NCBI RefSeq assembly: GCF_009301415.1
Contig: NZ_CP045072.1
Location: 159,501 to 223,500 of the forward strand
Direction of reading: 5' to 3'
Source: Paracoccus kondratievae
GTDB taxonomy: Bacteria; Pseudomonadota; Alphaproteobacteria; Rhodobacterales; Rhodobacteraceae
Length of the DNA: 64,000 nt
The notes under the pieces are model-generated. The model had not been told where the DNA came from. It saw only the letters and a list, made by a program, of their open reading frames with translations, and searched no databases. Position 1 is the stretch's first letter. Every line of letters starts with the position of its first letter. Shown in pieces: positions 1 to 64,000 of this stretch. The position numbers were made by a program, and so were the translations under genes.

Positions 1-1308
1 GGCAGGACCCGCGTTTATGACAACGCCGCAGAATTCGTCAGCGACATTCCAACCTATGCCCACCACCTGCGGCGCGCGGGCTGGCATACCTGCCTGTCGG
101 GCAAGATGCATTTCGTCGGCCCCGACCAGCTTCATGGTTTCGAAGAGCGGCTGACAACCGATATCTATCCCGCTGATTTCGGCTGGACCCCCGACTATCG
201 CAAACCGGGCGAGCGGATCGACTGGTGGTATCACAACCTCGGCTCGGTCACCGGCGCCGGAGTGGCCGAGATCTCCAACCAATACGAATATGACGACGAG
301 GTTGCCTTCCACGCCGCGCAAAAACTTTACGACCTGTCGCGGCGTCAGGATGACCGGCCATGGTGCCTGACGGTCAGCTTTACCCACCCTCACGACCCCT
401 TTGTCGCGCGCAGGAAATACTGGGACCTCTACGAAGGCGCGCCCGAGCTTGAGCCGCCCGAGGCGATCCCATACGATCAGATGGACCCCCATTCGCAACG
501 CCTTATGGACGCCTGCGACTGGCGCGCGTTCGAGATCACACCCGATCATATCCGGCGGGCGCGGCGCGGCTATTTCGCCAATATCTCCTATGTCGATGAC
601 AAGATCGGCGAGCTGCTGGACGTGCTCCGTCGCAGCCGGATGGAGGATGACACCATCATCCTCTTCGTATCCGACCATGGCGAGATGCTGGGTGAACGTG
701 GCCTGTGGTTCAAGATGAGCTTCTTTGAAGGCTCGGCCCGGGTTCCGCTGATGATCTCGGTCCCAGGCGGCAAGACGGGGCGCGTCGACAAGCCTGTCTC
801 GACGATAGATGTGCTGCCGACACTGTGCGACCTTGCAGGTATCTCGATGTCCGAGGTCAAGCCCTGGACCGATGGCTACTCTCTTGCGCAAGGGGCCGAG
901 GGGCGCGGGCCGGTAGCGATGGAATATGCCGCCGAGGGCAGCATCGCCCCACTGGTGTGCCTGCGTGACGGCGACTGGAAATACATCGCCTGTCAGGCCG
1001 ACCCGGAAATCCTCTACAATCTCGCCGAGGACCCGGCCGAACGCATCAACCGTGCAAACGACCCAGCTGCAGCCGAGGTGCTTACCCGTATGCGCGCAAT
1101 AGCGGCAGAGCGCTGGGATCTCTCCGCCTTCGACGCGGCGGTGCGCGAAAGCCAGGCCCGCCGCTGGGTGGTCTATGAGGCTCTGCGCAACGGTGCCTAT
1201 TTCCCCTGGGACTACCAACCGCTGATGCGCGCGTCCGAACGTTACATGCGCAACCATATGGATCTGAACGTGCTTGAGGAATCCAAGCGCTATCCAAGGG
1301 GCGAATGA
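1..1308 (+). CDS. betC: Choline-sulfatase, 5' end outside the window
   Basis: Hydrolyses choline-O-sulfate to choline and sulfate in the cytoplasm, feeding glycine betaine synthesis. The frame is open from base 1, giving 435 visible residues; the start and the N-terminal CxPxR formylglycine motif lie upstream of the window. Visible support is the sulfatase fold, with a DHGEMLGERGLW metal/substrate segment and a FFEGSARVPLM segment. The C-terminus (YMRNHMDLNVLEESKRYP) is typical of the choline-sulfatase C-terminal domain rather than of general aryl sulfatases. An internal ATG at 106 is not the true start, because conserved sulfatase sequence precedes it. The following gene starts at the very next base after the stop, so the two are probably co-transcribed. 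Confidence 0.9.
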   Translation, partial: GRTRVYDNAAEFVSDIPTYAHHLRRAGWHTCLSGKMHFVGPDQLHGFEERLTTDIYPADFGWTPDYRKPGERIDWWYHNLGSVTGAGVAEISNQYEYDDEVAFHAAQKLYDLSRRQDDRPWCLTVSFTHPHDPFVARRKYWDLYEGAPELEPPEAIPYDQMDPHSQRLMDACDWRAFEITPDHIRRARRGYFANISYVDDKIGELLDVLRRSRMEDDTIILFVSDHGEMLGERGLWFKMSFFEGSARVPLMISVPGGKTGRVDKPVSTIDVLPTLCDLAGISMSEVKPWTDGYSLAQGAEGRGPVAMEYAAEGSIAPLVCLRDGDWKYIACQADPEILYNLAEDPAERINRANDPAAAEVLTRMRAIAAERWDLSAFDAAVRESQARRWVVYEALRNGAYFPWDYQPLMRASERYMRNHMDLNVLEESKRYPRGE

Positions 1309-1734
1309 ATGCTCCCGCTCTCCCCCGGCAGATTTGCGGCCATCCGCCTAACGCCGGGGGAAGATCCTCTGACCGCGCTGCGCGCCTTGCAACGTCAGAC
1401 CGGGGCGCAGGCCATGGCACTGGTCACCTGCGTCGGCAGCCTGACCCGTGCCGTCATCCGCCATGCAGACCAGCCCGACAGTACCAGCTATCAGGGCCAT
1501 TTTGAGATCACGTCTCTGGTCGGCACGATCGACCCTGCCGGCCAGCACCTGCACCTGACCATCGCGGACAGCAAGGGACGCGCCTTCGGCGGCCACCTCC
1601 TGCCGGGATCACAGGTCTACACGACCGCGGAAATCGTGGTGGTGATCCTGGAGGGGCTGACCTTCAACCGCGCGCCCTGTCCCCTTTCGGGCTGTACCGA
1701 GCTGGTTGTGCACAAAACGCCGGACAAGGGATAA
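1309..1734 (+). CDS. PPC/DUF296 domain protein
   Basis: A 141-residue single-domain protein of the PPC (DUF296) family, the domain also found in plant AT-hook proteins. Family marks are VTCVGSLTRAVIRHAD near residue 40, a G-FEITSLVGT segment near 65-72 and GGHLLPGSQVYTTAEIVV near 95-110. Bacterial single-domain members are trimeric and their biochemical role is poorly defined; some have been proposed to bind DNA or small ligands. The ATG abuts the stop codon of the choline-sulfatase gene, suggesting translational coupling. Whether it acts in choline-sulfate use is unknown. Confidence 0.8.
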   Translation: MLPLSPGRFAAIRLTPGEDPLTALRALQRQTGAQAMALVTCVGSLTRAVIRHADQPDSTSYQGHFEITSLVGTIDPAGQHLHLTIADSKGRAFGGHLLPGSQVYTTAEIVVVILEGLTFNRAPCPLSGCTELVVHKTPDKG

Positions 1735-1743
1735 ACCCATCCG

Positions 1744-1765
1744 CTTCTTTCGTGCCCAAATATCC
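1744..1765 (-). repeat. Dispersed 22-nt repeat, copy 1
   Basis: Read on the minus strand, this 22-nt stretch starts GGATATTTG and ends GAAAGAAG. It matches copies at 25077-25098 and 51210-51231 with only two or three differences. Immediately 5' of it on the minus strand is a 6-bp GC hairpin (1766-1780, TCGGCC/GGCCGA with an AAA loop). It lies in the gap after the PPC-domain gene. Confidence 0.6.
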
Positions 1766-1868
1766 TCGGCCAAAGGCCGAAACACCCCCTTACAAGCCGC
1801 ACTGCTTTCGGAACTCTTAGTACCATCAGGGCGTTACTGCCCCGTTACCAGTCAAGAGGATTCCTCCC

Positions 1869-2438
1869 ATGTCCGATCTGCTTGTTATTGCTTTCGACGA
1901 CGAGACCACCGGTTTTGAACTGCGCACCGAGCTGGTGAAGATGCAAAAGGAATATCTGATCCAGCTTGAGGACGCCGTTGTCGTCACTCGCCCCTCGGCC
2001 GACGACATTCAGTTGCATCAGGCCGTCAACCTGACCGCCGCGGGCGCACTTGGCGGCGGGTTCTGGGGCACGCTGGTCGGGCTTGTATTCCTGAACCCGC
2101 TGATTGGCGCAGCGGTGGGTGCCGGGGCGGGCGCAATCGCCGGCAAACTGTCCGACATCGGCATCAACGACGATTTCATGCGTGAACTTGGCCATTCGAT
2201 CCAGCCGGGCGGCTCGGCGGTCTTTATCCTTGTGCGCAAGATGACCGCTGACAAGGTGCTGGCGCGGCTCGAAGGTTTCCACCTGCGCGGCCGGGTCCTG
2301 CAAACTTCACTGCCCGACGCCGAAGAGGAACGGCTGCGTCAGGCTTTCGCCGGCGGCAAGCTCGGCTCGGCTTTGGGCCTGCCCCAGGCGGACCAACCGG
2401 CTGGCACGCCCACAGAGGCTGCCAAACCCGAAGCCTGA
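1869..2438 (+). CDS. DUF1269 membrane-associated protein
   Basis: A 189-residue protein of the DUF1269 (COG4803) family. The N-terminus (MSDLLVIAFDDETTGFELR) and the glycine-rich hydrophobic hairpin near residues 57-95, ending GAAVGAGAGAIAGKLSDIGI, are characteristic. GGSAVFILVRKMTADKV follows near residue 120. The glycine-zipper pattern suggests membrane insertion or oligomerisation. The molecular function is not established. The last 25 residues are proline/alanine-rich and variable. It has its own upstream gap (1735-1868) and so probably its own promoter. Confidence 0.8.
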   Translation: MSDLLVIAFDDETTGFELRTELVKMQKEYLIQLEDAVVVTRPSADDIQLHQAVNLTAAGALGGGFWGTLVGLVFLNPLIGAAVGAGAGAIAGKLSDIGINDDFMRELGHSIQPGGSAVFILVRKMTADKVLARLEGFHLRGRVLQTSLPDAEEERLRQAFAGGKLGSALGLPQADQPAGTPTEAAKPEA

Positions 2439-2509
2439 GGGTAATCAAGCAGATCGGGCCCTGGCCTGAGCGCTTGACGCAAGGGGCATGGGCGTGACAG
2501 GACGCCTCC

Positions 2510-3262
2510 ATGCCCCGCCGCATGGACATCATCGACCACCCCGAGGCGCAGCCTCATCCCCGCCCAGCCAAGCGCCGCGCGCGGCCGCTGCGGCGGCTGG
2601 TGCTTTGGCTGTGGTCATGGGTGCGCTGGATCGGGGCGCGACTTCTGGCGCTGATGTTCGTGCTGGTCTTTCTCTTTTCCTTCATCAACCCGCCTACCAC
2701 CTGGACCATCATTCAGGGCCAACGTGAATTTCCCGGCCGGGCGACCCGCGAATGGACCGATCTGGACGAGATTTCGCCCCATATGCTGCGTGCCCTCGTC
2801 GCGGCCGAAGACGCCAATTTCTGCAATCACTGGGGTTTCGACATGGTCGAGATCCGGCGTGTCATCGCCTCGGGTTCATCTCGCGGCGCCTCCACCCTGA
2901 CCCAGCAAACGGCAAAGAATGTCTTTCTGTGGCAGGGGCGCAGCTGGCCCCGCAAAGTGATGGAGACGATCTATACCCCGATGATCGAGGCACTGTGGTC
3001 CAAACGCCGCATCGTCGAGGTCTATCTGAACATCGCGGAATTCGGGCGTGGCATCTTTGGCATCAAGGCGGCGGCGGCGCATTATTTCCAGACGACGCCT
3101 GACAGGCTGACCCTGCGCCAGGCGGCAGCACTGGCCTCGATCCTGCCCTCGCCCCGCACGCGCAACCCGCAGACCGGATCGGCGCGCACCCGTTCAATCG
3201 TCAGCGGGGCCGAGACGATCCGCGCGGATGGCCGCGATTCCTGTCTGCTCCTGCCGCGCTGA
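2510..3262 (+). CDS. mtgA: Monofunctional peptidoglycan glycosyltransferase
   Basis: Polymerises lipid II into glycan strands at the periplasmic face of the inner membrane; it has no transpeptidase domain. A basic N-terminus is followed by one transmembrane segment (about residues 40-63). The GT51 domain contains LVAAEDANFCNHWGFD (about 97-112) with the catalytic glutamate, then GASTLTQQTAKNVFLW and RRIVEVYLNIAEFGRGIFGI. The family closing motif ASILPSPRTRNP is present. Total length is 250 residues, normal for alphaproteobacterial MtgA. A second ATG at 2522 could also be the start. Confidence 0.92.
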   Translation: MPRRMDIIDHPEAQPHPRPAKRRARPLRRLVLWLWSWVRWIGARLLALMFVLVFLFSFINPPTTWTIIQGQREFPGRATREWTDLDEISPHMLRALVAAEDANFCNHWGFDMVEIRRVIASGSSRGASTLTQQTAKNVFLWQGRSWPRKVMETIYTPMIEALWSKRRIVEVYLNIAEFGRGIFGIKAAAAHYFQTTPDRLTLRQAAALASILPSPRTRNPQTGSARTRSIVSGAETIRADGRDSCLLLPR

Positions 3263-3348
3263 TCCGCCCATCCCGCGCCATGACAGTTGAAACTATACGT
3301 CCCGGGGCGTATCAACCACAGGCCCGAGAACGAAGCGGTTTCCCCCTG

Positions 3349-4038
3349 ATGAATACCTCGTCGCCCAATTCCACGATTCGCCTTTACCACGTCGCCCTGT
3401 CGCCCTTTTGCCGCAAGGTGCGGCTGGTGCTGGCCGAAAAGCGGATCGAGGTCGAGCTGGTCGAGGACCGCTTTTGGGAGCCGGGCTCGGAAATTCTGCG
3501 CCGCAACCCGGCGGGCAAGCTGCCGGTTCTGCGCATGGACGGTCGGTTGATGGCCGAAAGCCAGGCGATCTGCGAATATCTGGACGAGATCCAGCCCCAG
3601 CCGCCGCTGATGCCCGCCATGGCGATCGAGCGGTACGAGGTTCGCCGCCTCTGCTCGTGGTTCGACGACAAGTTCAACGCCGAGGTGACCAAACCCGTGA
3701 TGACCGAACGGGTGTGGAAAAAGGTCATGCGGCTGGGCTATCCCGATTCGCGCACCGTCAAGGCGGGGCTGTCGGCGATACGCTATCACCTCGATTACAT
3801 GAAAAGCCTGCTTGAACATCGCCGCTGGCTGGCTGGCGATGTGATGACGCTGGCCGATTTCACCGCGGCGGCGCATCTGTCCTGCCTGGATTATATCTCG
3901 GACGTGGACTGGACCTATTCCTCCGAGGTTCAGGAATGGTACGCCAAGATCAAGTCGCGGCCGGCGTTCCGCAGCCTTCTGGCCGACCACCTGCCGGGCG
4001 TGCACCCGGCGCCGCATTATGCGCTGCTCGACTTCTAG
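3349..4038 (+). CDS. Glutathione S-transferase family protein
   Basis: A 229-residue cytosolic GST-fold protein. The thioredoxin-like N-terminal domain begins [20 protein letters not shown] and continues with [28 protein letters not shown], which carries the glutathione-binding Glu-Ser pair. The all-helical C-terminal domain includes [24 protein letters not shown]. The ATG at 3349 is preferred over an in-frame ATG at 3280, because family homology starts right after it and a purine-rich site precedes it. The substrate cannot be predicted. It overlaps the start of queG by about 20 bp. Confidence 0.88.
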
Positions 4039-5071
4039 GCTGACCGATCCGGCAGAAATCCGTTCGCGGCTCGAGGAACAGGCACGGGCCGAGGGTTTCT
4101 CGGCCCTTGGCATTTGCGCCCCCGACGCCGCCCCCGAACTGCCCCGACGCCTGGCCGAGTTTCTGGATCACGGCCGCCACGGCCAGATGGGCTGGATGGC
4201 CGAGCGGACGCATTGGCGCGCCTCACCCGCAAGCCTGTGGCCCGAAGCGCGCTCGATCATCATGCTGGCCGAGTTGTACACTCCCGAACATGACCCGATC
4301 GAGGTGCTGCGTCACAAGGATCGCGGCGCAGTCAGCGTCTATGCTCAGGGCAAGGATTACCACGATCTGGTCAAGAAGCGCCTCAAGCGGCTGGGCGGCT
4401 GGCTGGTCGGGCTGACCGGATGCGAGATCAAGGTTTTTGTCGACACTGCCCCGGTGATGGAAAAGCCGCTGGCACAGGCGGCGGGCCTTGGCTGGCAGGG
4501 CAAGCACACGAACCTTTTGTCGCGCGACCTCGGCAGCTGGTTCTTTCTGGGCGCGATCTTTACGACGCTGGACCTGCCCCGGGACGAGGCCGGGCACTCG
4601 CATTGCGGCTCATGCCGGGCCTGTCTTGACGCCTGCCCGACTGCGGCTTTTCCCGCACCCTACCAGCTGGATGCGCGGCGCTGCATTTCCTACCTGACCA
4701 TTGAGCACAAAGGGCCGGTCGATGCCGAACTGCGCCCGCTGCTTGGCAATCGCATCTATGGCTGCGACGACTGCCTTTCCGCCTGCCCGTGGAACAAATT
4801 TGCACGGGCCGCGACCGAGCTGCGCTATCACGGTCCCCATGGAGCCCCGGCGCTTGCCGAGCTGGCACAGCTTGATGACGCCGGCTTTCGCGCCCGGTTC
4901 TCGGGCAGCCCGATCAAGCGCATCGGCCGCGACCGGATGGTGCGCAATGTGCTTTATGCGATAGGCAACTCGGGGCTTGCGCAACTGCGCCCGCTGGCCG
5001 AAGCATTGCAGCATGACCCCGACCCGGCGGTCGCCGATGCGGCACGCTGGGCTTGTGAGCAATTGCCATGA
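4019..5071 (+). CDS. queG: Epoxyqueuosine reductase
   Basis: Cobalamin- and iron-sulfur-dependent enzyme reducing epoxyqueuosine to queuosine in tRNA, the last step of queuosine synthesis. The length of 350 residues is typical. Two [4Fe-4S] ferredoxin motifs are clear: [17 protein letters not shown] (about 198-214) and [16 protein letters not shown] (about 242-257). The conserved [20 protein letters not shown] lies between. The C-terminal about 60 residues look HEAT-like ([20 protein letters not shown]). The start overlaps the GST gene and the stop overlaps the transporter start by 4 bp, so the three genes look like one operon. Confidence 0.95.
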
Positions 5072-6069
5072 CCCAACCCGACAGCCCGTCACAAAGCCTG
5101 CACCACAGCCGGGTCCCAAGCGCGGTTCAGCGCCCGCTGCAAAGCCCGCTGCGAGGCATCGTGCTGAAATGTCTCAGCGTAGTGGTGTTCACGCTGATGG
5201 CCTCGATCGTCAAGGCAACCGCCCGCGACGGGCTTGGCGTGCCGCCGGGCCAACAGGTCTTTTTCCGCTCGCTCTTTGCCATCCCGGTGATCCTGATCTG
5301 GCTCGCCTGGCGGCATGAACTTGGCGTGGGGCTGAAAACCTTTCGCCCGATGGGACATCTGTACCGGGGCATCATAGGTACTGCCGCCATGGGGATGGGC
5401 TTCTGGGCGCTGGCCCTGCTGCCCTTTCCCGAGGTGACGGCCATCGGCTATGCCGCCCCCCTGCTGACTGTAATCTTTGCCGCGATGTTTCTGGGCGAGG
5501 ATGTGCGGCTGTTCCGCCTTTCGATGGTGGTGCTGGGGCTGATCGGGGTGGTGATCGTGCTGTCCCCCCGCCTGACTTTTGGCAATGCCGGAATGGGGTA
5601 CAAGGAAAGCCTGGGTGCCATGGTCACGCTGTCGGGCGCCGCCTGCACGGCGCTGGCCCAGATCTTTATCCGCAAACTCGTGCAGGAAGAGCGGACCTCG
5701 GCCATCGTCTTTTGGTTCTCGGTCACCTCGACGCTGCTGGGGCTGCTGACGATCCCCTTTGGCTGGGTGATGCCCGATGCGAAAACCGCGGCGCTGCTTG
5801 TCACCATAGGGCTGCTGGGCGGGCTGGGTCAGATCCTGTTGACCTCGGCCTATCGCTATGCAGATGCGTCTCTGGTCGCGCCTTTCGAATATGCCTCGAT
5901 GCTGCTGGCAATTCTGATCGGCTGGTTCATCTTTGACGAGGCACCGACCGTGGTGATGCTGGCCGGGGCAGCGCTGGTCATCACGGCCGGTATCCTGATC
6001 ATCTGGCGCGAGCGTCAGCTGGGGCTTGAACGCAACCGCCAGCGCAAGGCCATGACCCCGCAGGGTTAG
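5068..6069 (+). CDS. EamA/DMT-family transporter
   Basis: Inner-membrane protein of the drug/metabolite transporter superfamily, 333 residues with about ten hydrophobic segments in two EamA repeats (first about 30-165, second about 185-320). A typical segment is [23 protein letters not shown] in the first repeat, with its counterpart [23 protein letters not shown] in the second. The substrate is unknown. The start overlaps queG (ATGA). The TAG stop codon at 6067-6069 is built from the target TA of an insertion sequence plus the first base of that element. Confidence 0.85.
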
Positions 6070-6116
6070 ACCTGATCGTCATTCAAGGTTCATAAATCGA
6101 CCGATGAGTGCTTCAC

Positions 6117-6143
6117 AGGCCTCCGTGTTGAGCACGGAGGCCT
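6117..6143 (+). promoter_or_regulatory. Hairpin covering the transposase ribosome-binding site
   Basis: Perfect 11-bp inverted repeat, AGGCCTCCGTG (6117-6127) and CACGGAGGCCT (6133-6143), with loop TTGAG. The 3' arm contains GGAGG (6136-6140), the only good Shine-Dalgarno sequence for the transposase GTG at 6148. Transcripts entering from the upstream transporter gene would fold and hide it, as known for IS10 and IS50. Confidence 0.6.
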
Positions 6144-6147
6144 ATCA

Positions 6148-6904
6148 GTGGAGGCGAAACGATATGAGCTGAGCGACGGACAGTGGGACAGGATCGCATC
6201 GCTGCTTGCTGGCAAAGCTGGCGATCCCGGCAGGACGGGGGCTGACAGCCGGATATTCATCAATGGCTGCCTGTGGGTTTTGCGCTCTGGCACCCATTGG
6301 CGCGATCTGCCGGACCGCTACGGCAAATGGACGACGGTGCATAAGCGCTTCAGCCGCTGGCGCCATGCCGGTATTCGGGAGCAGGTCTTCAAGACGCTGA
6401 CGGCCGATCGTGACAATCAGTAACTGATGATCGACTGCGCGATTGTGCGTGCTCATCAGCAGGCGGCATCTGGAAAAGGGGGCAGGGATCAGGCGCCGGG
6501 GCGTTCCCGAGGCGGGCTGACCACCAGGATCCACATGCTGGCCGATGCTCTGGGCAGGCCGTCGCGGTTCATCATAACGGCCGGCCAGGTTGGCGACATT
6601 ACGCAGGCCTCGTCCCTTCCGCAGGGACAGAGCGGTGATCTCGTGCTGGCCGATAAAGCCTGTGACAGCAACGCCTTGCGGCAAATCATTGCCGGCATCG
6701 GAGCCGAAGCGGTCATCCCGTCAAACGGCTTGCGTAAAATCATCATTCCACACAATGAGCGCGCCTGTGCGCGTCGCAACCACATCGGACGTTGCTTCAG
6801 CCAGATGAAGCTCTTCCGCCGCTTCGCCTCTCGATACGACCGAAGAGCCGTTCACCTTCCGGGGCTTCGTTTATCTCGTTGCCGCTATGCCCCGGATGTG
6901 GTGA
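6148..6904 (+). pseudogene. IS5-family transposase, nonsense codon and frameshift
   Basis: The first 91 residues (YELSDGQWDRIASLLAGKAG ... HWRDLPDRYGKWTTVHKRFS) are the N-terminal domain of an IS5-family DDE transposase. A TAA at 6421-6423 interrupts the frame. Transposase sequence resumes in the same frame (MIDCAIVRAHQQAASGKG, then GRSRGGLTTRIHMLADALG, and RNHIGRCFSQMKLFRRFASRYD), so the stop looks like a point mutation of a tyrosine codon rather than a programmed frameshift site. Near 6838-6842 homology jumps by one frame to EEPFTFRGFVYLVAAMPRMW and ends at TGA 6902-6904. The element is therefore probably not autonomous. Confidence 0.75.
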
Positions 6905-6918
6905 ATGTCCGATCCGGC

Positions 6919-8319
6919 CTAGCTCGTCTTACCCCACGGTCCGTGGTGGCTGTCCTGACCGTCCAGCCTGTCAAAGCCGTGGGCACCAAAGAAGTCGCGC
7001 TGCGCCTGGATCATGTTCGCGGTGCCACGGCCGGTGCGCATCAGGTCGAACCAGCCAAGGCCAGCTGCCAACGCGGGCACGCCGTGACCGTTCAGCAGGG
7101 CGGTTGCCACCACACGGCGCAATGCGGGGATCGTTGCCTCAAGCCGCTGCGCAAAGAAGGGCGCGAGTACGAGGTTGCGCGACGGGTCTTCGGCCAGGGC
7201 AGCCGCCATGTCGTTGAGCATGGCCGAGCGGATGATGCAGCCAGCGCGCCAGACCCGTGCAATCCCCGGCAAGTCGAGTTGCCAGCCAAAGGCCCGGCCA
7301 GCGGCCTCGATCATCGCGAAACCCTGCGCATAGCACAGGATCTTGCCTGCAATCAGCGCGGCCTCAAGCTCGGTCAGGGCCAGATCCAGCGGCTGGGGAC
7401 CGGCACCGAAACGCGCCTCGCCGGCCTTACGTTCTGTGACGCGGGCCGAGACGTTGCGTGCCATCACAGCCGCGTCGATTACCGGGATCGGTGCGGCCAG
7501 ATGCTGCGCCTCGATCGCGGTCCAGCGGCCGGTGCCCTTTTGCCCCGCAGCATCCAGAATCACGTCGAGCATCGGCGCGCCCGTCAACGGATCAGCAGCG
7601 CGAGAAACGGCGGCCGAGATCTCGATCAGATAGGACTTCAGCGGCCCCTGATTCCATGTGGCAAAGGTTTCGCCAATGCCTGGGGCGGGCATCGCCATCC
7701 CGTCACGCATCAGTCCATAGATTTCGGCGATCATCTGCATATCGGCATATTCGATGCCGTTATGCACGGTCTTGACGAAATGGCCGGCGCCAGCCTCGCC
7801 CATCCAGGTCGCGCAGGGGGTGCCGTCCTCGGCGCGGGCGGCGATGGCCTCCATGATCGGGGCAACGCGATCCCAGTCGGCGCGGGCACCCCCGCCCATG
7901 ATGGCCGGTCCGTGACGCGCGCCCTCTTCGCCGCCCGAAACACCCATGCCAAGAAAGCGCATCGGCAGGCCGGCAGCGGCGCGGCGGTTGGTGTCATGGA
8001 AATTGGCGTTCCCGGCGTCGATCACCAGATCTTCGGGGTCAAGCAACGGGGCCAGCGCAGCGATCTGGTCATCGACGGCCTGACCGGCGGGGACCATCAG
8101 GATGATGGCGCGCGGCGGGGCGATGGCGGCGACCAGATCGGCCAGGCTTTCGGTCGGGATGACGCGTTCGGCCAGAGCCCCGGCTTCGGCGTGAAAACGG
8201 CGGGTGACCTCGGTGGTGCGGTTCCACACCGCGATGGGAAAGCCTTTTTCGGCGATGTTCAACGCCAGCGCCGCGCCCATCGTCCCAAGGCCGATAAGGC
8301 CGATTCGTGCCTGTGTCAT
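6919..8319 (-). CDS. gnd: 6-phosphogluconate dehydrogenase (decarboxylating)
   Basis: Oxidises 6-phosphogluconate to ribulose 5-phosphate and CO2 with NADP in the pentose phosphate pathway. The 466 residues match the long dimeric form. The N-terminal Rossmann motif is IGLIGLGTMGAALALNIAEK. The substrate loop MGVSGGEEGARHGPAIMGGG (about 130-150) and HFVKTVHNGIEYADMQMI (about 185-200) carry the catalytic lysine and the substrate-binding residues. The C-terminal HHGPWGKTS is intact. Its TAG stop shares the TA target of the neighbouring insertion sequence and takes its G from the element end. Confidence 0.96.
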   Translation of the reverse strand: MTQARIGLIGLGTMGAALALNIAEKGFPIAVWNRTTEVTRRFHAEAGALAERVIPTESLADLVAAIAPPRAIILMVPAGQAVDDQIAALAPLLDPEDLVIDAGNANFHDTNRRAAAGLPMRFLGMGVSGGEEGARHGPAIMGGGARADWDRVAPIMEAIAARAEDGTPCATWMGEAGAGHFVKTVHNGIEYADMQMIAEIYGLMRDGMAMPAPGIGETFATWNQGPLKSYLIEISAAVSRAADPLTGAPMLDVILDAAGQKGTGRWTAIEAQHLAAPIPVIDAAVMARNVSARVTERKAGEARFGAGPQPLDLALTELEAALIAGKILCYAQGFAMIEAAGRAFGWQLDLPGIARVWRAGCIIRSAMLNDMAAALAEDPSRNLVLAPFFAQRLEATIPALRRVVATALLNGHGVPALAAGLGWFDLMRTGRGTANMIQAQRDFFGAHGFDRLDGQDSHHGPWGKTS

Positions 8320-8446
8320 GACGGTTCCGCTCCGTTCCGCTTGGCATCGCCCGGCGCTTTTCCGGACAATGGAGGTTACAGGTCTTTAGCCCATCCGGGC
8401 TTATGTTACCGTTAACTACGCCGTGCGGAGCCGGTTTGCCAGAGGG

Positions 8447-9757
8447 TCATTCGGCACTGTTGCGCCAGGCCTCCTTCTCTGATCCTGCGGGCTGATAGAT
8501 ATAGTTGCGGCGGAAGGGATAGGCGGAATGCGCGCCGGGCAGATCGGGCGTTACCTGCCCCTGATCGGGATGGGTCATCAGGATCTGGTAAAGCGCCACC
8601 CAGCCTTGCTCAAAGGCCAGGGCGCAGCCCGCAAGGTACAGCCTGTAGGCCTGCAGAACTTCGGCGGCGCGGTCAGGGGGCATCGAGCGGGCCAGCACCT
8701 GCTCGGCCTCGGGCAGCCGCGCCTCAAGCGCGTCGGACCAGGCCCAAAGGGTCCGGGCGTAGTGCGGGCGCAGGTTTTCGGTATCGACCATTTCAAGCCC
8801 GGCTTGCGACAGGCTGCGGATCGCCTGGCTGACATGCACCAGCTCACCGCCCGGGAAGATATATTTCTCGATGAAATCGCCAAGGCCGCCGCCGACCATC
8901 GCGTCGTCCAGACCCGAGGCGGCGATGCCGTGGTTCAGCGCCATGCCGCCCGGCCTCAGCAGCCGGCGCAGGGTCTGGCTGTAAAGACCCAGATTGGCGC
9001 GGCCGACATGTTCGAACATTCCGACCGAGGCCAGCTTGTCAAAAGGCCGGTCTGGCGTCAGGTCGCGATAGTCGCACAGCAGGATGCGCACGCGATCGCC
9101 CAAGCCTTCGTCGGCAATCAGGCGGCTGACATGGTCGAACTGATTCTGCGACAGGGTGATGCCGGTTGCGTCGACGCCGTAATGACGCGCCGCATGCATC
9201 AGCAGCCCGCCCCAGCCTGCGCCGATATCAACGAAACGCTCGCCGGGGCGCAGGTCCAGCTTGCGGCAGATCAGGTCCAGTTTCGCCTCTTGCGCATCGG
9301 CCAGTGTCATCTGCGGATCGGCGAAATAGGCGCAGGAATAGACCCGTCGCGGGTCCAGCCACAGGGCATAGAATTCGTCCGACACATCGTAATGGGCGCG
9401 AATCTGGTGGGCGTCGCGTTCGCGGCTGTGGCGCAGGACAGAGTTCAGGCGATTGATCAGCCGCTGCCAGGCGTTGGGGCGAATCATCTGCCCCTCCTGG
9501 GGTATCAGCGCGGCGACGACCCGCATCAGATCGCGCATCGAGCCTTCGATCCGGGCGCGCCCGCGCACGATCTCATCCCCGAGCCGCCCCAGCTTAGCCG
9601 AGGCAAGCAGCGCCAAAGAAGTAACGTCCTGAAAGGCGATGGTTACGCGTGCATCCTGCGGACCCAGCCGCCGTCCCGAGGGCAGGCGCACCGCCAGAGG
9701 GACCGGGAGTTGCTGAAGTTTTCGTTCGATCAAAGTTTCCAGAGCCGGCATGATCAC
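8447..9757 (-). CDS. cfa: Cyclopropane-fatty-acyl-phospholipid synthase
   Basis: SAM-dependent enzyme adding a methylene bridge to unsaturated acyl chains of membrane phospholipids. The N-terminal about 95 residues are the family lead domain (VAFQD-type segment, GDEIVRGRARIEGSMRDL). Then comes IRAHYDVSDEFYALWLDPRRVYSCAYF (about 140-166) and the SAM motif FVDIGAGWGGLLMHAARHYG (about 194-213). TGITLSQNQ and the late IEKYIFPGGELVHVSQ are also typical. The start could be the ATG at 9757 or the one at 9751. A 270-bp gap lies upstream. Confidence 0.93.
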   Translation of the reverse strand: MIMPALETLIERKLQQLPVPLAVRLPSGRRLGPQDARVTIAFQDVTSLALLASAKLGRLGDEIVRGRARIEGSMRDLMRVVAALIPQEGQMIRPNAWQRLINRLNSVLRHSRERDAHQIRAHYDVSDEFYALWLDPRRVYSCAYFADPQMTLADAQEAKLDLICRKLDLRPGERFVDIGAGWGGLLMHAARHYGVDATGITLSQNQFDHVSRLIADEGLGDRVRILLCDYRDLTPDRPFDKLASVGMFEHVGRANLGLYSQTLRRLLRPGGMALNHGIAASGLDDAMVGGGLGDFIEKYIFPGGELVHVSQAIRSLSQAGLEMVDTENLRPHYARTLWAWSDALEARLPEAEQVLARSMPPDRAAEVLQAYRLYLAGCALAFEQGWVALYQILMTHPDQGQVTPDLPGAHSAYPFRRNYIYQPAGSEKEAWRNSAE

Positions 9758-9983
9758 CTCACGCTTGGGCTGGCCGCGATGCAGGGGTGGAGGGGACGCA
9801 AAGCGCGGCAGCGTGTTCCTGACGTCTGTCCCGGATGCTGTTGCCGGGGCAACCTCTCCACCATACTAGCCCTGATTCCCGGAAAATGACCAGAGGCAGG
9901 AAGACCTGTCAGCAACGCGCTGACTTTGCGGTGTGGCGGCGGGCTTTGCGATGAGCGCTTTGTGCTGGGACCGGAAACGCCGA

Positions 9984-10003
9984 AAGCGGCCCGGAGGCCG
10001 CTT
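9984..10003 (-). terminator. Putative terminator downstream of tRNA-Gly
   Basis: Perfect 8-bp stem AAGCGGCC/GGCCGCTT with a 4-nt loop. It lies 25 bp past the 3' end of the minus-strand tRNA and is followed by only a weak T-rich stretch. Confidence 0.5.
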
Positions 10004-10027
10004 TTCGCCATTCCCGAAGGAAAATTT

Positions 10028-10102
10028 TGGAGCGGGCGATGAGATTCGAACTCACGACCCTTACCTTGGCAAGGTAATGCTCTACCCCTGAGCTACGCCC
10101 GC
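10028..10102 (-). tRNA. tRNA-Gly (GCC)
   Basis: The reverse complement folds as a 75-nt tRNA. The acceptor GCGGGCG pairs with CGCCCGC, the D arm is GCTC/GAGC, and the anticodon stem TTACC/GGTAA has loop TTGCCAA (anticodon GCC). The T arm is GTGAG-TTCGAAT-CTCAT and CCA is encoded. It reads glycine codon GGC. Confidence 0.97.
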
Positions 10103-10290
10103 ACTCCGTTCCGATGGCGCTTCGCCTTCGGTGAGGCGGCATTTATGGGACCGCGCAGGGGGATGCAAGAGGGAAAAAGCGGCCTGCCGAAAATTTTTCA
10201 CAAAGGACCCGCAAAGGCCCTGTGATCGTAACGACTTGACCGCAGCCGCGCCTTGCCGAAAGGTGCGACGCCAGGAATGGGGAGGGGCCG

Positions 10291-10911
10291 ATGAAACCGT
10301 CCGACCAGCTCTCGGAGTTTGTCCAGCACGCGCTTGCACAGGGTGGGGACCGCGACGGTATCGCCCATGCGCTTGCCGCTGCCGGCTGGTCCGCACCCGA
10401 GATCGAAGAGGCGCTGGAAAGCTGGGCTTCGGTGCCCGGCCTGCCGCCCGTGCCGCGGCCGCGCCCCTATGCCTCGGCGCAAGAGGCGCTGCTATATGGC
10501 CTGTTGTTTCTGTCGCTGGGCGTGATCGTCTGGCACCTTTGCCAACTTGGGGCAGTCCTGATCGACTGGCTGATTCCCGACCCGTTCGACGGCCCGCATT
10601 ACGGCTGGGACAGTTCGGTGCGGTGGTCCATCGCCTCGCTGATCGCCTTTGTGCCGCTGTTTCTGGGGCTGAACCGCAAGGTGGCGCGGATGAGTGTCGG
10701 CGACGCCGGCAAGCGCCGCTCGCTGGTGCGCAAATGGTTCGCCTCACTGACGCTGCTGGTTGTTGCGTTGGTGTTTCTGGGCGATGGAGTCCTTGCCATA
10801 TTTGCGCTGCTGAACGGCGATCTGACCCTGCGCTTTGCCGCCAAGGCGGTGCTGGTGGCGGGGGTTGCTGCGCTGGTCTTTGCCTATTACCGGGATGAGC
10901 TGGATGATTAA
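10291..10911 (+). CDS. DUF5671-like membrane protein
   Basis: A 206-residue protein. Residues 1-45 form a short soluble helical segment (QLSEFVQHALAQGGDRDGIA, AAGWSAPEIEEALESW) that resembles UBA-like or shared N-terminal modules. Four hydrophobic helices follow at about 65-90, 110-127, 148-170 and 180-200. The architecture matches DUF5671 membrane proteins as I recall them. The function is unknown. Its stop overlaps the start of the next gene by 8 bp, so the pair is translationally coupled. Confidence 0.65.
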   Translation: MKPSDQLSEFVQHALAQGGDRDGIAHALAAAGWSAPEIEEALESWASVPGLPPVPRPRPYASAQEALLYGLLFLSLGVIVWHLCQLGAVLIDWLIPDPFDGPHYGWDSSVRWSIASLIAFVPLFLGLNRKVARMSVGDAGKRRSLVRKWFASLTLLVVALVFLGDGVLAIFALLNGDLTLRFAAKAVLVAGVAALVFAYYRDELDD

Positions 10912-11338
10912 GGGCCGGGTCGCCATTGCCATCGCGCTTTTGGCCGCCTTTGCCATCATAGTCGGCCTGGTGCTGACCGGAGGTCCCGCTCAGGCCCGCA
11001 AAGAGCGGCGCGACCGCCAACGTGAAAGCGATATCGCCCATCTCAGTCGCCTTGTCGGCTGCCTTGCGCGCGAAAACGGCAACCGTCTGCCCGAGGAATT
11101 GCAGATCACGCCGCAATGTGACTGGCAGGTGCAGTTGGCCGATCCCTTTACGGGCAAACCCTATCGCTATGAGGTGACAGGACCGCGCAGCTATCGGTTA
11201 TGCGCGGATTTTGAGCTGCTGCCGCACCACCCCTCGGGACTGGCGGTGCGCGATGAGCAAGGCTGTACCAGCCGGTTCTTTATCCCTACCGGCGCAGAGC
11301 GGCATGGCATCCGCCTTGCCCCCACCTCGCGCGGCTAG
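10904..11338 (+). CDS. Hypothetical exported or membrane-anchored protein
   Basis: 144 residues starting at the ATG that overlaps the previous stop. Residues 5-24 form a hydrophobic signal anchor, followed by a basic region (ARKERRDRQRESD) and a compact soluble domain with three cysteines (VGCLARENG, TPQCDW, RLCADF) plus EQGCTSRFFIP. The segment DPFTGKPYRYEVTGPRSYRLCADF resembles the C-terminal part of some pseudopilin-like or GspG-like proteins, but no type II secretion genes are nearby. Function not recognised. Confidence 0.6.
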   Translation: MIKGRVAIAIALLAAFAIIVGLVLTGGPAQARKERRDRQRESDIAHLSRLVGCLARENGNRLPEELQITPQCDWQVQLADPFTGKPYRYEVTGPRSYRLCADFELLPHHPSGLAVRDEQGCTSRFFIPTGAERHGIRLAPTSRG

Positions 11339-12693
11339 GGCTGCCAGGACGCCAGTTTTGCCAGCGGGCGCGACAGGCTTTCCGGTGCAACCGCCAGTGC
11401 CAGAAAGTGCGGCAGTGCTGCCGAGAGGCGCGCGAAATCGGCAGGTGGAGTCAGGGTCGGATCGGCCTCGATCAACAGATCCAACCCCCGCGCTTCGCCA
11501 TCGCCACGAATGGTGATGTTGAAACCGTCGCCGGGGCCATTCGACAGCACATGTCTGGTTGTTTCGCATCCGGCAAAGCGCGGCTCGTCAAAGGGCAAAA
11601 CGTTGATCAGCGGGGAAAAGAAGAACCGGCTGCGCGGCTCCATACCCCAGTCCCCGGCGATCTGTTCGATGCGATAGCGTCCATGGCGGCGCAGCTTGCG
11701 CAGCCGTGTGCCCAGCCGGGCCAGCGCCTCGGATAAGGGTTCGGCCTCGTGCAACGTCACGTCAAAGGGCAGGATGTTCACCACCAGCGCCGGGACCGAG
11801 ATGCTGACGCTGCCCATCCGGCTCATATAAGGCAGCCAGACCGGCATCGAGATTCGACCCTCGCCATCGCGCAGCCGCTGGGCCGAAGCATCGGTCAGAC
11901 ACAGCGCGGTCCAGGCTGAACAAAGCACGGTCAGCAGATCGGGCCAGCCCATCTGGACCGACTGTGCCTGCTGCATCAGTGCCGGGTGCAGGTCCGACAG
12001 GTCGTGCATGACCGACAGCGCCTCGGTCGGGTAATTTTCCGAACCTTTACGCAGCACGCGCGGGCGCGGTTCATTTGCCAGCACCTCGGCCCAGTGGTGG
12101 CCATCTGCGGCGTGGCGTGGGCTGGCGCGGTAATCCAGCTCTTCGTTCAGATAATCGGCAAGCGGGCGCAGGGGGGCTCCGGCATCGGCACCGCCAAGTG
12201 CCGCAGCATAAAGCCGGGCGCATCGCTGTTCGATCAGGCTCATCGCATAGCCGTCCAGCGCAATGTGATGGCCGCGGTTGAACCAGAGGTAATGCCCCTC
12301 GGCCAGCCGGATCAGCCACTGTGCGGCAATCGGTTGCTCCATAAGGTTCAGCGGGGCCTCGACATCGGCCTGCATCAACGCAAAGGCGTGCTCGCGTGCA
12401 TCCGCCCTCTCTGTCAGGTCAAGGACGCGCAGTTCTGGCCGGTAGGCGGGATCAACCCGCTGCACTGGTTGGCCATCGCTGCCCAGTGCAAAGCGCAGCG
12501 CCATGATGTCGGTTTCAGCGATTGTCGTCCGGATCGCCTGAATCAGCGCGTCGGGTTGGGCGACGCCGCGCAGTTCGACCGCATGGGCGACGGTCGAAAC
12601 CGCTTCGCCAGGATGCAGCCGGAACTCTTCCCAGAAATCCAGTTGAGCCAGGGTCAGAGGCAGCCAAAGCCCCTCGGGCAGATGATGCGTCAT
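11335..12693 (-). CDS. Free-standing NRPS condensation domain (VibH-like amide synthase)
   Basis: A complete condensation domain with nothing fused to it, 452 residues. The C1-type motif LTLAQLDFWEEFRLHP is at about 13-28 and the catalytic HHxxxDG motif is HHIALDG at 142-148. Later core motifs include RISMPVWLPYMSRMGS and RFFFSPLINVLPFDEP. Stand-alone condensation domains such as VibH join an aryl group held on a carrier protein to a soluble polyamine. Next to EntE, an aryl carrier protein and EntA/B/C, it is inferred to acylate spermidine or a similar amine with 2,3-dihydroxybenzoate. It is transcribed divergently from entE across a 192-bp gap. Confidence 0.85.
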   Translation of the reverse strand: MTHHLPEGLWLPLTLAQLDFWEEFRLHPGEAVSTVAHAVELRGVAQPDALIQAIRTTIAETDIMALRFALGSDGQPVQRVDPAYRPELRVLDLTERADAREHAFALMQADVEAPLNLMEQPIAAQWLIRLAEGHYLWFNRGHHIALDGYAMSLIEQRCARLYAAALGGADAGAPLRPLADYLNEELDYRASPRHAADGHHWAEVLANEPRPRVLRKGSENYPTEALSVMHDLSDLHPALMQQAQSVQMGWPDLLTVLCSAWTALCLTDASAQRLRDGEGRISMPVWLPYMSRMGSVSISVPALVVNILPFDVTLHEAEPLSEALARLGTRLRKLRRHGRYRIEQIAGDWGMEPRSRFFFSPLINVLPFDEPRFAGCETTRHVLSNGPGDGFNITIRGDGEARGLDLLIEADPTLTPPADFARLSAALPHFLALAVAPESLSRPLAKLASWQP

Positions 12694-12782
12694 TAAGTCC
12701 TGTCCCTGTTGCCGGACGTGCTGTTATTGACCTGAATGAGGCTGGCTTTGTTACGCCCCCGGGGGGCGAGGGCGCTGCTGGC

Positions 12783-12804
12783 TTGCTTCGAGAGAGAAAG
12801 CAAG
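12783..12804. repeat. Inverted repeat in the entE/condensation-domain gap
   Basis: Arms TTGCTT and AAGCAA (extendable to a 7-bp CTTGCTT/AAGCAAG pair) surround a GAGAG-rich loop, with an AT-rich run (ATAAAAATA) just after. It lies between divergent siderophore promoters and could be an operator or a weak hairpin. No Fur, RirA or Irr consensus could be assigned. Confidence 0.3.
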
Positions 12805-12821
12805 ATAAAAATACTCAACTA

Positions 12822-12835
12822 TTGATCTCCGTCAA
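12822..12835 (+). promoter_or_regulatory. FNR/NNR-like box upstream of entE
   Basis: TTGATCTCCGTCAA matches the FNR-type palindrome TTGAT-N4-ATCAA at nine of ten defined positions. Its centre is about 57 bp before the entE ATG. An activating class II position at -41.5 would put the transcription start about 16 bp before the ATG. It could mean oxygen- or NO-responsive control; chance similarity is possible. Confidence 0.35.
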
Positions 12836-12885
12836 GGTGCCGTGGGCGCCTGTGGCGGGTCTTTGCTGTCAGGACAGGTATCCCG

Positions 12886-14508
12886 ATGATTGAATTCAGC
12901 CCTTGGCCTCAGGACCTCGCGCAGCGCTATCGCGAGGCCGGTTACTGGATCGACCAGCCGCTGACCCATATTCTGGACGCGCAACTGGCCGCCAACCCCG
13001 AGGCCGAGGCGCTGGTCTGCGGTGACCGGCGTTTCAGTTATGCCGGTCTGGATCGACTGTCGCGCAACCTTGCCGCCCGGCTGGCGGCGCAGGGACTTGG
13101 CCATGGTGATACGGCGGTGGTGCAGCTGCCGAACGTGGCTGAATTCTACGTCGTATTCTTTGCCCTGCTGCGAATCGGCGTGGTGCCGGTGAATGCGCTT
13201 TTCAGCCATCGCCGGCTGGAGCTTGCCGAATATGTCCGCCAGATCTCGCCGCGGCTTGTCATCGCCTCGCGCGGGCATGAGCTGTTCCGCGACGATGCCT
13301 TTGCCGATGAGCTGCGTGCGGGTGGTGTCGTCCATCTGTTGCTGTTGGAAGAGGACGACCCGCAGCGTAGCCTTGCCCATTGGCTGACCTTTGGCGGTGA
13401 TCTGCCCCAAGGCGTGGGGCCGACCCCAGCCGATCAGGTCGCCTTTTTCCAGCTTTCGGGCGGCAGTACCGGTACGCCCAAGCTGATCCCGCGCACCCAT
13501 AACGACTATGATTACAGCATCCGTGCCAGTGTCGAGATCAGCGGTGTCACCTCTGCCACGCGCTTTCTTTGTGCGCTGCCGGCGGGGCATAACTTTCCGA
13601 TGAGCTCACCCGGCGCGCTGGGGGTGTTCCATGCCGGGGGCACGGTGATCATGGCGCCGAACCCCGATCCGCTGACCTGTTTTGACATCGTGGCACGTGA
13701 ACGGGTGACGATGGTGCCGCTGGTCCCGCCTGCCGTGGCGCTGTGGCTGCGCGCGGTCGAAGAAGAGCCTTCGCGCCGCGCCGGGCTGGACAGTCTGGAC
13801 CTGATGCTGGTCGGGGGCGCCAGCTTTGCCGAGGCCATGGCGCGGCGGGTGCCCGAACTGCTTGGCTGTCGCCTGCAGCAGGTTTTCGGCATGGCTGAGG
13901 GGCTGGTGAACTACACCCGGCTGACCGATCCCGAAGAGGTGATCTTTACCACTCAGGGCCGCCCGATCAGCCCCGATGACGAGGTGCGCATTCTGGACGA
14001 GGACGGCAATCAGGTCCCCGAAGGCACCCCGGGTGCGCTGGCAACGCGTGGCCCCTATACGTTCCGGGGCTATTACCGCGCCCCCGAACACAACGCCAAA
14101 GCCTTTGACGCCGAGGGGTTCTATCACTCGGGTGATGTTGTGGTGCGACAGGGCGGCAATCTGCGCGTGGTCGGCCGGATCAAGGACCAGATCAACCGCG
14201 GCGGCGAAAAGATCGCGGCCGAAGAGATCGAGAACCTGTTGGTGCGCCATCCCGACATCACCCACGCGGCGCTGGTCGCCGCCCCCGACGCGCATCTGGG
14301 CGAGAAAAGCTGCGCTTTCCTCGTTCTGCGTGACGGGGCCGGGAAACTGTCGCCCCCGGCGCTGCGCCGGCATCTGCTGGAACTGGGCGTGGCAGAATAC
14401 AAGCTGCCCGACCGTTTCCGCTTTGTGCCCGAACTGCCGCTGACGGCGGTGGGCAAGATCGACAAGCGCCGCCTGCGCGACAGCCTCGTGGCCGAAACCG
14501 CCGCCTGA
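12886..14508 (+). CDS. entE: 2,3-dihydroxybenzoate-AMP ligase
   Basis: Adenylates 2,3-dihydroxybenzoate and loads it on the phosphopantetheine arm of an aryl carrier protein. The 540 residues are normal for EntE/DhbE. The N-terminus PWPQDLAQRYREAGYWIDQPL is characteristic of this subfamily. The adenylation core motif SGGSTGTPK is at 191-199, followed by IPRTHNDYDYSIR. QQVFGMAEGLVNYTRL and the late motif GRIKDQINRGGEKI are present, and the C-terminal catalytic lysine lies in LPLTAVGKIDKRRLRD. The gene for the carrier protein follows after 8 bp, so the two are co-transcribed. Confidence 0.95.
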   Translation: MIEFSPWPQDLAQRYREAGYWIDQPLTHILDAQLAANPEAEALVCGDRRFSYAGLDRLSRNLAARLAAQGLGHGDTAVVQLPNVAEFYVVFFALLRIGVVPVNALFSHRRLELAEYVRQISPRLVIASRGHELFRDDAFADELRAGGVVHLLLLEEDDPQRSLAHWLTFGGDLPQGVGPTPADQVAFFQLSGGSTGTPKLIPRTHNDYDYSIRASVEISGVTSATRFLCALPAGHNFPMSSPGALGVFHAGGTVIMAPNPDPLTCFDIVARERVTMVPLVPPAVALWLRAVEEEPSRRAGLDSLDLMLVGGASFAEAMARRVPELLGCRLQQVFGMAEGLVNYTRLTDPEEVIFTTQGRPISPDDEVRILDEDGNQVPEGTPGALATRGPYTFRGYYRAPEHNAKAFDAEGFYHSGDVVVRQGGNLRVVGRIKDQINRGGEKIAAEEIENLLVRHPDITHAALVAAPDAHLGEKSCAFLVLRDGAGKLSPPALRRHLLELGVAEYKLPDRFRFVPELPLTAVGKIDKRRLRDSLVAETAA

Positions 14509-14516
14509 AAGGACCG

Positions 14517-14762
14517 ATGATGGAAATTGCCGAAAAGACCGACCTGAGCCCCGAATGGCTGGCCGCCCGGGTCCGGAAGATGATCGAGGACGATTGCGAG
14601 ATCGACCCTGCCGAGAACCTCGTCCTCTACGGGCTCGATTCCATCGCGGTAATGACCTTTTCGTCAGAGCTGAAGCAGATGGGTATCGAGGCCAGTTTCG
14701 AAGAACTGGCCCGCGAACCATCTTTGGATAACTGGTGGGCGCTGATTTCGTCGCGGCTATAG
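14517..14762 (+). CDS. Free-standing aryl carrier protein
   Basis: An 81-residue acyl-carrier-type domain. The phosphopantetheine site is YGLDSIAVM with Ser42. The helices around it (ENLVLYGLDSIAVMTFSSEL, then EASFEELAREPSLDNWWALI) match the aryl carrier domain of EntB, VibB and DhbB. In those proteins it is usually fused to isochorismatase; here it is separate and sits 8 bp after entE with a good upstream purine-rich site. Two tandem ATG codons (14517, 14520) can serve as starts. It would carry the activated dihydroxybenzoyl group to the condensation domain. Confidence 0.9.
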   Translation: MMEIAEKTDLSPEWLAARVRKMIEDDCEIDPAENLVLYGLDSIAVMTFSSELKQMGIEASFEELAREPSLDNWWALISSRL

Positions 14763-14781
14763 GCCAGGGCGGGCGGGGCTA

Positions 14782-15552
14782 TCAGGCGCGCAGCGTCGCC
14801 CCGCCATCCACGTAAATGTCGGCCATGGTGACATGGCCCGCCTGATCCGACAGCATGAACATGACAGCACTGGCGATGTCCTCGGGCGTCGCCAGTTTCC
14901 TTAGCGGGATGCCGGTGCGATAGGCCTCAAGGCTGCCTTCGATCACCGCACGCTCGCCCGCGCCGCCGTCCTCGGTCCACATGCCGGTCTGCATCGGCGT
15001 CAGGGTCGAGCCGGGGGCCACGATATTGCAGCGCACACCCTGTGCGGCAAGCTCAAGCCCCAGACAGCGGATCAGCATGGTCGCCGCCGCTTTCGAGGCC
15101 GCATAGACGCCCATGTTCAGGCGCGGGATCCCCGCGGCGTTCGAACTGACGGCGACGATCGAGCCGCCGCCATTGCGCACCATCGCCCGGCCAAAGGCGC
15201 GGGTGACGTTGAAGGTGCCGCGGGCGTTGACATTGATCACCCGTTCCCATTCCTCGACCGGCAGATCCAGCAGCGGTCCGATGGCCAGCACGCCTGCCGC
15301 ATGGACGCCAAGGCCCAAGGGGCCATGCGCCGCCTCGACCTCGGTTACCAGCGTCTCGGCTGCCGCGCTGTCGCGCACATCAAGCACGCGGTTCTCGACC
15401 CCCGGTACGGGATTGCTGGCCAGCGCGGCCTCGGTATCGGTGGCGACGACCGCTGCGCCTGCGTCAAGCAGAGCGCGCACGACGGCACGGCCGATACCGC
15501 CCGCCGCGCCAGTGACGATCGCGGTCTTTCCCTCAAATCCGGTCAAGCGCAT
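14782..15552 (-). CDS. entA: 2,3-dihydro-2,3-dihydroxybenzoate dehydrogenase
   Basis: NAD-dependent short-chain dehydrogenase forming 2,3-dihydroxybenzoate, 256 residues. The nucleotide motif is AIVTGAAGGIGRAVV, the active site VSSNAAGIPRLNMGVYAASK (Ser and YxxxK), and the C-terminal YVDGGATLRA is usual for EntA. The segment NIVAPGSTLTPMQTGMW is diagnostic for EntA/DhbA-type SDRs. The ATG at 15552 is chosen because homology begins there (RLTGFEGKTAIVTG) and it follows the isochorismatase stop by only 4 bp. The open frame extends further upstream, but only as antisense of entB. Confidence 0.92.
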   Translation of the reverse strand: MRLTGFEGKTAIVTGAAGGIGRAVVRALLDAGAAVVATDTEAALASNPVPGVENRVLDVRDSAAAETLVTEVEAAHGPLGLGVHAAGVLAIGPLLDLPVEEWERVINVNARGTFNVTRAFGRAMVRNGGGSIVAVSSNAAGIPRLNMGVYAASKAAATMLIRCLGLELAAQGVRCNIVAPGSTLTPMQTGMWTEDGGAGERAVIEGSLEAYRTGIPLRKLATPEDIASAVMFMLSDQAGHVTMADIYVDGGATLRA

Positions 15553-15556
15553 GATT

Positions 15557-16198
15557 TCACCCTTGCTCCTGCAATGCTTCCAGCGCCTGCCGGGTGGACA
15601 TCGGCACGCCGCAGGTGGCAGCGATCCAGTCCATCGCCATCCCCAGCCGCTCGCGCGAGAAATCGGCCTGCGCATCGGCGACGGCAAAGGCCTCGATATC
15701 GCGCTGGAAGGCTTCGACGGCGGTGGCGAGGCAGCCGATATGGGCATAGACGCCGCAGATCATCAACTGGTCGCGTCCCCGCGCCCGCATCAGGGTTTCA
15801 AGGTTCGAGCGTTGAAAGGCGCTGTAGCGGTGCTTGACCAGAACGATATCGCCCCCAGCCGGGGCAAGCTCGGGCAGGATTTCTTCGTGTTCGGGGGTCG
15901 CGCTCATCCCCGGTCCCCACAGATCGGCCTGCAACCCGCGATCCGGGCGGAACTGATTGCCTTTCTGCGCGGTATAAAACACCGGCACGCCCGCCGCGCG
16001 GGCAGCACTGATCAGATGGGCGATGTTTTCGACCACAGGGGTGATCGGCTGACCCTCGGGGTAGATGCGGCAGAAATAGCGCTGCATGTCATGAACCAGC
16101 AGCGCCAGCCGGTCGCGCCGGGGCTGCCAGGGGCCGCGCGGGCGGGGCAGCTCGGCTTCGGCCAGAGGGGCGTAGGGGGCGATGCCGGGCAGGGCCAT
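15557..16198 (-). CDS. entB: Isochorismatase without the carrier domain
   Basis: Hydrolyses the vinyl ether of isochorismate to 2,3-dihydro-2,3-dihydroxybenzoate and pyruvate. The 213 residues cover only the isochorismatase domain; EntB and DhbB are about 285-310 residues because an aryl carrier domain follows. Key features are LLVHDMQRYF (catalytic Asp), VLVKHRYSAFQRSNLETLMR (catalytic Lys) and LMICGVYAHIGCLATAVEAF. The missing carrier domain is encoded separately at 14517-14762. The start overlaps the entC stop (TGATG), so entC, entB and entA form one operon. Confidence 0.93.
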   Translation of the reverse strand: MALPGIAPYAPLAEAELPRPRGPWQPRRDRLALLVHDMQRYFCRIYPEGQPITPVVENIAHLISAARAAGVPVFYTAQKGNQFRPDRGLQADLWGPGMSATPEHEEILPELAPAGGDIVLVKHRYSAFQRSNLETLMRARGRDQLMICGVYAHIGCLATAVEAFQRDIEAFAVADAQADFSRERLGMAMDWIAATCGVPMSTRQALEALQEQG

Positions 16199-17406
16199 CA
16201 GTTCTCTCCGTTCCTGCGGGCGACCCCGGCCAGACCTGCATCCTGTGGCAGGCCCAATGCGGCCAGGAACGCGCCGAATTTCGCGCCAGTTTCGGCGGCT
16301 TCGGCCATCGGGTCAGAGCCGGGAACGATCCCGGCACCCGCGTAAAGCCGTGCCTGCCGACCGCTGATTTCGGCGCAGCGGATGGCGACATACCATGCAC
16401 CGTCTCCGTTTGCGTCGCACCAGCCGACCGCACCGGCATAGAAATCCCGTGCCACGGGTTCAAGCTTGCGGATCAGATCCGCCGCCCGCGCCATGGGCAT
16501 GCCGCAGACCGCAGGCGTCGGATGCAGGGCCGAGGCCAGAAGGACCGAGGGCGTGCTGTCATCCCTGAGCCGCCCCTCGATCCGCGTGCCCAGATGCCAC
16601 ATGCTGCGGGTCGAGGTGACGCGCGTGCCCTCGGGACAGCCCAGTTCGCGGCAATGCGGGGCAAGGGTGTCGAGAATCGATTCGACGACCAGCGCGTGTT
16701 CGCGGTGATCCTTGTCCGATTGGGCGAGAGCCTCGGCGGCGGCGCGGTCGGCGACCGGATCGGCCAGCCTGCGGGCCGAGCCTGCCAGAGGATGCGAGGC
16801 GATCTGCCGGCCCCGCTTTTCAATCAGCAGTTCGGGCGTCGCCCCGCAAAGCATCCGGCCTTGCGGGTGATCGGGCCCCGAGGGCAGGGCCACACGAAAT
16901 GCCGTCACGCTGCGGTCGGCATGCAGCCGCGACATCAGCGCCTCGACCGGGATCGGGGCTGGCGCTTCGACCAGCAGGGTGCGTGCCAGCACGATCTTGG
17001 CCAGCGCATCGGCGCTGCCTGCCTCTTGCTCCATGATATCAAGGGCGCGGGCGACGCTGGCGGCATAAACCTGTGCCGAGGGTTCGGCACGCAGTTGCCA
17101 ATCCACCAGTGGCAGACCCTGCGGAGCGATGCCCGTGGGGGCGGGGGTATCGGCGCGGGCGCATTGCCACAGGCAATCATCGGCCTCGCGGTCAAAGGGC
17201 AGGCTGCCGCCGATCAGGTCATCTGGCGCTGCCGCCGCCAGCGCAGCCGAGATTCGCGATTGCAGGGTTGCGGCATTTCCCGGCTCCAGCCGCCGCGCTG
17301 GACCCCGGCCAAGGATACAGCCCGCAGGGCCATCGAAACCAAAAAGAGCCGGTTCAGGCACTGGCGCCGCTGTCTCGTTCGGCGCCTCGGACAGGCGGAT
17401 GTTCAT
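16198..17406 (-). CDS. entC: Isochorismate synthase
   Basis: Converts chorismate to isochorismate, the first committed step to 2,3-dihydroxybenzoate. 402 residues of the chorismate-binding (MST) fold. Visible motifs are SDKDHREHALVVESILDTLA (about 270-290), LWHLGTRIEGRL-type sequence, LASALHPTPAVCGMP and DFYAGAVGWCDANGDGAWYV near the C-terminus. The chosen ATG at 17406 has a GAGATGG ribosome-binding site 4 bp upstream; an open frame continues to 17544 but lacks family similarity there. First gene of the entCBA operon. Confidence 0.92.
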   Translation of the reverse strand: MNIRLSEAPNETAAPVPEPALFGFDGPAGCILGRGPARRLEPGNAATLQSRISAALAAAAPDDLIGGSLPFDREADDCLWQCARADTPAPTGIAPQGLPLVDWQLRAEPSAQVYAASVARALDIMEQEAGSADALAKIVLARTLLVEAPAPIPVEALMSRLHADRSVTAFRVALPSGPDHPQGRMLCGATPELLIEKRGRQIASHPLAGSARRLADPVADRAAAEALAQSDKDHREHALVVESILDTLAPHCRELGCPEGTRVTSTRSMWHLGTRIEGRLRDDSTPSVLLASALHPTPAVCGMPMARAADLIRKLEPVARDFYAGAVGWCDANGDGAWYVAIRCAEISGRQARLYAGAGIVPGSDPMAEAAETGAKFGAFLAALGLPQDAGLAGVARRNGEN

Positions 17407-17744
17407 GTTCCATCTCAATTTTTCTTGGCGGGCATCGTCCGTTGAACTGGGTCGATTACCCATGATGCGGGGCACGCAGTCATGAGCCATGCTGCGGTCA
17501 GATCTTTCGGGGCAGAACTCTCCTGCACAGATTTGCACCAACACGGGGGGCGCGCCGCCGCGGTCCCGGCGGTCACGCGGGGCGTGGAAGGGATTGGGAC
17601 CCCGCCTTGGCTGCCCGGGCGCAATCTGTCAAAGCGCCCCAGGAAAGGCAAGTAAAAAGATCAGGTATATCGTCGCAGGCAAAATGCTGCCCGCTCCGGG
17701 TCTGGGCATGTGGAACCGGTCAGCGTTTTCAGAGGTTCCGGGAC
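17407..17744. other. 338-bp gap between divergent entC and lipid kinase genes
   Basis: Holds the promoter region for entCBA and probably that of the kinase gene. An imperfect FNR-like pattern (TTGAACTGGGTCGA near 17433) has three mismatches and is not called. A GC-rich block lies at about 17548-17610. No convincing gene, RNA or Fur/RirA-like box was found. Confidence 0.5.
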
Positions 17745-18719
17745 ATGAGCACGCAAGAGAACGACATCACCGGCACGGGTCCCGATGCAGCGTTCGAGCT
17801 GTCCACGGCGCGCGTTTGCGCAATTGTGAATATGGGTTCGGGCCGCAAGGCAGGCGGCGATATCGCAGGCGCACTGCGCGAGGCGTTGGCTGGCCGTGTT
17901 GCGGCACTGGATATCCGTACCGCCAGGGGTGAGGACCTGCCTGCCGCCGCGCGTCGTGCGGTGGAAGAGGGCTTTGACCTGATCATTGCCGCAGGGGGTG
18001 ACGGCACGCAATCCGCCGTCGCCGGGGCGGTTGCGGGCAGTAATGCCGTCATGGCGGTGATCCCGGGAGGGACCTTCAATTATTTTGCCCGCGATCTTGG
18101 CTCGGGTGAAACGGTGGAAGAGGCGCTGAGGATCTTTGATGCCCCCCGTGTGCGCCCCGTCGATATCGGCGAGATGAACGGTATGGTTTTTCTTAACAAT
18201 GTCAGCTTCGGTGCCTATCCGGAGATTCTCAAGCACCGTGAAAGCGTCTATCGCCGCTGGGGCCGTTCGCGGATCGCGGCCTATTGGTCGGCGGTGGCGG
18301 CGCTGTGGAACCTGCGCCGCCCCCTGCACCTGACCGTCCGGGCGAATGGTAAGGAACAGCGTTTGGCCACGGCCTTGGCCTTTGTGGCAAAAAGCGCCTA
18401 TCAACTGGATAGCTTTGGGCTGCTTGAGGGTGCCGGTTGCGTGCGCCGCGGCCAGCTTGCGCTGCTGGTGGCGCGGGCGCGGCGACCGGGGCCTTTGGTG
18501 CGTTCGGCCCTGCGGCTCGCATTGGGCAAGACGGCGCGTTATGCCGATTTCGACCTGATTTGTGCCGAGGAATTCCAGATCGAGACCGTGCCCCGCCACG
18601 AATATGTTGCCCATGACGGCGAAAAGACCTGGATGGATTCGCCCTTTCAGGTGCGGGTGCGTCATGGCGCGCTGAAGGTTCTGGTCCCGGCGGAAAGCAA
18701 GGGGCAGGACGCGGAATGA
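17745..18719 (+). CDS. Diacylglycerol kinase family lipid kinase
   Basis: 324 residues with the DAGK catalytic signature FDLIIAAGGDGTQSAVAGAVAGSN (about 80-103) and AVIPGGTFNYFARDLG shortly after, as in YegS/DgkB-type proteins. These enzymes phosphorylate lipid alcohols with ATP at the membrane. The C-terminal beta-sandwich half (LAFVAKSAYQLDSFGLLEGA, HDGEKTWMDSPFQVRVRHGA) matches the family. The ATG at 17745 is selected over upstream in-frame codons because the homologous region starts soon after. Its stop overlaps the phosphoesterase start by 4 bp (ATGA), indicating an operon. Confidence 0.85.
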   Translation: MSTQENDITGTGPDAAFELSTARVCAIVNMGSGRKAGGDIAGALREALAGRVAALDIRTARGEDLPAAARRAVEEGFDLIIAAGGDGTQSAVAGAVAGSNAVMAVIPGGTFNYFARDLGSGETVEEALRIFDAPRVRPVDIGEMNGMVFLNNVSFGAYPEILKHRESVYRRWGRSRIAAYWSAVAALWNLRRPLHLTVRANGKEQRLATALAFVAKSAYQLDSFGLLEGAGCVRRGQLALLVARARRPGPLVRSALRLALGKTARYADFDLICAEEFQIETVPRHEYVAHDGEKTWMDSPFQVRVRHGALKVLVPAESKGQDAE

Positions 18720-19504
18720 CGCGGATCCTGCATCTTTCCGACCTGCATTTCGGGCTTGAACGCAGGTCGCTGGTCGAGCCGCTGCTTGACCGGGTCAATG
18801 CTGCGCGCGCCGATCTGGTGGTGGTGACCGGCGATCTGACCCATCGGGGCCGCTCGGCGCAATTTGCGCAGGCGGCCGCTTTTCTGCGCAGGATCGAGGC
18901 TCCGCTTATGGCGGTGCCCGGCAATCACGACATCCCCCTGTTTCGTCTGACCGAGCGGATGATGCGTCCCTATCGCCGCTGGCGCGAGACGATTGCCGAA
19001 AACCTTGAACCCATCGGCAGCGTCGGTCAGGTACGTGTTCAGGGGGTGAACAGCGTTGATCCGATGGCATGGCAGCGGGGCATCATCTCGTCCGCTCAGG
19101 TTGGCCGGGTGATCAATGCGCTTGATCCGGGCTGCGTCAATATCGTTGCCCTGCACCACCCGATGCAGCAGCGTCCGCAGGTCGACAAGGCGCTGATGCA
19201 CGGGGCCGAACCGGCGCTGGCGCGGTTTGAGCGCGCGGGCGTCCAGCTGGTTTTGACCGGCCATCTGCATCTGTGGGCGATCGGGGCGTTTCTGGGGCCG
19301 GGCGGCAGGCCGGTCCTGCAAGTGCAGGCCGGCACTGCCCTGTGCGACCGGCCCGGAGATCGCCAGAACGAATTTGCCGTGCTGGAGTTTTCTGGCCCCG
19401 ACCTGCTGGTCGAGCGTCACGTTGCCCCGATGACCGAGCAGGGCTTTCGCCCGCCCGAGCATCTGCGCTTTGCCCGCAAGAACGGGCTGTGGCTGCCCGG
19501 TTAG
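18716..19504 (+). CDS. Calcineurin-like metallophosphoesterase
   Basis: 262 residues with all motifs of the binuclear metallophosphoesterase family: ILHLSDLHFG (2-11), VVVTGDLTHRGR (about 37-48), VPGNHDIPLF (about 68-77), VALHHPMQQRP and LVLTGHLHLWAIGAF. The substrate cannot be told from sequence; cyclic nucleotide, lipid and nucleotide-diphosphate substrates are known in the family. Coupling to the lipid kinase gene suggests a linked lipid or phosphate role, which is inference only. Confidence 0.87.
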   Translation: MTRILHLSDLHFGLERRSLVEPLLDRVNAARADLVVVTGDLTHRGRSAQFAQAAAFLRRIEAPLMAVPGNHDIPLFRLTERMMRPYRRWRETIAENLEPIGSVGQVRVQGVNSVDPMAWQRGIISSAQVGRVINALDPGCVNIVALHHPMQQRPQVDKALMHGAEPALARFERAGVQLVLTGHLHLWAIGAFLGPGGRPVLQVQAGTALCDRPGDRQNEFAVLEFSGPDLLVERHVAPMTEQGFRPPEHLRFARKNGLWLPG

Positions 19505-20304
19505 GCGGCTTTGCCCTTGGGCTCGATCCGGATCGCCGTACCCCAGGGATCGCGGAAGGTCTCGGCCCCAAGGGCCTGCAACCGATCCGGGTCGGCGGTC
19601 AGCACTACCTCAGCCAGGCCGGTGGAATCGGTGCTGCGCAGCCCGGCGCCACGGCTGTGCCAGATATTGCCGGCCAGATGGTGGTGATAGCCACCGGTGG
19701 CAAAGAAGCTTGCTCCGGGCATATGGGCCATACGGTCCATGCCAAGCTGGTCCATGTAGAAGCGCTCGGCCTCGGCCACGTCGCCGACTTGCAGGTGGAC
19801 ATGGCCGACGACGCTGCCTTCGGGCGCGCCGGTCCAGGGGCCGTTTGCTGCACGCAGCAGACCCTGCAGGTCCAGCGGGATGGTATCCATCTGCACCCCG
19901 CTGCCGGTGTGCTGCCAGCTGTCACGGGGGCGGTCTGCATAGATCTCGATCCCGTTGCCTTCCGGGTCACGCAGATAGATCGCCTCGCTGACCAGATGGT
20001 CCGAAGCACCGTCCAGCGCGATCCCCAGTTCCGCCACATGCCGCAGCCAGCGACCCAAAGCGGCGCGGTCCGGCAAAAGAAAGGCGGTGTGGAACAACCC
20101 GGCCTCGCGCGGGCGGTGGCGGGCGGCTCGGTCCTGGCGCAACTCGACCAACGGCAGGCCCGCGGCACCAAGCACCGTCTCTTTGCCGCTGCCAGAGATA
20201 CGCTCAAGCCCGATGACCGAGCGGTAGTAATCCCCGACACGGTCGAGGTCGTTGACGATCAGCGCCACGCGGCTGACCTGAATGGGGGCATCACTGGTAG
20301 CCAT
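19501..20304 (-). CDS. VOC-family (glyoxalase/extradiol-type) protein with two modules
   Basis: 267 residues containing two vicinal-oxygen-chelate modules. The first (about 8-105) has SRVALIVNDLDRVGDYYRSV and YLRDPEGNGIEIYADRP; the second (about 145-240) has GHVHLQVGDVAEAERFYMDQ and FFATGGYHHHLAGNIWHSRG. This two-module form resembles CatE-like catechol-2,3-dioxygenase proteins of Bacillus. Metal-binding His and Glu residues are plausible in the second module. The substrate is unassigned. It converges with the phosphoesterase gene, overlapping it by 4 bp. Confidence 0.8.
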   Translation of the reverse strand: MATSDAPIQVSRVALIVNDLDRVGDYYRSVIGLERISGSGKETVLGAAGLPLVELRQDRAARHRPREAGLFHTAFLLPDRAALGRWLRHVAELGIALDGASDHLVSEAIYLRDPEGNGIEIYADRPRDSWQHTGSGVQMDTIPLDLQGLLRAANGPWTGAPEGSVVGHVHLQVGDVAEAERFYMDQLGMDRMAHMPGASFFATGGYHHHLAGNIWHSRGAGLRSTDSTGLAEVVLTADPDRLQALGAETFRDPWGTAIRIEPKGKAA

Positions 20305-20467
20305 TTGAGGTCTCCGTTATCTGGGTTGGTGCTAAGATAGGCTTAGCCATGATGGCATGAAATGGCGGCAATCGGGGAACACTGTCCCCAATCAGGGGAT
20401 AATTGGTGCGGTTGCCTTCGCCCCCGCGCCGACGCATGATGCGGGGCCTTTCGCTTGCCGGACCCCG

Positions 20468-21664
20468 ATGAAGCCCCGCACCCCCAAAACCGCACCCAAA
20501 ACCGCACCCAAAACTGCACCCCGGCCGCAGCCCGAACCCGCGCCACTTGCCGCTGATCCGGGGCGGATGGAGATATTTCTGGTCGCCACTCCGGGGCTGG
20601 AAGAGCCATTGGCCGCCGAGGCGCGCGAGCTTGGGTTTGATGCCCGGATCCAGCCCGGCGGTGTGACTTTTACCGGCGGCTGGCCTGAGGTCTGGCGCGC
20701 GAACCTGAAAATTCGCGGCGCGACGCGGGTGCTGGCACGCATCGGTGCGTTTCGCGCCATGCATCCGGCGCAGCTGGACAAACGGGCGCGCCGCTTTCCC
20801 TGGGCCGACTGGCTGCGCCCGGACGTGCCGGTGCGGATCGAGGCCACCAGCCGCAAATCCCGCATCTATCACGCTGGCGCAATCATCCAACGGATCGAGG
20901 CCGCCATACGTGACAGTATCGGTGCGCCGATCGCCGAGGACGCGCCGGTCACGCTAAAGGTCCGGATCGAGGACGACCTTTGCACCCTCAGCCTTGACAC
21001 CTCGGGCGAGTCGCTGCACCGGCGCGGCCATAAGCAGGCGGTCGGCAAAGCTCCGATGCGCGAAACCATGGCGGCGATGTTCTTGCGTCTGTGCGGCTTT
21101 AACGGGGCCGAGCCGGTGCTGGACCCGATGTGCGGCTCGGGCACATTTGTCATCGAGGCGGCTGAGATCGCGGCAGGTCTTGCCCCTGGCCGGATGCGGC
21201 ATTTCGCCTTTGAACAACTGCCCGGCTTTGACGCGCAGTTGTGGGAACGTATGCGCGCCGCCCCCGCCATTCCGCCTGCGCCCGCAGCGATCCGCTATCA
21301 CGGCAGTGATCGTGACGCAGGGGCGATCCGTATGAGTCGCGAAAACGCGGGTCGCGCCGGGCTGGAAAGCTGGACCCAATTCGAGAATCTGCCAATCAGC
21401 GATTTGCAGCGACCAGAAGGTCCGCCCGGCCTGGTCATCATCAATCCGCCTTATGGCGCCCGCATCGGAAACAAGGGGCCGCTGTTCGGTCTGCACGCCG
21501 CCTTGGGCGAGGTGCTGCGCGAGCGTTTTTCCGGCTGGCGTATCGGACTTGTGACCAGCGATGCCGCCCTTGCCCGGGCCACGGGACTACCATTCTACGA
21601 GCCGGGACCCTATATTGCTCATGGCGGGTTAAAGATCCGCTTGTGGCAGACCGGGCCTCTTTAG
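20468..21664 (+). CDS. THUMP-domain class I RNA methyltransferase (RlmL-like)
   Basis: 398 residues. A variable N-terminal linker with three KTAP-type repeats is followed by MEIFLVATPGLEEPLAAEAR, the usual start of the family, then a THUMP RNA-binding domain (about 60-160). The SAM methyltransferase domain begins LDTSGESLHRRGHKQAVGKA and includes EPVLDPMCGSGTFVIEAAEI. The catalytic NPPY motif is IINPPYGARIGN. Related enzymes make N2-methylguanine in 23S rRNA. The start is uncertain: an in-frame ATG at 20357 exists, but 20468 is closer to the conserved region. Confidence 0.87.
   Translation: MKPRTPKTAPKTAPKTAPRPQPEPAPLAADPGRMEIFLVATPGLEEPLAAEARELGFDARIQPGGVTFTGGWPEVWRANLKIRGATRVLARIGAFRAMHPAQLDKRARRFPWADWLRPDVPVRIEATSRKSRIYHAGAIIQRIEAAIRDSIGAPIAEDAPVTLKVRIEDDLCTLSLDTSGESLHRRGHKQAVGKAPMRETMAAMFLRLCGFNGAEPVLDPMCGSGTFVIEAAEIAAGLAPGRMRHFAFEQLPGFDAQLWERMRAAPAIPPAPAAIRYHGSDRDAGAIRMSRENAGRAGLESWTQFENLPISDLQRPEGPPGLVIINPPYGARIGNKGPLFGLHAALGEVLRERFSGWRIGLVTSDAALARATGLPFYEPGPYIAHGGLKIRLWQTGPL
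20486..20521 (+). repeat. Three tandem 12-bp units
   Basis: AAAACCGCACCC twice, then AAAACTGCACCC. It encodes a Lys-Thr-Ala-Pro repeat in the linker of the methyltransferase. The array may vary in copy number. Confidence 0.8.
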
Positions 21665-21768
21665 GTCGGGAAAGTCTTTTTGAAATTGCCGCATTTATAC
21701 GATCTGCTGCGGGACTGCGCACCCGGCGGCAAGTACGATGGTTAACTAATAAGCGCAGGAGAACAGCA

Positions 21769-22518
21769 ATGGATATTCGTTTTGATGGTAAGGTCGCGCT
21801 TGTTACCGGGGCCGGTTCGGGACTGGGCGAAGCGATTGCGCTGGAGCTTGGCGCTTCGGGGGCGACCGTAGTCGTCACCGACCTGCACGAGGAATCTGCC
21901 CGTGCCACCGCCGGCAAGATCATTGCGGCTGGCGGCAAGGCCGAGGCCGTAGTGGGCGATGTCTCGGACCCGGAACAGGTCCGCAAAGCTGTCGAGGCTG
22001 CCAAAAAGCTGGGCGGGCTGCATCTTATGGTGAACAATGCCGGCATCAGCGGTCCTGTCGAACCGACTGGCGACTACCCGCTGGATGGCTGGAAAAAGGT
22101 CATCGACATCAACCTGAACGCGGTGTTTTACGGCATGCGCTACGGCATCCCGGCCATTCTGGAAGCTGGCGGAGGCGCGATTGTGAACATGGCCTCGATC
22201 CTCGGTTCGGTCGGGTTTCAGGGGGCCGGTGCCTATGTGTCGGCCAAGCACGCCGTTGTCGGTATGACCAAGAACGCGGCGCTGGAATATTCGTCCAAGG
22301 GCGTCCGCGTGAACGCGGTTGGCCCGGGCTTTATCGACACCGCGCTGCTGTCCCACATGGATCAGGAGGTCAGGCAGGCGATGATCGCCCGCCATCCCAT
22401 CGGCCGGCTTGGCCGCGCGGAAGAGGTGGCAAGCCTGGTTGTCTTTTTGCTGTCCGACCGCGCCAGCTTCATCTCTGGCAGCTATCATCTGGTGGATGGC
22501 GGCTACACGGCCCAGTAG
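21769..22518 (+). CDS. Short-chain dehydrogenase/reductase
   Basis: Classical SDR of 249 residues. Nucleotide motif VALVTGAGSGLGEAIALEL, NNAGIS at about 87-92, and active-site MASILGSVGFQGAGAYVSAK with Ser, Tyr and Lys. C-terminal SGSYHLVDGGYTAQ. The acidic residue after the second strand (VVVTDLHEESA) favours NAD over NADP. The physiological substrate is unknown. AGGAGAAC 5-12 bp upstream supports the ATG at 21769. It has its own promoter region after the methyltransferase gene. Confidence 0.88.
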   Translation: MDIRFDGKVALVTGAGSGLGEAIALELGASGATVVVTDLHEESARATAGKIIAAGGKAEAVVGDVSDPEQVRKAVEAAKKLGGLHLMVNNAGISGPVEPTGDYPLDGWKKVIDINLNAVFYGMRYGIPAILEAGGGAIVNMASILGSVGFQGAGAYVSAKHAVVGMTKNAALEYSSKGVRVNAVGPGFIDTALLSHMDQEVRQAMIARHPIGRLGRAEEVASLVVFLLSDRASFISGSYHLVDGGYTAQ

Positions 22519-22524
22519 GCCGCA

Positions 22525-23061
22525 TCAGTCCTTGTCGTGTCGGCTGGCGCGTTTGCGCGCCGGCCAACGCGGAAGGGCGGGAATTTCCAGCACATCGCCG
22601 GGCGTGACGGCCGAGGCCAGCCAGATCAGGTCGCGCCGCGCCATGGCAATGCAGCCGGCGGTCGGGAAGCCCGGCCGCCGCCATTGGTGCAGAAAGATCG
22701 CCGAACCCCTGCCGGGTCGGGTATCGGGCCAGTTCCAGTCAGTGATCAGCACGATATCGTACAGCGGATCAGGCCGCCGCATCGCCTCATGACTGGGGGC
22801 GAAAGGTGCGCGGACCGGATGATTATAGGCCGGATGGCCTGATGCGTCGCACCACAGATCCCCCGGCACGATAGGCCGCGCCCAGCCATTGGGCGGGGGC
22901 AGCCGGTCGGGGCGATAAAGCAGCCCGACGATCCGATGCCGGCCGGTGGGGGTGGCTCCGTCTCCTTCGCGCTTGTCGGCCCGGATGCCTCCGCGCCCGA
23001 CCGAGCAGGGAATGACCCGCGACCCTGCACGCAATCCCATCGGCGTCAGCAGCAGCCTCAC
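22525..23061 (-). CDS. L,D-transpeptidase family protein
   Basis: 178 residues of a YkuD-like L,D-transpeptidase domain. The catalytic segment IFLHQWRRPGFPTAGCIAM contains the His and Cys-Gly expected (HxnSxGC-like, here PTAGC with Cys). The domain opens with a GRGG-I-ADKREGDGATPTGRHRI segment also typical. No clear signal peptide is visible, which is common for this short subfamily. Such enzymes make 3-3 cross-links or anchor proteins to peptidoglycan. The start overlaps the ribA stop by 4 bp, so the two are one operon. Confidence 0.85.
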   Translation of the reverse strand: MRLLLTPMGLRAGSRVIPCSVGRGGIRADKREGDGATPTGRHRIVGLLYRPDRLPPPNGWARPIVPGDLWCDASGHPAYNHPVRAPFAPSHEAMRRPDPLYDIVLITDWNWPDTRPGRGSAIFLHQWRRPGFPTAGCIAMARRDLIWLASAVTPGDVLEIPALPRWPARKRASRHDKD

Positions 23062-24119
23062 AGCAGATGACCCGATTTCGCGGCTTTGACATCAAGATAG
23101 GCCGTATTGTGGCGGTTCCGGGGCGTGATCAGCGGCACACGCTCGGCTACGCTGATGCCGTGACTTTCCAGCATGGCGACCTTTTTGGGGTTGTTGGTCA
23201 TCAGCCGGACCGAGGAAAAGCCCATCTTTCTAAGGATGCCCGCGCCGATACGAAAATCGCGTTCATCATCCTCAAAGCCAAGGCGGTGATTGGCCTCGAC
23301 CGTGTCAAATCCCTGATTTTGCAAAGAATAGGCGCGCATTTTGTTGGCAAGGCCGATGCCGCGCCCCTCCTGGTTAAGATATAGCAATACGCCCTCGCCG
23401 GCCTGACCCATGGCGGTCAGCGCGGCATGCAGCTGAGGTCCGCAGTCACATTTCAGGCTGCCCAGCACATCGCCGGTGAAACAGGCTGAATGCAGCCGCG
23501 TCAGCACCGGTTTGGCACGCGAAGGGGCGCCGATCTCGACCGCGTAATGTTCTGCCTCGCCATTGTCGGGGCGAAAGATATGCAGGCGGGAATTTTCGGC
23601 CGAAAGCAGGGGCAGGCGGGCGTCGGCGACAGGTGCCATCACTGCCTCGGTTGCCATCTGTGCAAGCGCCGGACCGGGCGAAAGGCGCGTCAGCCCCTCG
23701 GGTGGCTCGGGGACCGGCACGACCAGAACGGCGGGTAAAAGCTGGGCAGATTTCGCCAGCGCGATCCCGGCGCGATGGGCGTCCACCTGACCGTCGCGGG
23801 GGCTGCGAAAGGGGCCTTTCATCGGCGTCATCAGATCGCCAGCCGGATCGGCCACGGCCCTGAGCCACGCCAGACCGGCATCCGGCGGCACCTCGATCCG
23901 TGCAAGATCCCGGTCATAGACCCGTACCTTCAGCGTTCTGGCGCGCGGTTCGGTGATCGCCAGAACCGCAGGCCCAAGGGCGCGTATCGTCTCCAGCCGG
24001 TCGGGGCGCAGCGTTTCGACCGCAGCGACAAGCTGGCTGCCGATGATCACCGGCAGGCCGATGCGCAGATCGGCGCGGGCGCGCGAAAGTGTTTCGGTCA
24101 GGGTCGGGATAAGGGTCAT
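23058..24119 (-). CDS. ribA: GTP cyclohydrolase II
   Basis: Opens the imidazole ring of GTP, the first step of riboflavin synthesis. 353 residues. The C-terminal about 195 residues are the GCH-II domain, with the zinc ligands in SACFTGDVLGSLKCDCG, the GTP-binding EGRGIGLANKMRAYSLQNQG and NHRLGFEDDERDF. The N-terminal about 150 residues look like a degenerate 3,4-dihydroxy-2-butanone-4-phosphate synthase-type domain, common in alphaproteobacteria; they lack an obvious catalytic motif. The ATG at 24119 fits the family start; the longer open frame upstream is antisense to the response regulator. Confidence 0.9.
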   Translation of the reverse strand: MTLIPTLTETLSRARADLRIGLPVIIGSQLVAAVETLRPDRLETIRALGPAVLAITEPRARTLKVRVYDRDLARIEVPPDAGLAWLRAVADPAGDLMTPMKGPFRSPRDGQVDAHRAGIALAKSAQLLPAVLVVPVPEPPEGLTRLSPGPALAQMATEAVMAPVADARLPLLSAENSRLHIFRPDNGEAEHYAVEIGAPSRAKPVLTRLHSACFTGDVLGSLKCDCGPQLHAALTAMGQAGEGVLLYLNQEGRGIGLANKMRAYSLQNQGFDTVEANHRLGFEDDERDFRIGAGILRKMGFSSVRLMTNNPKKVAMLESHGISVAERVPLITPRNRHNTAYLDVKAAKSGHLL

Positions 24120-24252
24120 CGGGCCAGCTTGGTTGAAACAATCTGAAACATAGGACGGATTTCCGACAACTCCATGTGAGAATTGCTGCAAACCGCTGGA
24201 CGCATACCGCGCCCCGCCGCAGTTTTCCGCCATAACGCCATAGGAGGCAAGA

Positions 24253-24939
24253 ATGGCCGGACTGAAAAAGATCCTGTTGGTTGATGACGAAGAGGACCTG
24301 CGCGAGGCGCTGGCCGAGCAATTGGTCGCCACCGAGGATTTCGAGGTGTTCGAGGCCGGTTCGGGCCACGAGGCGGTCGAAAAGACCAAAGGCGCGATCT
24401 TTGACCTTGTGGTGCTGGATGTCGGCCTGCCTGATACCGACGGGCGCGAGCTGTGCAAGCGCCTGCGCAAGCAGGGGGTCAAATGCCCTGTCGTCATGCT
24501 GACCGGACATGACACCGATGCCGACACGATCCTTGGCCTCGACTCGGGTGCGAACGACTATATCACCAAGCCGTTCAAGTTCCCGGTCCTGCTGGCCCGG
24601 CTGCGTGCGCAGCTGCGCACGCATGAGCAGTCCGAGGACGCGATCTTCCAGCTTGGTCCCTATACGTTCAAGCCGGCGATGAAGATGCTGATCGACGCCA
24701 AGGACCGCAAGATCCGCCTGACGGAAAAGGAAACCAATATCCTGAAGTTCCTTTACCGCGCTCAGGACGGGGTGGTGCCGCGCGATGTGCTGCTGCACGA
24801 GGTCTGGGGCTATAATGCGGGTGTGACCACGCACACGCTGGAGACCCATATCTATCGCCTGCGCCAGAAGATCGAGCCCGATCCCTCGAACGCGCGGCTG
24901 CTGGTGACCGAATCCGGCGGCTATCGTCTGGTCGCCTGA
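24253..24939 (+). CDS. OmpR/PhoB-type response regulator, CenR-like
   Basis: 228 residues. A receiver domain (KKILLVDDEEDLREAL, phosphoacceptor Asp in LVVLDVGLPD near residue 58, conserved Lys in ITKPFKF) is joined to a winged-helix DNA-binding domain (LTEKETNILKFLYRAQDGVV, THTLETHIYRLRQKIEPDPS). No kinase gene is adjacent. The protein looks very close to the CenR regulator of Rhodobacter, which controls envelope functions and is essential there; this is from memory, so no symbol is given. GGAGG 8 bp upstream of the ATG supports the start. Confidence 0.9.
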   Translation: MAGLKKILLVDDEEDLREALAEQLVATEDFEVFEAGSGHEAVEKTKGAIFDLVVLDVGLPDTDGRELCKRLRKQGVKCPVVMLTGHDTDADTILGLDSGANDYITKPFKFPVLLARLRAQLRTHEQSEDAIFQLGPYTFKPAMKMLIDAKDRKIRLTEKETNILKFLYRAQDGVVPRDVLLHEVWGYNAGVTTHTLETHIYRLRQKIEPDPSNARLLVTESGGYRLVA

Positions 24940-24947
24940 TCACACAG

Positions 24948-24984
24948 CCCGCGTCAGGGAACCCACGCGTGGTTTGCGGGTTTT
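24948..24984 (+). terminator. Putative terminator after the response regulator
   Basis: Outer stem CCCGC (24948-24952) with GCGGG (24976-24980) enclosing a CCACGCGTGG palindrome, followed by TTTT. It lies 9 bp past the stop codon. Confidence 0.55.
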
Positions 24985-25031
24985 AACGCCAAGCCCAGTG
25001 GCCGGAGGATGCGGCCACATGTTTGCCCGGT

Positions 25032-25058
25032 CCCGGCCCCTGCCGGCGGCCGGGTTTT
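25032..25058 (+). terminator. Putative second terminator hairpin
   Basis: CCCGGCC (25032-25038) pairs with GGCCGGG (25048-25054), followed by TTTT. Like the hairpins at the other copies, it precedes a dispersed repeat, here by 22 bp. Confidence 0.55.
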
Positions 25059-25076
25059 CGTTGGCGCGGTCCAGGT

Positions 25077-25098
25077 GGATATTTGAACACGGAAGAAG
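25077..25098 (+). repeat. Dispersed 22-nt repeat, copy 2
   Basis: Begins GGATATTTG and ends GGAAGAAG. It differs from copy 3 at one base. It lies between the terminator hairpin at 25032-25058 and xthA. Confidence 0.6.
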
Positions 25099-25188
25099 TC
25101 ATGGGCCGGTGAAAGCCGGCTGCCCTGGTTCGGCCGGTGGACAAGGGGCCGCTGTGCCCCTAGGGTCCGTCCCGGAAAAGGAGCCGCC

Positions 25189-25974
25189 ATGTTCACCATC
25201 GCCACCTGGAACATCAATTCGGTTCGCCTGCGCGAGGCGCTGGTCGCCCGCTTCCTGACCGAGGAGGCGCCCGATATCCTGTGTCTGCAAGAGACGAAAA
25301 GTCCGGTCGAGAATATCCCGCTGGAGGGTTTTCGTGCCCTTGGCTATCGCCATTTCGTCGCGCGTGGGCAAAAGGGCTACAATGGCGTCGCCATCCTGTC
25401 GAAACTGCCTATCGAGGATGCGGGCGACCGCGACTATGCGGGGCTGGGCCATGCCCGCCATGTCGCGGCGCGGCTTGAGAACGGCGTTACCATTCACAAT
25501 TTCTATGTTCCGGCAGGCGGTGACATTCCCGACCGTGAACAGAATATCAAGTTCGGCCAGAAGCTGGATTTCCTGACCGAGATGCGGGACGTCTTTCATG
25601 CCGACAAACCTGCGCGTTCGATCATGGTGGGTGATCTGAACATTGCTCCGCGCGAAGATGACGTCTGGAACCATAAGGCGTTGTTGAAGATCGTCAGCCA
25701 CACTCCGATCGAGGTCGAGCATCTTTCGGCTACGCAGGATGCCGGGAAATGGGTGGATATCACCCGCAAGGATATCCCTGAGGGCTTACTTTACAGCTGG
25801 TGGAGCTATCGCGCCCGTGACTGGGATGCCGCCGACAAGGGACGGCGTCTGGATCACATCTGGGCGACGCCGGATATCGCCAATGCGGGCCATGGCAGCC
25901 GCATCCTGCGGCCGCTGCGTGGCTGGGAACAGCCAAGCGATCATGTGCCGGTACTGGCGAGCTTTGACCTCTGA
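25189..25974 (+). CDS. xthA: Exodeoxyribonuclease III
   Basis: 261 residues of the exonuclease III/AP endonuclease family, acting in base excision repair. Motifs: MFTIATWNINSVRLR (1-15), DILCLQETKSP (catalytic Glu, about 31), YNGVAILSK, FYVPAGGD, MVGDLNIAPREDDV (about 146-159, catalytic Asp and Asn), GRRLDHIWATPDIA, and the final WEQPSDHVPVLASF with the catalytic Asp-His. GGAG lies upstream of the ATG. Confidence 0.94.
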   Translation: MFTIATWNINSVRLREALVARFLTEEAPDILCLQETKSPVENIPLEGFRALGYRHFVARGQKGYNGVAILSKLPIEDAGDRDYAGLGHARHVAARLENGVTIHNFYVPAGGDIPDREQNIKFGQKLDFLTEMRDVFHADKPARSIMVGDLNIAPREDDVWNHKALLKIVSHTPIEVEHLSATQDAGKWVDITRKDIPEGLLYSWWSYRARDWDAADKGRRLDHIWATPDIANAGHGSRILRPLRGWEQPSDHVPVLASFDL

Positions 25975-25988
25975 GGCGGCTTGCCTCA
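25972..25988 (+). terminator. Hairpin at the xthA stop codon
   Basis: TGAGGC/GCCTCA with a 5-nt loop; the 5' arm contains the TGA stop. There is no T-run, so termination is uncertain. Confidence 0.3.
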
Positions 25989-26060
25989 TGGGTGGGTAAC
26001 CTTGCATCGTGTCCATGGCTGCGCCATCTAAGAGGCAACCCTTTGTAATGAGGAAATCTG

Positions 26061-26975
26061 ATGCTCGAGCTTGGCTCTGCCCCTAAAGACGCGACCGCCC
26101 CGGCCGATATCATCAAGGACGTGACCGAGGCGACCTTCATGGCCGATGTCGTCGAAGCCTCGATGAACGTGCCGGTAATTGTCGATTTCTGGGCCCCATG
26201 GTGTGGCCCGTGCAAGACGCTTGGTCCCCAGCTTGAGGCCGAGGTTGCCCGCCACAAGGGCCGTGTCCGCATGGCCAAGGTCAATGTGGATGAAAACCAG
26301 ATGATCGCTGGCCAGTTGCGGGTGCAGTCGATCCCGACCGTTTACGCCTTTTTCCAGGGTCAGCCGGTCGATGGTTTCCAGGGTGCGATCCCGCAAAGCC
26401 AGATCAAGCAGTTCGTTGACAAGCTGGTCGCTCTGGGTGGTGATGACGGCGGGCTTGCCGAGGCGCTGGAAGCGGCCGAGAGCATGATCACCGAAGGTGC
26501 GCCCGAGGATGCGGCCGAGACCTTTGCCGCTATCCTTGGCGAAGAGCCCGAGAATGCCGCCGCCTGGGGTGGCCTGATCCGCGCACATCTGGCCGCCAAC
26601 GCTGCGGACCGCGCCGAAGAGGCCTTGGCGCAGGTGCCTGCCGCCGTGGCGGGCTCGGGGCCCGTCGAGGCCGCGCGCGCGCAATTGCAGCTGACCCGTC
26701 AGGCCGCAAGCGCGGGCCCTCTGGACGAGTTGCGCCAGAAGGTCGTGGCCGATCCCGCTGACCAGCAGGCCCGGTTCGACTATGCTGCTGCGCTGCATGC
26801 CGCCGGTCAGGTCGAAGAGGCGATCAATGAGTTGCTTGAGGCCTTTCGTCGTGACCGGGAATGGAACGATGGCGCGGCCAAGGCCCAGCTTTTGACCATT
26901 TTTGATGCGCTCAAGCCCACTGATCCGGTGGCGCAGAAGGGGCGGCGGCGGCTGTCCTCGCTGATCTTTGCCTGA
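26061..26975 (+). CDS. Thioredoxin-like co-chaperone (YbbN/CnoX-type)
   Basis: 304 residues. The N-terminal thioredoxin domain (about 25-130) has the active-site motif WAPWCGPCKTLGPQ and the cis-proline segment QSIPTVYAFFQGQPVDG. The C-terminal half (about 135-300) is all helical with TPR-like repeats (EDAAETFAAILGEEPENAAA, ARFDYAAALHAAGQVEEAIN). This architecture is that of YbbN/CnoX, which holds chlorine- or heat-damaged proteins and hands them to chaperones. The intact CGPC motif suggests redox activity, unlike E. coli YbbN (SxxC). The next gene begins 1 bp after the stop. Confidence 0.88.
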   Translation: MLELGSAPKDATAPADIIKDVTEATFMADVVEASMNVPVIVDFWAPWCGPCKTLGPQLEAEVARHKGRVRMAKVNVDENQMIAGQLRVQSIPTVYAFFQGQPVDGFQGAIPQSQIKQFVDKLVALGGDDGGLAEALEAAESMITEGAPEDAAETFAAILGEEPENAAAWGGLIRAHLAANAADRAEEALAQVPAAVAGSGPVEAARAQLQLTRQAASAGPLDELRQKVVADPADQQARFDYAAALHAAGQVEEAINELLEAFRRDREWNDGAAKAQLLTIFDALKPTDPVAQKGRRRLSSLIFA

Positions 26976-26976
26976 G

Positions 26977-27615
26977 ATGGCGCGGGGCATCGACCTGCCC
27001 GAAACGGTTCCGCTGTTCCCGTTGCCGGGCGCGGTCCTGATGCCGCGCACCCGCCTGCCTTTGCAGATATTTGAGCCGCGCTACCTGCAGATGATCGAGG
27101 ATGTGCTGAAGACCCCGTCGCGGCTGGTCGGAATGATCCAGCCGGCCGAGGGCGGGCTTGAGGCTTTGGCCCTGGTCGGTTGCGCGGGACGGATCGTTGC
27201 CTTTTCCGAACTGGACGACGGGCGGCTGATGATTTCGCTGAAGGCGCAGTCTCGTTTCCGGCTTGGCGAGGTGCGACCGGGCTTTACCCCCTATCTGCGC
27301 GGTCAGGTGGACTGGCGCGGCTATGAGGATGATCTGGCCGTTGAGGCCGAAGAGGACCCGGGCTTTGAGCGTCAGCCCTTCATGGCGCGCCTGGGCCGCT
27401 ATATGGAGCAGCGCGACCTGTCCACCGATTGGGAGGCGGCCGAAGCCTCGGATCCTGAAACGCTGGTCAATTCGCTGTCGATGCTGCTGCCGCTGGCGCC
27501 CGAGGAAAAGCAGGCGCTGCTGGAGGCGCCGACGCTGGCCGAGCGTCGGGCGCTGCTGGAAGGTCTGTTGGAATACGCCCTGCATGGCGGCGATAATGAG
27601 GAGATGCTTCAGTGA
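26977..27615 (+). CDS. LON substrate-binding domain protein
   Basis: 212 residues corresponding only to the N-terminal LON domain of Lon protease, without ATPase or protease parts. Marks are [35 protein letters not shown] and [20 protein letters not shown]. Such stand-alone proteins (COG2802) are frequent next to a ybbN-like thioredoxin gene in alphaproteobacteria; the role is not known in detail. ATG 26977 is preferred over a TTG at 26968. The stop overlaps the next gene by 4 bp. Confidence 0.88.
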
Positions 27616-27803
27616 CCGAGACGACCGAACGCGGCTATGACCGTCATATGCTTGAGGCGCTGGTCTGCCCGGTGACGCATACGACGCTGCGCTATGATGC
27701 CCGGGCTCAGGAACTGATCTCGGATGCTGCCGGTCTGGCCTTTCCGATCCGCGACGGTATTCCGATCATGCTGTTGAACGAGGCGCGTCAGACCCGCGCC
27801 TGA
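27612..27803 (+). CDS. Trm112-like small protein
   Basis: 63 residues with the Trm112/UPF0434 pattern: [25 protein letters not shown], then [19 protein letters not shown]. Eukaryotic Trm112 activates methyltransferases; bacterial forms (YcaR-like) are little studied. Usual members carry CPxC; here it is CPVTHT, so a zinc site is incomplete. The GTG at 27612 overlaps the previous stop, while an ATG at 27648 would give a 51-residue form starting at the conserved part. Third gene of the thioredoxin-LON operon. Confidence 0.85.
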
Positions 27804-27864
27804 GGCCGGAAAACAGGGGCGGACGCACGAGCAGCTGGGGAAGGCTCGCACGCCCGCGCCGCGG

Positions 27865-28194
27865 TCAGAGTCCGCAGATCTCGGACCGCACCAGAAAGCG
27901 CCGCTCCCGACCGTTGTCCAGGCTGAACATGCCACCGCGGCCCGGCACGACGTCGATGATCAGGCGGGTATGCTTCCAGGCATCGTATTGACTGGCTGAG
28001 ATATAAAAGGGCATGCCGCCGATCTCGCCCAGTTTCACGTCGCGTTCGCTGATGCGGAATTCGCCCTGTGGATAGCACATGGGCGAGGACCCGTCGCAGC
28101 AGCCCCCGGACTGATGAAAAAGGACTGGGCCGTGCTCGGCGACGATCTCGGCCAAAAACGCCAGCGCGGCGGGGGTGGCGGAAACGCGGTCCAT
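27865..28194 (-). CDS. DUF779 protein
   Basis: 109 residues of the DUF779 family, nearly always beside an aldehyde dehydrogenase of the AldB/ExaC type, as here. The conserved centre is LFHQSGGCCDGSSPMCYPQG, which contains three cysteines that look like a metal or redox site. Also typical is SQYDAWKHTRLIIDVVPGRGG. Biochemical role unknown; by association it may support the dehydrogenase. It lies 56 bp downstream of the aldehyde dehydrogenase gene on the same strand, separated by a strong hairpin. Confidence 0.88.
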   Translation of the reverse strand: MDRVSATPAALAFLAEIVAEHGPVLFHQSGGCCDGSSPMCYPQGEFRISERDVKLGEIGGMPFYISASQYDAWKHTRLIIDVVPGRGGMFSLDNGRERRFLVRSEICGL

Positions 28195-28220
28195 GGTTCT
28201 GGTCCCGATCAGGGGGGAAA

Positions 28221-28243
28221 GGCGGCCCCATCGCGGGGCCGCC
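28221..28243 (-). terminator. Intercistronic hairpin between exaC and the DUF779 gene
   Basis: Perfect 9-bp stem GGCGGCCCC/GGGGCCGCC with a 5-nt loop. On the minus strand it is followed by TTTCCCCCC. It is probably a partial terminator or mRNA-stabilising hairpin that lowers expression of the second gene. Confidence 0.5.
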
Positions 28244-28250
28244 CTGTCGG

Positions 28251-29777
28251 TCAGAAGAAGCCCAGTTTCCTGGGTGAATAGCTGACCAGCATGTTCTTGG
28301 TCTGCTGATAATGGTCGAGCATCATCTTATGCGTCTCGCGCCCGATGCCCGACTGTTTGTAGCCGCCAAAGGCCGCATGGGCGGGATAGGCGTGATAGCA
28401 GTTGGTCCAGACCCGACCCGCCTTGATGCCGCGGCCCATGCGGTAGCAGGTATTGGCGTCGCGTGACCACACACCGGCGCCAAGGCCGTAAAGCGTGTCA
28501 TTGGCGATCTCCAGCGCCTCGGCCTGATCCTTGAAGGTCGTGACCGAGACCACCGGACCAAAGATCTCTTCCTGGAAGATGCGCATCTTGTTATGGCCGC
28601 GGAAGATCGTCGGCTCGATGTAATAGCCGCCCGACAGTTCGCCGCCCAGATCAGCTGCCTTGCCGCCGGTCAGAACCTCGGCACCTTCTTTCTTGCCGAT
28701 GTCGAGATAGCTGAGGATCTTTTCCTTTTGCTCGCTCGACGCCTGCGCGCCGATCATGGTGTCGCTTTCGCGCGGGTCGCCCTGCTTGATGGATTTGACC
28801 CGCTGGACTGCGCGCTCCATGAACCGGTCATAGATCGATTCCTGGATAAGCACGCGCGACGGGCAGGTGCAGACCTCACCCTGGTTCAGCGCGAACATCG
28901 CAAAGCCTTCCAGCGCCTTGTCGAAGAAGTCGTCGTCTTCGCGCGCCACATCGGCAAAGAAGATGTTGGGGGATTTCCCGCCCAGCTCCAGCGTCACCGG
29001 GATCAGGTTTTCAGCGGCATATTGCATGATCAGCCGGCCGGTGGTGGTTTCCCCGGTGAAGGCGATCTTGGCGATGCGGCTCGACGAGGCCAGAGGTTTG
29101 CCTGCCTCAAGCCCAAAACCGTTGACGATGTTCAGGACGCCCGGGGGCAGCAGATCGCCGATCAGGTTCACCCAGACCATGATGCTGGCCGGGGTCTGTT
29201 CGGCGGGTTTCAGCACGATGCAGTTGCCGGCAGCCAAAGCGGGGGCCAGCTTCCAGCACGCCATCAGCAGCGGAAAGTTCCACGGGATGATCTGGCCGAC
29301 GACACCCAGCGGCTCATGGAAGTGATAGGCTACGGTGTCATCGTCGATCTGGCTGATCGCGCCTTCCTGAGCGCGCAGCACCCCGGCGAAATAGCGGAAA
29401 TGGTCAATGGCCAGCGGCAGGTCGGCGGCCATGGTTTCACGGATGGGCTTACCGTTGTCCCAGGTTTCGGCCGTGGCGAGCAGTTCCAGATTCTGCTCCA
29501 TCCGGTCGGCGATCTTCAGCATGATATTTGCGCGCTCGGCCGGGCTGGTTGCGCCCCATTTTTCCTTGGCGGCATGGGCGGCATCCAGCGCCAGCTCGAT
29601 ATCGCCGGAATCCGAACGCGCAATCTGGCCGATTTCGGCCCCGGTGATCGGCGTGGTGTTGGTGAAATACTTGCCCGAGACAGGCGCCACCCACTTGCCG
29701 CCGATGAAGTTGTCATAGCGTGCCTCGAAAGGCAGCGCGTTCACGCCCCGGAAGGGATGCGTCTGATCGTTCGGCAT
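28251..29777 (-). CDS. exaC: NAD-dependent aldehyde dehydrogenase (ExaC/AldB type)
   Basis: Oxidises acetaldehyde (and similar aldehydes) to the acid. 508 residues. Motifs: [33 protein letters not shown] (cofactor Lys), [30 protein letters not shown] with catalytic Glu, and [14 protein letters not shown] with the catalytic Cys (the CTCPSR form is typical of ExaC/AldB). The C-terminus [20 protein letters not shown] is also subfamily-specific. A GAGGAG ribosome-binding site precedes the ATG. In PQQ-dependent ethanol oxidation this enzyme takes the aldehyde made by the periplasmic dehydrogenase. The AcoR-like gene upstream is its likely regulator. Confidence 0.92.
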
Positions 29778-29882
29778 CTTGTTTCTCCTCTCATCCCGGC
29801 TCCTCCTGCCGGTTGCCTGAAAGGGTGGGGTGCGCGCCGTAACCGGTCAACTTGGGGGGCTGCATCGCCGCGCCGATGTGTT

Positions 29883-30881
29883 TCAGGGGCGAGACACTCG
29901 CCCCGGATTTTCCTCGATCCCCAGCCGTGCCATGCGGCGGTACAGCGTCGCACGCCCGACCCCCAGCGCACGCGCCGCGGCCGAGACGTTCCCCTGTGTC
30001 CGCGCAAGGGCACGAATCACGGCTGCACGTTCGGCGCGTTCAAAGCCTGACCCTTCGTCCTGGCGGCCTAAAAGGTCGGCGGCCGGGCGGGGGCGCAACT
30101 GCCCCTCTTTCTCAAGGCCAAAGGCGCGGCGTGCGGCGCGGTTTGCGCCGATGGCCAGATCATCCTTGTCCACCGCGATCAGCAGCGTTCCGTCCTCGGC
30201 ACCTTCGGCCCCGGCGGTGATGATGCGCGCGCCGGGGAACGAGGCGCGAAAGAACGCGGCCTCGATTGCCCGTGCGCTATGGGCAACCTGTGCGGCGATC
30301 AGCGCGTTCAGGCGTTCGGTGTGATCGGCGCGCGCAGAGCTGACGTCGAGTGCAGCGATGATCCGCCCGTCCGGTCCCCAGATCGGGGCGTCCATACAGG
30401 ACAGGCCGGTGTTGCGGGCATAGAAATGCTGATCGCGGTGGATGGTGACCTGCCGACCTTCGGCCAGACAGGTGCCGATGCCATTCGTGCCCTGCACCTC
30501 TTCGGACCAGTCCATGCCGCGCCACAGGCCCCAGCCGCGAAAGGTCGCGGCATCCCCCTCGCTGACGCGATGTTCCAGCACGATGCCGTCCGCATCTGTC
30601 AGCAACAGGTTGCAGCCCGTGGGGCAGACCAGTTGAAACAGCTGGTCAAGCTGTGGCCGGGCGACGGCGATGAAACGGTCCATACGCTCGATCCGCCCGG
30701 ACAGTTCACGCTCGGTCAGGCGGCGGGGTTCGGGCGGACGCGTCGGGTCCAGCCCGTGCTTGAGCATCGAGCGGCGCCAGCTTGCCGCCAGCCGGCTGAC
30801 GGCGGCGGGCGATTGCAAGGCCTGCACCACGCGGTCTTCGTGGCGCAGCGGGGGTGATGCAACCGGGCGGGTCTCGGGCAA
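29883..30881 (-). CDS. AcoR-like GAF/Fis-HTH regulator lacking an AAA+ domain
   Basis: 332 residues. The N-terminal region (SWRRSMLKHGLDPTRPPEPR, GAF-type sensor about 75-215, with EVQGTNGIGTCLAEGRQVTI and DAPIWGPDGRIIAALDVSSA) is that of AcoR, the activator of acetoin/aldehyde genes. A short PAS-like segment follows, then a C-terminal Fis-type helix-turn-helix (VIRALARTQGNVSAAARALG). The central AAA+ domain that contacts sigma-54 is absent. It therefore probably works with sigma-70, or as a repressor. It sits upstream of exaC on the same strand, 105 bp away. Confidence 0.82.
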   Translation of the reverse strand: MPETRPVASPPLRHEDRVVQALQSPAAVSRLAASWRRSMLKHGLDPTRPPEPRRLTERELSGRIERMDRFIAVARPQLDQLFQLVCPTGCNLLLTDADGIVLEHRVSEGDAATFRGWGLWRGMDWSEEVQGTNGIGTCLAEGRQVTIHRDQHFYARNTGLSCMDAPIWGPDGRIIAALDVSSARADHTERLNALIAAQVAHSARAIEAAFFRASFPGARIITAGAEGAEDGTLLIAVDKDDLAIGANRAARRAFGLEKEGQLRPRPAADLLGRQDEGSGFERAERAAVIRALARTQGNVSAAARALGVGRATLYRRMARLGIEENPGRVSRP

Positions 30882-30914
30882 GGCTTCCTCCCTTCCTTAC
30901 ACGATTCCCGGAAT

Positions 30915-30940
30915 ATTGCCCGCCCCGACGTCGCGGGGCA
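30915..30940 (-). terminator. Putative terminator after the alpha-2-macroglobulin gene
   Basis: GCCCCG and CGGGGC arms around an ACGT-type loop in the 85-bp gap downstream of the gene. There is no clear T-run. Confidence 0.35.
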
Positions 30941-30966
30941 AGCAATGCTTTCGTCCCCCTTTTGGC

Positions 30967-33900
30967 TTAAGGGGTGACCGTCACCGTGCCGCTGTCCGAC
31001 CAGGCGCGGTATTCGGGCCGGTACATATCCTCGACGCTGGCGGCGGGTTGGCGGAAATCGCCGGGCGTTACGGCGCGGACGATATAGGCCAGCTTGAAGC
31101 TTTCCGCCGAGGTCCAGGTCAGCGCGGCGGCAAAGCGGTCGGCGCGGAACTCGGACATTTCGGTCGAGGTTTCTGCCTCAAGCCAGTCGAGCGACGACAC
31201 ATCGCCTGCGCGCAGCAGGTTCGGGTTGTCGATTTCCCACCCTGCGGGCAAGGGGTCCGCGATGACCAGACGCCCGCCGCCTTCGGAGTGCGGATAGACC
31301 TCGACCACCACCACCATGCGGGTGCCCTGCTTCACCGTCTCGGGGTCAAGCGGGCTGCCCTCCATGCTGAAATAGCTGCGCGAGATCGTGTAGCCTTTCC
31401 CACCCGCCGCAACCGGGCCTTGCGGCTTGCCGGTCGCGGTCAGCGTCACCTCAAGCGGGCGGTCGCCGTTATTGGCGATGCTGGCGTCCGCAGGCAGGTT
31501 CACCACCGGCTGATTCAGCGCCACCCCGTTCAGCGTCGCCGCCGGGGTCGAGCTAAAGAGCGATTGCGCCGCCAGCACCGTCCAGACCGCTTCTTGCGTC
31601 GAAAGGCTGCGTCCGGCCTCTTCGGCGTGGGCGATACGCTGGGCGATCTGGCCGGACAGGTCGGTAGTATCAATCGCCTGCGTTTTTGCCTCGGCCGCCA
31701 GTGCCAGAACAGCAGAACCGTCGCGGAGCTTGGTGCCGTAATCGGCGCGATAGGAATAGGCCTCGGGCGCGCCGAGGTTCAGCAGGTTGTGCGCCTGCGT
31801 GAACATCCGGTCCGCCCGCTGCTGGTCGCCGTAAGAGGCCAGTGCCGCACCAAGGTTCGCCGCCGCCATCGGGGTCGAGAATGACCCGGCTGCGGTATCG
31901 GCATAATAGCGCAGATCACCCACCGTCGCCGCCCGTTCACGCGCAAGTACAGTCAGTGCATAGGCAAGGGCGGCGTTTTCATCGGCCGAGGCGGCCCCGG
32001 GTTCGGTAGCGTAATTGGCGCGGTTGCGCAGGTTGTTGATCGCCATGTCGAATGCGGTGTCGGGAACCCGATAGCCAGCAGCCCGTGCCCGCGACAGGAA
32101 GTCGGTGACATAGGATTCAAGCCACAGATCGCCGGAATCCGCGTACCACAGGCCGAAACCGCCGTTCGAGCTCTGGCGGGTCAGGATCTGGTCGATTGCC
32201 CGCTGGACCTGCTTTGAGGTGTCCTCGCCCTCCATCCCTTCGGCGGCGGCAAGGCTTGGCAGGTAAAGCAGCGGCATCGCGCCCGAGGTCAGCTGCTCGG
32301 TGCAGCCATAGGGATAGCGCGCAAGCCGCATCAGGGCGCCCGCCACATCCAGCCGGCCATAGGGGCCAAGCGCGGCCGTCACCTCGGCCCCTGGCAGCAT
32401 GGACTGCATCAGCGTGGGCGGGATGGTCAGGCTTTGGCCCGGCTCGATGACCAGACGGTCCTGACGCTGGATATCGGCCTCGTTCAGCGAAACGGGGATG
32501 GCGATATCCTTGGTCAGTGCCTCGCCATCGGGCGTGGTCAGGGTAAGCCGCAGATTGGCAATCCCTTCGGCCTCGCCTGCTGTGACGGGCATCTGGACCT
32601 GCGCCTCGGCTTTTTCGGCCAGCGTCACGCTGTCCACGGGCAGGCTGGTCGTCAGCGGAGCCGAGCCGCTGACCTGTTCGACCGCCAGCCGCACCTCGCC
32701 CGCAGGACCCGAGGCATGGGTCAGGCGCAGCCCGACCTGTGCCCGGTCTCCGGGGGCAAGGAAGGCGGGGGCGGTGACGGTCATCACCACCGGATCGCGC
32801 ACCAGAACCGAGGCATCGGTCTGGCCGACGCCCTTGGTGGACCAGACCACGGCCATCAGGCGCACTTCGCCGTTAAAGTCTCCGACCGGGATCTCGACCG
32901 TGACGGTGCCATCCGCGCCCACCGTGACGGGCCCCGAGAACCAGCTCATCAGCTTTTCGGTGGGCGGAGGTGCCTCGGTACTGCCGGCAAGGTTTGCGTC
33001 ACCCCCTTCGCGCAGCGCGCCATCCGGGGCGCCCGTCGGCATGATCAGACGCCCGTAAAGATCGCGCAGCGCGACGCCCAGACGACGCTGGCCGAAATAG
33101 TGCTGCGAGGGGTTCGGCGGCTGAAAGCGCGTCAGGTTCAGAATACCCTGGTCGACAGCCGCGATGGTGGCATGAACGGTTTCGCCTGCCGCGCCATCAA
33201 CCTTGAGCGTGACCGGAATCACGCCGCGCGGCCGGGTTTCGGCCGGGGCTTCAAAGCTGGCTGCAAGCTGGCGATCGCCCGGGTCAACTGCGGCATGGGC
33301 CAGACCCAGCGCCCGGACCGGCTGGCGGTCGCCGGGCTTGGTGTCGCCCAGCGGACGGATGGCGCTGACGGTGATATAGACGCCGGCGCCCCATTCATCT
33401 GTGACGGGCAGGTCCACGGTATTGTCGCCCGCCTTCAGCGCCACGGTCTGCATCGACACCAGCCGGTTCGACAGGACCGAGACGAGGCCCAGCCCGTCGC
33501 TGGCGGCCTCGACCCGGACGCGTGCGGTGTCGCCGCTGCGATAGGCGGGCTTGTCCAGAACGACCTTCAACCGGTCTGGTGTCTCGGTGCCGGAATTGGC
33601 GATAGCGCCCCAGCCAGCATAGAACCGGGCCGAGCTGGGACCGCCCTGACCCGAGGCCAGCTCCGCCACCAGTTCATATTCGCCCCATTCGACGGGGGCC
33701 GAAATCTCGGCCGGGGACTCGCCCGGTTCTGCCACGCCTTCGGTAATGCGGGTGCGGCTGGTAATGACCTCCCAGTTCCACTGGCCGCCGAGCGAGTACC
33801 ACTGATATTCGGTATCGATGCGGTTCAGGACCCAGCGCACCGGCTGAGCCTCAGGTTTCAGGTCGGGGCCGACCGCCATCAGCGCAAAGCGTGCCTCGGT

Positions 33901-36468
33901 GCCTTCTGAAACTGTATCGCCTTCGAACATCGGACGGATGCCGACGACCGGGGCTTCGGGCATGACGATACGCGATTCGGTGCGCTCGACCGGGCGGCCC
34001 GCGCCTTCGCGGATGTCGACCACCACCTCGGCCTGAACGGGGCGTGCGCCAAGCTGTTCAGCCTCGGGCAGCGGGATCTGCGCCTCATACCCGCCCTGTG
34101 CCTCGGTGACACCGGCGGGCAGGCTTTCGGTCACAGGCGCTGTGTCGTCGTCGTGGCGGCCAAAGACATAGCCATCAAATCCTTGCAGGCTGCGGGTCGG
34201 CGACAGGCGCAACTGCCCTTCGACCGGCAGGTTGCCAGCCGGCGCACCAAAGAGCCAGTGCGCCGACAGCGACAGATCCAGCTGGTCGCCCGCGCGGGCC
34301 GGGCCTTCCGGCAGGCGCAGGGTAAAGTCGATCCGCTCGGGCAGGAAATCCTCGACCAGTATGCGGGCGGTCGCCAAAGCGGGGCCGTCCGCCTCGGTCC
34401 GCAGTTCCAGCCGCCAGGTGCCGCGCGGGGCGTTGCCGGGGATCTGCCAGTTGACGGTGCTGCCGCCCGCGCCGGCGTCCTGTGCAGGCAGGCGCGTCGC
34501 TTCGACCCCGTCGGGACGCAGGATCACGGCGGTCAGCGGCAGGTTTTCAAGCGCCCTTGTCTCGGCATTGCGGGCAAGGATGGTGGCATTCACCGTCTCG
34601 CCGACGCGATAGGCGCCGCGGTCGGTGGTCACGAACAGGTCGATGGGCGGCGCAGGCGGCTGGCCCTCGACCCCGCGATCCGACAGGTCGAATTCAGGAT
34701 CGGACAGCGACAGGAAGGCCATGTCACGCGGCGCGCGTTCGGCCCCGTCGCCCTGCCATTCGGTCACGGTAACCAGTGCTGGGGCGGCGCCTTCTTTGCC
34801 AAGCGCGAGGCCCGGCGCGAAATGGGCAACGCCCTGATCGTCGGTTACTGTCTTGGCCAGAACTTCGTTCGAGCGGCTGATCAGCGCCACCTCGGCCCCG
34901 GCCTTGGCCGAAGTATCGGCAAGGCTGCGCACCGCGACCGTCAGCCCGTCCGCGCCCGAGAAGGTCGAAATCCCAAAGTCCGAGATCACGAACCATTGCG
35001 TTGCAAGGCCAGTGTCCTGCACGCTTTCATTCTCGATCCCGGCTTCGAGGATATAGATACCGGGTTCAAGCGGACCGACCTCTGCGGGGATGGCAAGGCT
35101 GGTCGTCAGCTCCTGGTTCATGGTCTGCTGACCCATGGGTTTGGCGACCTGTGCCGTGCCCTTCCAGATCTCGCGCGACATGCGGTCGCTGAAGTAATCC
35201 GCCTGCCAGCTGTCCAGAGGTGTGGCGAACATGTCCTCGGCCATGGCGCGGATCAGGTTACGGTCCGAGATGCGCAGCAGGCGCAGGCTGATCGTGTCGG
35301 CATTGACCGTGACCATCGACAGCCGCTGATCGCCCGAGGCGGGCAGCACATAGGCGCGGCCGGGGAAACGCACCGAGGGCGCGCGGTCGCGGACATAGCC
35401 TTTAAGCGTGACATCGCGTGCCAGTGCCTCGCCATCGGCCGAGGGCAGGCCAGCGCGCAGCGTCAGTTCGACCTCTTGCCCGTGGGTCAGCCCGGCAACG
35501 CAAAGACGGTCGCCGCTGGCCTCGACCGTCAGGTCGCGACCGGGCAGGCGCAGGAATTGTGCGTAATCGGTGGCCTCGGACAGTTTGTGGGACATGATGG
35601 CGCAGAAACGCGGCATCCGGCCCTCGGCCTCGATCTGCGTATTGGTGATGCGCATGCCGTTGCGGGCTTCGGATTCCTCAAGCGCCTGCGCGATCGAGCC
35701 GTCGCCGGGCGAAAGTTTTGCCGCCAGGCGCAGTGCCGCCAGCGCATCGCGACCGCGATCCAGCCGCTCCCATGCCATGGCCAGCCACGACAGCGCCCGC
35801 GCCGCGACCGCATCCTCGCCCGCGCGCAGATAGCCGTTGATTGCCATATTGGCGATCGAGGACGACGCCTGACGGTCGCCCTGATCGCTGATGTACAGCG
35901 TCAGCCGGGCAAGGTTCGTCCAGTCCTCGGCCCGGTCGTCGCGCGCGACCAGAGAGGCCATGAGCTGTGAGGCGTAAAGCAGGCCGCCGCCGTTCTCGGC
36001 CTCGACGGCCATCTGGGCGGTGGCGCTTGGGTCGATTGCCGGATGCATGGCGGGGAAGGTTCGCGCCTGATTACGTGCGGCTTCGTGATCGGTCGCGGCG
36101 ATAAAGGGTGCGGCGGCCGAGCGCGATTCCGCGCGCAGACGCTCTTCGGCCGAGGTCGCCACGACCCGGCCCGAGATCGCCCCCACAAAAGCGGTGGGCG
36201 CGCCGGTGTCAGCGCCCTTTGGGAAACAGGCACCTGCGCGTTCGTTATAGGTCAGCGCGCGGCAGTCGGCATTGGCAAGACAGGCCTGCACGCAGGCTTG
36301 CAGCGTGGTGTCAAAGATCGGGCCCAGATCGCCTCCGGGCAGGTCGGTATCCGGCTGCAGCGACAATCGTCGGTCGGGAATCTGCCAGTCCTGCGCCCAT
36401 GCGCTGCCCGAGACGATCAAACCGCCCAGGATTGCGGCGAAGAGACCTTGCCGAACCAGATATGCCAT
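30967..36468 (-). CDS. Bacterial alpha-2-macroglobulin with PAN/apple-like N-terminus
   Basis: An 1833-residue envelope protein. Signal peptide about 1-26 (LGGLIVSGSAWAQD), then a cysteine-bearing PAN/apple-like segment (DTTLQACVQACLANADCRAL). The long region of macroglobulin beta-sandwich domains includes DLFVTTDRGAYRVGETVNA and YRSGDTARVRVEA. The thioester motif CTEQ is at about residue 1389 in RYPYGCTEQLTSGAMPLLYLP, followed by the alpha-toroid domain (NGGFGLWYADSGDLWLESYV). Such proteins trap attacking proteases in the periplasm. In many bacteria, as in E. coli yfhM, the gene is paired with pbpC; no pbpC is present here. No lipobox was seen, so it is probably soluble periplasmic. Confidence 0.93.
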   Translation of the reverse strand: MAYLVRQGLFAAILGGLIVSGSAWAQDWQIPDRRLSLQPDTDLPGGDLGPIFDTTLQACVQACLANADCRALTYNERAGACFPKGADTGAPTAFVGAISGRVVATSAEERLRAESRSAAAPFIAATDHEAARNQARTFPAMHPAIDPSATAQMAVEAENGGGLLYASQLMASLVARDDRAEDWTNLARLTLYISDQGDRQASSSIANMAINGYLRAGEDAVAARALSWLAMAWERLDRGRDALAALRLAAKLSPGDGSIAQALEESEARNGMRITNTQIEAEGRMPRFCAIMSHKLSEATDYAQFLRLPGRDLTVEASGDRLCVAGLTHGQEVELTLRAGLPSADGEALARDVTLKGYVRDRAPSVRFPGRAYVLPASGDQRLSMVTVNADTISLRLLRISDRNLIRAMAEDMFATPLDSWQADYFSDRMSREIWKGTAQVAKPMGQQTMNQELTTSLAIPAEVGPLEPGIYILEAGIENESVQDTGLATQWFVISDFGISTFSGADGLTVAVRSLADTSAKAGAEVALISRSNEVLAKTVTDDQGVAHFAPGLALGKEGAAPALVTVTEWQGDGAERAPRDMAFLSLSDPEFDLSDRGVEGQPPAPPIDLFVTTDRGAYRVGETVNATILARNAETRALENLPLTAVILRPDGVEATRLPAQDAGAGGSTVNWQIPGNAPRGTWRLELRTEADGPALATARILVEDFLPERIDFTLRLPEGPARAGDQLDLSLSAHWLFGAPAGNLPVEGQLRLSPTRSLQGFDGYVFGRHDDDTAPVTESLPAGVTEAQGGYEAQIPLPEAEQLGARPVQAEVVVDIREGAGRPVERTESRIVMPEAPVVGIRPMFEGDTVSEGTEARFALMAVGPDLKPEAQPVRWVLNRIDTEYQWYSLGGQWNWEVITSRTRITEGVAEPGESPAEISAPVEWGEYELVAELASGQGGPSSARFYAGWGAIANSGTETPDRLKVVLDKPAYRSGDTARVRVEAASDGLGLVSVLSNRLVSMQTVALKAGDNTVDLPVTDEWGAGVYITVSAIRPLGDTKPGDRQPVRALGLAHAAVDPGDRQLAASFEAPAETRPRGVIPVTLKVDGAAGETVHATIAAVDQGILNLTRFQPPNPSQHYFGQRRLGVALRDLYGRLIMPTGAPDGALREGGDANLAGSTEAPPPTEKLMSWFSGPVTVGADGTVTVEIPVGDFNGEVRLMAVVWSTKGVGQTDASVLVRDPVVMTVTAPAFLAPGDRAQVGLRLTHASGPAGEVRLAVEQVSGSAPLTTSLPVDSVTLAEKAEAQVQMPVTAGEAEGIANLRLTLTTPDGEALTKDIAIPVSLNEADIQRQDRLVIEPGQSLTIPPTLMQSMLPGAEVTAALGPYGRLDVAGALMRLARYPYGCTEQLTSGAMPLLYLPSLAAAEGMEGEDTSKQVQRAIDQILTRQSSNGGFGLWYADSGDLWLESYVTDFLSRARAAGYRVPDTAFDMAINNLRNRANYATEPGAASADENAALAYALTVLARERAATVGDLRYYADTAAGSFSTPMAAANLGAALASYGDQQRADRMFTQAHNLLNLGAPEAYSYRADYGTKLRDGSAVLALAAEAKTQAIDTTDLSGQIAQRIAHAEEAGRSLSTQEAVWTVLAAQSLFSSTPAATLNGVALNQPVVNLPADASIANNGDRPLEVTLTATGKPQGPVAAGGKGYTISRSYFSMEGSPLDPETVKQGTRMVVVVEVYPHSEGGGRLVIADPLPAGWEIDNPNLLRAGDVSSLDWLEAETSTEMSEFRADRFAAALTWTSAESFKLAYIVRAVTPGDFRQPAASVEDMYRPEYRAWSDSGTVTVTP

Positions 36469-36527
36469 TGCCCGTACTCCGTTATGCGCGCAACAATCTT
36501 CTTACACCTGAGCGCGGGCGAGGCAAT

Positions 36528-37586
36528 CTATTCCCATTCCAGTTCGGCATAGGCAGCGGCGGCATTGCGCGCCGTGGTGGCCTGAAAATCTGCCCAGCCC
36601 TCTGACACGGGTTTCATTCCGGTGACGATGGCTGGAATCGCCTGCGACAGGGGCAGGCCATCGGCGATCGCCTTGCGTGTTTCGTCACGCAGCGTCGTCA
36701 GGTAGTGGCGTTCGGGCGTCACGGCCTCGTCCCAACTTTCGGAAACCGGGCCATGGCCGGGGACGATCAGTGCCGGTTCGGGGTCTGGTTTTTGCCCGAT
36801 CCAGTTCAGCCAGCCCGCCAGCGTCCCGTCAAGCGAGGGGGTAAGGCCCAGAAACACCAGATCGCCAGTGAACAGCGTCGCGGTTTCCTCGTCCAGCACG
36901 GTCATGTCGCTGCCGGTATGGGCGGCTGGGACGGGCGCAAGATGTAACTGACGAGCCCCCAGGGAAAGGGTCTGCGGTGCCTCGACCTTCTGATCCACCG
37001 GGGCGATCTTGGTGCCTGCAAAGGCGGCCGCGCCGATCTGCCGCCCGGTCGAGGCCATCCAGCTTTCCGCGCGCCGCGCCACCGCCTCGGGCAGGCGGGC
37101 ATCGGCGATGATGGTGGCGCCAGCCTCGGAAAACACCTCGGCGCCCAGGATGTGATCGGGGTGCATATGGGTCAGGATCAGATGGCTGACCGGCTTGTCG
37201 GTGATCTGGCGGATCGCGGCGTAAAGCGCCTCACCCTCGGCCCGGCTGCCGCCTGCGTCGATCACCGCCACCGTATCGCCGACAATAAACGAAAGGTTGG
37301 CGATCCGCCCGCGGTTCTGGGGTGAAATCTGCGCCATCACGCCTTGATGCACATGAACCCCCGGCGCCACCTCTTGCACGGTCAGGGCAGGCAGTTCCGA
37401 GGCTTCGACGCAATGCGTCCCGCCGTTGGCCACCAGATCGCGGTGGCGGGCCAGCCAGTCGCGGGCAATGGGATCGGCCCGCGCCTCGCAATCCTCGCGC
37501 GTCTGGGCATCGCCAGCGGGCAGCAGGCGCGATTCGCAGGCGTCGGGGTGGGCGGCCAGACAGGCCGCAAGCACCAGATGAAACAT
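36528..37586 (-). CDS. Quinoprotein relay system zinc metallohydrolase (MBL fold)
   Basis: 352 residues, N-terminal secretion signal (MFHLVLAACLAAHP), a cysteine-rich lead region, and a metallo-beta-lactamase domain with THMHPDHILGAEVFSE (139-154), PAAHTGSDM and LFTGDLVFLG, then IVPGHGP. It matches the SoxH-related family found beside PQQ genes that was named quinoprotein relay system metallohydrolase (type 2 from the Cys-rich N-terminus). The substrate is unknown; the SoxYZ-like carrier at 40980-41750 may present it. It is divergent from pqqA with a shared 142-bp promoter region. Confidence 0.85.
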   Translation of the reverse strand: MFHLVLAACLAAHPDACESRLLPAGDAQTREDCEARADPIARDWLARHRDLVANGGTHCVEASELPALTVQEVAPGVHVHQGVMAQISPQNRGRIANLSFIVGDTVAVIDAGGSRAEGEALYAAIRQITDKPVSHLILTHMHPDHILGAEVFSEAGATIIADARLPEAVARRAESWMASTGRQIGAAAFAGTKIAPVDQKVEAPQTLSLGARQLHLAPVPAAHTGSDMTVLDEETATLFTGDLVFLGLTPSLDGTLAGWLNWIGQKPDPEPALIVPGHGPVSESWDEAVTPERHYLTTLRDETRKAIADGLPLSQAIPAIVTGMKPVSEGWADFQATTARNAAAAYAELEWE

Positions 37587-37654
37587 CCGCTTTCCTTTCG
37601 GACAGGCAGGCTAGCACAGCGTCGCGCCGTGTTCCATCTACGACCTTTGGCGCG

Positions 37655-37682
37655 TTGACTGATGGCGCAAGCAGCCTAGCAT
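37655..37682 (+). promoter_or_regulatory. Candidate pqqA promoter
   Basis: TTGACT (-35, 37655-37660), 16-bp spacer and TAGCAT (-10, 37677-37682), about 46 bp before pqqA. The -10 is a weak match. Confidence 0.4.
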
Positions 37683-37728
37683 CGGGCTGTCCGCATCTGC
37701 TGTGGACGCTTTGGAGGAGGAGACCCAT

Positions 37729-37821
37729 ATGGCCTGGACCAAACCCGCGCCGAAGGAAATCACCTGCGGCATGGAAATCAACATGTATGCCCCGGCCGAG
37801 GACGAGCCGGTCCTGTTCTGA
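37729..37821 (+). CDS. pqqA: Coenzyme PQQ precursor peptide
   Basis: A 30-residue ribosomal peptide whose Glu16 and Tyr20 are cross-linked and become the PQQ skeleton. The sequence starts MAWTKPAPKEITCGME and continues INMYAPAEDE, with the required E-x3-Y spacing (EINMY) at 16-20. GGAGGAGG lies about 10 bp upstream of the ATG, a strong ribosome-binding site as expected for this abundant peptide. First gene of pqqABCDE. Confidence 0.96.
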   Translation: MAWTKPAPKEITCGMEINMYAPAEDEPVLF

Positions 37822-37839
37822 CCCGCCGGTGACAACCCG

Positions 37840-37871
37840 GGCCCGGTTCCCACCTGATCGGGTGCCGGGCC
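37840..37871 (+). promoter_or_regulatory. Hairpin between pqqA and pqqB
   Basis: GGCCCGG (37840-37846) pairs with CCGGGCC (37865-37871), with an inner CACC/GGTG stem. No T-run follows. A hairpin here can raise the pqqA to pqqB-E transcript ratio; short pqqA transcripts are known in other bacteria. Confidence 0.5.
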
Positions 37872-37887
37872 TGCCGGAGCCTTTCCC

Positions 37888-38778
37888 ATGCGCATCGTGA
37901 TTCTCGGCACCGGCGCTGGCGGTGGCGTGCCGCAGTGGAACTGTGGCTGCCGCAACTGTGACGCCGCGCGTGCAGGGCGCATTCCCGCCATGAGCCAAAG
38001 CGGGATTGCCGTTTCCGCAAATGGCCGGGACTGGGCGTTGGTCAACGCCTCGCCCGACTTGCGCCAGCAATTGGCCGTGACGCCTGCCCTGCGGCCCGAG
38101 GGGTTGCGCGGCTCTCCGATTTGTTCGGTTCTGGTGACCAATGGTGATATCGACCATGTCGCCGGATTGCTGACCCTGCGCGAAGGGCAGGGGTTCGACC
38201 TGTTCGCCACGCCAGCTATCCATGCGGTGCTGGCGGCTAATCCGATACTGTCGGCGTTGAACCCGCAACTGGTTTTGCGGCGGGCGGTGACGCTTGACAC
38301 CCGCTTTGAACTTGCGCCCGGCCTTGGCGCGACGCTTTTTGCCGTGCCGGGCAAGGTGCCGCTTTACCTTGAGGGCGACGAAGTCCGAACCGATCTTGTC
38401 GGAGAACAGACCGTCGGGGTCGAGCTGACTGCCAAAGGGCGCCGCGTCTTTTACATCCCCGGCTGTGCCTCGGTGCCTGACTGGCTGCGGGCGCGGATCT
38501 CGGGGGCGGATGCGCTGCTGTTTGACGGCACCCTTTGGACCGATGACGAGATGCTGCGCGCGGGTCTTGGCGCCAAGACCGGGCGGCGGATGGGACATGT
38601 CCCGGTCTCGGGTCCCGGCGGCAGCCTTGAGGCGCTGCGCGACCTTGATCTGGGCGCGCGCATTTATGTGCATCTGAACAATTCCAACCCTCTGGTCGAT
38701 CCGGCCAGCCCCGAGCGCGCCGAGGCGCAGGCGGCAGGCTGGCAGGTTGGCCATGACGGCATGGAGATCGTGCCATGA
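37888..38778 (+). CDS. pqqB: PqqB
   Basis: 296 residues with a metallo-beta-lactamase-like fold, acting in PQQ synthesis; recent work in the field assigns it a hydroxylase role on the tyrosine-derived part. Typical PqqB sequence: MRIVILGTGAGGGVPQWNC at the start, NASPDLRQQL at about 52-61, VTNGDIDHVAGLLTLREGQ and IPGCASVPDWLRARI. HLNNSNPLVDPASPERAEAQ is near the C-terminus. The start follows pqqA by 66 bp with a hairpin between; the stop overlaps pqqC (ATGA). Confidence 0.95.
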   Translation: MRIVILGTGAGGGVPQWNCGCRNCDAARAGRIPAMSQSGIAVSANGRDWALVNASPDLRQQLAVTPALRPEGLRGSPICSVLVTNGDIDHVAGLLTLREGQGFDLFATPAIHAVLAANPILSALNPQLVLRRAVTLDTRFELAPGLGATLFAVPGKVPLYLEGDEVRTDLVGEQTVGVELTAKGRRVFYIPGCASVPDWLRARISGADALLFDGTLWTDDEMLRAGLGAKTGRRMGHVPVSGPGGSLEALRDLDLGARIYVHLNNSNPLVDPASPERAEAQAAGWQVGHDGMEIVP

Positions 38779-39554
38779 CATCAGCCGACCGCCACGCGCA
38801 GACCCGCGCCGGATTTCATGAGCGTCTGCGCCGCATCGGCGCCGAGCGTTACCATGACCGTCACCCGTTCCATAAACGCCTGCACGGCGGGCAATGCACG
38901 CCGGACGAGGTGCGGGCATGGGTGATCAACCGCTGGTACTATCAGTCGCGCATCCCGATGAAGGACGCCGCCTTCATGTCGCGCGTCGAGGACCCGCAGT
39001 TGCGCCGCATCTGGCGTCACCGGATCGAGGATCACGACGGTGATCCCGATCAGGGCGGCGGAATCCGGCGCTGGCTTGCGCTGGCCCATGCCGTCGGGCT
39101 TGATCCCGATTACGTCGCAAGCGGGGTGGGCGTGATGCCGGCAACGCGCTTTGCCGTTGATGCCTATGTCCGTTTCGTGCGCGACATGCCCTTGCTTGAT
39201 GCGGTGGCCGCCAGCCTGACCGAGATGTTTGCGCCCAGGATTCATGCCGAGCGTATCGAGGGTCTGCTGAGGCATTACGATTTCGCCAATGAGGCCAGTC
39301 TTGCCTATTTCCGTAACCGGCTGAGCGAGGCCCCGAAAGATGTCGAATTTGGCCTGACCTATGTGCTTGACCATGCTGACACGCGGGAAAAGCAGGACGC
39401 GGCGGCGGCGGCGCTGACCTTTAAGACCGACGTTCTGTGGGCCCAGCTTGACGCTTTGTGGCATGGCTATGTCGAAGGCCGTATTCCCCCGGGCGCATGG
39501 CAGCCGGGCGAGGGGATGTTGAACCCGGCGCTTGCTGCTGCTGCGGTTTCATGA
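38775..39554 (+). CDS. pqqC: Pyrroloquinoline-quinone synthase
   Basis: Cofactorless oxidase of 259 residues that performs the final ring closure and eight-electron oxidation giving PQQ. The characteristic segments are [20 protein letters not shown] near residues 25-45, [40 protein letters not shown] and [39 protein letters not shown] lies near 195-213. Overlaps pqqB and pqqD by 4 bp each. Confidence 0.96.
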
Positions 39555-39850
39555 GCGGCGCGCGCATCAGCGGCGCTGCGGTGCCCTATCTGCCGCGCGG
39601 GGTCAGGCTGCATGACGACCGGGTGCGCGGTTTGCGCGTGTTGCTGGCGCCCGAGCGGGTGATCCAGCTTGATCCGGTCGGCCACGCCATTCTGTCAGAG
39701 CTGGACGGCAAGCGCAGCCTTGCCGAGGTGATCCTGACGCTTTGTTCCCGCTATGACGCCCCGGCCGAACAGATCGAGGGCGATGTGCAGGAGTTTCTGC
39801 GTGATCTGGTCGACCGGCGTATGGTGTTTCTGGACGGAGGCGCGGCATGA
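39551..39850 (+). CDS. pqqD: PqqD peptide chaperone
   Basis: 99 residues. PqqD binds PqqA and presents it to the radical SAM enzyme PqqE. Typical features: [20 protein letters not shown], the [20 protein letters not shown] core and [16 protein letters not shown] at the end. The ATG at 39551 overlaps the pqqC stop; a longer open frame upstream belongs to antisense or overlapping reading. Separate from pqqC and pqqE, unlike some methylotrophs with fused pqqCD. Confidence 0.94.
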
Positions 39851-40983
39851 GAGGCGATTGCGTTCCCCGCGACATCGACGGCAACCCGGTCAGCGTCGGC
39901 CTGCCCATGGCGATGCTGGCCGAACTGACGCATCGCTGTCCGCTGGCCTGTCCCTATTGCTCGAACCCGGTCGAGCTGACGCGGGTCAGTGCCGAGCTCA
40001 GGGCCGCGGAATGGGCCGATGTGTTCCGGCAGGCCGCCGATCTGGGGGTGCTGCATGTGCATCTGTCGGGGGGTGAGCCCGCCTCGCGTCGTGACCTGAC
40101 CGAGATCGCCGCTTCGGCCCGGGATGCGGGGTTATATGTCAACCTTATCACATCGGGCATCGGCCTGACCGAGGCGCGGCTGCGTGAACTGGATGGTATT
40201 GTGGATCACGTCCAGCTGTCGCTGCAGGGGATCGACGCCGAGACGGCCGACTGGATCAGCGGCTATGGCGGCAGCTTTTCCCGCAAGATGCAGGTGGCCG
40301 AATGGGTGCGCGCGCTGGGCTTTCCGTTGACGCTGAATGCGGTGGTCCATCGTCAGAACCTCGACCGCCTGCCCGAGATGATCGACCTTGCCGAGCAGTT
40401 GGGCTGCCGCCGCATCGAGGTGGCGACCGTCCAGTTTCATGGCTGGGCCGACCTCAACCGCCGCCCGCTGATGCCGACGCAGGCGCAGGCAGTCCGTGCG
40501 CGCGAGGTGGTGGATGAGGCCCGCCGCCGTCTTTTGGGCCGTATGGTCATCGACTATGTGCCCGCCGACCATCTGGCGGCCTATCCGAAAAGCTGCATGG
40601 GCGGCTGGGGATCGACCGGGCTGAACGTGGCGCCCGATGGCACGGTCCTGCCCTGCCATGCCGCGCAGACCATCGCGGGGCTGACGTTTGAAAACGTGCG
40701 TGAGGTGCCGCTGGCGCGGATCTGGCATGACGGCGCGGCATTCAACGCGTTTCGCGGTACCGGCTGGATGCCCGAGCCCTGTGCCTCATGCGACCGGCGC
40801 GAGATCGACTTTGGCGGCTGCCGTTGTCAGGCCATGGCGTTGGCCAATGACCCGCGGGCGACCGATCCGGTCTGTTCACGCTCGTCCCTGAACGCCCGGC
40901 TGCGCGCCAACACCGAGGCCGAGGCGGCCAGCGATTCCACCGTTCTGGTCTATCGCCGCATGACGAGGGAGAAGCGATCATGA
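39847..40983 (+). CDS. pqqE: PqqA peptide cyclase (radical SAM/SPASM)
   Basis: 378 residues. Forms the C-C bond between Glu and Tyr of PqqA using S-adenosylmethionine. The radical SAM cluster motif CPLACPYC (Cys31, 35, 38) is intact, followed by [13 protein letters not shown]. The C-terminal SPASM domain carries auxiliary cluster cysteines: [20 protein letters not shown] with PCHAAQ, then [17 protein letters not shown] and PVCSRSS. Translationally coupled to pqqD and to the downstream carrier gene. No pqqF/G-type protease gene is in the window. Confidence 0.96.
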
Positions 40984-41750
40984 GACCGGCTGTTCTGCTG
41001 ACGGCGCTGATCCTTGCCTCGGGTGCTGCGGTGGCCGGGGTGACGAACCCGATGCAGCCCTCGCCCCTGTGGGATGACATGCGGCTTGCCGTCATCGGCA
41101 CCGAGGAAGAGCCGCCGACCGACCCGGCGATCTTTGACCTTGACGCGCCGCCGCGCGCCGACAACCCGGCGCTGGTGCCGGTGCGGATCACCCAGCCGCC
41201 CGGGGCCCCGGCGATCCGGTCCCTGGCGCTGGTGGTGGACGGCAACCCCGCCCCGGTCGCGGCCGAGTTTACCTTTGGCGAGGCGCTGATGCCCCTGGAT
41301 TTTGAGGTGCGGGTGCGGGTCGACAGCTATTCCGACCTGCGCGCCATCGCCACGCTTGCCGACGGGCGCAAGGTGATGGCGGGGCGCTATGTCAAGGCTT
41401 CGGGCGGTTGTGCGGCCCCGGCGGGCAAAAGCATGGACGAGGTGCGCGCCACCATGGGCGAGATGCGCTTTCGTCAGGCCGAGGACGCAGGCCGCCAGAT
41501 TGGCACGCTGATGATCCGGCATCCCAACTTTTCGGGCCTGCAGCGCGATCAGGTGACGCTTTTGACCATCCCGGCCGAGTTCATCCAGACGCTTGAGGTG
41601 AAACAGGGTGATGCCATGCTGTTCACCATGGATGCCGGGATTTCGATTTCCGAGGATCCGGTCTTTCGCTTTGCGCATACACCCGGGCAGGGGCCGGTCA
41701 CGGTTCATGCCGAGGATACCGAAGGCCGGGTCTGGGATCAGTCTTTCTGA
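40980..41750 (+). CDS. Quinoprotein dehydrogenase-associated SoxYZ-like carrier
   Basis: 256 residues with a signal peptide (LLTALILASGAAVAG, about 5-20). The first domain resembles SoxY, which in sulfur oxidation carries intermediates on a cysteine in a GGCGG motif; here the joint between the two domains reads KASGGCAAPAGKS with Cys144, the only cysteine in the protein. The second domain (about 150-256) resembles SoxZ. It overlaps pqqE by 4 bp and so is part of the pqq operon. By family knowledge it works with the metallohydrolase at 36528-37586. What it carries is not known. Confidence 0.88.
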   Translation: MRPAVLLTALILASGAAVAGVTNPMQPSPLWDDMRLAVIGTEEEPPTDPAIFDLDAPPRADNPALVPVRITQPPGAPAIRSLALVVDGNPAPVAAEFTFGEALMPLDFEVRVRVDSYSDLRAIATLADGRKVMAGRYVKASGGCAAPAGKSMDEVRATMGEMRFRQAEDAGRQIGTLMIRHPNFSGLQRDQVTLLTIPAEFIQTLEVKQGDAMLFTMDAGISISEDPVFRFAHTPGQGPVTVHAEDTEGRVWDQSF

Positions 41751-42328
41751 AACCGGGCCGGACAGCCGCCAAGATGCAGGGCCAGCACCCCCAGTGTGCG
41801 CGCCTCGGCCGGGTCATGGGTGACAAGTACAGCCCCCGCGCCGGTCCGGTTCAGCAGCGCATCGGTCAGGGCCAGCATTCGTGCCGCTGTCGCGGCATCA
41901 AGCGAGGCAAAGGGTTCGTCCATCAGCAGGATATCCGGTCCGGCGGCAAAGGCGCGCGCCAGCGCCAGCCGCCGCTGCTGGCCAACCGAAAGCTGGCGGG
42001 GGAATTTCGTCTCATGCCCCTCAAGCCCGACCTCTGAAAGCCAGTCGCGTGCAGTCGTTGCGTCGCAGCCGGTGGGCAGGGTGATGTTCGCTACTGCATC
42101 GCGCCATGGCAATAACACCGCCTCCTGGAATACCATGGCGAGGCGTTCGGCACCCTGCAACTGGCCCTGATACTGCCGGTCCAGCCCTGCGAGGATGCGC
42201 AGCAGCGTCGATTTCCCGATGCCAGAAGGTCCCAGAATAGCCAGCCGCTCGCCCCGCGTGACGGACAGTGTCAGCGTCCCCAGCACCTGCCGGGGACCAA
42301 AGGATTTCGCTTCAAGGTCAAGCCGCAT
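41738..42328 (-). CDS. ABC transporter ATP-binding protein
   Basis: 196 residues, short for an ABC ATPase but with all motifs. Walker A LGPSGIGKSTLLRILAGL (about 34-50), Q-loop MVFQEAVLLPW, signature LSVGQQRRLALARAFA, Walker B ILLMDEPFASLD, and a switch His in VLVTHDPAEA. Related to NitT/TauT-type importers. The open frame continues upstream to 42565, but the ATG at 42328 is where family similarity begins; it overlaps the permease stop by 11 bp. The 3' end overlaps the carrier gene tail by 13 bp on the other strand. Confidence 0.87.
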   Translation of the reverse strand: MRLDLEAKSFGPRQVLGTLTLSVTRGERLAILGPSGIGKSTLLRILAGLDRQYQGQLQGAERLAMVFQEAVLLPWRDAVANITLPTGCDATTARDWLSEVGLEGHETKFPRQLSVGQQRRLALARAFAAGPDILLMDEPFASLDAATAARMLALTDALLNRTGAGAVLVTHDPAEARTLGVLALHLGGCPARFQKD

Positions 42329-43100
42329 CCTGCCTCCAGCGATTGGCGCGGCGTTCTGCCGGGCGCAGCAGGAACAGGTCGATCGCCAGCATGACGGCGA
42401 CAAAGGCCAAAGCCCAGGCCAGCACGCCCTCGACATCAAAACTGGAAAACAGCAGGTGGATCTTGAACCCCACCCCGTTTGAGCGGCCCAGGAATTCGAC
42501 CACCAGCACGATTTTCCAGATGAGCGAGATACCGGCCCGCGCCGCCCCGGCGATATGGGGCGCAAGCTGCGGCAGCACGATATGACGCAGCCGGGTCAGG
42601 GGTGACATGCGAAAGACACGGGCCATATCGTCCAGATCGGGGCGCAGCGCCCGCGTGCCCTCACGGATCATTACCGTTACGACCGGGATCTTGTTCAGTG
42701 CGACGGCCAGGATGGCGGCGGTCTCGTTCAGGCCGATCCAGATGTAGCACAGCACGATCACCACCAGCGCCGGCACATTCAGCAGGATGATCAGGCCGGG
42801 GTTCAGCCAATGATCCGCTGCCCGGCTGCGCCCCATCCACAGCCCCAGCGCCATTCCCGCCGCCATCGCCAGCGCGAAACTTGCCGCGACGCGGAACAGG
42901 GTCATGCCGCCGTTCAGCCACAGCTCGCCCCCCGAGGCAAGCCGCAGGATCCGCGCCGCTACCTCCCATGGTGCGGGCAGGGTCTGGGGCCGGTCGGTCA
43001 GCTGTGAGGCAAGCGTCCACAGCACCAGCATGGCAAGGACCGACAGCACCCCCGGCACAAGACCGGGACGCGATGGACGAGAGTTCTGCGTCTGCGTCAC
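42318..43100 (-). CDS. ABC transporter permease (NitT/TauT type)
   Basis: 260 residues, six hydrophobic segments, and the EAA-loop sequence DDMARVFRMSPLTRLRHIVL plus PQLAPHIAGAARAGISLIWK, typical of binding-protein-dependent importers. It lies between the binding-protein and ATPase genes; the 7-bp gap to the former and overlap with the latter mark one operon. Substrate unknown. Confidence 0.88.
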   Translation of the reverse strand: MTQTQNSRPSRPGLVPGVLSVLAMLVLWTLASQLTDRPQTLPAPWEVAARILRLASGGELWLNGGMTLFRVAASFALAMAAGMALGLWMGRSRAADHWLNPGLIILLNVPALVVIVLCYIWIGLNETAAILAVALNKIPVVTVMIREGTRALRPDLDDMARVFRMSPLTRLRHIVLPQLAPHIAGAARAGISLIWKIVLVVEFLGRSNGVGFKIHLLFSSFDVEGVLAWALAFVAVMLAIDLFLLRPAERRANRWRQDAA

Positions 43101-43107
43101 GCCAGCC

Positions 43108-44097
43108 TTACTCCGGCCACCAGAACAGACCTTCGGGCAGGGCGGTGACGCCTCCGGTCAGCTCGTTCCCGCCAAGCTCGGCCATGGTGGCGAACATCTT
43201 TTGCGCGTTTTCGGCATCGACCGGGCCATGGGCGGGGATACCGGCGCGCCAGCCTGCCTTTAACGCCTCAAACTCGGCATCATCGGCGGCCTCCATGATC
43301 GGGCGCAGATCCTGCCATGCGGCATCATCCCTGGCGAGGATGTCTTTGGCGCTGTGCGAGGCGCGGGCCAGCCCTTCGGCCAATTGCGGGTTCGAGGTGA
43401 TCCATTCATCGCGCAGCACATAGCCCAGAAGCGGCGTCGAAGGATCCAGCCCCAGATCGCTGGCCGCTGTCTCGACATTGATGATCTCGCGCATGCCACG
43501 TGCCTTCATCTTGGCCTGAAAATGCCAGAAGTTGATCGCGGCATCGACTTCGCCCGTTTCGGCGGCGTTCAGGATCATCGGCGGCGCGCCGAATACCTGC
43601 TCGGTGACGCCTGCCAGATCCTCTCCCAGCTTTTCGCGCGACCATGCGCGCAGGATCAGCCAGCTTTTATCGACCGGGCCGCCGGCTATGCCGATCTTTC
43701 TGCCCTTCAGATCAGCCAGCGACTGCACCGGGCTGTCGGCGCGCACCATTACCCCGCCAACGGCAGTAGAGTAGGGCAGAAAGCGGAACCCTGTCCCGCG
43801 CGAACGCTGCTGGGCCACCCACAGCCAGTCCGAGACGATGGTATCGACCTCTCCGCCCTGCATGGCGACCTGAGTGGCGGGATTGCCGGCCAGAATCAGC
43901 GGCAGCAGGCGAAAGCCGTTCTCGACATCAAGGCCGCGCCGGCGGATCGTTTCGATTTCCCAGTTGACGGTACCGTTCTCCAGCGTGCCGATGCGGATGG
44001 TGGGAAGTCGGGCATTGCCTTGTGAGTAGGCAGGCAGGGCCAGCCCGACAAGGGCCGCGGCCCCCGCCAGGAGGGTGGTTCTGCGGCTGAATTGCAT
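43108..44097 (-). CDS. ABC transporter substrate-binding protein (NitT/TauT-like)
   Basis: 329 residues. The N-terminus MQFSRRTTLLAGAAALVGLA has a twin-arginine-like SRRxxL motif followed by a hydrophobic stretch, so export may use Tat or Sec. The mature part is a periplasmic binding fold with IRIGTLENGTVNWEIETIRR and QGGEVDTIVSDWLWVAQQRS. LADLKGRKIGIAGGPVDKS and DLGLDPSTPLLGYVLRDEW follow. The family includes sulfonate, nitrate and aromatic importers. The start at 44097 is backed by a GGGGGAAAAG site; an alternative ATG is at 44112. By its place next to pqq it may import a PQQ-pathway substrate or metal chelate. Confidence 0.82.
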   Translation of the reverse strand: MQFSRRTTLLAGAAALVGLALPAYSQGNARLPTIRIGTLENGTVNWEIETIRRRGLDVENGFRLLPLILAGNPATQVAMQGGEVDTIVSDWLWVAQQRSRGTGFRFLPYSTAVGGVMVRADSPVQSLADLKGRKIGIAGGPVDKSWLILRAWSREKLGEDLAGVTEQVFGAPPMILNAAETGEVDAAINFWHFQAKMKARGMREIINVETAASDLGLDPSTPLLGYVLRDEWITSNPQLAEGLARASHSAKDILARDDAAWQDLRPIMEAADDAEFEALKAGWRAGIPAHGPVDAENAQKMFATMAELGGNELTGGVTALPEGLFWWPE

Positions 44098-44285
44098 GGT
44101 CTTTTCCCCCATCGATACGGTCAAATTGCCATGGCCCGGAGTTTCGTCCAATACCACCGAAGTTGTAGACAGATGGTACCCGACGGTCCAACAGGCTTGC
44201 GCCAGCGGGCTGCGGTCTTAAGATGGCCGCATCAAGGCCGGCTTGCCAATCCCCGGCCCTCTGTCGTTTCTTTGGGAGGAGAACG

Positions 44286-44996
44286 ATGGCCTCAGCCGAA
44301 ATGCAGTCGCATGACCGTGCCGCAACGCCAAGGCTTACCGCTGACCGAGTCCGCGAAATCCTGATCGTGGACGATCACCCGCTGATGTGTGACGCCTTAG
44401 CCCTGACATTGAAGATCAGCTTTGGGCTAAGGAATGTGCGCACTGCGCGCAGCCTGGCTGCCGCGCAAGAGCAGATCCGCAACCAGGGCGCGCCGGATGC
44501 GGTGATTCTGGACCTGAACCTGCCGGATGCCAAGGGTGCCGAAGGGCTTGTCATCCTGCGGCGCCAGATCCCGGATGTGCCAATCACCATGATCTCGGCC
44601 GATCTGGAAAATGCGATGATCTCGACCGCCATGGCGGCAGGTGCACAGGGCTATATCAGCAAGTCCCTGGGCCGCGAGGCGCTGGTCGACAGCCTGCGCC
44701 GCATGTGGGAGGGTGAGCGGGTAACCCCCGACAGCTATCAGCCCGACCATGACGGAGAAGAGGACGCGGCCCGCGCCGAGCTGGCGCGCCGATTCGCAAC
44801 GCTGACGCCGCAGCAGATGAAAATCCTGCGGCTGATCTGTCAGGGCAAGGCGAACAAGGAAATCAGCTATGAGCTGTCCATCGCCGAGGCCACCGTCAAG
44901 ACACACATCACCGCGATCATGTCCAAGATCAACGCCCGCCGCCGCACTCAGGCGGTGCTTTTGGCCAATAGCGTCAGGCTGTTCGACCCGGCATGA
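44286..44996 (+). CDS. LuxR/NarL-type response regulator
   Basis: 236 residues. Receiver domain with ILIVDDHPLMCDALALTLK, phosphoacceptor Asp in AVILDLNLPDAKG and Lys in GYISKSLGREAL. The C-terminal LuxR-type helix-turn-helix is LTPQQMKILRLICQGKANKE followed by ISYELSIAEATVKTHITAIM. GGGAGGAGAACG just before the ATG at 44286 fixes the start. It overlaps the FIST gene (ATGA). Together with the downstream hybrid kinase it probably forms a phosphorelay governing the PQQ island; ErbR/AgmR-like regulators of PQQ-ethanol oxidation in Pseudomonas are the closest comparison I can make. Confidence 0.88.
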   Translation: MASAEMQSHDRAATPRLTADRVREILIVDDHPLMCDALALTLKISFGLRNVRTARSLAAAQEQIRNQGAPDAVILDLNLPDAKGAEGLVILRRQIPDVPITMISADLENAMISTAMAAGAQGYISKSLGREALVDSLRRMWEGERVTPDSYQPDHDGEEDAARAELARRFATLTPQQMKILRLICQGKANKEISYELSIAEATVKTHITAIMSKINARRRTQAVLLANSVRLFDPA

Positions 44997-46195
44997 GCTC
45001 TGCCTCGCCCGAACCATGGCCGGGCAGCCGGGGGTCCGGCGAAAACGAGGCCGCCGACCAGCAGGTCAGGCGGCCTCCGCCTGCGCCGATTGCCGTGTCT
45101 GAACCGGCCGACGGTCCTGATACCGCGCAGCGCATCGCCGCCGCCATGGCGCCGCTGAAACCGGCGCTGGTTCTGCTTTTCGGCATGCCCGCCGAGGGGC
45201 TGCCCGCCCTTGGCACGGCCTTGCGCGAAGCCATGGGCGAGGGGTGCCGTGTCGTCGGCTGCTCATCCGTGGGCGAGATCGGGCCACAGGGCTATTGCGC
45301 CAGGACGGTGACGGCGTTGGGTTTTCCTTCGGCCAGTTTCCGGGTCGGGGTCTGCCTTTTGCGCGATCAGGCGCTGGTGCCGGTGTCGGAATGGATGGCG
45401 ACGCTGCGCAGCTTTCACGCCGATTTCCGCCCTGATCTGCGCCGCTCCAGCTTTGGCGTCCTGCTGGCTGATGCGCTGGCCCGGCAAGAGGATGTGCTGA
45501 CCGCGACGCTTGATGCGGCGATCCCCGGCCTGCCTATCGTCGGAGGGTCCAGTGCCGAGGGCATGCGCTTTGAGCCGACCTGTCAGATGGTCGATGGCGT
45601 GGCCCATCCCGGTGCGGCGCTGTTCTTGCTGATCGAGACCGACCTTGTGGCGACCGAGGTTTCATTCCAGCACTTCAGCCCCACGGACCGGCGCGCGGTG
45701 GTGACCGCGGCTGACCGGCACAGCCGTGTCATCCAGCAATTGAACGACGAACCCGCGGCACAGGAATATGCCCGGCTGGCCGGTATCCCCGTCGAGGCCC
45801 TGACACCGACCGAATTCGCCCGCCACCCGCTGCTTCTCAAGACCGGGCGGCGCCATCACGTCCGTGCCATCCGTGCGGTTACGCCCGAAGGGGGGCTGCA
45901 ACTGCTGTCCGGGATCGAGGCCGGCCATATCCTGACCATCGGGCAGGCGATGGACATGACGCGCGGCTTTGCCGAGACGCTGGACGCGCTGCCCCGTCCG
46001 CCGCTGATGGTTCTGGGCTTTGACTGCGTGCTGCGGCGACTGGCGCTGGAGCGGGCGGGAATGGACAAGGAGATGTCCGAGCTTTTCGCCCGCTATCGCG
46101 TGGCTGGTTTCAACACCTATGGTGAGCAATACAGCGGCATGCATGTGAACCAGACCTTTGTCGGCATGGCGCTGATGCCACCGGCGCCGAGCTGA
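44993..46195 (+). CDS. FIST-domain sensory protein
   Basis: 400 residues with the FIST N domain (about 40-230, ALVLLFGMPAEGLPALGTAL, GCSSVGEIGPQGYCARTVTA, PIVGGSSAEGMRFEPTCQMV) and FIST C domain (about 250-395, ending VAGFNTYGEQYSGMHVNQTF). FIST domains are predicted small-ligand, perhaps amino-acid, sensors placed in signalling operons. It has no membrane segment or output domain, so it likely signals through the kinase coded 3 bp downstream. A variable, proline-rich N-terminal 40 residues precede the domain. Confidence 0.88.
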   Translation: MSSASPEPWPGSRGSGENEAADQQVRRPPPAPIAVSEPADGPDTAQRIAAAMAPLKPALVLLFGMPAEGLPALGTALREAMGEGCRVVGCSSVGEIGPQGYCARTVTALGFPSASFRVGVCLLRDQALVPVSEWMATLRSFHADFRPDLRRSSFGVLLADALARQEDVLTATLDAAIPGLPIVGGSSAEGMRFEPTCQMVDGVAHPGAALFLLIETDLVATEVSFQHFSPTDRRAVVTAADRHSRVIQQLNDEPAAQEYARLAGIPVEALTPTEFARHPLLLKTGRRHHVRAIRAVTPEGGLQLLSGIEAGHILTIGQAMDMTRGFAETLDALPRPPLMVLGFDCVLRRLALERAGMDKEMSELFARYRVAGFNTYGEQYSGMHVNQTFVGMALMPPAPS

Positions 46196-46198
46196 CAG

Positions 46199-47524
46199 AT
46201 GTTTCTGCGCGACGACGACAGCCCGCACCGGCGGGTCGAAAAGCTGACACGCATCGCCGATGTGCTGGTCGAACGCATCGACCGGCTTGAGGAAAGCCGC
46301 GGCTCGGCATGGTCGATGTTTCAGGCCGCCGTGGCGCTGGAACAAGAGGTTCAGGCCCGTACCCGAGAGCTTGAGCAGGCGCTGGCCGACCTGTCCGAGC
46401 GCAACCGTGAACTGGCCGTCGCCCGCGCTGCCGCCGAAGAGGCGAACCGCTCAAAGACCCGCTTTCTGCGCGCGGCAAGCCATGATCTGTTGCAGCCGCT
46501 TTCGGCGGCCAAGCTGTTTCTGTCGGCGCTCAAGGACACCTCGCTGGATCCGTTGCAGCGCGAACTGACCGACCGCCTGTCCGGTGCCTTTGAATCGGTC
46601 GAAGAGCTGATGCACGCGGTGCTGGATATCTCACGCCTCGACAGTCAGCGCATCGAGTTCCAGCGCAAGCCCGTCGATCTGGGTGAGCTGTTTCGCCGCC
46701 TTGCCGTCGAATATGCGCCGATGGCCGAAGCCAAAGGCCTGCGGCTAAGCTTTGCGCCGACCTCGGCGGTGGTGGAAAGCGATCCGACCTTTCTGCGGCG
46801 GATTGCGCAGAACCTCATTTCGAATGCGATAAAATACACCGAGCACGGTGGCGTTCTGGTAGGTGTTCGCAAACGTGGTGAGCGCGCCTGGCTGGAAACC
46901 TATGACACCGGTATCGGCATTGCCGCCGCAGACCGTGCCCGCATCTTTGATGAGTTTCAGCGCCTGGGGCGCGAAAACAGCGCGCCGGGGATGGGGCTGG
47001 GTCTGTCTATCGTGCGCCGTGCCTGTGCCAAGCTTGGCCACCCGATCGCAATGGACAGCGAACCTGGGCGCGGCACCGTGTTCCGTGTCAGCCTGCCGCT
47101 GATCTTGGCCGGATGCGAGCCGACGCGGCCCGAGCGGTTTGATACGGCGCCGTTGCTGCGCGGCCTTGTTGCGCTGGTGGTCGAGAATGACGAGGCGATG
47201 CGCCGCGCCCTGCAACTGGTGCTCAAGGACCAGCTGGGCATGGTGCCGCGCGTCGCAGGCGGCATTGCCGAGGCGCTGGCGCAGATGGGTGATGAGCCCC
47301 CGGATGTGGTGATTGCTGACTACAATCTCGACAATGGTGACACCGGGCTGGATGCGATCATGGCGCTGCGCGAGGCGGCGGGTCGCGCGCTGCCGGCCAT
47401 CGTCGTTTCGGCCCGGCGTGCCTCGGAACTCAGCCGGGCCTGCGGCCAGATGGGCGTGCCGGTGCTGGAAAAACCGATCCGCCCCGAGGATCTGCTGACC
47501 ATGCTGCAAAAGCTGCTGACCTAA
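46199..47524 (+). CDS. Cytoplasmic hybrid histidine kinase/response regulator
   Basis: 441 residues without transmembrane helices. A long coiled coil (about 44-88, VALEQEVQARTRELEQALAD) leads into the dimerisation domain with His95 in RAASHDLLQPLSAAKLF. The ATPase domain has QNLISNAIKYTEHGG, TGIGIA and GMGLGLSIVRR. A receiver domain (about 322-441) has the phosphoacceptor Asp374 in VVIADYNLDNGDTGL. The SHDLLQPL H-box is that of the NahK/ErcS' kinase group, whose Pseudomonas members belong to the PQQ-ethanol regulon; this comparison is from memory. Input probably comes from the FIST protein. Confidence 0.9.
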   Translation: MFLRDDDSPHRRVEKLTRIADVLVERIDRLEESRGSAWSMFQAAVALEQEVQARTRELEQALADLSERNRELAVARAAAEEANRSKTRFLRAASHDLLQPLSAAKLFLSALKDTSLDPLQRELTDRLSGAFESVEELMHAVLDISRLDSQRIEFQRKPVDLGELFRRLAVEYAPMAEAKGLRLSFAPTSAVVESDPTFLRRIAQNLISNAIKYTEHGGVLVGVRKRGERAWLETYDTGIGIAAADRARIFDEFQRLGRENSAPGMGLGLSIVRRACAKLGHPIAMDSEPGRGTVFRVSLPLILAGCEPTRPERFDTAPLLRGLVALVVENDEAMRRALQLVLKDQLGMVPRVAGGIAEALAQMGDEPPDVVIADYNLDNGDTGLDAIMALREAAGRALPAIVVSARRASELSRACGQMGVPVLEKPIRPEDLLTMLQKLLT

Positions 47525-47609
47525 GACCAAAGCACGAAAGTCCCGGCGGCAGGCTTTCGCCGCGCGTTTCGCGGGGGCAGAGTCGCGAACAGGGAAGGGG
47601 AGACATCGC

Positions 47610-48224
47610 ATGAGATTATGGCCGGGCCTTGCGCTGATCGGACTACTGGCCGTGCCGCTATGGGCGGGCGAGGCGGGTGACCTTGTCTTTGCCGACCGCG
47701 GCCCCTGGGACCTGTCGCAGGGAGGGCTGACCTGGGTGCTGCGCCAGACCGGGCCCGAGGCAGGGGATTTTAAACCCTTGGGCGAAGGGACGGTTACCTT
47801 GCAGGCGGTCACCGACCCTGCTGATGGCAAACCGGTGCTGGAACTGGCCGAAAAGACCGATCGCATCACGCGCCGCATCGGTCCTTTCCCTGTCTCGGGT
47901 GGCGATCCGGCGCTGGTGTTCTTTCTGGAAAACACTTCGCGCGATATGGCGATGCTGACCGGTGGCAGCCCCTTTTACATTCGCAACCGGCTCAAGGACG
48001 CGCTGTTTCGCGGCGGAGAAGTCCGGCAAGAGGGCGATGCGACCGTGGCGGTTTTTGCCCCTTTTCGCGGTGACCAGAACAGTGGGCGGATGCACGGCTT
48101 TGACAGGTTGGAGCTAAGCTTTACCTTTGGTGACCCCAAGCAGCCGATCCGGCGTATGCTGGCGCAGACTGGCCCCCTTGAAGGCGGCCTGCCAGCCTAT
48201 CGCAGCGAAATGGTGTTGAAATGA
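47610..48224 (+). CDS. Hypothetical secreted protein in the PQQ island
   Basis: 204 residues with a signal peptide (RLWPGLALIGLLAVPLWAGE). The rest is a soluble beta-rich domain with no cysteine and no recognised motif: DLVFADRGPWDLSQGGLTWV, LVFFLENTSRDMAMLTGGSP and FDRLELSFTFGDPKQPIRRM. It seems to be a conserved protein of quinoprotein clusters rather than a random open frame, judging from codon use, the good ribosome-binding site (GGGGAG) and its 4-bp overlap with the next gene. Function not known. Confidence 0.7.
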   Translation: MRLWPGLALIGLLAVPLWAGEAGDLVFADRGPWDLSQGGLTWVLRQTGPEAGDFKPLGEGTVTLQAVTDPADGKPVLELAEKTDRITRRIGPFPVSGGDPALVFFLENTSRDMAMLTGGSPFYIRNRLKDALFRGGEVRQEGDATVAVFAPFRGDQNSGRMHGFDRLELSFTFGDPKQPIRRMLAQTGPLEGGLPAYRSEMVLK

Positions 48225-48556
48225 TCCGGGCAACCCTGACAGCCGCCCTGACGCTTTCGGCCGGCATGGCCTGGGCGCAGGCGGTGAATGATTATCCGAC
48301 CAATGCGCGGGCCGATTACGTTTTCGTCTGCATGGCGGCGAACGGCCAGACGCGCGAAATGCTGGACAAATGCAGCTGTGCCATAGATCAGATCGCCGAG
48401 ATCCTGCCCTATGAGGATTACGTCGCGGCCGAGACGGTGCTGGCCATGCGTCAGGTCGGCGGCGAACGTGCCGCTGTCTTTCGCAATATGGGCACCAATG
48501 AAAAGGTGGCGAATTTTCACCGTGCCGAGGCCGAGGCCGAGATCCTCTGCTTCTAA
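48221..48556 (+). CDS. Small secreted cysteine-containing hypothetical protein
   Basis: 111 residues: signal peptide (LTAALTLSAGMAWAQ, cleavage near 20), then a short helical domain. Four cysteines appear, in VFVCMAANGQ, MLDKCSCAIDQIAE (a CxC pair) and the terminal AEILCF. The sequence (NDYPTNARADYVFVCMAANG) looks conserved in form with periplasmic proteins coded near PQQ genes. Disulfide or metal binding is possible. It is co-transcribed with the preceding secreted protein gene. Confidence 0.7.
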   Translation: MIRATLTAALTLSAGMAWAQAVNDYPTNARADYVFVCMAANGQTREMLDKCSCAIDQIAEILPYEDYVAAETVLAMRQVGGERAAVFRNMGTNEKVANFHRAEAEAEILCF

Positions 48557-48614
48557 TCTGGACAATGCCGGCATCCCGCGCTTCCCTGACGGCGAAACGA
48601 ACAGGAGATAAGCG

Positions 48615-49397
48615 ATGGATCTGGGGATCAGAGGCAAGCGTGGCCTCGTTTGCGCCGCGTCCAAGGGGCTGGGCCGGGCATCCGCCGAGGCCCTGGCCGA
48701 GGCAGGGGTTGATCTGGTCATCAACGCCCGCGGGGCCGACGCGCTTGAGGCCGCAGCACACGAAATTGCCACGAAACACGGCGTTTCGGTCACGCCGGTT
48801 GCCGCCGATATCACTACCGGGGAAGGCCGCGCCGCCGTGCTTGAGGCGCTGGGTGGGCGGGCCGATATTCTGGTCAATAATGCCGGCGGTCCCCCGCCTG
48901 GTGTGTGGACGGACTGGAGCCGGGATGATTTCATTAAAGCCATCGACGCCAATATGCTGACAGCTGTCGCGCTGATGCAGGCCCTTGTGCCCGGTATGAT
49001 CGAGCGTGGCTGGGGGCGGGTGGTGAACATTACTTCGCAATCGGTGCGCTCGCCCATCCCGGTGCTGGGGCTGTCGAACACTGCCCGTGCGGGCCTGACG
49101 GGCTTTGTTGCGGGCATGTCGCGTCAGGTGGCTCCCCATGGTGTGGTGGTGAACAACCTGCTGCCCGGCATTCATGCGACCGACCGCGCGGACAGTCTGG
49201 ACAGTGGCGTTGCCAAGGCCGAGGGCATCAGCCTTGACGAGGCACGCCGCCGCCGTGAGGCAACGATTCCCGCCCGCAGCTATGGCCAGCCCGAGGATTT
49301 CGGCGCGACCTGCGCGTTTCTTTGCAGCCAGCATGCGCGGTTTATCATCGGGCAGAACATCCTGCTTGATGGTGGAGCACTGAACGTCACCGTCTGA
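48615..49397 (+). CDS. Atypical short-chain dehydrogenase lacking the catalytic Tyr-Lys
   Basis: 260 residues of SDR fold with GRADILVNNAGGPPPGVWTD and C-terminal GQNILLDGGALNVTV. The nucleotide motif reads CAASKGLGRASA in place of TGxxxGxG, and the active-site segment ITSQSVRSPIPVLGLSNTAR has Ser-x3-Arg where YxxxK is expected. A known SDR subfamily shares these changes, so the gene is not decayed; its catalysis is unclear. AGGAG is 7 bp before the ATG. It follows the secreted-protein genes by 58 bp and precedes the glycine riboswitch. Confidence 0.8.
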   Translation: MDLGIRGKRGLVCAASKGLGRASAEALAEAGVDLVINARGADALEAAAHEIATKHGVSVTPVAADITTGEGRAAVLEALGGRADILVNNAGGPPPGVWTDWSRDDFIKAIDANMLTAVALMQALVPGMIERGWGRVVNITSQSVRSPIPVLGLSNTARAGLTGFVAGMSRQVAPHGVVVNNLLPGIHATDRADSLDSGVAKAEGISLDEARRRREATIPARSYGQPEDFGATCAFLCSQHARFIIGQNILLDGGALNVTV

Positions 49398-49455
49398 GGC
49401 TTGCGGGCGGCATTAGCCTCTTGCCAGAATGGTGCCGTCCGGCTACGACAAAAGT

Positions 49456-49625
49456 AGGAAATCGGGAGACGCTGGCGCACCGCCAGGGCCGAAGGAGCAA
49501 CCGCCCCGGGAATCTCTCAGGCAAAGGGACCGTTTTCCTATGTACGCTCTGGAGAGAGACGGCATCCGCCGTCCGCCGAAGGGATAACGATCTCAGGCGC
49601 CCCCGTTCGGGGTAGGGACAGAGGG
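49456..49625 (+). promoter_or_regulatory. Tandem glycine riboswitch
   Basis: Two glycine aptamers in series upstream of gcvT. Aptamer 1 (about 49456-49539) has CGGGAGAC, GCCGAAGGAGCAA and TCTCAGGCAAAGGGACCG. Aptamer 2 (about 49547-49625) has GGAGAGAGAC, GCCGAAGGGATAACG and ATCTCAGGC with TAGGGACAGAGGG. Glycine binding turns on the cleavage operon. Boundaries are approximate. Confidence 0.93.
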
Positions 49626-49667
49626 GGCATCTAACCGGGCGGGATTGGTCCGCCCGCAAGACAGGGG

Positions 49668-50786
49668 ATGCCCATGGCCGAGCTTCGGCGTACGATGCTG
49701 TATGATCTGCACCTTTCGCGTGGCGCGAAGATGGTGCCCTTTGCCGGTTGGGAAATGCCGGTGCAATATCCGATGGGCGTTCTGAACGAGCATCTGCACA
49801 CCCGCGCCCATGCCGGTCTGTTCGACGTCAGCCACATGGGCCAGGTGATCCTGCGCGGCCCGGGCGTGGCCGAGGCGCTGGAGACGCTGGTGCCGACCGA
49901 TGTTCTGGGGCTGGCAGAGGGACGGCAGCGCTATGGTCTTTTCACCAATGCTGTGGGTGGCATCCTTGACGATCTGATGATCGCCAATAAGGGCGATCAC
50001 CTGCTCCTGGTGGTGAACGCTGCCTGCGTGGAACAGGATGTCGGGCATCTGCGTCAGCTTGAGGCGCAGGGCATCTCGGTCGAGCCAGTGACGGATCGCG
50101 GCCTGCTTGCCCTGCAGGGCCCCGAGGCGGAGGCGGTTCTGACCCGCCTTGTCCCCGGCGTGGCGGCGATGCGCTTTATGGATGTGGCCGAGTTCGACTG
50201 GCAGGGCGCGACACTATGGGTCAGCCGCTCGGGCTATACCGGTGAGGACGGGTTCGAGATCTCGGTCCCCGCCGATCACGCCGTCGCCTTTGCCGAGGCG
50301 CTGCTTGCCGAACCCGAGGTGGCGCCGATCGGGCTTGGTGCCCGCGACAGCCTGAGGCTGGAGGCCGGGATGCCGCTTTACGGCCATGACATGGACGCCA
50401 CCACCACGCCCGGCAAGGCTGGTCTGGGCTGGTCCATTCCGAAGCTGCGCCGCGCGGGCGGTGCACGTTCGGGCGGTTTCCCTGGCGATGAAGAAATTCT
50501 GACCGAACTGGCCGATGGTCCGTCGCGTTTGCGCCGCGGTCTGCGTCCGGAAGGGCGTGCGCCGATCCGCGAAGGGGTCGAGATCTTTGACGCGCCCGAG
50601 GGCGGCGAATTGCTGGGCCGGGTCTCGTCTGGCGGCTTTGGTCCCTCGACCGGAGGACCGATTGCCATGGCGATCCTGCCGGCCGTTCTGGCCGATGGCA
50701 CGACGCTTTGGGCCGAGTTGCGCGGCAAGCGCATTCCGGTGGCCATCACCCCGCTTCCTTTCCATCAACCAAGCTACAGGCGCTGA
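49668..50786 (+). CDS. gcvT: Glycine cleavage system T protein (aminomethyltransferase)
   Basis: Transfers the methylene group from lipoyl-bound aminomethyl to tetrahydrofolate, releasing ammonia. 372 residues. Typical segments: HLSRGAKMVPFAGWEMPVQY, HAGLFDVSHMGQVILRGP, NAACVEQDVGHLRQLE, GYTGEDGFEISVP and GLGARDSLRLEAGMPLYGHD with the catalytic Asp. Two in-frame ATG codons (49668, 49674) are possible; the first has GGGG 2-6 bp upstream. First gene of gcvTHP behind the riboswitch. Confidence 0.95.
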   Translation: MPMAELRRTMLYDLHLSRGAKMVPFAGWEMPVQYPMGVLNEHLHTRAHAGLFDVSHMGQVILRGPGVAEALETLVPTDVLGLAEGRQRYGLFTNAVGGILDDLMIANKGDHLLLVVNAACVEQDVGHLRQLEAQGISVEPVTDRGLLALQGPEAEAVLTRLVPGVAAMRFMDVAEFDWQGATLWVSRSGYTGEDGFEISVPADHAVAFAEALLAEPEVAPIGLGARDSLRLEAGMPLYGHDMDATTTPGKAGLGWSIPKLRRAGGARSGGFPGDEEILTELADGPSRLRRGLRPEGRAPIREGVEIFDAPEGGELLGRVSSGGFGPSTGGPIAMAILPAVLADGTTLWAELRGKRIPVAITPLPFHQPSYRR

Positions 50787-50796
50787 GAGGCCAGGC

Positions 50797-51153
50797 ATGT
50801 TGAAATACACCGAAGACCACGAATGGCTGAAACAGGACGGCGATGAGATCATCGTCGGCATCACCGCCCATGCCAGCGACCAGCTGGGGGATGTCGTCTT
50901 TATCGAACTGCCCGAGGTCGGCCGCGAAGTCGCAGAGGGCGAAGAGATCGTGGTGATCGAATCAGTCAAGGCGGCCTCGGATATCGTTGCTCCGGTTGCG
51001 GGGGTGATCACGGCGGTGAACGAGGGGCTGCCCGATAACCCCGGTGCCGTGAACGCCGATCCTGCGGGAACGTGGTTCTTTCGCATCAAACCGGCCTCGG
51101 TCGATCTGTCCGGTTTCATGGACGAGGCGGCCTATCAGGCGCTGATCGGTTGA
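50797..51153 (+). CDS. gcvH: Glycine cleavage system H protein
   Basis: 118-residue lipoyl carrier shuttling the aminomethyl group between P and T proteins. The lipoyl-lysine site is VVIESVKAASDIVAPV, and the protein begins MLKYTEDHEWLKQDGDE. The end (DPAGTWFFRIKPA) is also normal. Homology fixes the ATG at 50797, which follows a GAGAGG site and the gcvT stop by 10 bp. Confidence 0.96.
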   Translation: MLKYTEDHEWLKQDGDEIIVGITAHASDQLGDVVFIELPEVGREVAEGEEIVVIESVKAASDIVAPVAGVITAVNEGLPDNPGAVNADPAGTWFFRIKPASVDLSGFMDEAAYQALIG

Positions 51154-51180
51154 ACTGGCCGGGCCTTGCGGCCCGGTGCC

Positions 51181-51203
51181 TGCCGGGGCTGACCGCCCCG
51201 GCA
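51181..51203 (+). terminator. Hairpin between gcvH and gcvP
   Basis: TGCCGGGG (51181-51188) pairs with CCCCGGCA (51196-51203). No T-run; may reduce read-through into gcvP or protect the mRNA. Confidence 0.45.
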
Positions 51204-51209
51204 GGCGGT

Positions 51210-51231
51210 GGATATTTGAACACGAAAGAAG
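51210..51231 (+). repeat. Dispersed 22-nt repeat, copy 3
   Basis: Starts GGATATTTG and ends GAAAGAAG; 6 bp downstream of a GC hairpin. See copies at 1744-1765 and 25077-25098. Confidence 0.6.
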
Positions 51232-51342
51232 CCCGGCGGGGCGCCCGGTGGCCGGCCTGTCGAATGAGCGCGAGCCTTGCGCCGGGAATGCGGCGCAGCC
51301 TTTCGAAAATCTCTGTGAACATTAGATGCATCGAGGCCTGTG

Positions 51343-54171
<2,829 letters not shown>

Positions 54172-54183
54172 CCCGGCCCCGAG

Positions 54184-54214
54184 GCCCTGCCGGCACTGCT
54201 GGCGGGGCTTTTTT
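54184..54214 (+). terminator. Rho-independent terminator after gcvP
   Basis: GCCCTGCC pairs with GGCGGGGC (8 pairs, one G-U), followed by six T residues (54209-54214), 12 bp past the stop. Confidence 0.8.
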
Positions 54215-54292
54215 GGCGGTGCGAAAGGCTTGTGTTTCCCTTTCCTCGGCCACTTGACAAGCCCGGGAAGGTAGGCGAGATAGCGCGTCAAT

Positions 54293-54368
54293 GGGGCCGT
54301 AGCTCAGTTGGTAGAGCGCATCGTTCGCAATGATGAGGCCAGGGGTTCGATTCCCCTCGGCTCCACCA
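54293..54368 (+). tRNA. tRNA-Ala (CGC)
   Basis: 76 nt. Acceptor GGGGCCG pairs with CGGCTCC, D arm GCTC-AGTTGGTA-GAGC, anticodon stem CATCG/TGATG-type with loop TTCGCAA (anticodon CGC). T arm AGGGG-TTCGATT-CCCCT; CCA is encoded. It reads alanine codon GCG. Confidence 0.96.
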
Positions 54369-54868
54369 ATTCAATCTGAAAAGATGAATATTTGCCGTTA
54401 CGTAGGCAGATCTGGTGTTCTCTCTTTCCCCGATTTTTCTCCAATAGCTTACGGAAGGTGGCGGATCGCATGTTGCCGGATTTCGCAGTGCCATTTTCCC
54501 AAAATGCCAATTCCATCACATCTTACAGGATGGGGGGGCTGGTAAACTGCTCAAGCAGATCGGGCCGGGACAGGGTGCCGTGACGGTAAACGAGAGGCGG
54601 GCACCCCCCGTTGCGAACCGAAGCTGCCCGCGAAGCTGGTATCGGGTAAGGCCTCTCTTGAAGGACAGTGCCACGAAAGACCCTGAACGGTCACTCAGTC
54701 TGAAGCGGCTTCAGTGACACGGCAATAAGGAGGAAAAATCGTTTGGCTGAATGCAGAGGTTTGCCCAGGCGATCTGGAAAATGGCTCCGCCAGATGATCC
54801 AAGCGCAATGGAATATTCTTTCTGGCGTAATAGCCCACCCCGCATGCCGGGTTGGAAAAACGCGCCAT
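54369..54868. other. 500-bp gap with nested inverted repeats, possible structured RNA
   Basis: No convincing protein gene. At 54592-54598 GAGAGGC pairs with GCCTCTC at 54651-54657, enclosing GCGGGCA (54597-54603) with TGCCCGC (54625-54631). Further on, CTGAAG (54700-54705) pairs with CTTCAG (54709-54714) within GTCA...TGAC. The region ends in AAGGAGGAAAAATCG (54727-54741), then unremarkable sequence to the LysR stop. It could be a structured RNA or a remnant of a group II intron 5' part; neither can be shown by eye. Confidence 0.4.
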
Positions 54869-55756
54869 TTAACTCACCCGCTCGGCCGCAAATCTGCTGA
54901 ACAGCGTCACAAGCTCGTTGCGATTGTCGCGGTGCCATAGCATCGAGACACGGTGCTCGGCCTCGGCCTCTTCAACTTCGATATAGCGGACATTGCTGAA
55001 TCTGGACCGGCTTAGCGATTGCGGCACCAGTGAGACACCCATGCCCCGACCGACCAGCGCCACCACCGTAAACCAGTGCTGGATATGGTAGCTGGAATAG
55101 GGCTGGTTGCCGCAACCGGCCAGCAGGCTGACGATCTTATCATAGAATTGCGGCGCGAATTCGCGGGAAAACAGCAAGACCCGCTCCCCCTCAAGATCAG
55201 CAAGCCGGACCCGCCCGCGTCTCGCAAGGCGATGGTCGCGGGGAACGCAGCACATCAGGCGCTCGGTCTCAAGCACATGTTCCGCGATCTGATCGGGCAG
55301 GCTGACCGAATGGACAAAGCCCAGATCAATGCTGCGGTTCATCAGCCCCTCGATCTGCTTGATCGTGTTCATCTCGCGCAGTTGCAGCTCGACATCGACG
55401 TAGGCCTCGTGAAACTCTTTCAGCGTCGTGTCGAGGTTGCGAAACAGCATCGAGGGCACAAAGGCCACCGTCAGCCGGCCCGAGATCGTCTGCGCGGTTT
55501 GCGCGGCCTCGACCTCAGCCGCTTCTAGCTGGGCAAGGATCTGTCGCACATTCTGGGCATAAAGCCGTCCCGCCGGTGTCAGCCGCACGCCGCGCTGATT
55601 CCGTTGCAGCAGTTCAAAGCCCAGCTTTTGCTCCAGCTGCTTGAGGCTCGCGCTGAGCGGTGGCTGAGAAATGTGCAATCTTTCGGCCGCCCGGCCAAAG
55701 TGCAGCTCTTCGGCCAGAACCAGAAAGTAACGCAATTGTCGCAGGGTAACGGTCAT
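54869..55756 (-). CDS. LysR-family transcriptional regulator
   Basis: 295 residues. The N-terminal winged helix is TLRQLRYFLVLAEELHFGRA with AERLHISQPPLSASLKQLEQ and LLQRNQRGVRLTPAGR. The ligand-binding domain (about 92-295) is CatR/BenM-like (GRLTVAFVPSMLFRNLDTTL, ELQLREMNTIKQIEGLMNRS). It is divergent from the acyl-CoA dehydrogenase operon, with a 108-bp AT-rich gap (TTTACGTATCGTATATT near 55773) that likely holds the operator. It probably activates the operon in response to its substrate or CoA ester. Confidence 0.9.
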   Translation of the reverse strand: MTVTLRQLRYFLVLAEELHFGRAAERLHISQPPLSASLKQLEQKLGFELLQRNQRGVRLTPAGRLYAQNVRQILAQLEAAEVEAAQTAQTISGRLTVAFVPSMLFRNLDTTLKEFHEAYVDVELQLREMNTIKQIEGLMNRSIDLGFVHSVSLPDQIAEHVLETERLMCCVPRDHRLARRGRVRLADLEGERVLLFSREFAPQFYDKIVSLLAGCGNQPYSSYHIQHWFTVVALVGRGMGVSLVPQSLSRSRFSNVRYIEVEEAEAEHRVSMLWHRDNRNELVTLFSRFAAERVS

Positions 55757-55864
55757 GCCTGATCCGTGATATGGTTTTACGTATCGTATATTAGGTAAAT
55801 AGTATTAGAAAAGATATACCCGGCTATGGCTCTTCTTTGTTGAATTCGATGGGGGGAGGCTGTG

Positions 55865-57601
55865 ATGTCCGCCGAAATCTACCGCAATATTCCTGACAGT
55901 GTTGGCATGAACGTCTTTTCCGCCGATCCGGCCATGGCGGACCTGCTGCGCATCTATCTGCCGTCGGACATCCTGCCCACCGTCCTGCGTGAGGCCGACC
56001 GCATGGGCCATCTGGTCGGTGGCTGGCTGGAAGAGCTGGCTTTGGTTGCCGACAAGAACCCGCCGGTGCTGCATATCCGCGCCCGCAACGGTGCCCCGGT
56101 CGAGCGGATCGAAAAGCACCCCGCCTATGAGGCGCTTGAGGATGTCGCCTTTGGCGAATTCGGGCTGGCTGCGATGTCGCATCGCCCGGGTGTTTTCGGG
56201 CTCGACACCAAACTGCCGCCGCTGGTCAAATATGCGCTGGTCTATCTGTTCGTGCAGGCCGAATTCGGGCTTTGCTGTCCGCTGTCGATGACCGATTCCC
56301 TGACCCGCACGCTGGTCAAGTTCGGCTCTCAGGACCTGATCGACCGCTATTTCGACCAGCTGACCAGTCAGGACATGGACGAGCTGTTTCAGGGCGCCAT
56401 GTTCATGACCGAGCAGATCGCGGGGTCGGATGTCGGAGCGATCGACACCATTGCCCGGCAAGAGAATGGTGAGTGGAAGCTTTACGGCGACAAGTGGTTC
56501 TGCTCGAACCCTGATGCCGCGCTGGCGATGGTTCTGGCGCGTCCCGAGGGCGGCGAGGGCGGCACGCGTGGTCTGACCCTGTTCCTGCTGCCGCGCATTT
56601 TGCCGGACGGGCGCAAGAACGACTATCGGATCCTGCGGCTGAAGGACAAGATGGGCACCCGCTCGATGGCCAGCGGCGAAATTGCGCTTGAGGGGGCAAC
56701 CGCCTATATCGTTGGTGATCCCGGCCGTGGCTTTAAGCACATGACCGACATGATCAACAACTCACGGCTGGCGAATGGTGTCCGCTCGGCCGGGCTGATG
56801 CGCCGTGCGGTGAATGAGGCGGTGTTCATCGCAACCAACCGTACTGCATTCGGCAAGCGGCTGATCGACCTGCCGCTGATGCGCCGCCAGCTCAGCAAGA
56901 TGCTGCTGACGGCAGAGCAGGGCCGTTCGATGGTGTTCCACACTGCGCGCGTTCTGGATGCAGCCGACCGTGGGGCCGAGAACATGGCCAAGGTGCTGCG
57001 GATCATGACGCCGCTGGTCAAGTTCCGCACCTGCCGCGATGCCCGCAAGGTGACGGGCGACGGAATGGAGGTGCGCGGCGGCTGTGGTTATATTGAGGAA
57101 TGGTCGGATGCCCGCGTCCTGCGCGACGCGCATCTTGGCTCGATCTGGGAAGGGACCAGCAACATCGTCGCGCTGGATGTGGCCCGGGCGGTGCGGCGCG
57201 AGGACGCCCTGACCGCGCTTGAAAGCTATCTCACCGGCCTGAACGAAGAAACGCAGTCCATCCTTGGTCCGCAACCGGCCATCACCGATGCGTTTAAACG
57301 CTCGGCCGACCTGCTGCATGCCGTTGCCCATGATCCCGCGCGCGAGATCGAAACGCGACAGGCCGCCAGCGCGGTTTATAACGCCACCTCGTCTGTGGTC
57401 ATGGCCTGGGAAAGCGCCCGCCAGTCGGAAATGACAAATGAGCGCAGCACAGACCGGCTGACCCTGGCCCATGGTGTGCTGCGCCACAAGCTGAGCAGCC
57501 GCGATCCGCTGGATACGGTGCAGGGCGCCGCGGATGACGAGCTGATCTCGCTGGTGTACACGACGCTTGGGGATGCCGAAATCGCAGAGGCCGCAGAATG
57601 A
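55865..57601 (+). CDS. Acyl-CoA dehydrogenase family protein (long, AidB/DmdC-like)
   Basis: 578 residues, longer than the usual 380-residue acyl-CoA dehydrogenases because of an N-terminal extension and a C-terminal helical domain, as in the AidB and DmdC groups. Core motifs: FMTEQIAGSDVGAIDTIARQ (FAD-binding), WKLYGDKWFCSNPDA, RLANGVRSAGLMRRAVNEAV, RTAFGKRLIDLPLMRRQLSK. The catalytic Glu lies in LGSIWEGTSNIVALDVA. ATG 55865 is taken over a GTG at 55862. Its stop overlaps the CoA-transferase start. With that neighbour it points to activation and dehydrogenation of an organic acid. Confidence 0.9.
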   Translation: MSAEIYRNIPDSVGMNVFSADPAMADLLRIYLPSDILPTVLREADRMGHLVGGWLEELALVADKNPPVLHIRARNGAPVERIEKHPAYEALEDVAFGEFGLAAMSHRPGVFGLDTKLPPLVKYALVYLFVQAEFGLCCPLSMTDSLTRTLVKFGSQDLIDRYFDQLTSQDMDELFQGAMFMTEQIAGSDVGAIDTIARQENGEWKLYGDKWFCSNPDAALAMVLARPEGGEGGTRGLTLFLLPRILPDGRKNDYRILRLKDKMGTRSMASGEIALEGATAYIVGDPGRGFKHMTDMINNSRLANGVRSAGLMRRAVNEAVFIATNRTAFGKRLIDLPLMRRQLSKMLLTAEQGRSMVFHTARVLDAADRGAENMAKVLRIMTPLVKFRTCRDARKVTGDGMEVRGGCGYIEEWSDARVLRDAHLGSIWEGTSNIVALDVARAVRREDALTALESYLTGLNEETQSILGPQPAITDAFKRSADLLHAVAHDPAREIETRQAASAVYNATSSVVMAWESARQSEMTNERSTDRLTLAHGVLRHKLSSRDPLDTVQGAADDELISLVYTTLGDAEIAEAAE

Positions 57602-58782
57602 CCGGTGCGCTGCACGGGATCCGCGTGATCGACGTCAGCCGGATCCTCGGCGGGCCTTATGCGGGACAGGTGCTTGGGGATCACGGCGCTGATGTTATCA
57701 AGATCGAGCCGCCGGCAGGCGATGATACCCGGACCTGGGGCCCTCCGTTTCAGGGGGATACCGCGTCCTATTTCCTTGGGCTGAACCGGAACAAACGCGC
57801 GATCGCGCTGGACCTGCGCAAGCCCGAGGGGCGCGAGGTGTTGCTGCGCCTGCTCGAAGATGCCGATGTGCTGCTGGAAAACTACAAGACCGGCACGCTT
57901 GAGGCATGGGGCATCGGCCACGATGTGCTGGCCGAGAGGTTCCCGCGCCTGATCCATTGCTGTGTGACGGGTTTTGGTGCCGACGGCCCCTTTGGCGGGC
58001 TGCCGGGCTATGACGCCATCCTGCAAGCCATGGGCGGGGTGATGAGCGTGAACGGCGAGGCTGACGGAGAGCCGACACGGGTCGGGCTGCCGGTTGTCGA
58101 TATGGTGACCGGGCTCAACGCGGTTATCGGCATCATGATGGCGCTGCATGAACGCAACCACAGCGGCAAGGGCCAGTATGTCGAGGCTGCGCTGTTTGAT
58201 ACCTCACTGTCGCTGCTGCATCCCCATGCGGCCAATTATTTCCTTTCGGGCAAGGTGCCACAGCGCAGTGGCAACAGCCATCCCAACATCGCCCCCTATT
58301 CGACCTATGCGACGGGGACGCGGCCGCTTTATCTGGCTGTCGGGAATGACGGACAGTTCCGCAAGCTTTGCCAACTGATCGGTGTGCCCGGACTGCCCGG
58401 GGACGCGCGTTTTGCGACCAACGCTGACCGGCTCATCAATCGGGACGCCCTGCGCCATGAACTGGAGGCAGCACTGGCCGGGTTCAAGGCCGAGGAACTT
58501 GCCCCTCATCTCATCGCTTCGGGCGTACCTGCAGGGCCGGTTCTGGACGTGGCCGAGGCGCTGGCGCTGCCCCATACCGAACATCGCGGCATGGTGGTGC
58601 GCAAGGACGGCTATCGCGGCCTTGGCGCCCCGGTAAAGCTGACCCGGACAGGGCCGGATTACCGCGCCGCGCCTCCGGAATTTGCGCAGCATTCAGACGA
58701 GATCCTGCGCGAACACGGCTTTTCTGATCAGCAGATCACAGAGCTGCGGGACAGCGGCGTGGCCCCGACCCGCCGCAGATAA
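57598..58782 (+). CDS. CaiB/BaiF-type (class III) CoA transferase
   Basis: 394 residues. Moves CoA between carboxylic acids. Family marks are GIRVIDVSRILGGPYAGQVL at the start, GDHGADVIKIEPPAGDDTRT, FLGLNRNKRAIALDLRKPEG and the catalytic Asp in LPGYDAILQAMGGVMSVNGE. NSHPNIAPYSTYATGTRPLY and GVPAGPVLDVAEAL are also typical. Substrates cannot be predicted from sequence. Part of the LysR-controlled operon. Confidence 0.93.
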   Translation: MTGALHGIRVIDVSRILGGPYAGQVLGDHGADVIKIEPPAGDDTRTWGPPFQGDTASYFLGLNRNKRAIALDLRKPEGREVLLRLLEDADVLLENYKTGTLEAWGIGHDVLAERFPRLIHCCVTGFGADGPFGGLPGYDAILQAMGGVMSVNGEADGEPTRVGLPVVDMVTGLNAVIGIMMALHERNHSGKGQYVEAALFDTSLSLLHPHAANYFLSGKVPQRSGNSHPNIAPYSTYATGTRPLYLAVGNDGQFRKLCQLIGVPGLPGDARFATNADRLINRDALRHELEAALAGFKAEELAPHLIASGVPAGPVLDVAEALALPHTEHRGMVVRKDGYRGLGAPVKLTRTGPDYRAAPPEFAQHSDEILREHGFSDQQITELRDSGVAPTRRR

Positions 58783-58871
58783 ACGCTGTTCACCACCACA
58801 GGAATGTTCTCAGCTTGCGGCACTGGAAGCCGCAGGCCGACCCGCCCATCGCGCTTGAGGAGGATGCGCCC

Positions 58872-60266
58872 ATGACCAGTAACCCGACCCAGACCCAGAC
58901 CCAGGCCATCAAGGCCAGGCGTGCTGGCATCGCATCTTTCGTCGGAACGACGATCGAGTGGTATGATTTTTACATCTATGGTCTGGCGGCCTCGCTGGTC
59001 TTTGGCGATCTGTTCTTTTCGCCCGATATGGACCGGGGCGTTGCGACCTTGATGTCCTTTGTGACCTTTTGGGTCGGCTTTCTGGCGCGTCCGGTCGGCG
59101 GGGTGATCTTTGGTCATCTGGGCGACCGGATCGGGCGCAAGACGACGCTGGTCATCACATTGTTGATGATGGGGCTGGCGACCACCTGTATCGGGTTGTT
59201 GCCGACCTATGGCTCGATCGGGGTCATGGCGCCCGTGCTGCTGGTGCTCTTGCGCTTTATCCAGGGCGTTGCGGTTGGCGGTGAATGGGGCGGTGCGGTT
59301 CTGATCGCCAGCGAGAACGCGCCCAAGGGTAAAAGCGTGCTTTATTCCGCCTTTGCCCAGCAGGGTGCTCCGGCAGGGAACCTGTTGGCGATTGGCGTTT
59401 TCTTCCTGCTCAGCATGGCTGATACGCCCGATTTCCTGCTGAACGGCGGGTGGCGCGTTCCGTTCCTGCTGTCTTCGGTCCTGATCGCGATCGGCCTGAT
59501 CATCCGGCTGAGCATCGAGGATGCGCAGGATGTGCGCAAGCTGCTGAAAGAGAACCGCGAGCAGAATGTTCAGCCGGTACGCGAGGCGATCCGGGGTCAT
59601 TGGCCGCTGATCCTGCTTGGCGCGGGCACGCTGCCGATCATCTATGTGACATATATCAAGACCAGCTTTGCGCTGTCTTGGGCGACCAAGACGCTGGGCT
59701 ATGATTCAGGTACGTTCCTAAGCCTGATTTCGGTCGCGGTGATTGTGCAGTGCATCACTCAGCCCTTTGGCGCGATCCTGATGAACCGCATGGATATGCG
59801 CAAGGCGGTGCTGATGTTCACTGTGCCCGAGTTCTTTCTGGTGCCGCTGATGTTTTACGGCATCTACAGCATGAACTATTGGTTCGCGATGATCACCATG
59901 GCGCTCGCGACCATTCCGCACGGCATGTACTATGGCGCGATTGCCGGCGTGCTGGCGCGCGCCTTTCCTGCCCGGGTGCGCTATTCGGGCCTGTCGCTTG
60001 CAAACCAGCTGGGCGCGGTGACGGTCGGCGGTGGTACCCCCGTGTTGCTGCAGTTCCTGCTGAACAAGACCGGCAGCATCATCCCGGTCGCCATTGTTTC
60101 GGGCGGCTATGCGCTGGTGTCGCTGATTTGCGTGCTGATCGTGCTGCGGATGACCGGAACGGATGCGCGTGAGCTTTCGAATGCCGAGCGTGAGGATGCC
60201 GAAGATCTGGCGGGCCTCTCTGCCCTGACGGCAGAGCCGGCGGGCGTGGTCCGGACCGCTTCGTAA
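58872..60266 (+). CDS. MHS-family MFS organic-acid transporter
   Basis: 464 residues, twelve hydrophobic segments. The metabolite:H+ symporter signature is present: GTTIEWYDFYIYGLAASLVF near the start, then RPVGGVIFGHLGDRIGRKTT and LRFIQGVAVGGEWGGAVLIA. Relatives carry shikimate, proline/betaine, citrate or alpha-ketoglutarate. GAGGAGGAT 6-14 bp upstream supports the ATG at 58872. Likely imports the acid processed by the two enzymes coded upstream. Confidence 0.9.
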   Translation: MTSNPTQTQTQAIKARRAGIASFVGTTIEWYDFYIYGLAASLVFGDLFFSPDMDRGVATLMSFVTFWVGFLARPVGGVIFGHLGDRIGRKTTLVITLLMMGLATTCIGLLPTYGSIGVMAPVLLVLLRFIQGVAVGGEWGGAVLIASENAPKGKSVLYSAFAQQGAPAGNLLAIGVFFLLSMADTPDFLLNGGWRVPFLLSSVLIAIGLIIRLSIEDAQDVRKLLKENREQNVQPVREAIRGHWPLILLGAGTLPIIYVTYIKTSFALSWATKTLGYDSGTFLSLISVAVIVQCITQPFGAILMNRMDMRKAVLMFTVPEFFLVPLMFYGIYSMNYWFAMITMALATIPHGMYYGAIAGVLARAFPARVRYSGLSLANQLGAVTVGGGTPVLLQFLLNKTGSIIPVAIVSGGYALVSLICVLIVLRMTGTDARELSNAEREDAEDLAGLSALTAEPAGVVRTAS

Positions 60267-60278
60267 GCCAAGGCGCTG

Positions 60279-60305
60279 CTGCCGGTTCGATGCCCGTACC
60301 GGCAG
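60279..60305 (+). terminator. Putative terminator of the acyl-CoA operon
   Basis: CTGCCGGT (60279-60286) pairs with ACCGGCAG (60298-60305), 13 bp past the transporter stop. No T-run. The remaining 60306-60564 shows nothing further I can name. Confidence 0.45.
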
Positions 60306-60564
60306 TGGCCTTTCATGGCGGCGTCAGGACAGCGCGGCCTGTCTTGCCCGGTTTTTGCCCGGGCCAGTGATTGCCAATATCACCTTACGGACAGGGGGTG
60401 AGACCGGGCACGCGGCGCTCTGTCCGAATCGGCGTCGGCCATTTTCCCCGATCGGGCACCGGGGGTATTCCGTGAACCATAACGGGCCGGCAAGCGCGGA
60501 CCTGTAAGGTATGAGCCTGCCGCGTAACGGGGTAAGCACCTGCTGCAGATCGGTGTGCAGCTCG

Positions 60565-60990
60565 TTATCGGGTGGGAAAAAACATCGGCATGATGACGAC
60601 ACCGACGATCAGCAGCGCCCAGCATGCCCATGGGTACCATGCGGCAAGGGCTGCCCGGCGTTGCTGATCTTTCAACGGAAAGACCGTCAGCCACAGCAAC
60701 ACCGCCCCCAGCGCATAGGCGGCATAGACAACCCATTCACGGACATGGACGACGCGGCCCGCGGGCCAGTTTGCCTCTTGATAGGCGGTTGTATGCGCGA
60801 CCAGCAGGATGAACAGCAGTGAGCTGACGCTGTTTATGATGGCGGTAAATGGCAAAGCTTTGGCTCCGGCAGTTGGTTTCGCGACAAGCTCTTTAAGCCG
60901 GATGGTCGGTGCGCGCCATCGCTGACCCGGACTTTGGTGCTGCCTTCGCGTCCTGGCATTCTGGCCGGCATTCTTTATGCGGTGCGCCAT
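60565..60990 (-). CDS. Small hypothetical membrane protein
   Basis: 141 residues with three clear hydrophobic helices (about 48-65, 85-103, 116-136) and a basic N-terminus. Segments include [20 protein letters not shown] and [20 protein letters not shown]. The first about 30 residues ([20 protein letters not shown]) look non-conserved, so the true start may lie inside. No family recognised. It is between two unrelated units and may stand alone. Confidence 0.5.
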
Positions 60991-61122
60991 TTAACATGGA
61001 GCAGGGTGAAATTTCCGGCTGGGTTTTCCGGCCGCCTGTCCGCCGGACAACCCGAACCTATACCAAGGACTGGATATCGACATGGCCCGTTCCGGGGCTC
61101 TGATCGGTCAGGAACGGATGAC

Positions 61123-62203
61123 ATGCTTGCTTTTGGCACTTACCGGGCTGAATGGTCCGGCAATGTCCGGGGCGATCTGCTGTCCGGGCCGGTCGTCGCA
61201 CTGGCGCCGATCCCCAAGGCCATCGCCTTTTCCACCATAGCCGGCGTCGACCCCAAGATGGGGGTTTACGCCAGCTTTTCCATCGCGGTGCTGATCGCCC
61301 CTGCCGGTGGCCGGTCGGGCATGATCTCGGCCGCGATTGCTGCGACGGCGGTTTTGATGGTCACACTCGTACGCGATCACGGGTGCTGACGCTGCAGATG
61401 CTGCTGATCATCCCGCCCTATTCGGCAGCCATCGCCGTGGTGGGCTGCCGGAAAGCCTGATGACGCAGAGCCTGATCCGATACGAGATCCGACCGCAATC
61501 AGGAATGTATCGGGCAGGGTATCGCCAATGCCGCTACCGGCTTTATCGGTGGCATGGCAGGTTGTGCGATGATCGGGCAAAGCATGATCAATGTGAAATC
61601 CGGCGGGCGAGGCAGGCTATTGCCCTTTGTCGCCGGTTTGTGCTGCTGATTCTTGTGGTCTTTCTGGGGGAATGGGTGGCGCAGATCCCGATGCCCGCAT
61701 TGGTGGCCGTGGTGATCGTGGTGTCGGCCCGCACATTCTCGTGGTCGTCGCTTGGGAACCTCAGAACCCATCCGCGGTCCTCTTCTGTGGTGATGCTGGC
61801 GATGATGGCGGCGGTGGTCCGGACCTATAACCTTGCCATCGGAGTGCTGCTGTCTGGGATATTTTTCGCTGCCAGGATCGCCCATCTGTTCCGGGTCACC
61901 ACTCAACCCGGATAGCCGGGTGCGCGGCTATGTGATCGAGGGCCGGTTGCTTTACCGTTCGGTCGAGGCGTTCATGAATGCCTTGCCCTTGGTCCAGCGG
62001 CAAAAAAGGTGATCATCGACATCAGCCGCGCCCATATCCGGGACACTTCCTCGGTGCAGGCGCTGGATACGGCGATCCTGAAGTTCTGCCGTAACGCGGC
62101 AGAGGTCGAGGTTGTCGGCATGAACCAGGCCTCTGAGACCATCGTGGATAAGCTTGCCATTCACGACAAGCCCGGCGCGATGGACAGTCTGATGGCGCAT
62201 TGA
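61123..62203 (+). pseudogene. Decayed SulP-family anion transporter
   Basis: Pieces of a SulP permease can be read in different frames. 61123-61380 gives [40 protein letters not shown] and [20 protein letters not shown]. Then, after an apparent loss of more than 100 residues, LIIPPYSAAIAVVG at about 61402-61442. Next is LPESLMTQSL in another frame, then [20 protein letters not shown], and after a further shift [20 protein letters not shown] to a stop near 61915. The STAS domain survives at about 62009-62203 (VIIDISRAHIRDTSSVQALD, ending MDSLMAH). At least three frameshifts plus a deletion mean it cannot make a working transporter. Confidence 0.88.
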
Positions 62204-62314
62204 CCAAGGGTGCGATGGCCGGGGGGCCTGCTTTCGGGGTCTTTGGCCAGTTCTATTACCGCTGATATTCTGGCAGATACGCTGGTAAGGCGCAGACCTG
62301 CCCTTTCTGCTCGA

Positions 62315-63646
62315 TCAGCCGGCAGGACCGCAGGCCAGCGCAAGCGCGTCCGCGATCCGGTCATAGTCCTTTGAGATGATCCCGGTCGCCACGCGGATAT
62401 GAGGTTCGTTGCGCAAAGACATGCGGCTGCCCGGCATGACCGCAATTCCATGCGCGGCCAGCGTGATCATTGCAAAGGATTCTTCTGACACGCGCATCCA
62501 AGTGGCAAGCCCTGCGCCAAGCCGATGTGTTATCCCCCGCGTTTGCAGGGCGTGGGAAAGGGTGCGGTTGCGTTCGGCATAGGTCTGTTTGGCGTGCGCG
62601 ATTACCTCGGCGGTTTGGGAGTCCCGCAGCAGCCAGGCGGTGGCTGATTGCAGGATGCGGCTGGTCCAGCCCGAATTGAAGCTGCGATAGGCGCGCAGTC
62701 GCGCCACCAGGTCGGCATTGGCCGAAAGCACGGCAAGCCTCAGGTCGGGACCATATGGTTTGGAAAAGGATAGAATATGGGTGGTGCGGTCCGGAAAGCG
62801 GCTGCCCAACGACTGTGGCGGGTTGGTGGACAGCCCCCCAAGGCCGTCATCCTCGATGATCGCGGTGTCCGCATTCGCCAGAACGTCGCCCAGCTGTCGC
62901 AGCCGCTGGGGCGTCAGTTCATATCCCGTGACAGAGTTGAGCCTGGGCTGGAACAGGAAAGCTGCAGGGCGCTTTTCCATCACGCGGGCCAGCATGTCGG
63001 GCCGGGGTCCCTGGCCATCATTGGCAACGGGCACGATGATCGCGCCCAGATGTTCAAGAATGTCCAGATGGCGCATCGGTGTCGGGTCCTCGACCGCGAC
63101 AACTGCATCCGACAGGCTCAGGGCACCCAGAACCATGTGAACCGCGCTATAGCCGCCGTTCACAGCCAGCATCGCCTCTGGCTGATAGGGCCATTGGTTT
63201 CGCAGAACCTCTTCCAGTTCGGGCTGCACCTGAACCCGGCTGTAGCTGTTCAGACCCTGCGCCCGGGCCCCATAAGCCAACGCGGCCTCAAGCGGCGGCA
63301 ACAGGGCTGTGTCGGGAACGGCGAAAGACAGGTCCAGCACCCCGGAGCCATAGCGCCCGGCCGAGGCAAAGCGGGTGGGCTGGGTCACTACCGGCCGATC
63401 GGCGACGCGGATGCCATTCCGACCGCGCCCCTCCAGCACCGAACGCTTACGCAAATCGCTCCATGCAGCAGAGACGGTCGCCGGGCTGATCCCCAGCACA
63501 AAGGCGATGTCGCGGACCGGGGGCAGGCGCGCGCCATGCGGAATAACGCCCGCTCGAATCAGGGCGCGAACATGCATGGCAATGCCACGAGCTGACGGAT
63601 CGCCCAGATTTTGGGCAATTTTCTCGACCGTAACCGGTTCTTCCAC
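62315..63646 (-). CDS. MocR-type GntR/aminotransferase-fold regulator
   Basis: 443 residues. N-terminal GntR winged helix (about 15-80, IRAGVIPHGARLPPVRDIAF, LGISPATVSAAWSDLRKRSV) fused to a fold-type I aminotransferase domain. The PLP lysine is in ILSFSKPYGPDLRLAVLSAN, and AIIEDDGLGGLSTNPPQSLG and NSVTGYELTPQRLR are typical. MocR proteins are PLP-dependent transcription regulators. It is divergent from the gene starting at 63746, its probable target. The gap holds a near-palindrome CTATTGATCAGTAG at about 63686-63699. Confidence 0.9.
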   Translation of the reverse strand: MEEPVTVEKIAQNLGDPSARGIAMHVRALIRAGVIPHGARLPPVRDIAFVLGISPATVSAAWSDLRKRSVLEGRGRNGIRVADRPVVTQPTRFASAGRYGSGVLDLSFAVPDTALLPPLEAALAYGARAQGLNSYSRVQVQPELEEVLRNQWPYQPEAMLAVNGGYSAVHMVLGALSLSDAVVAVEDPTPMRHLDILEHLGAIIVPVANDGQGPRPDMLARVMEKRPAAFLFQPRLNSVTGYELTPQRLRQLGDVLANADTAIIEDDGLGGLSTNPPQSLGSRFPDRTTHILSFSKPYGPDLRLAVLSANADLVARLRAYRSFNSGWTSRILQSATAWLLRDSQTAEVIAHAKQTYAERNRTLSHALQTRGITHRLGAGLATWMRVSEESFAMITLAAHGIAVMPGSRMSLRNEPHIRVATGIISKDYDRIADALALACGPAG

Positions 63647-63745
63647 AAGCCAAACTCTGTCTTTAAATGTTCAGTAACATAAAATCTATTGATCAGTAGC
63701 AGTCAAACAAAAAATACTCATGGAGGAATTAAGAAAGGCCACATC

Positions 63746-64000
63746 TTGCTGACACTGCGCATCGCCCTTCGCGATTGGGATTACATTACGCCTCTGGTTC
63801 TTGGTGAGGTTGCTTCTGAAAAGCTGAAACTGATCGTAGATCGTGTCGGCACATTGGTGCCCCATGTCGGGCGCAGCGATTATGACGTGGCCGAGACTTC
63901 GTTCAGCCGCTACGCGCAGCTGTGCCACGACGGCGACGACAGCATCACCGGCATTCCCAATTTCATCATGCGCGGTTTCCGTAATCGCTGCGTCATTACC
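63746..64000 (+). CDS. 4,5-dihydroxyphthalate decarboxylase-like protein, 3' end outside the window
   Basis: 85 visible residues: LTLRIALRDWDYITPLVLGE near the start, then IVDRVGTLVPHVGRSDYDVA and ITGIPNFIMRGFRNRCVIT. The pattern fits the periplasmic-binding-fold family that includes 4,5-dihydroxyphthalate decarboxylase (Pht5). A TTG at 63746 with GAAAGG about 8 bp before it is the most likely start, since no ATG lies in frame nearby. Its substrate may differ from phthalates. Likely regulated by the divergent MocR gene. Confidence 0.6.
   Translation, partial: MLTLRIALRDWDYITPLVLGEVASEKLKLIVDRVGTLVPHVGRSDYDVAETSFSRYAQLCHDGDDSITGIPNFIMRGFRNRCVIT

Follow-up and report, generated by a model that had tools for sequence, protein, structure and literature searches.

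A fused SoxY-SoxZ thiol carrier and a zinc metallohydrolase around the pqq genes of Paracoccus kondratievae: a probable accessory pair of mostly lanthanide-type PQQ alcohol dehydrogenases

Introduction

Rare-earth methanol dehydrogenases are widespread. The window analysed here, a stretch of 64,000 nucleotides from Paracoccus kondratievae, carries pqqA, pqqB, pqqC, pqqD and pqqE between the genes of a zinc metallohydrolase and a Sox-like carrier, with no quinoprotein at the locus. This arrangement raises the question of what such a pair does around pqq genes and which dehydrogenase it would serve. The coordinates, reading frames and motifs of a first-pass annotation all proved correct when the sequence was re-read, and the features are as follows.

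36528..37586, minus strand: SoxH-like zinc metallohydrolase (relay hydrolase 2), TIGR04559 367.6 bits; H140, H142, D144, H145, H223, D242, H278
37384..37586, minus strand: four-cysteine domain (C9, C17, C33, C59) occupying the N terminus of the hydrolase instead of a recognisable signal peptide
37729..37821, plus strand: pqqA precursor peptide, a short frame, with what we take to be its Glu/Tyr core
37888..38778, plus strand: pqqB, TIGR02108 395 bits
38775..39554, plus strand: pqqC, TIGR02111 375.5 bits
39551..39850, plus strand: pqqD, TIGR03859 80.7 bits; start inferred within the ORF 39458-39850
39847..40983, plus strand: pqqE, TIGR02109 523.5 bits
40980..41750, plus strand: SoxY-SoxZ fused thiol carrier, TIGR04557 246.4 bits; Cys144 in GGCAAP; signal peptide by eye
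44223..47524, plus strand: LuxR response regulator, FIST protein and hybrid histidine kinase (Pfam)
47610..48224, plus strand: conserved 204 aa protein with no assigned family; by eye it has a signal peptide; found close to the carrier in related genera

Results

The carrier places its only cysteine at the cargo position of SoxY

The carrier gene, whose start codon lies in a 4-bp overlap with the end of pqqE, encodes 256 residues with one cysteine, at position 144 in a GGC motif. Its TIGR04557 score lies well above the curated cut-off of 140 bits, and Pfam SoxY (residues 44-144) and SoxZ (176-255) match in one frame, which identifies a fusion. Cys144 is the final position of the SoxY match and, in the alignment with SoxY of 2ox5, pairs with the last cysteine matched, the cargo position of SoxY, which bears out the SoxY-like placement first claimed for it. 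SoxY and SoxZ of the PDB are matched by the carrier in sequence and in fold. The GGC motif is invariant in the fused carriers of the class sample (30/30, including paralogues and one partial carrier) and is kept in 48/48 rows of a second carrier alignment. The AF2 model has a pLDDT of 89.9 overall and 61 for the block 141-150; the loop with the invariant cysteine, modelled at low confidence, is probably flexible. Against the models of true SoxY (TIGR04488) and true SoxZ (TIGR04490), the carrier reaches 53.5 and 51.9 bits, below the cut-offs of 125 and 76 bits, and it has GGCAAP inside the chain rather than the C-terminal GGCGG arm of true SoxY. No carrier was found in the phage collection searched.

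The hydrolase has a complete zinc site and an additional cysteine domain

The hydrolase (352 residues) exceeds the curated TIGR04559 cut-off of 280 bits, so the family assignments first proposed for both proteins hold. Its THMHPDH motif, described as intact in the first-pass annotation and found so here, spans residues 139-145; all seven expected ligands, which we take to bind zinc, are present and are conserved in 93-94 of 94 aligned rows. The N-terminal cysteines each occur in 78-82 of the 94 rows, and all four are invariant in 15/15 rows that had been chosen for an N-terminal C..C pattern. When the four-cysteine domain was searched against its own genome, other matches appeared only at E 0.12 and 0.25. 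Inspection of this N terminus, by eye only, revealed no signal peptide, so the compartment of the hydrolase is uncertain.

Thioester hydrolases are found among proteins of this fold, glyoxalase II being one example; the glyoxalase II model TIGR03413 matches the hydrolase at only 29.1 bits. Since the top NCBIfam match after the relay models is a B1 metallo-beta-lactamase (46.9 bits), while 8d2z and a chlorothalonil dehalogenase rank first among its solved relatives, the hydrolase gives no specific indication of thioesters.

The hydrolase gene closely accompanies the carrier gene

The loci compared (23 Paracoccus and 57 from other genera) are the best 80 among at least 580 and were retrieved with patterns derived from close carriers. 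The two genes are divergent neighbours or near-neighbours in 79 of these best 80. Among the same best 80 of at least 580, pqq genes between the pair are confined to Paracoccus (19/23 loci), and the pair is divergent without intervening pqq genes in 56 of the 57 other loci, often with xoxF nearby. The puzzle of a locus without a quinoprotein is thus largely one of gene order.

The class sample comprises 289 genomes, 24 of which were counted as fused-carrier genomes; G197 and G087, above the cut-off with a stop between soxY and soxZ, were left out. G229, with a partial carrier at a contig edge and below the cut-off, was added for the scoring of dehydrogenase type, YeeE, SoxB and hydrolase paralogues, which gives 25 carrier genomes. 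All 18 genomes with TIGR04559 above its cut-off have the carrier. The hydrolase is still present, on a different contig from the carrier, in four genomes: in G118 and G241 the carrier is well within its contig, in G008 and G142 it is at a contig end.

Paralogues pair by clade (p 8.6e-6). The carrier clade was assigned by the better match among the two carriers of P. kondratievae, and the hydrolase clade by the higher of the TIGR04558 and TIGR04559 scores. Fourteen carriers of the first kind go with a TIGR04559 hydrolase, and 7 second-kind carriers go with one whose best score is to TIGR04558, in 4 cases above that model's cut-off; both pairs are found within G000, G075 and G286. For the L171 hydrolase (G191), a single-sequence search favours the window hydrolase and the model favours TIGR04558. 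The sampled genomes are related and some are incomplete, and the Fisher tests ignore both.

The dehydrogenases lie elsewhere and are mostly of the lanthanide type

The statement that the locus lacks any quinoprotein stands for the locus and fails for the genome, which encodes two TIGR03075 PQQ alcohol dehydrogenases above the cut-off. As the first-pass annotation had expected, they lie elsewhere: XoxF, with XoxJ and a CXXCW protein as neighbours, about 150 kb from the locus (C1:43 kb), and on C2 a second enzyme, adjoining its own carrier-hydrolase pair and a similar regulator-FIST-kinase set (regulator and FIST by model, kinase by eye). The enzyme beside the second carrier is Ser-type and probably a calcium enzyme. 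The search was extended to 50 genomes of the best 80 of at least 580 loci (46 with no XoxF in the examined stretch, made up of 23 Paracoccus and 23 from other genera, and 4 with XoxF there). A dehydrogenase above the cut-off is encoded in 48 of them, the two exceptions being the metagenome assemblies G311 and G324; reading of the motif covered 30 of these 48, those given as loci.

An Asp two residues after the catalytic Asp is presumably the marker of lanthanide enzymes. In the class sample, such an enzyme is present in 21/21 carrier genomes with a scored dehydrogenase versus 18/43 others (Fisher p 1.6e-6, relatedness ignored), and the strict XoxF-like motif in 17/21 versus 4/43. No dehydrogenase above the cut-off was found in G130, which has carrier, hydrolase and pqqC, nor in the carrier genomes G155, G181 and G191.

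When other genes are taken into account, carrier and XoxF distances are only weakly correlated (0.16, permutation p 0.057); with fewer genes the value is 0.31 (24-25 loci). The same method yields 0.55 for an unlikely pair, the 204-aa protein with FlhA, so co-evolution values from these loci count little either way.

Neighbouring genes and the Sox context

The best SoxB match in this genome, 128.3 bits, is below the cut-off of 550, and a search for SoxZ returned only the two fused carriers. Among the 25 carrier genomes, SoxB is above the cut-off in 3 and absent at that level in 22, a CXXCW match is missing in 15, and no YeeE-type transporter matched near the carrier, so that a link to these transporters, an idea taken from the text consulted of a Hyphomicrobium paper (PMC11582611), was set aside. 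The rhodanese-like CXXCW partner hints at sulfur and was counted against a one-carbon cargo; Pfam rhodanese matches one of the two CXXCW proteins.

Neither an ABC transporter nor a thioredoxin-like partner was retained as a core part. The ABC binding protein occurs in only 7 of the 69 loci with a long right flank (among the best 80 of at least 580). A motif search for thioredoxin-like proteins gave plausible candidates in L160 and L164, at a distance of about 6 kb, a distant thioredoxin in the loci of Paracoccus, and matches in other frames that look like chance.

The 204-aa protein was found in 69 of the best 80 of at least 580 loci. The window protein or its profile has no match in NCBIfam, Pfam or the PDB, and its 34 relatives give two single-member Pfam hits (E 0.015 and 0.028). 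Its AF2 model (pLDDT 90.5) has no Foldseek match at E <= 0.001, and a LolA-like identity, first in VIA-align, was rejected at a Z of 6.8 (rmsd 5.3, 130 aligned), too low to trust.

Discussion

From these comparisons, the carrier and the hydrolase very probably form a pair of accessory proteins dedicated to periplasmic PQQ alcohol dehydrogenases, mostly of the lanthanide type, and their distribution links them strongly to XoxF-type enzymes rather than to the Sox pathway. Counted against this are the 18 genomes with an Asp-type dehydrogenase and no carrier, the four carrier genomes without a dehydrogenase above the cut-off (G130, G155, G181 and G191), the Ser-type enzyme beside the second carrier, the weak carrier-XoxF correlation, the uncertain compartment of the hydrolase, and the minimal phenotypes on alcohols of gene disruption in Pseudomonas putida without rare earths, as given in the consulted part of PMC12997753. 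The same part records homologues of both genes in M. extorquens; term searches of the main text of an M. extorquens lanthanide screen and of a Sinorhizobium XoxF paper did not find them.

Both proteins belong to the named relay families TIGR04557 and TIGR04559, with partners of the same kinds as in print, so their kind is already known; the window pair differs in the intervening pqq genes and the four-cysteine domain. The ped cluster of P. putida (PP_2666, PP_2677, PP_2678; PMC12997753, in part) shares a SoxYZ fusion, a SoxH-like hydrolase, a rhodanese-like protein, a LuxR regulator and a histidine kinase, but has its PQQ dehydrogenases in the same cluster, whereas the window holds one pair with pqq genes and regulators. 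The lucinid symbiont proteins SoxYZ-S2 and SoxYZ-S4, from other bacteria and compared with the carrier by description, are also fusions near a PQQ dehydrogenase or xoxF and soxH, with a suggested role in carbon metabolism (PMC11237559, in part). True SoxYZ shares the fold and the cysteine position, whereas the window carrier is fused, with an internal cysteine and no C-terminal arm. SoxB has another fold than the window hydrolase.

The position of Cys144, the coupled hydrolase, the clade pairing, the Asp-type link and the rarity of SoxB argue for a Sox-like loading-and-hydrolysis cycle on Cys144 with one-carbon cargo, a reading that we put forward tentatively. Cys144 would be loaded with a covalent cargo that is then hydrolysed off, as in Sox, with the PQQ dehydrogenase taking the place of SoxXA/SoxCD and the hydrolase that of SoxB. 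The likeliest cargo would be formaldehyde, carried as S-hydroxymethyl, which may be oxidised to S-formyl and set free as formate. In seven genomes (G008, G059, G118, G142, G232, G241, G276) an XoxF-like enzyme accompanies the carrier and the hydrolase, with no CXXCW match, so a cycle closing with three proteins fits. Counted against it, XoxF1 of M. extorquens makes formaldehyde, not formate (PMC6414531, in the part consulted).

A slightly less likely alternative is that the pair guards PQQ against sulfite, thiosulfate and sulfide, which would attack it most readily when the lanthanide makes it electrophilic; the carrier would take the sulfur group, the hydrolase release it and the CXXCW protein take the leftover sulfane sulfur. 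All three proteins resemble sulfur-metabolism families, and such a role would give the lanthanide link a chemical reason. The three are also mutually correlated (partial r 0.29-0.33, 24 loci), although the method gives more for the unlikely FlhA pair. In the parts consulted, the ped review (PMC12997753) mentions protection of PQQ and the inhibition by thiosulfate of Hyphomicrobium growing on methanol, PMC6548844 cites XoxF enzymes oxidising thiosulfate, and PMC11237559 cites a case in Sulfurimonas where SoxH takes the place of SoxB, yet itself argues for carbon rather than sulfur metabolism. The frequent lack of a CXXCW match, the missing YeeE-type neighbours and the scarcity of SoxB speak against a sulfur guard as well.

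A role in maturation or upkeep of the dehydrogenase, through its adjacent-cysteine disulfide or through lanthanide or PQQ insertion, is proposed in the consulted part of PMC12997753 and agrees with XoxJ and the CXXCW protein adjoining XoxF; we regard it as unlikely. The adjacent-cysteine pair occurs in 102/109 dehydrogenases and does not discriminate carrier genomes; it does not call for the carrier, because all 25 genomes with only Thr-type dehydrogenases have the pair and none has a carrier. Nor is it obvious what a zinc hydrolase would contribute to forming a disulfide. That the protein is a true Sox carrier of thiosulfate oxidation, as homology to SoxY and SoxZ might suggest, is highly improbable and was rejected on the missed TIGR04488 and TIGR04490 cut-offs and on the genome search, which gave no SoxB at cut-off and no separate SoxZ. 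A one-carbon thio-adduct is slightly favoured over sulfur as cargo; a sulfur adduct, or a role in upkeep, is almost as good a fit as an intermediate of alcohol or aldehyde oxidation.

These results narrow the role of the pair: it goes with Asp-type dehydrogenases, mostly where SoxB is below the cut-off and often where no CXXCW protein is matched, and the adjacent-cysteine pair offers no explanation. A small-genome lifestyle does not cost the carrier, as 10 of the 24 carrier genomes are assemblies of <2 Mb, several of them incomplete. It is conceivable, though quite doubtful, that XoxF oxidises, besides free methanol, a one-carbon unit on a protein thiol, with formaldehyde on Cys144 passing to thioformate and then, via the cognate zinc enzyme, to formate. 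If true, such thiol-bound oxidation would parallel the glutathione pathway, but in the periplasm, on a protein and with components of Sox origin.

Organization of the carrier locus and its two conserved proteins

The host genome comprises 4.23 Mb in three contigs, and the window (C1:159501-223500) lies on one of them. Within the window, a fused SoxY-SoxZ carrier and a SoxH-like zinc hydrolase lie on either side of the pqq genes.

36528-37586, minus strand: hydrolase (TIGR04559)
37729-40983, plus strand: pqqA-pqqB-pqqC-pqqD-pqqE, between hydrolase and carrier
40980-41750, plus strand: carrier (TIGR04557), its start sharing 4 bp with the pqqE stop
41738-44157, minus strand: SsuABC-like ABC transporter, adjoining the carrier
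44223-47524: LuxR response regulator, FIST protein and hybrid histidine kinase, right of the ABC transporter
47610-48224: 204-aa protein without family, right of the histidine kinase

The carrier scores 246.4 bits against TIGR04557 (cut-off 140), and the true SoxY and SoxZ models both stay below their own cut-offs on it. As the first-pass annotation had claimed, its only cysteine is residue 144 within a GGC motif, which falls on the SoxY cysteine in the alignment with solved structures. The GGC is unvarying in 30 of 30 fused carriers of the class sample and in all 48 rows of a second carrier alignment. In the SoxZ half, His181-Pro182 and Gly186 are likewise invariant in both sets. The nearest solved structures by sequence are 2ox5, 2oxg and 4uwq for SoxY and 4uwq and 1v8h for SoxZ. 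The AlphaFold2 model has a pLDDT of 89.9, falling to 61 in the cysteine-bearing block 141-150 between flanking sides at 94 and 86; a Foldseek search with this model ranked SoxY chains top, SoxZ chains next and antibody chains lower. The closest carrier among the matches listed is that of Paracoccus thiocyanatus (88% identity). The SsuABC-like transporter stands next to the carrier only here and in a few related loci, and its binding protein was seen in 7 of 69.

The hydrolase matches TIGR04559 with 367.6 bits, and the claim of an intact zinc site was borne out, with all seven zinc ligands kept in 93-94 of the 94 aligned rows. A four-cysteine stretch at its N terminus (37384-37586) is found in Rhodobacterales and some Rhizobiales; each cysteine occurs in 78-82 of the 94 rows, and all four are invariant in 15 rows chosen for such a cysteine pattern. 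The compartment matters because the hydrolase must meet the carrier. By eye, no signal peptide is apparent in the hydrolases with the four-cysteine stretch, including that of the window, whose ATG has a plausible ribosome site upstream; signal-like, partly twin-arginine-like starts were seen by eye in some relatives and in the second hydrolase of this genome.

Quinoproteins outside the locus

The first-pass annotation had found no quinoprotein, which holds for the locus and fails for the genome, where two TIGR03075 dehydrogenases exceed the cut-off. Its expectation that the dehydrogenase lies elsewhere agrees with the gene search of the genome, which placed XoxF on C1 and a second enzyme on another contig, C2. 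Enzymes are typed by the residue two after the catalytic Asp, Asp marking the lanthanide type.

C1 at 43 kb: XoxF (motif HDEWDYDGVNE), XoxF cytochrome, XoxJ and CXXCW rhodanese-like protein
C2 at 430 kb: Ser-type dehydrogenase, PedF cytochrome and a CXXCW protein of its own
L008:7822-9545 (on C2): second carrier (TIGR04557, 157.7 bits) and TIGR04558 hydrolase, beside the Ser-type dehydrogenase

The genome thus totals two each of dehydrogenases, CXXCW proteins, carriers and relay hydrolases. A SoxZ search of it returned nothing beyond the two fused carriers, and SoxB gave no match at cut-off. Genes adjoining the C1 XoxF set resemble, by eye, glutathione-linked formaldehyde oxidation. Similar LuxR/FIST/kinase sets lie near both carrier sets (44223-47524 in the window and L008:12510-16741), and NosP is a FIST protein. 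The ped cluster table of Pseudomonas putida places a nitric oxide-sensing NosP homologue adjoining a kinase and a LuxR regulator (PMC12997753).

Gene order was compared across the 80 highest-ranked loci of a set numbering at least 580; these 80 were found by close-carrier patterns and so form a biased sample. The hydrolase is near the carrier and divergent in 79 of the 80, L221 being the sole locus without a visible one. The pqq genes stand between the two in 19/23 Paracoccus loci versus 0/57 others (p 8e-15, the genomes being related and not independent). Where both flanks exceed 9 kb, XoxF is present in 28/34 non-Paracoccus versus 0/17 Paracoccus loci. A dehydrogenase above cut-off was found in 48 of the 50 searched genomes of carrier loci, and all were Asp-type in the 30 of those 48 whose dehydrogenases were read. 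The lack of a quinoprotein at the window locus is largely a matter of gene order.

Two side observations concern related loci. In G311, a Paracoccus metagenome assembly with carrier and pqq genes, the nearest dehydrogenase-family matches are short separate pieces (C30:129739-130685). In other genera, a further SoxYZ-type fusion lies between beta-propeller and CXXCW genes (L208:1677-2543 and comparable positions elsewhere); the L208 copy has GQGAC where the carrier has GGC.

Distribution of the carrier among genomes

Among the 289 genomes of the class sample, 24 encode a fused carrier that passes the cut-off. PqqC is present in 19/24 of these versus 29/265 others (p 1e-12), and every genome with TIGR04559 (18/18) or CXXCW (8/8) above cut-off belongs to the 24. 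By clade, 14 carriers pair with TIGR04559 and seven with a hydrolase nearer its paralogue TIGR04558, four of the seven above the TIGR04558 cut-off.

A dehydrogenase exceeds the cut-off in 64 genomes, and 21 of these also encode a carrier (counting the partial carrier of G229). An Asp-type enzyme occurs in 21/21 carrier versus 18/43 non-carrier genomes, a strict XoxF-like motif in 17/21 versus 4/43, and Thr-type enzymes only in 0/21 versus 25/43. The adjacent-cysteine pair occurs in 102 of 109 dehydrogenases, Thr-type included. The exceptions run both ways: 18 genomes have an Asp-type enzyme but no carrier, while G130 has carrier, hydrolase and PqqC yet no dehydrogenase above cut-off, and the carrier genomes G155, G181 and G191 lack such a dehydrogenase too.

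Possible functions of the carrier and hydrolase

The fold, the place of the cysteine, the zinc site, the linkage and the clade pairing of carrier with hydrolase are all shown. By analogy with SoxB acting on SoxYZ, the carrier cysteine would be loaded and then unloaded by the hydrolase. We tentatively suggest that this cycle takes formaldehyde to formate, which would close with the XoxF-like enzyme, carrier and hydrolase alone. In seven genomes with these three, no CXXCW match was found; three proteins may therefore suffice as a minimal set. We hold it only slightly less probable that the carrier and hydrolase instead form a sulfur guard of lanthanide-bound PQQ, neither reading reaching even odds; the guard accounts better for the rhodanese-like CXXCW partner and accounts well for the lanthanide link. 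Distance correlations among carrier, hydrolase and CXXCW reach 0.29-0.33, with carrier-XoxF lower at 0.16, by a method that links unlikely pairs too.

The 2026 ped review lists the carrier-hydrolase pair, proposes disulfide formation or PQQ protection for it, and reports minimal transposon phenotypes, obtained without rare earths (PMC12997753). SoxYZ fusions close to a PQQ dehydrogenase or xoxF are described with an argued carbon role (PMC11237559), such an ensemble in Hyphomicrobium (PMC11582611), and the pair within a locus of methanol-growing Pseudomonas (PMC12875217). Methylophaga has two soxYZ fusions, and the same paper cites XoxF activity on thiosulfate (PMC6548844). The literature searched, which leaves out most subscription papers, yielded no biochemical study on either the carrier or the relay hydrolase.

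The 204-aa protein and a phage-encoded carrier

The 204-aa protein, with an invariant GxxxYxxNR core, lies near the carrier in 69 of the 80 loci (32/34 non-Paracoccus and 13/17 Paracoccus among those whose flanks each exceed 9 kb). It is probably secreted; by sequence it has no family and no solved relative, and its modelled fold resembles LolA too weakly to be relied on.

Carrier relatives are also encoded by nine IMG/VR contigs. Against TIGR04557, four of them score 241-265 bits and two 141-144, which places these six at or above the cut-off; the other three fall slightly short of it (131-137 bits).

L260:7929-8714 (IMG/VR contig): lone carrier gene (TIGR04557, 265 bits)

The same contig, the only one checked for phage genes, has terminase, UvsX-like recombinase, single-strand binding protein and helicase genes, and the lone carrier gene is therefore carried by a phage. 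Some phage 'soxYZ' genes may belong to the quinoprotein-linked TIGR04557 kind.
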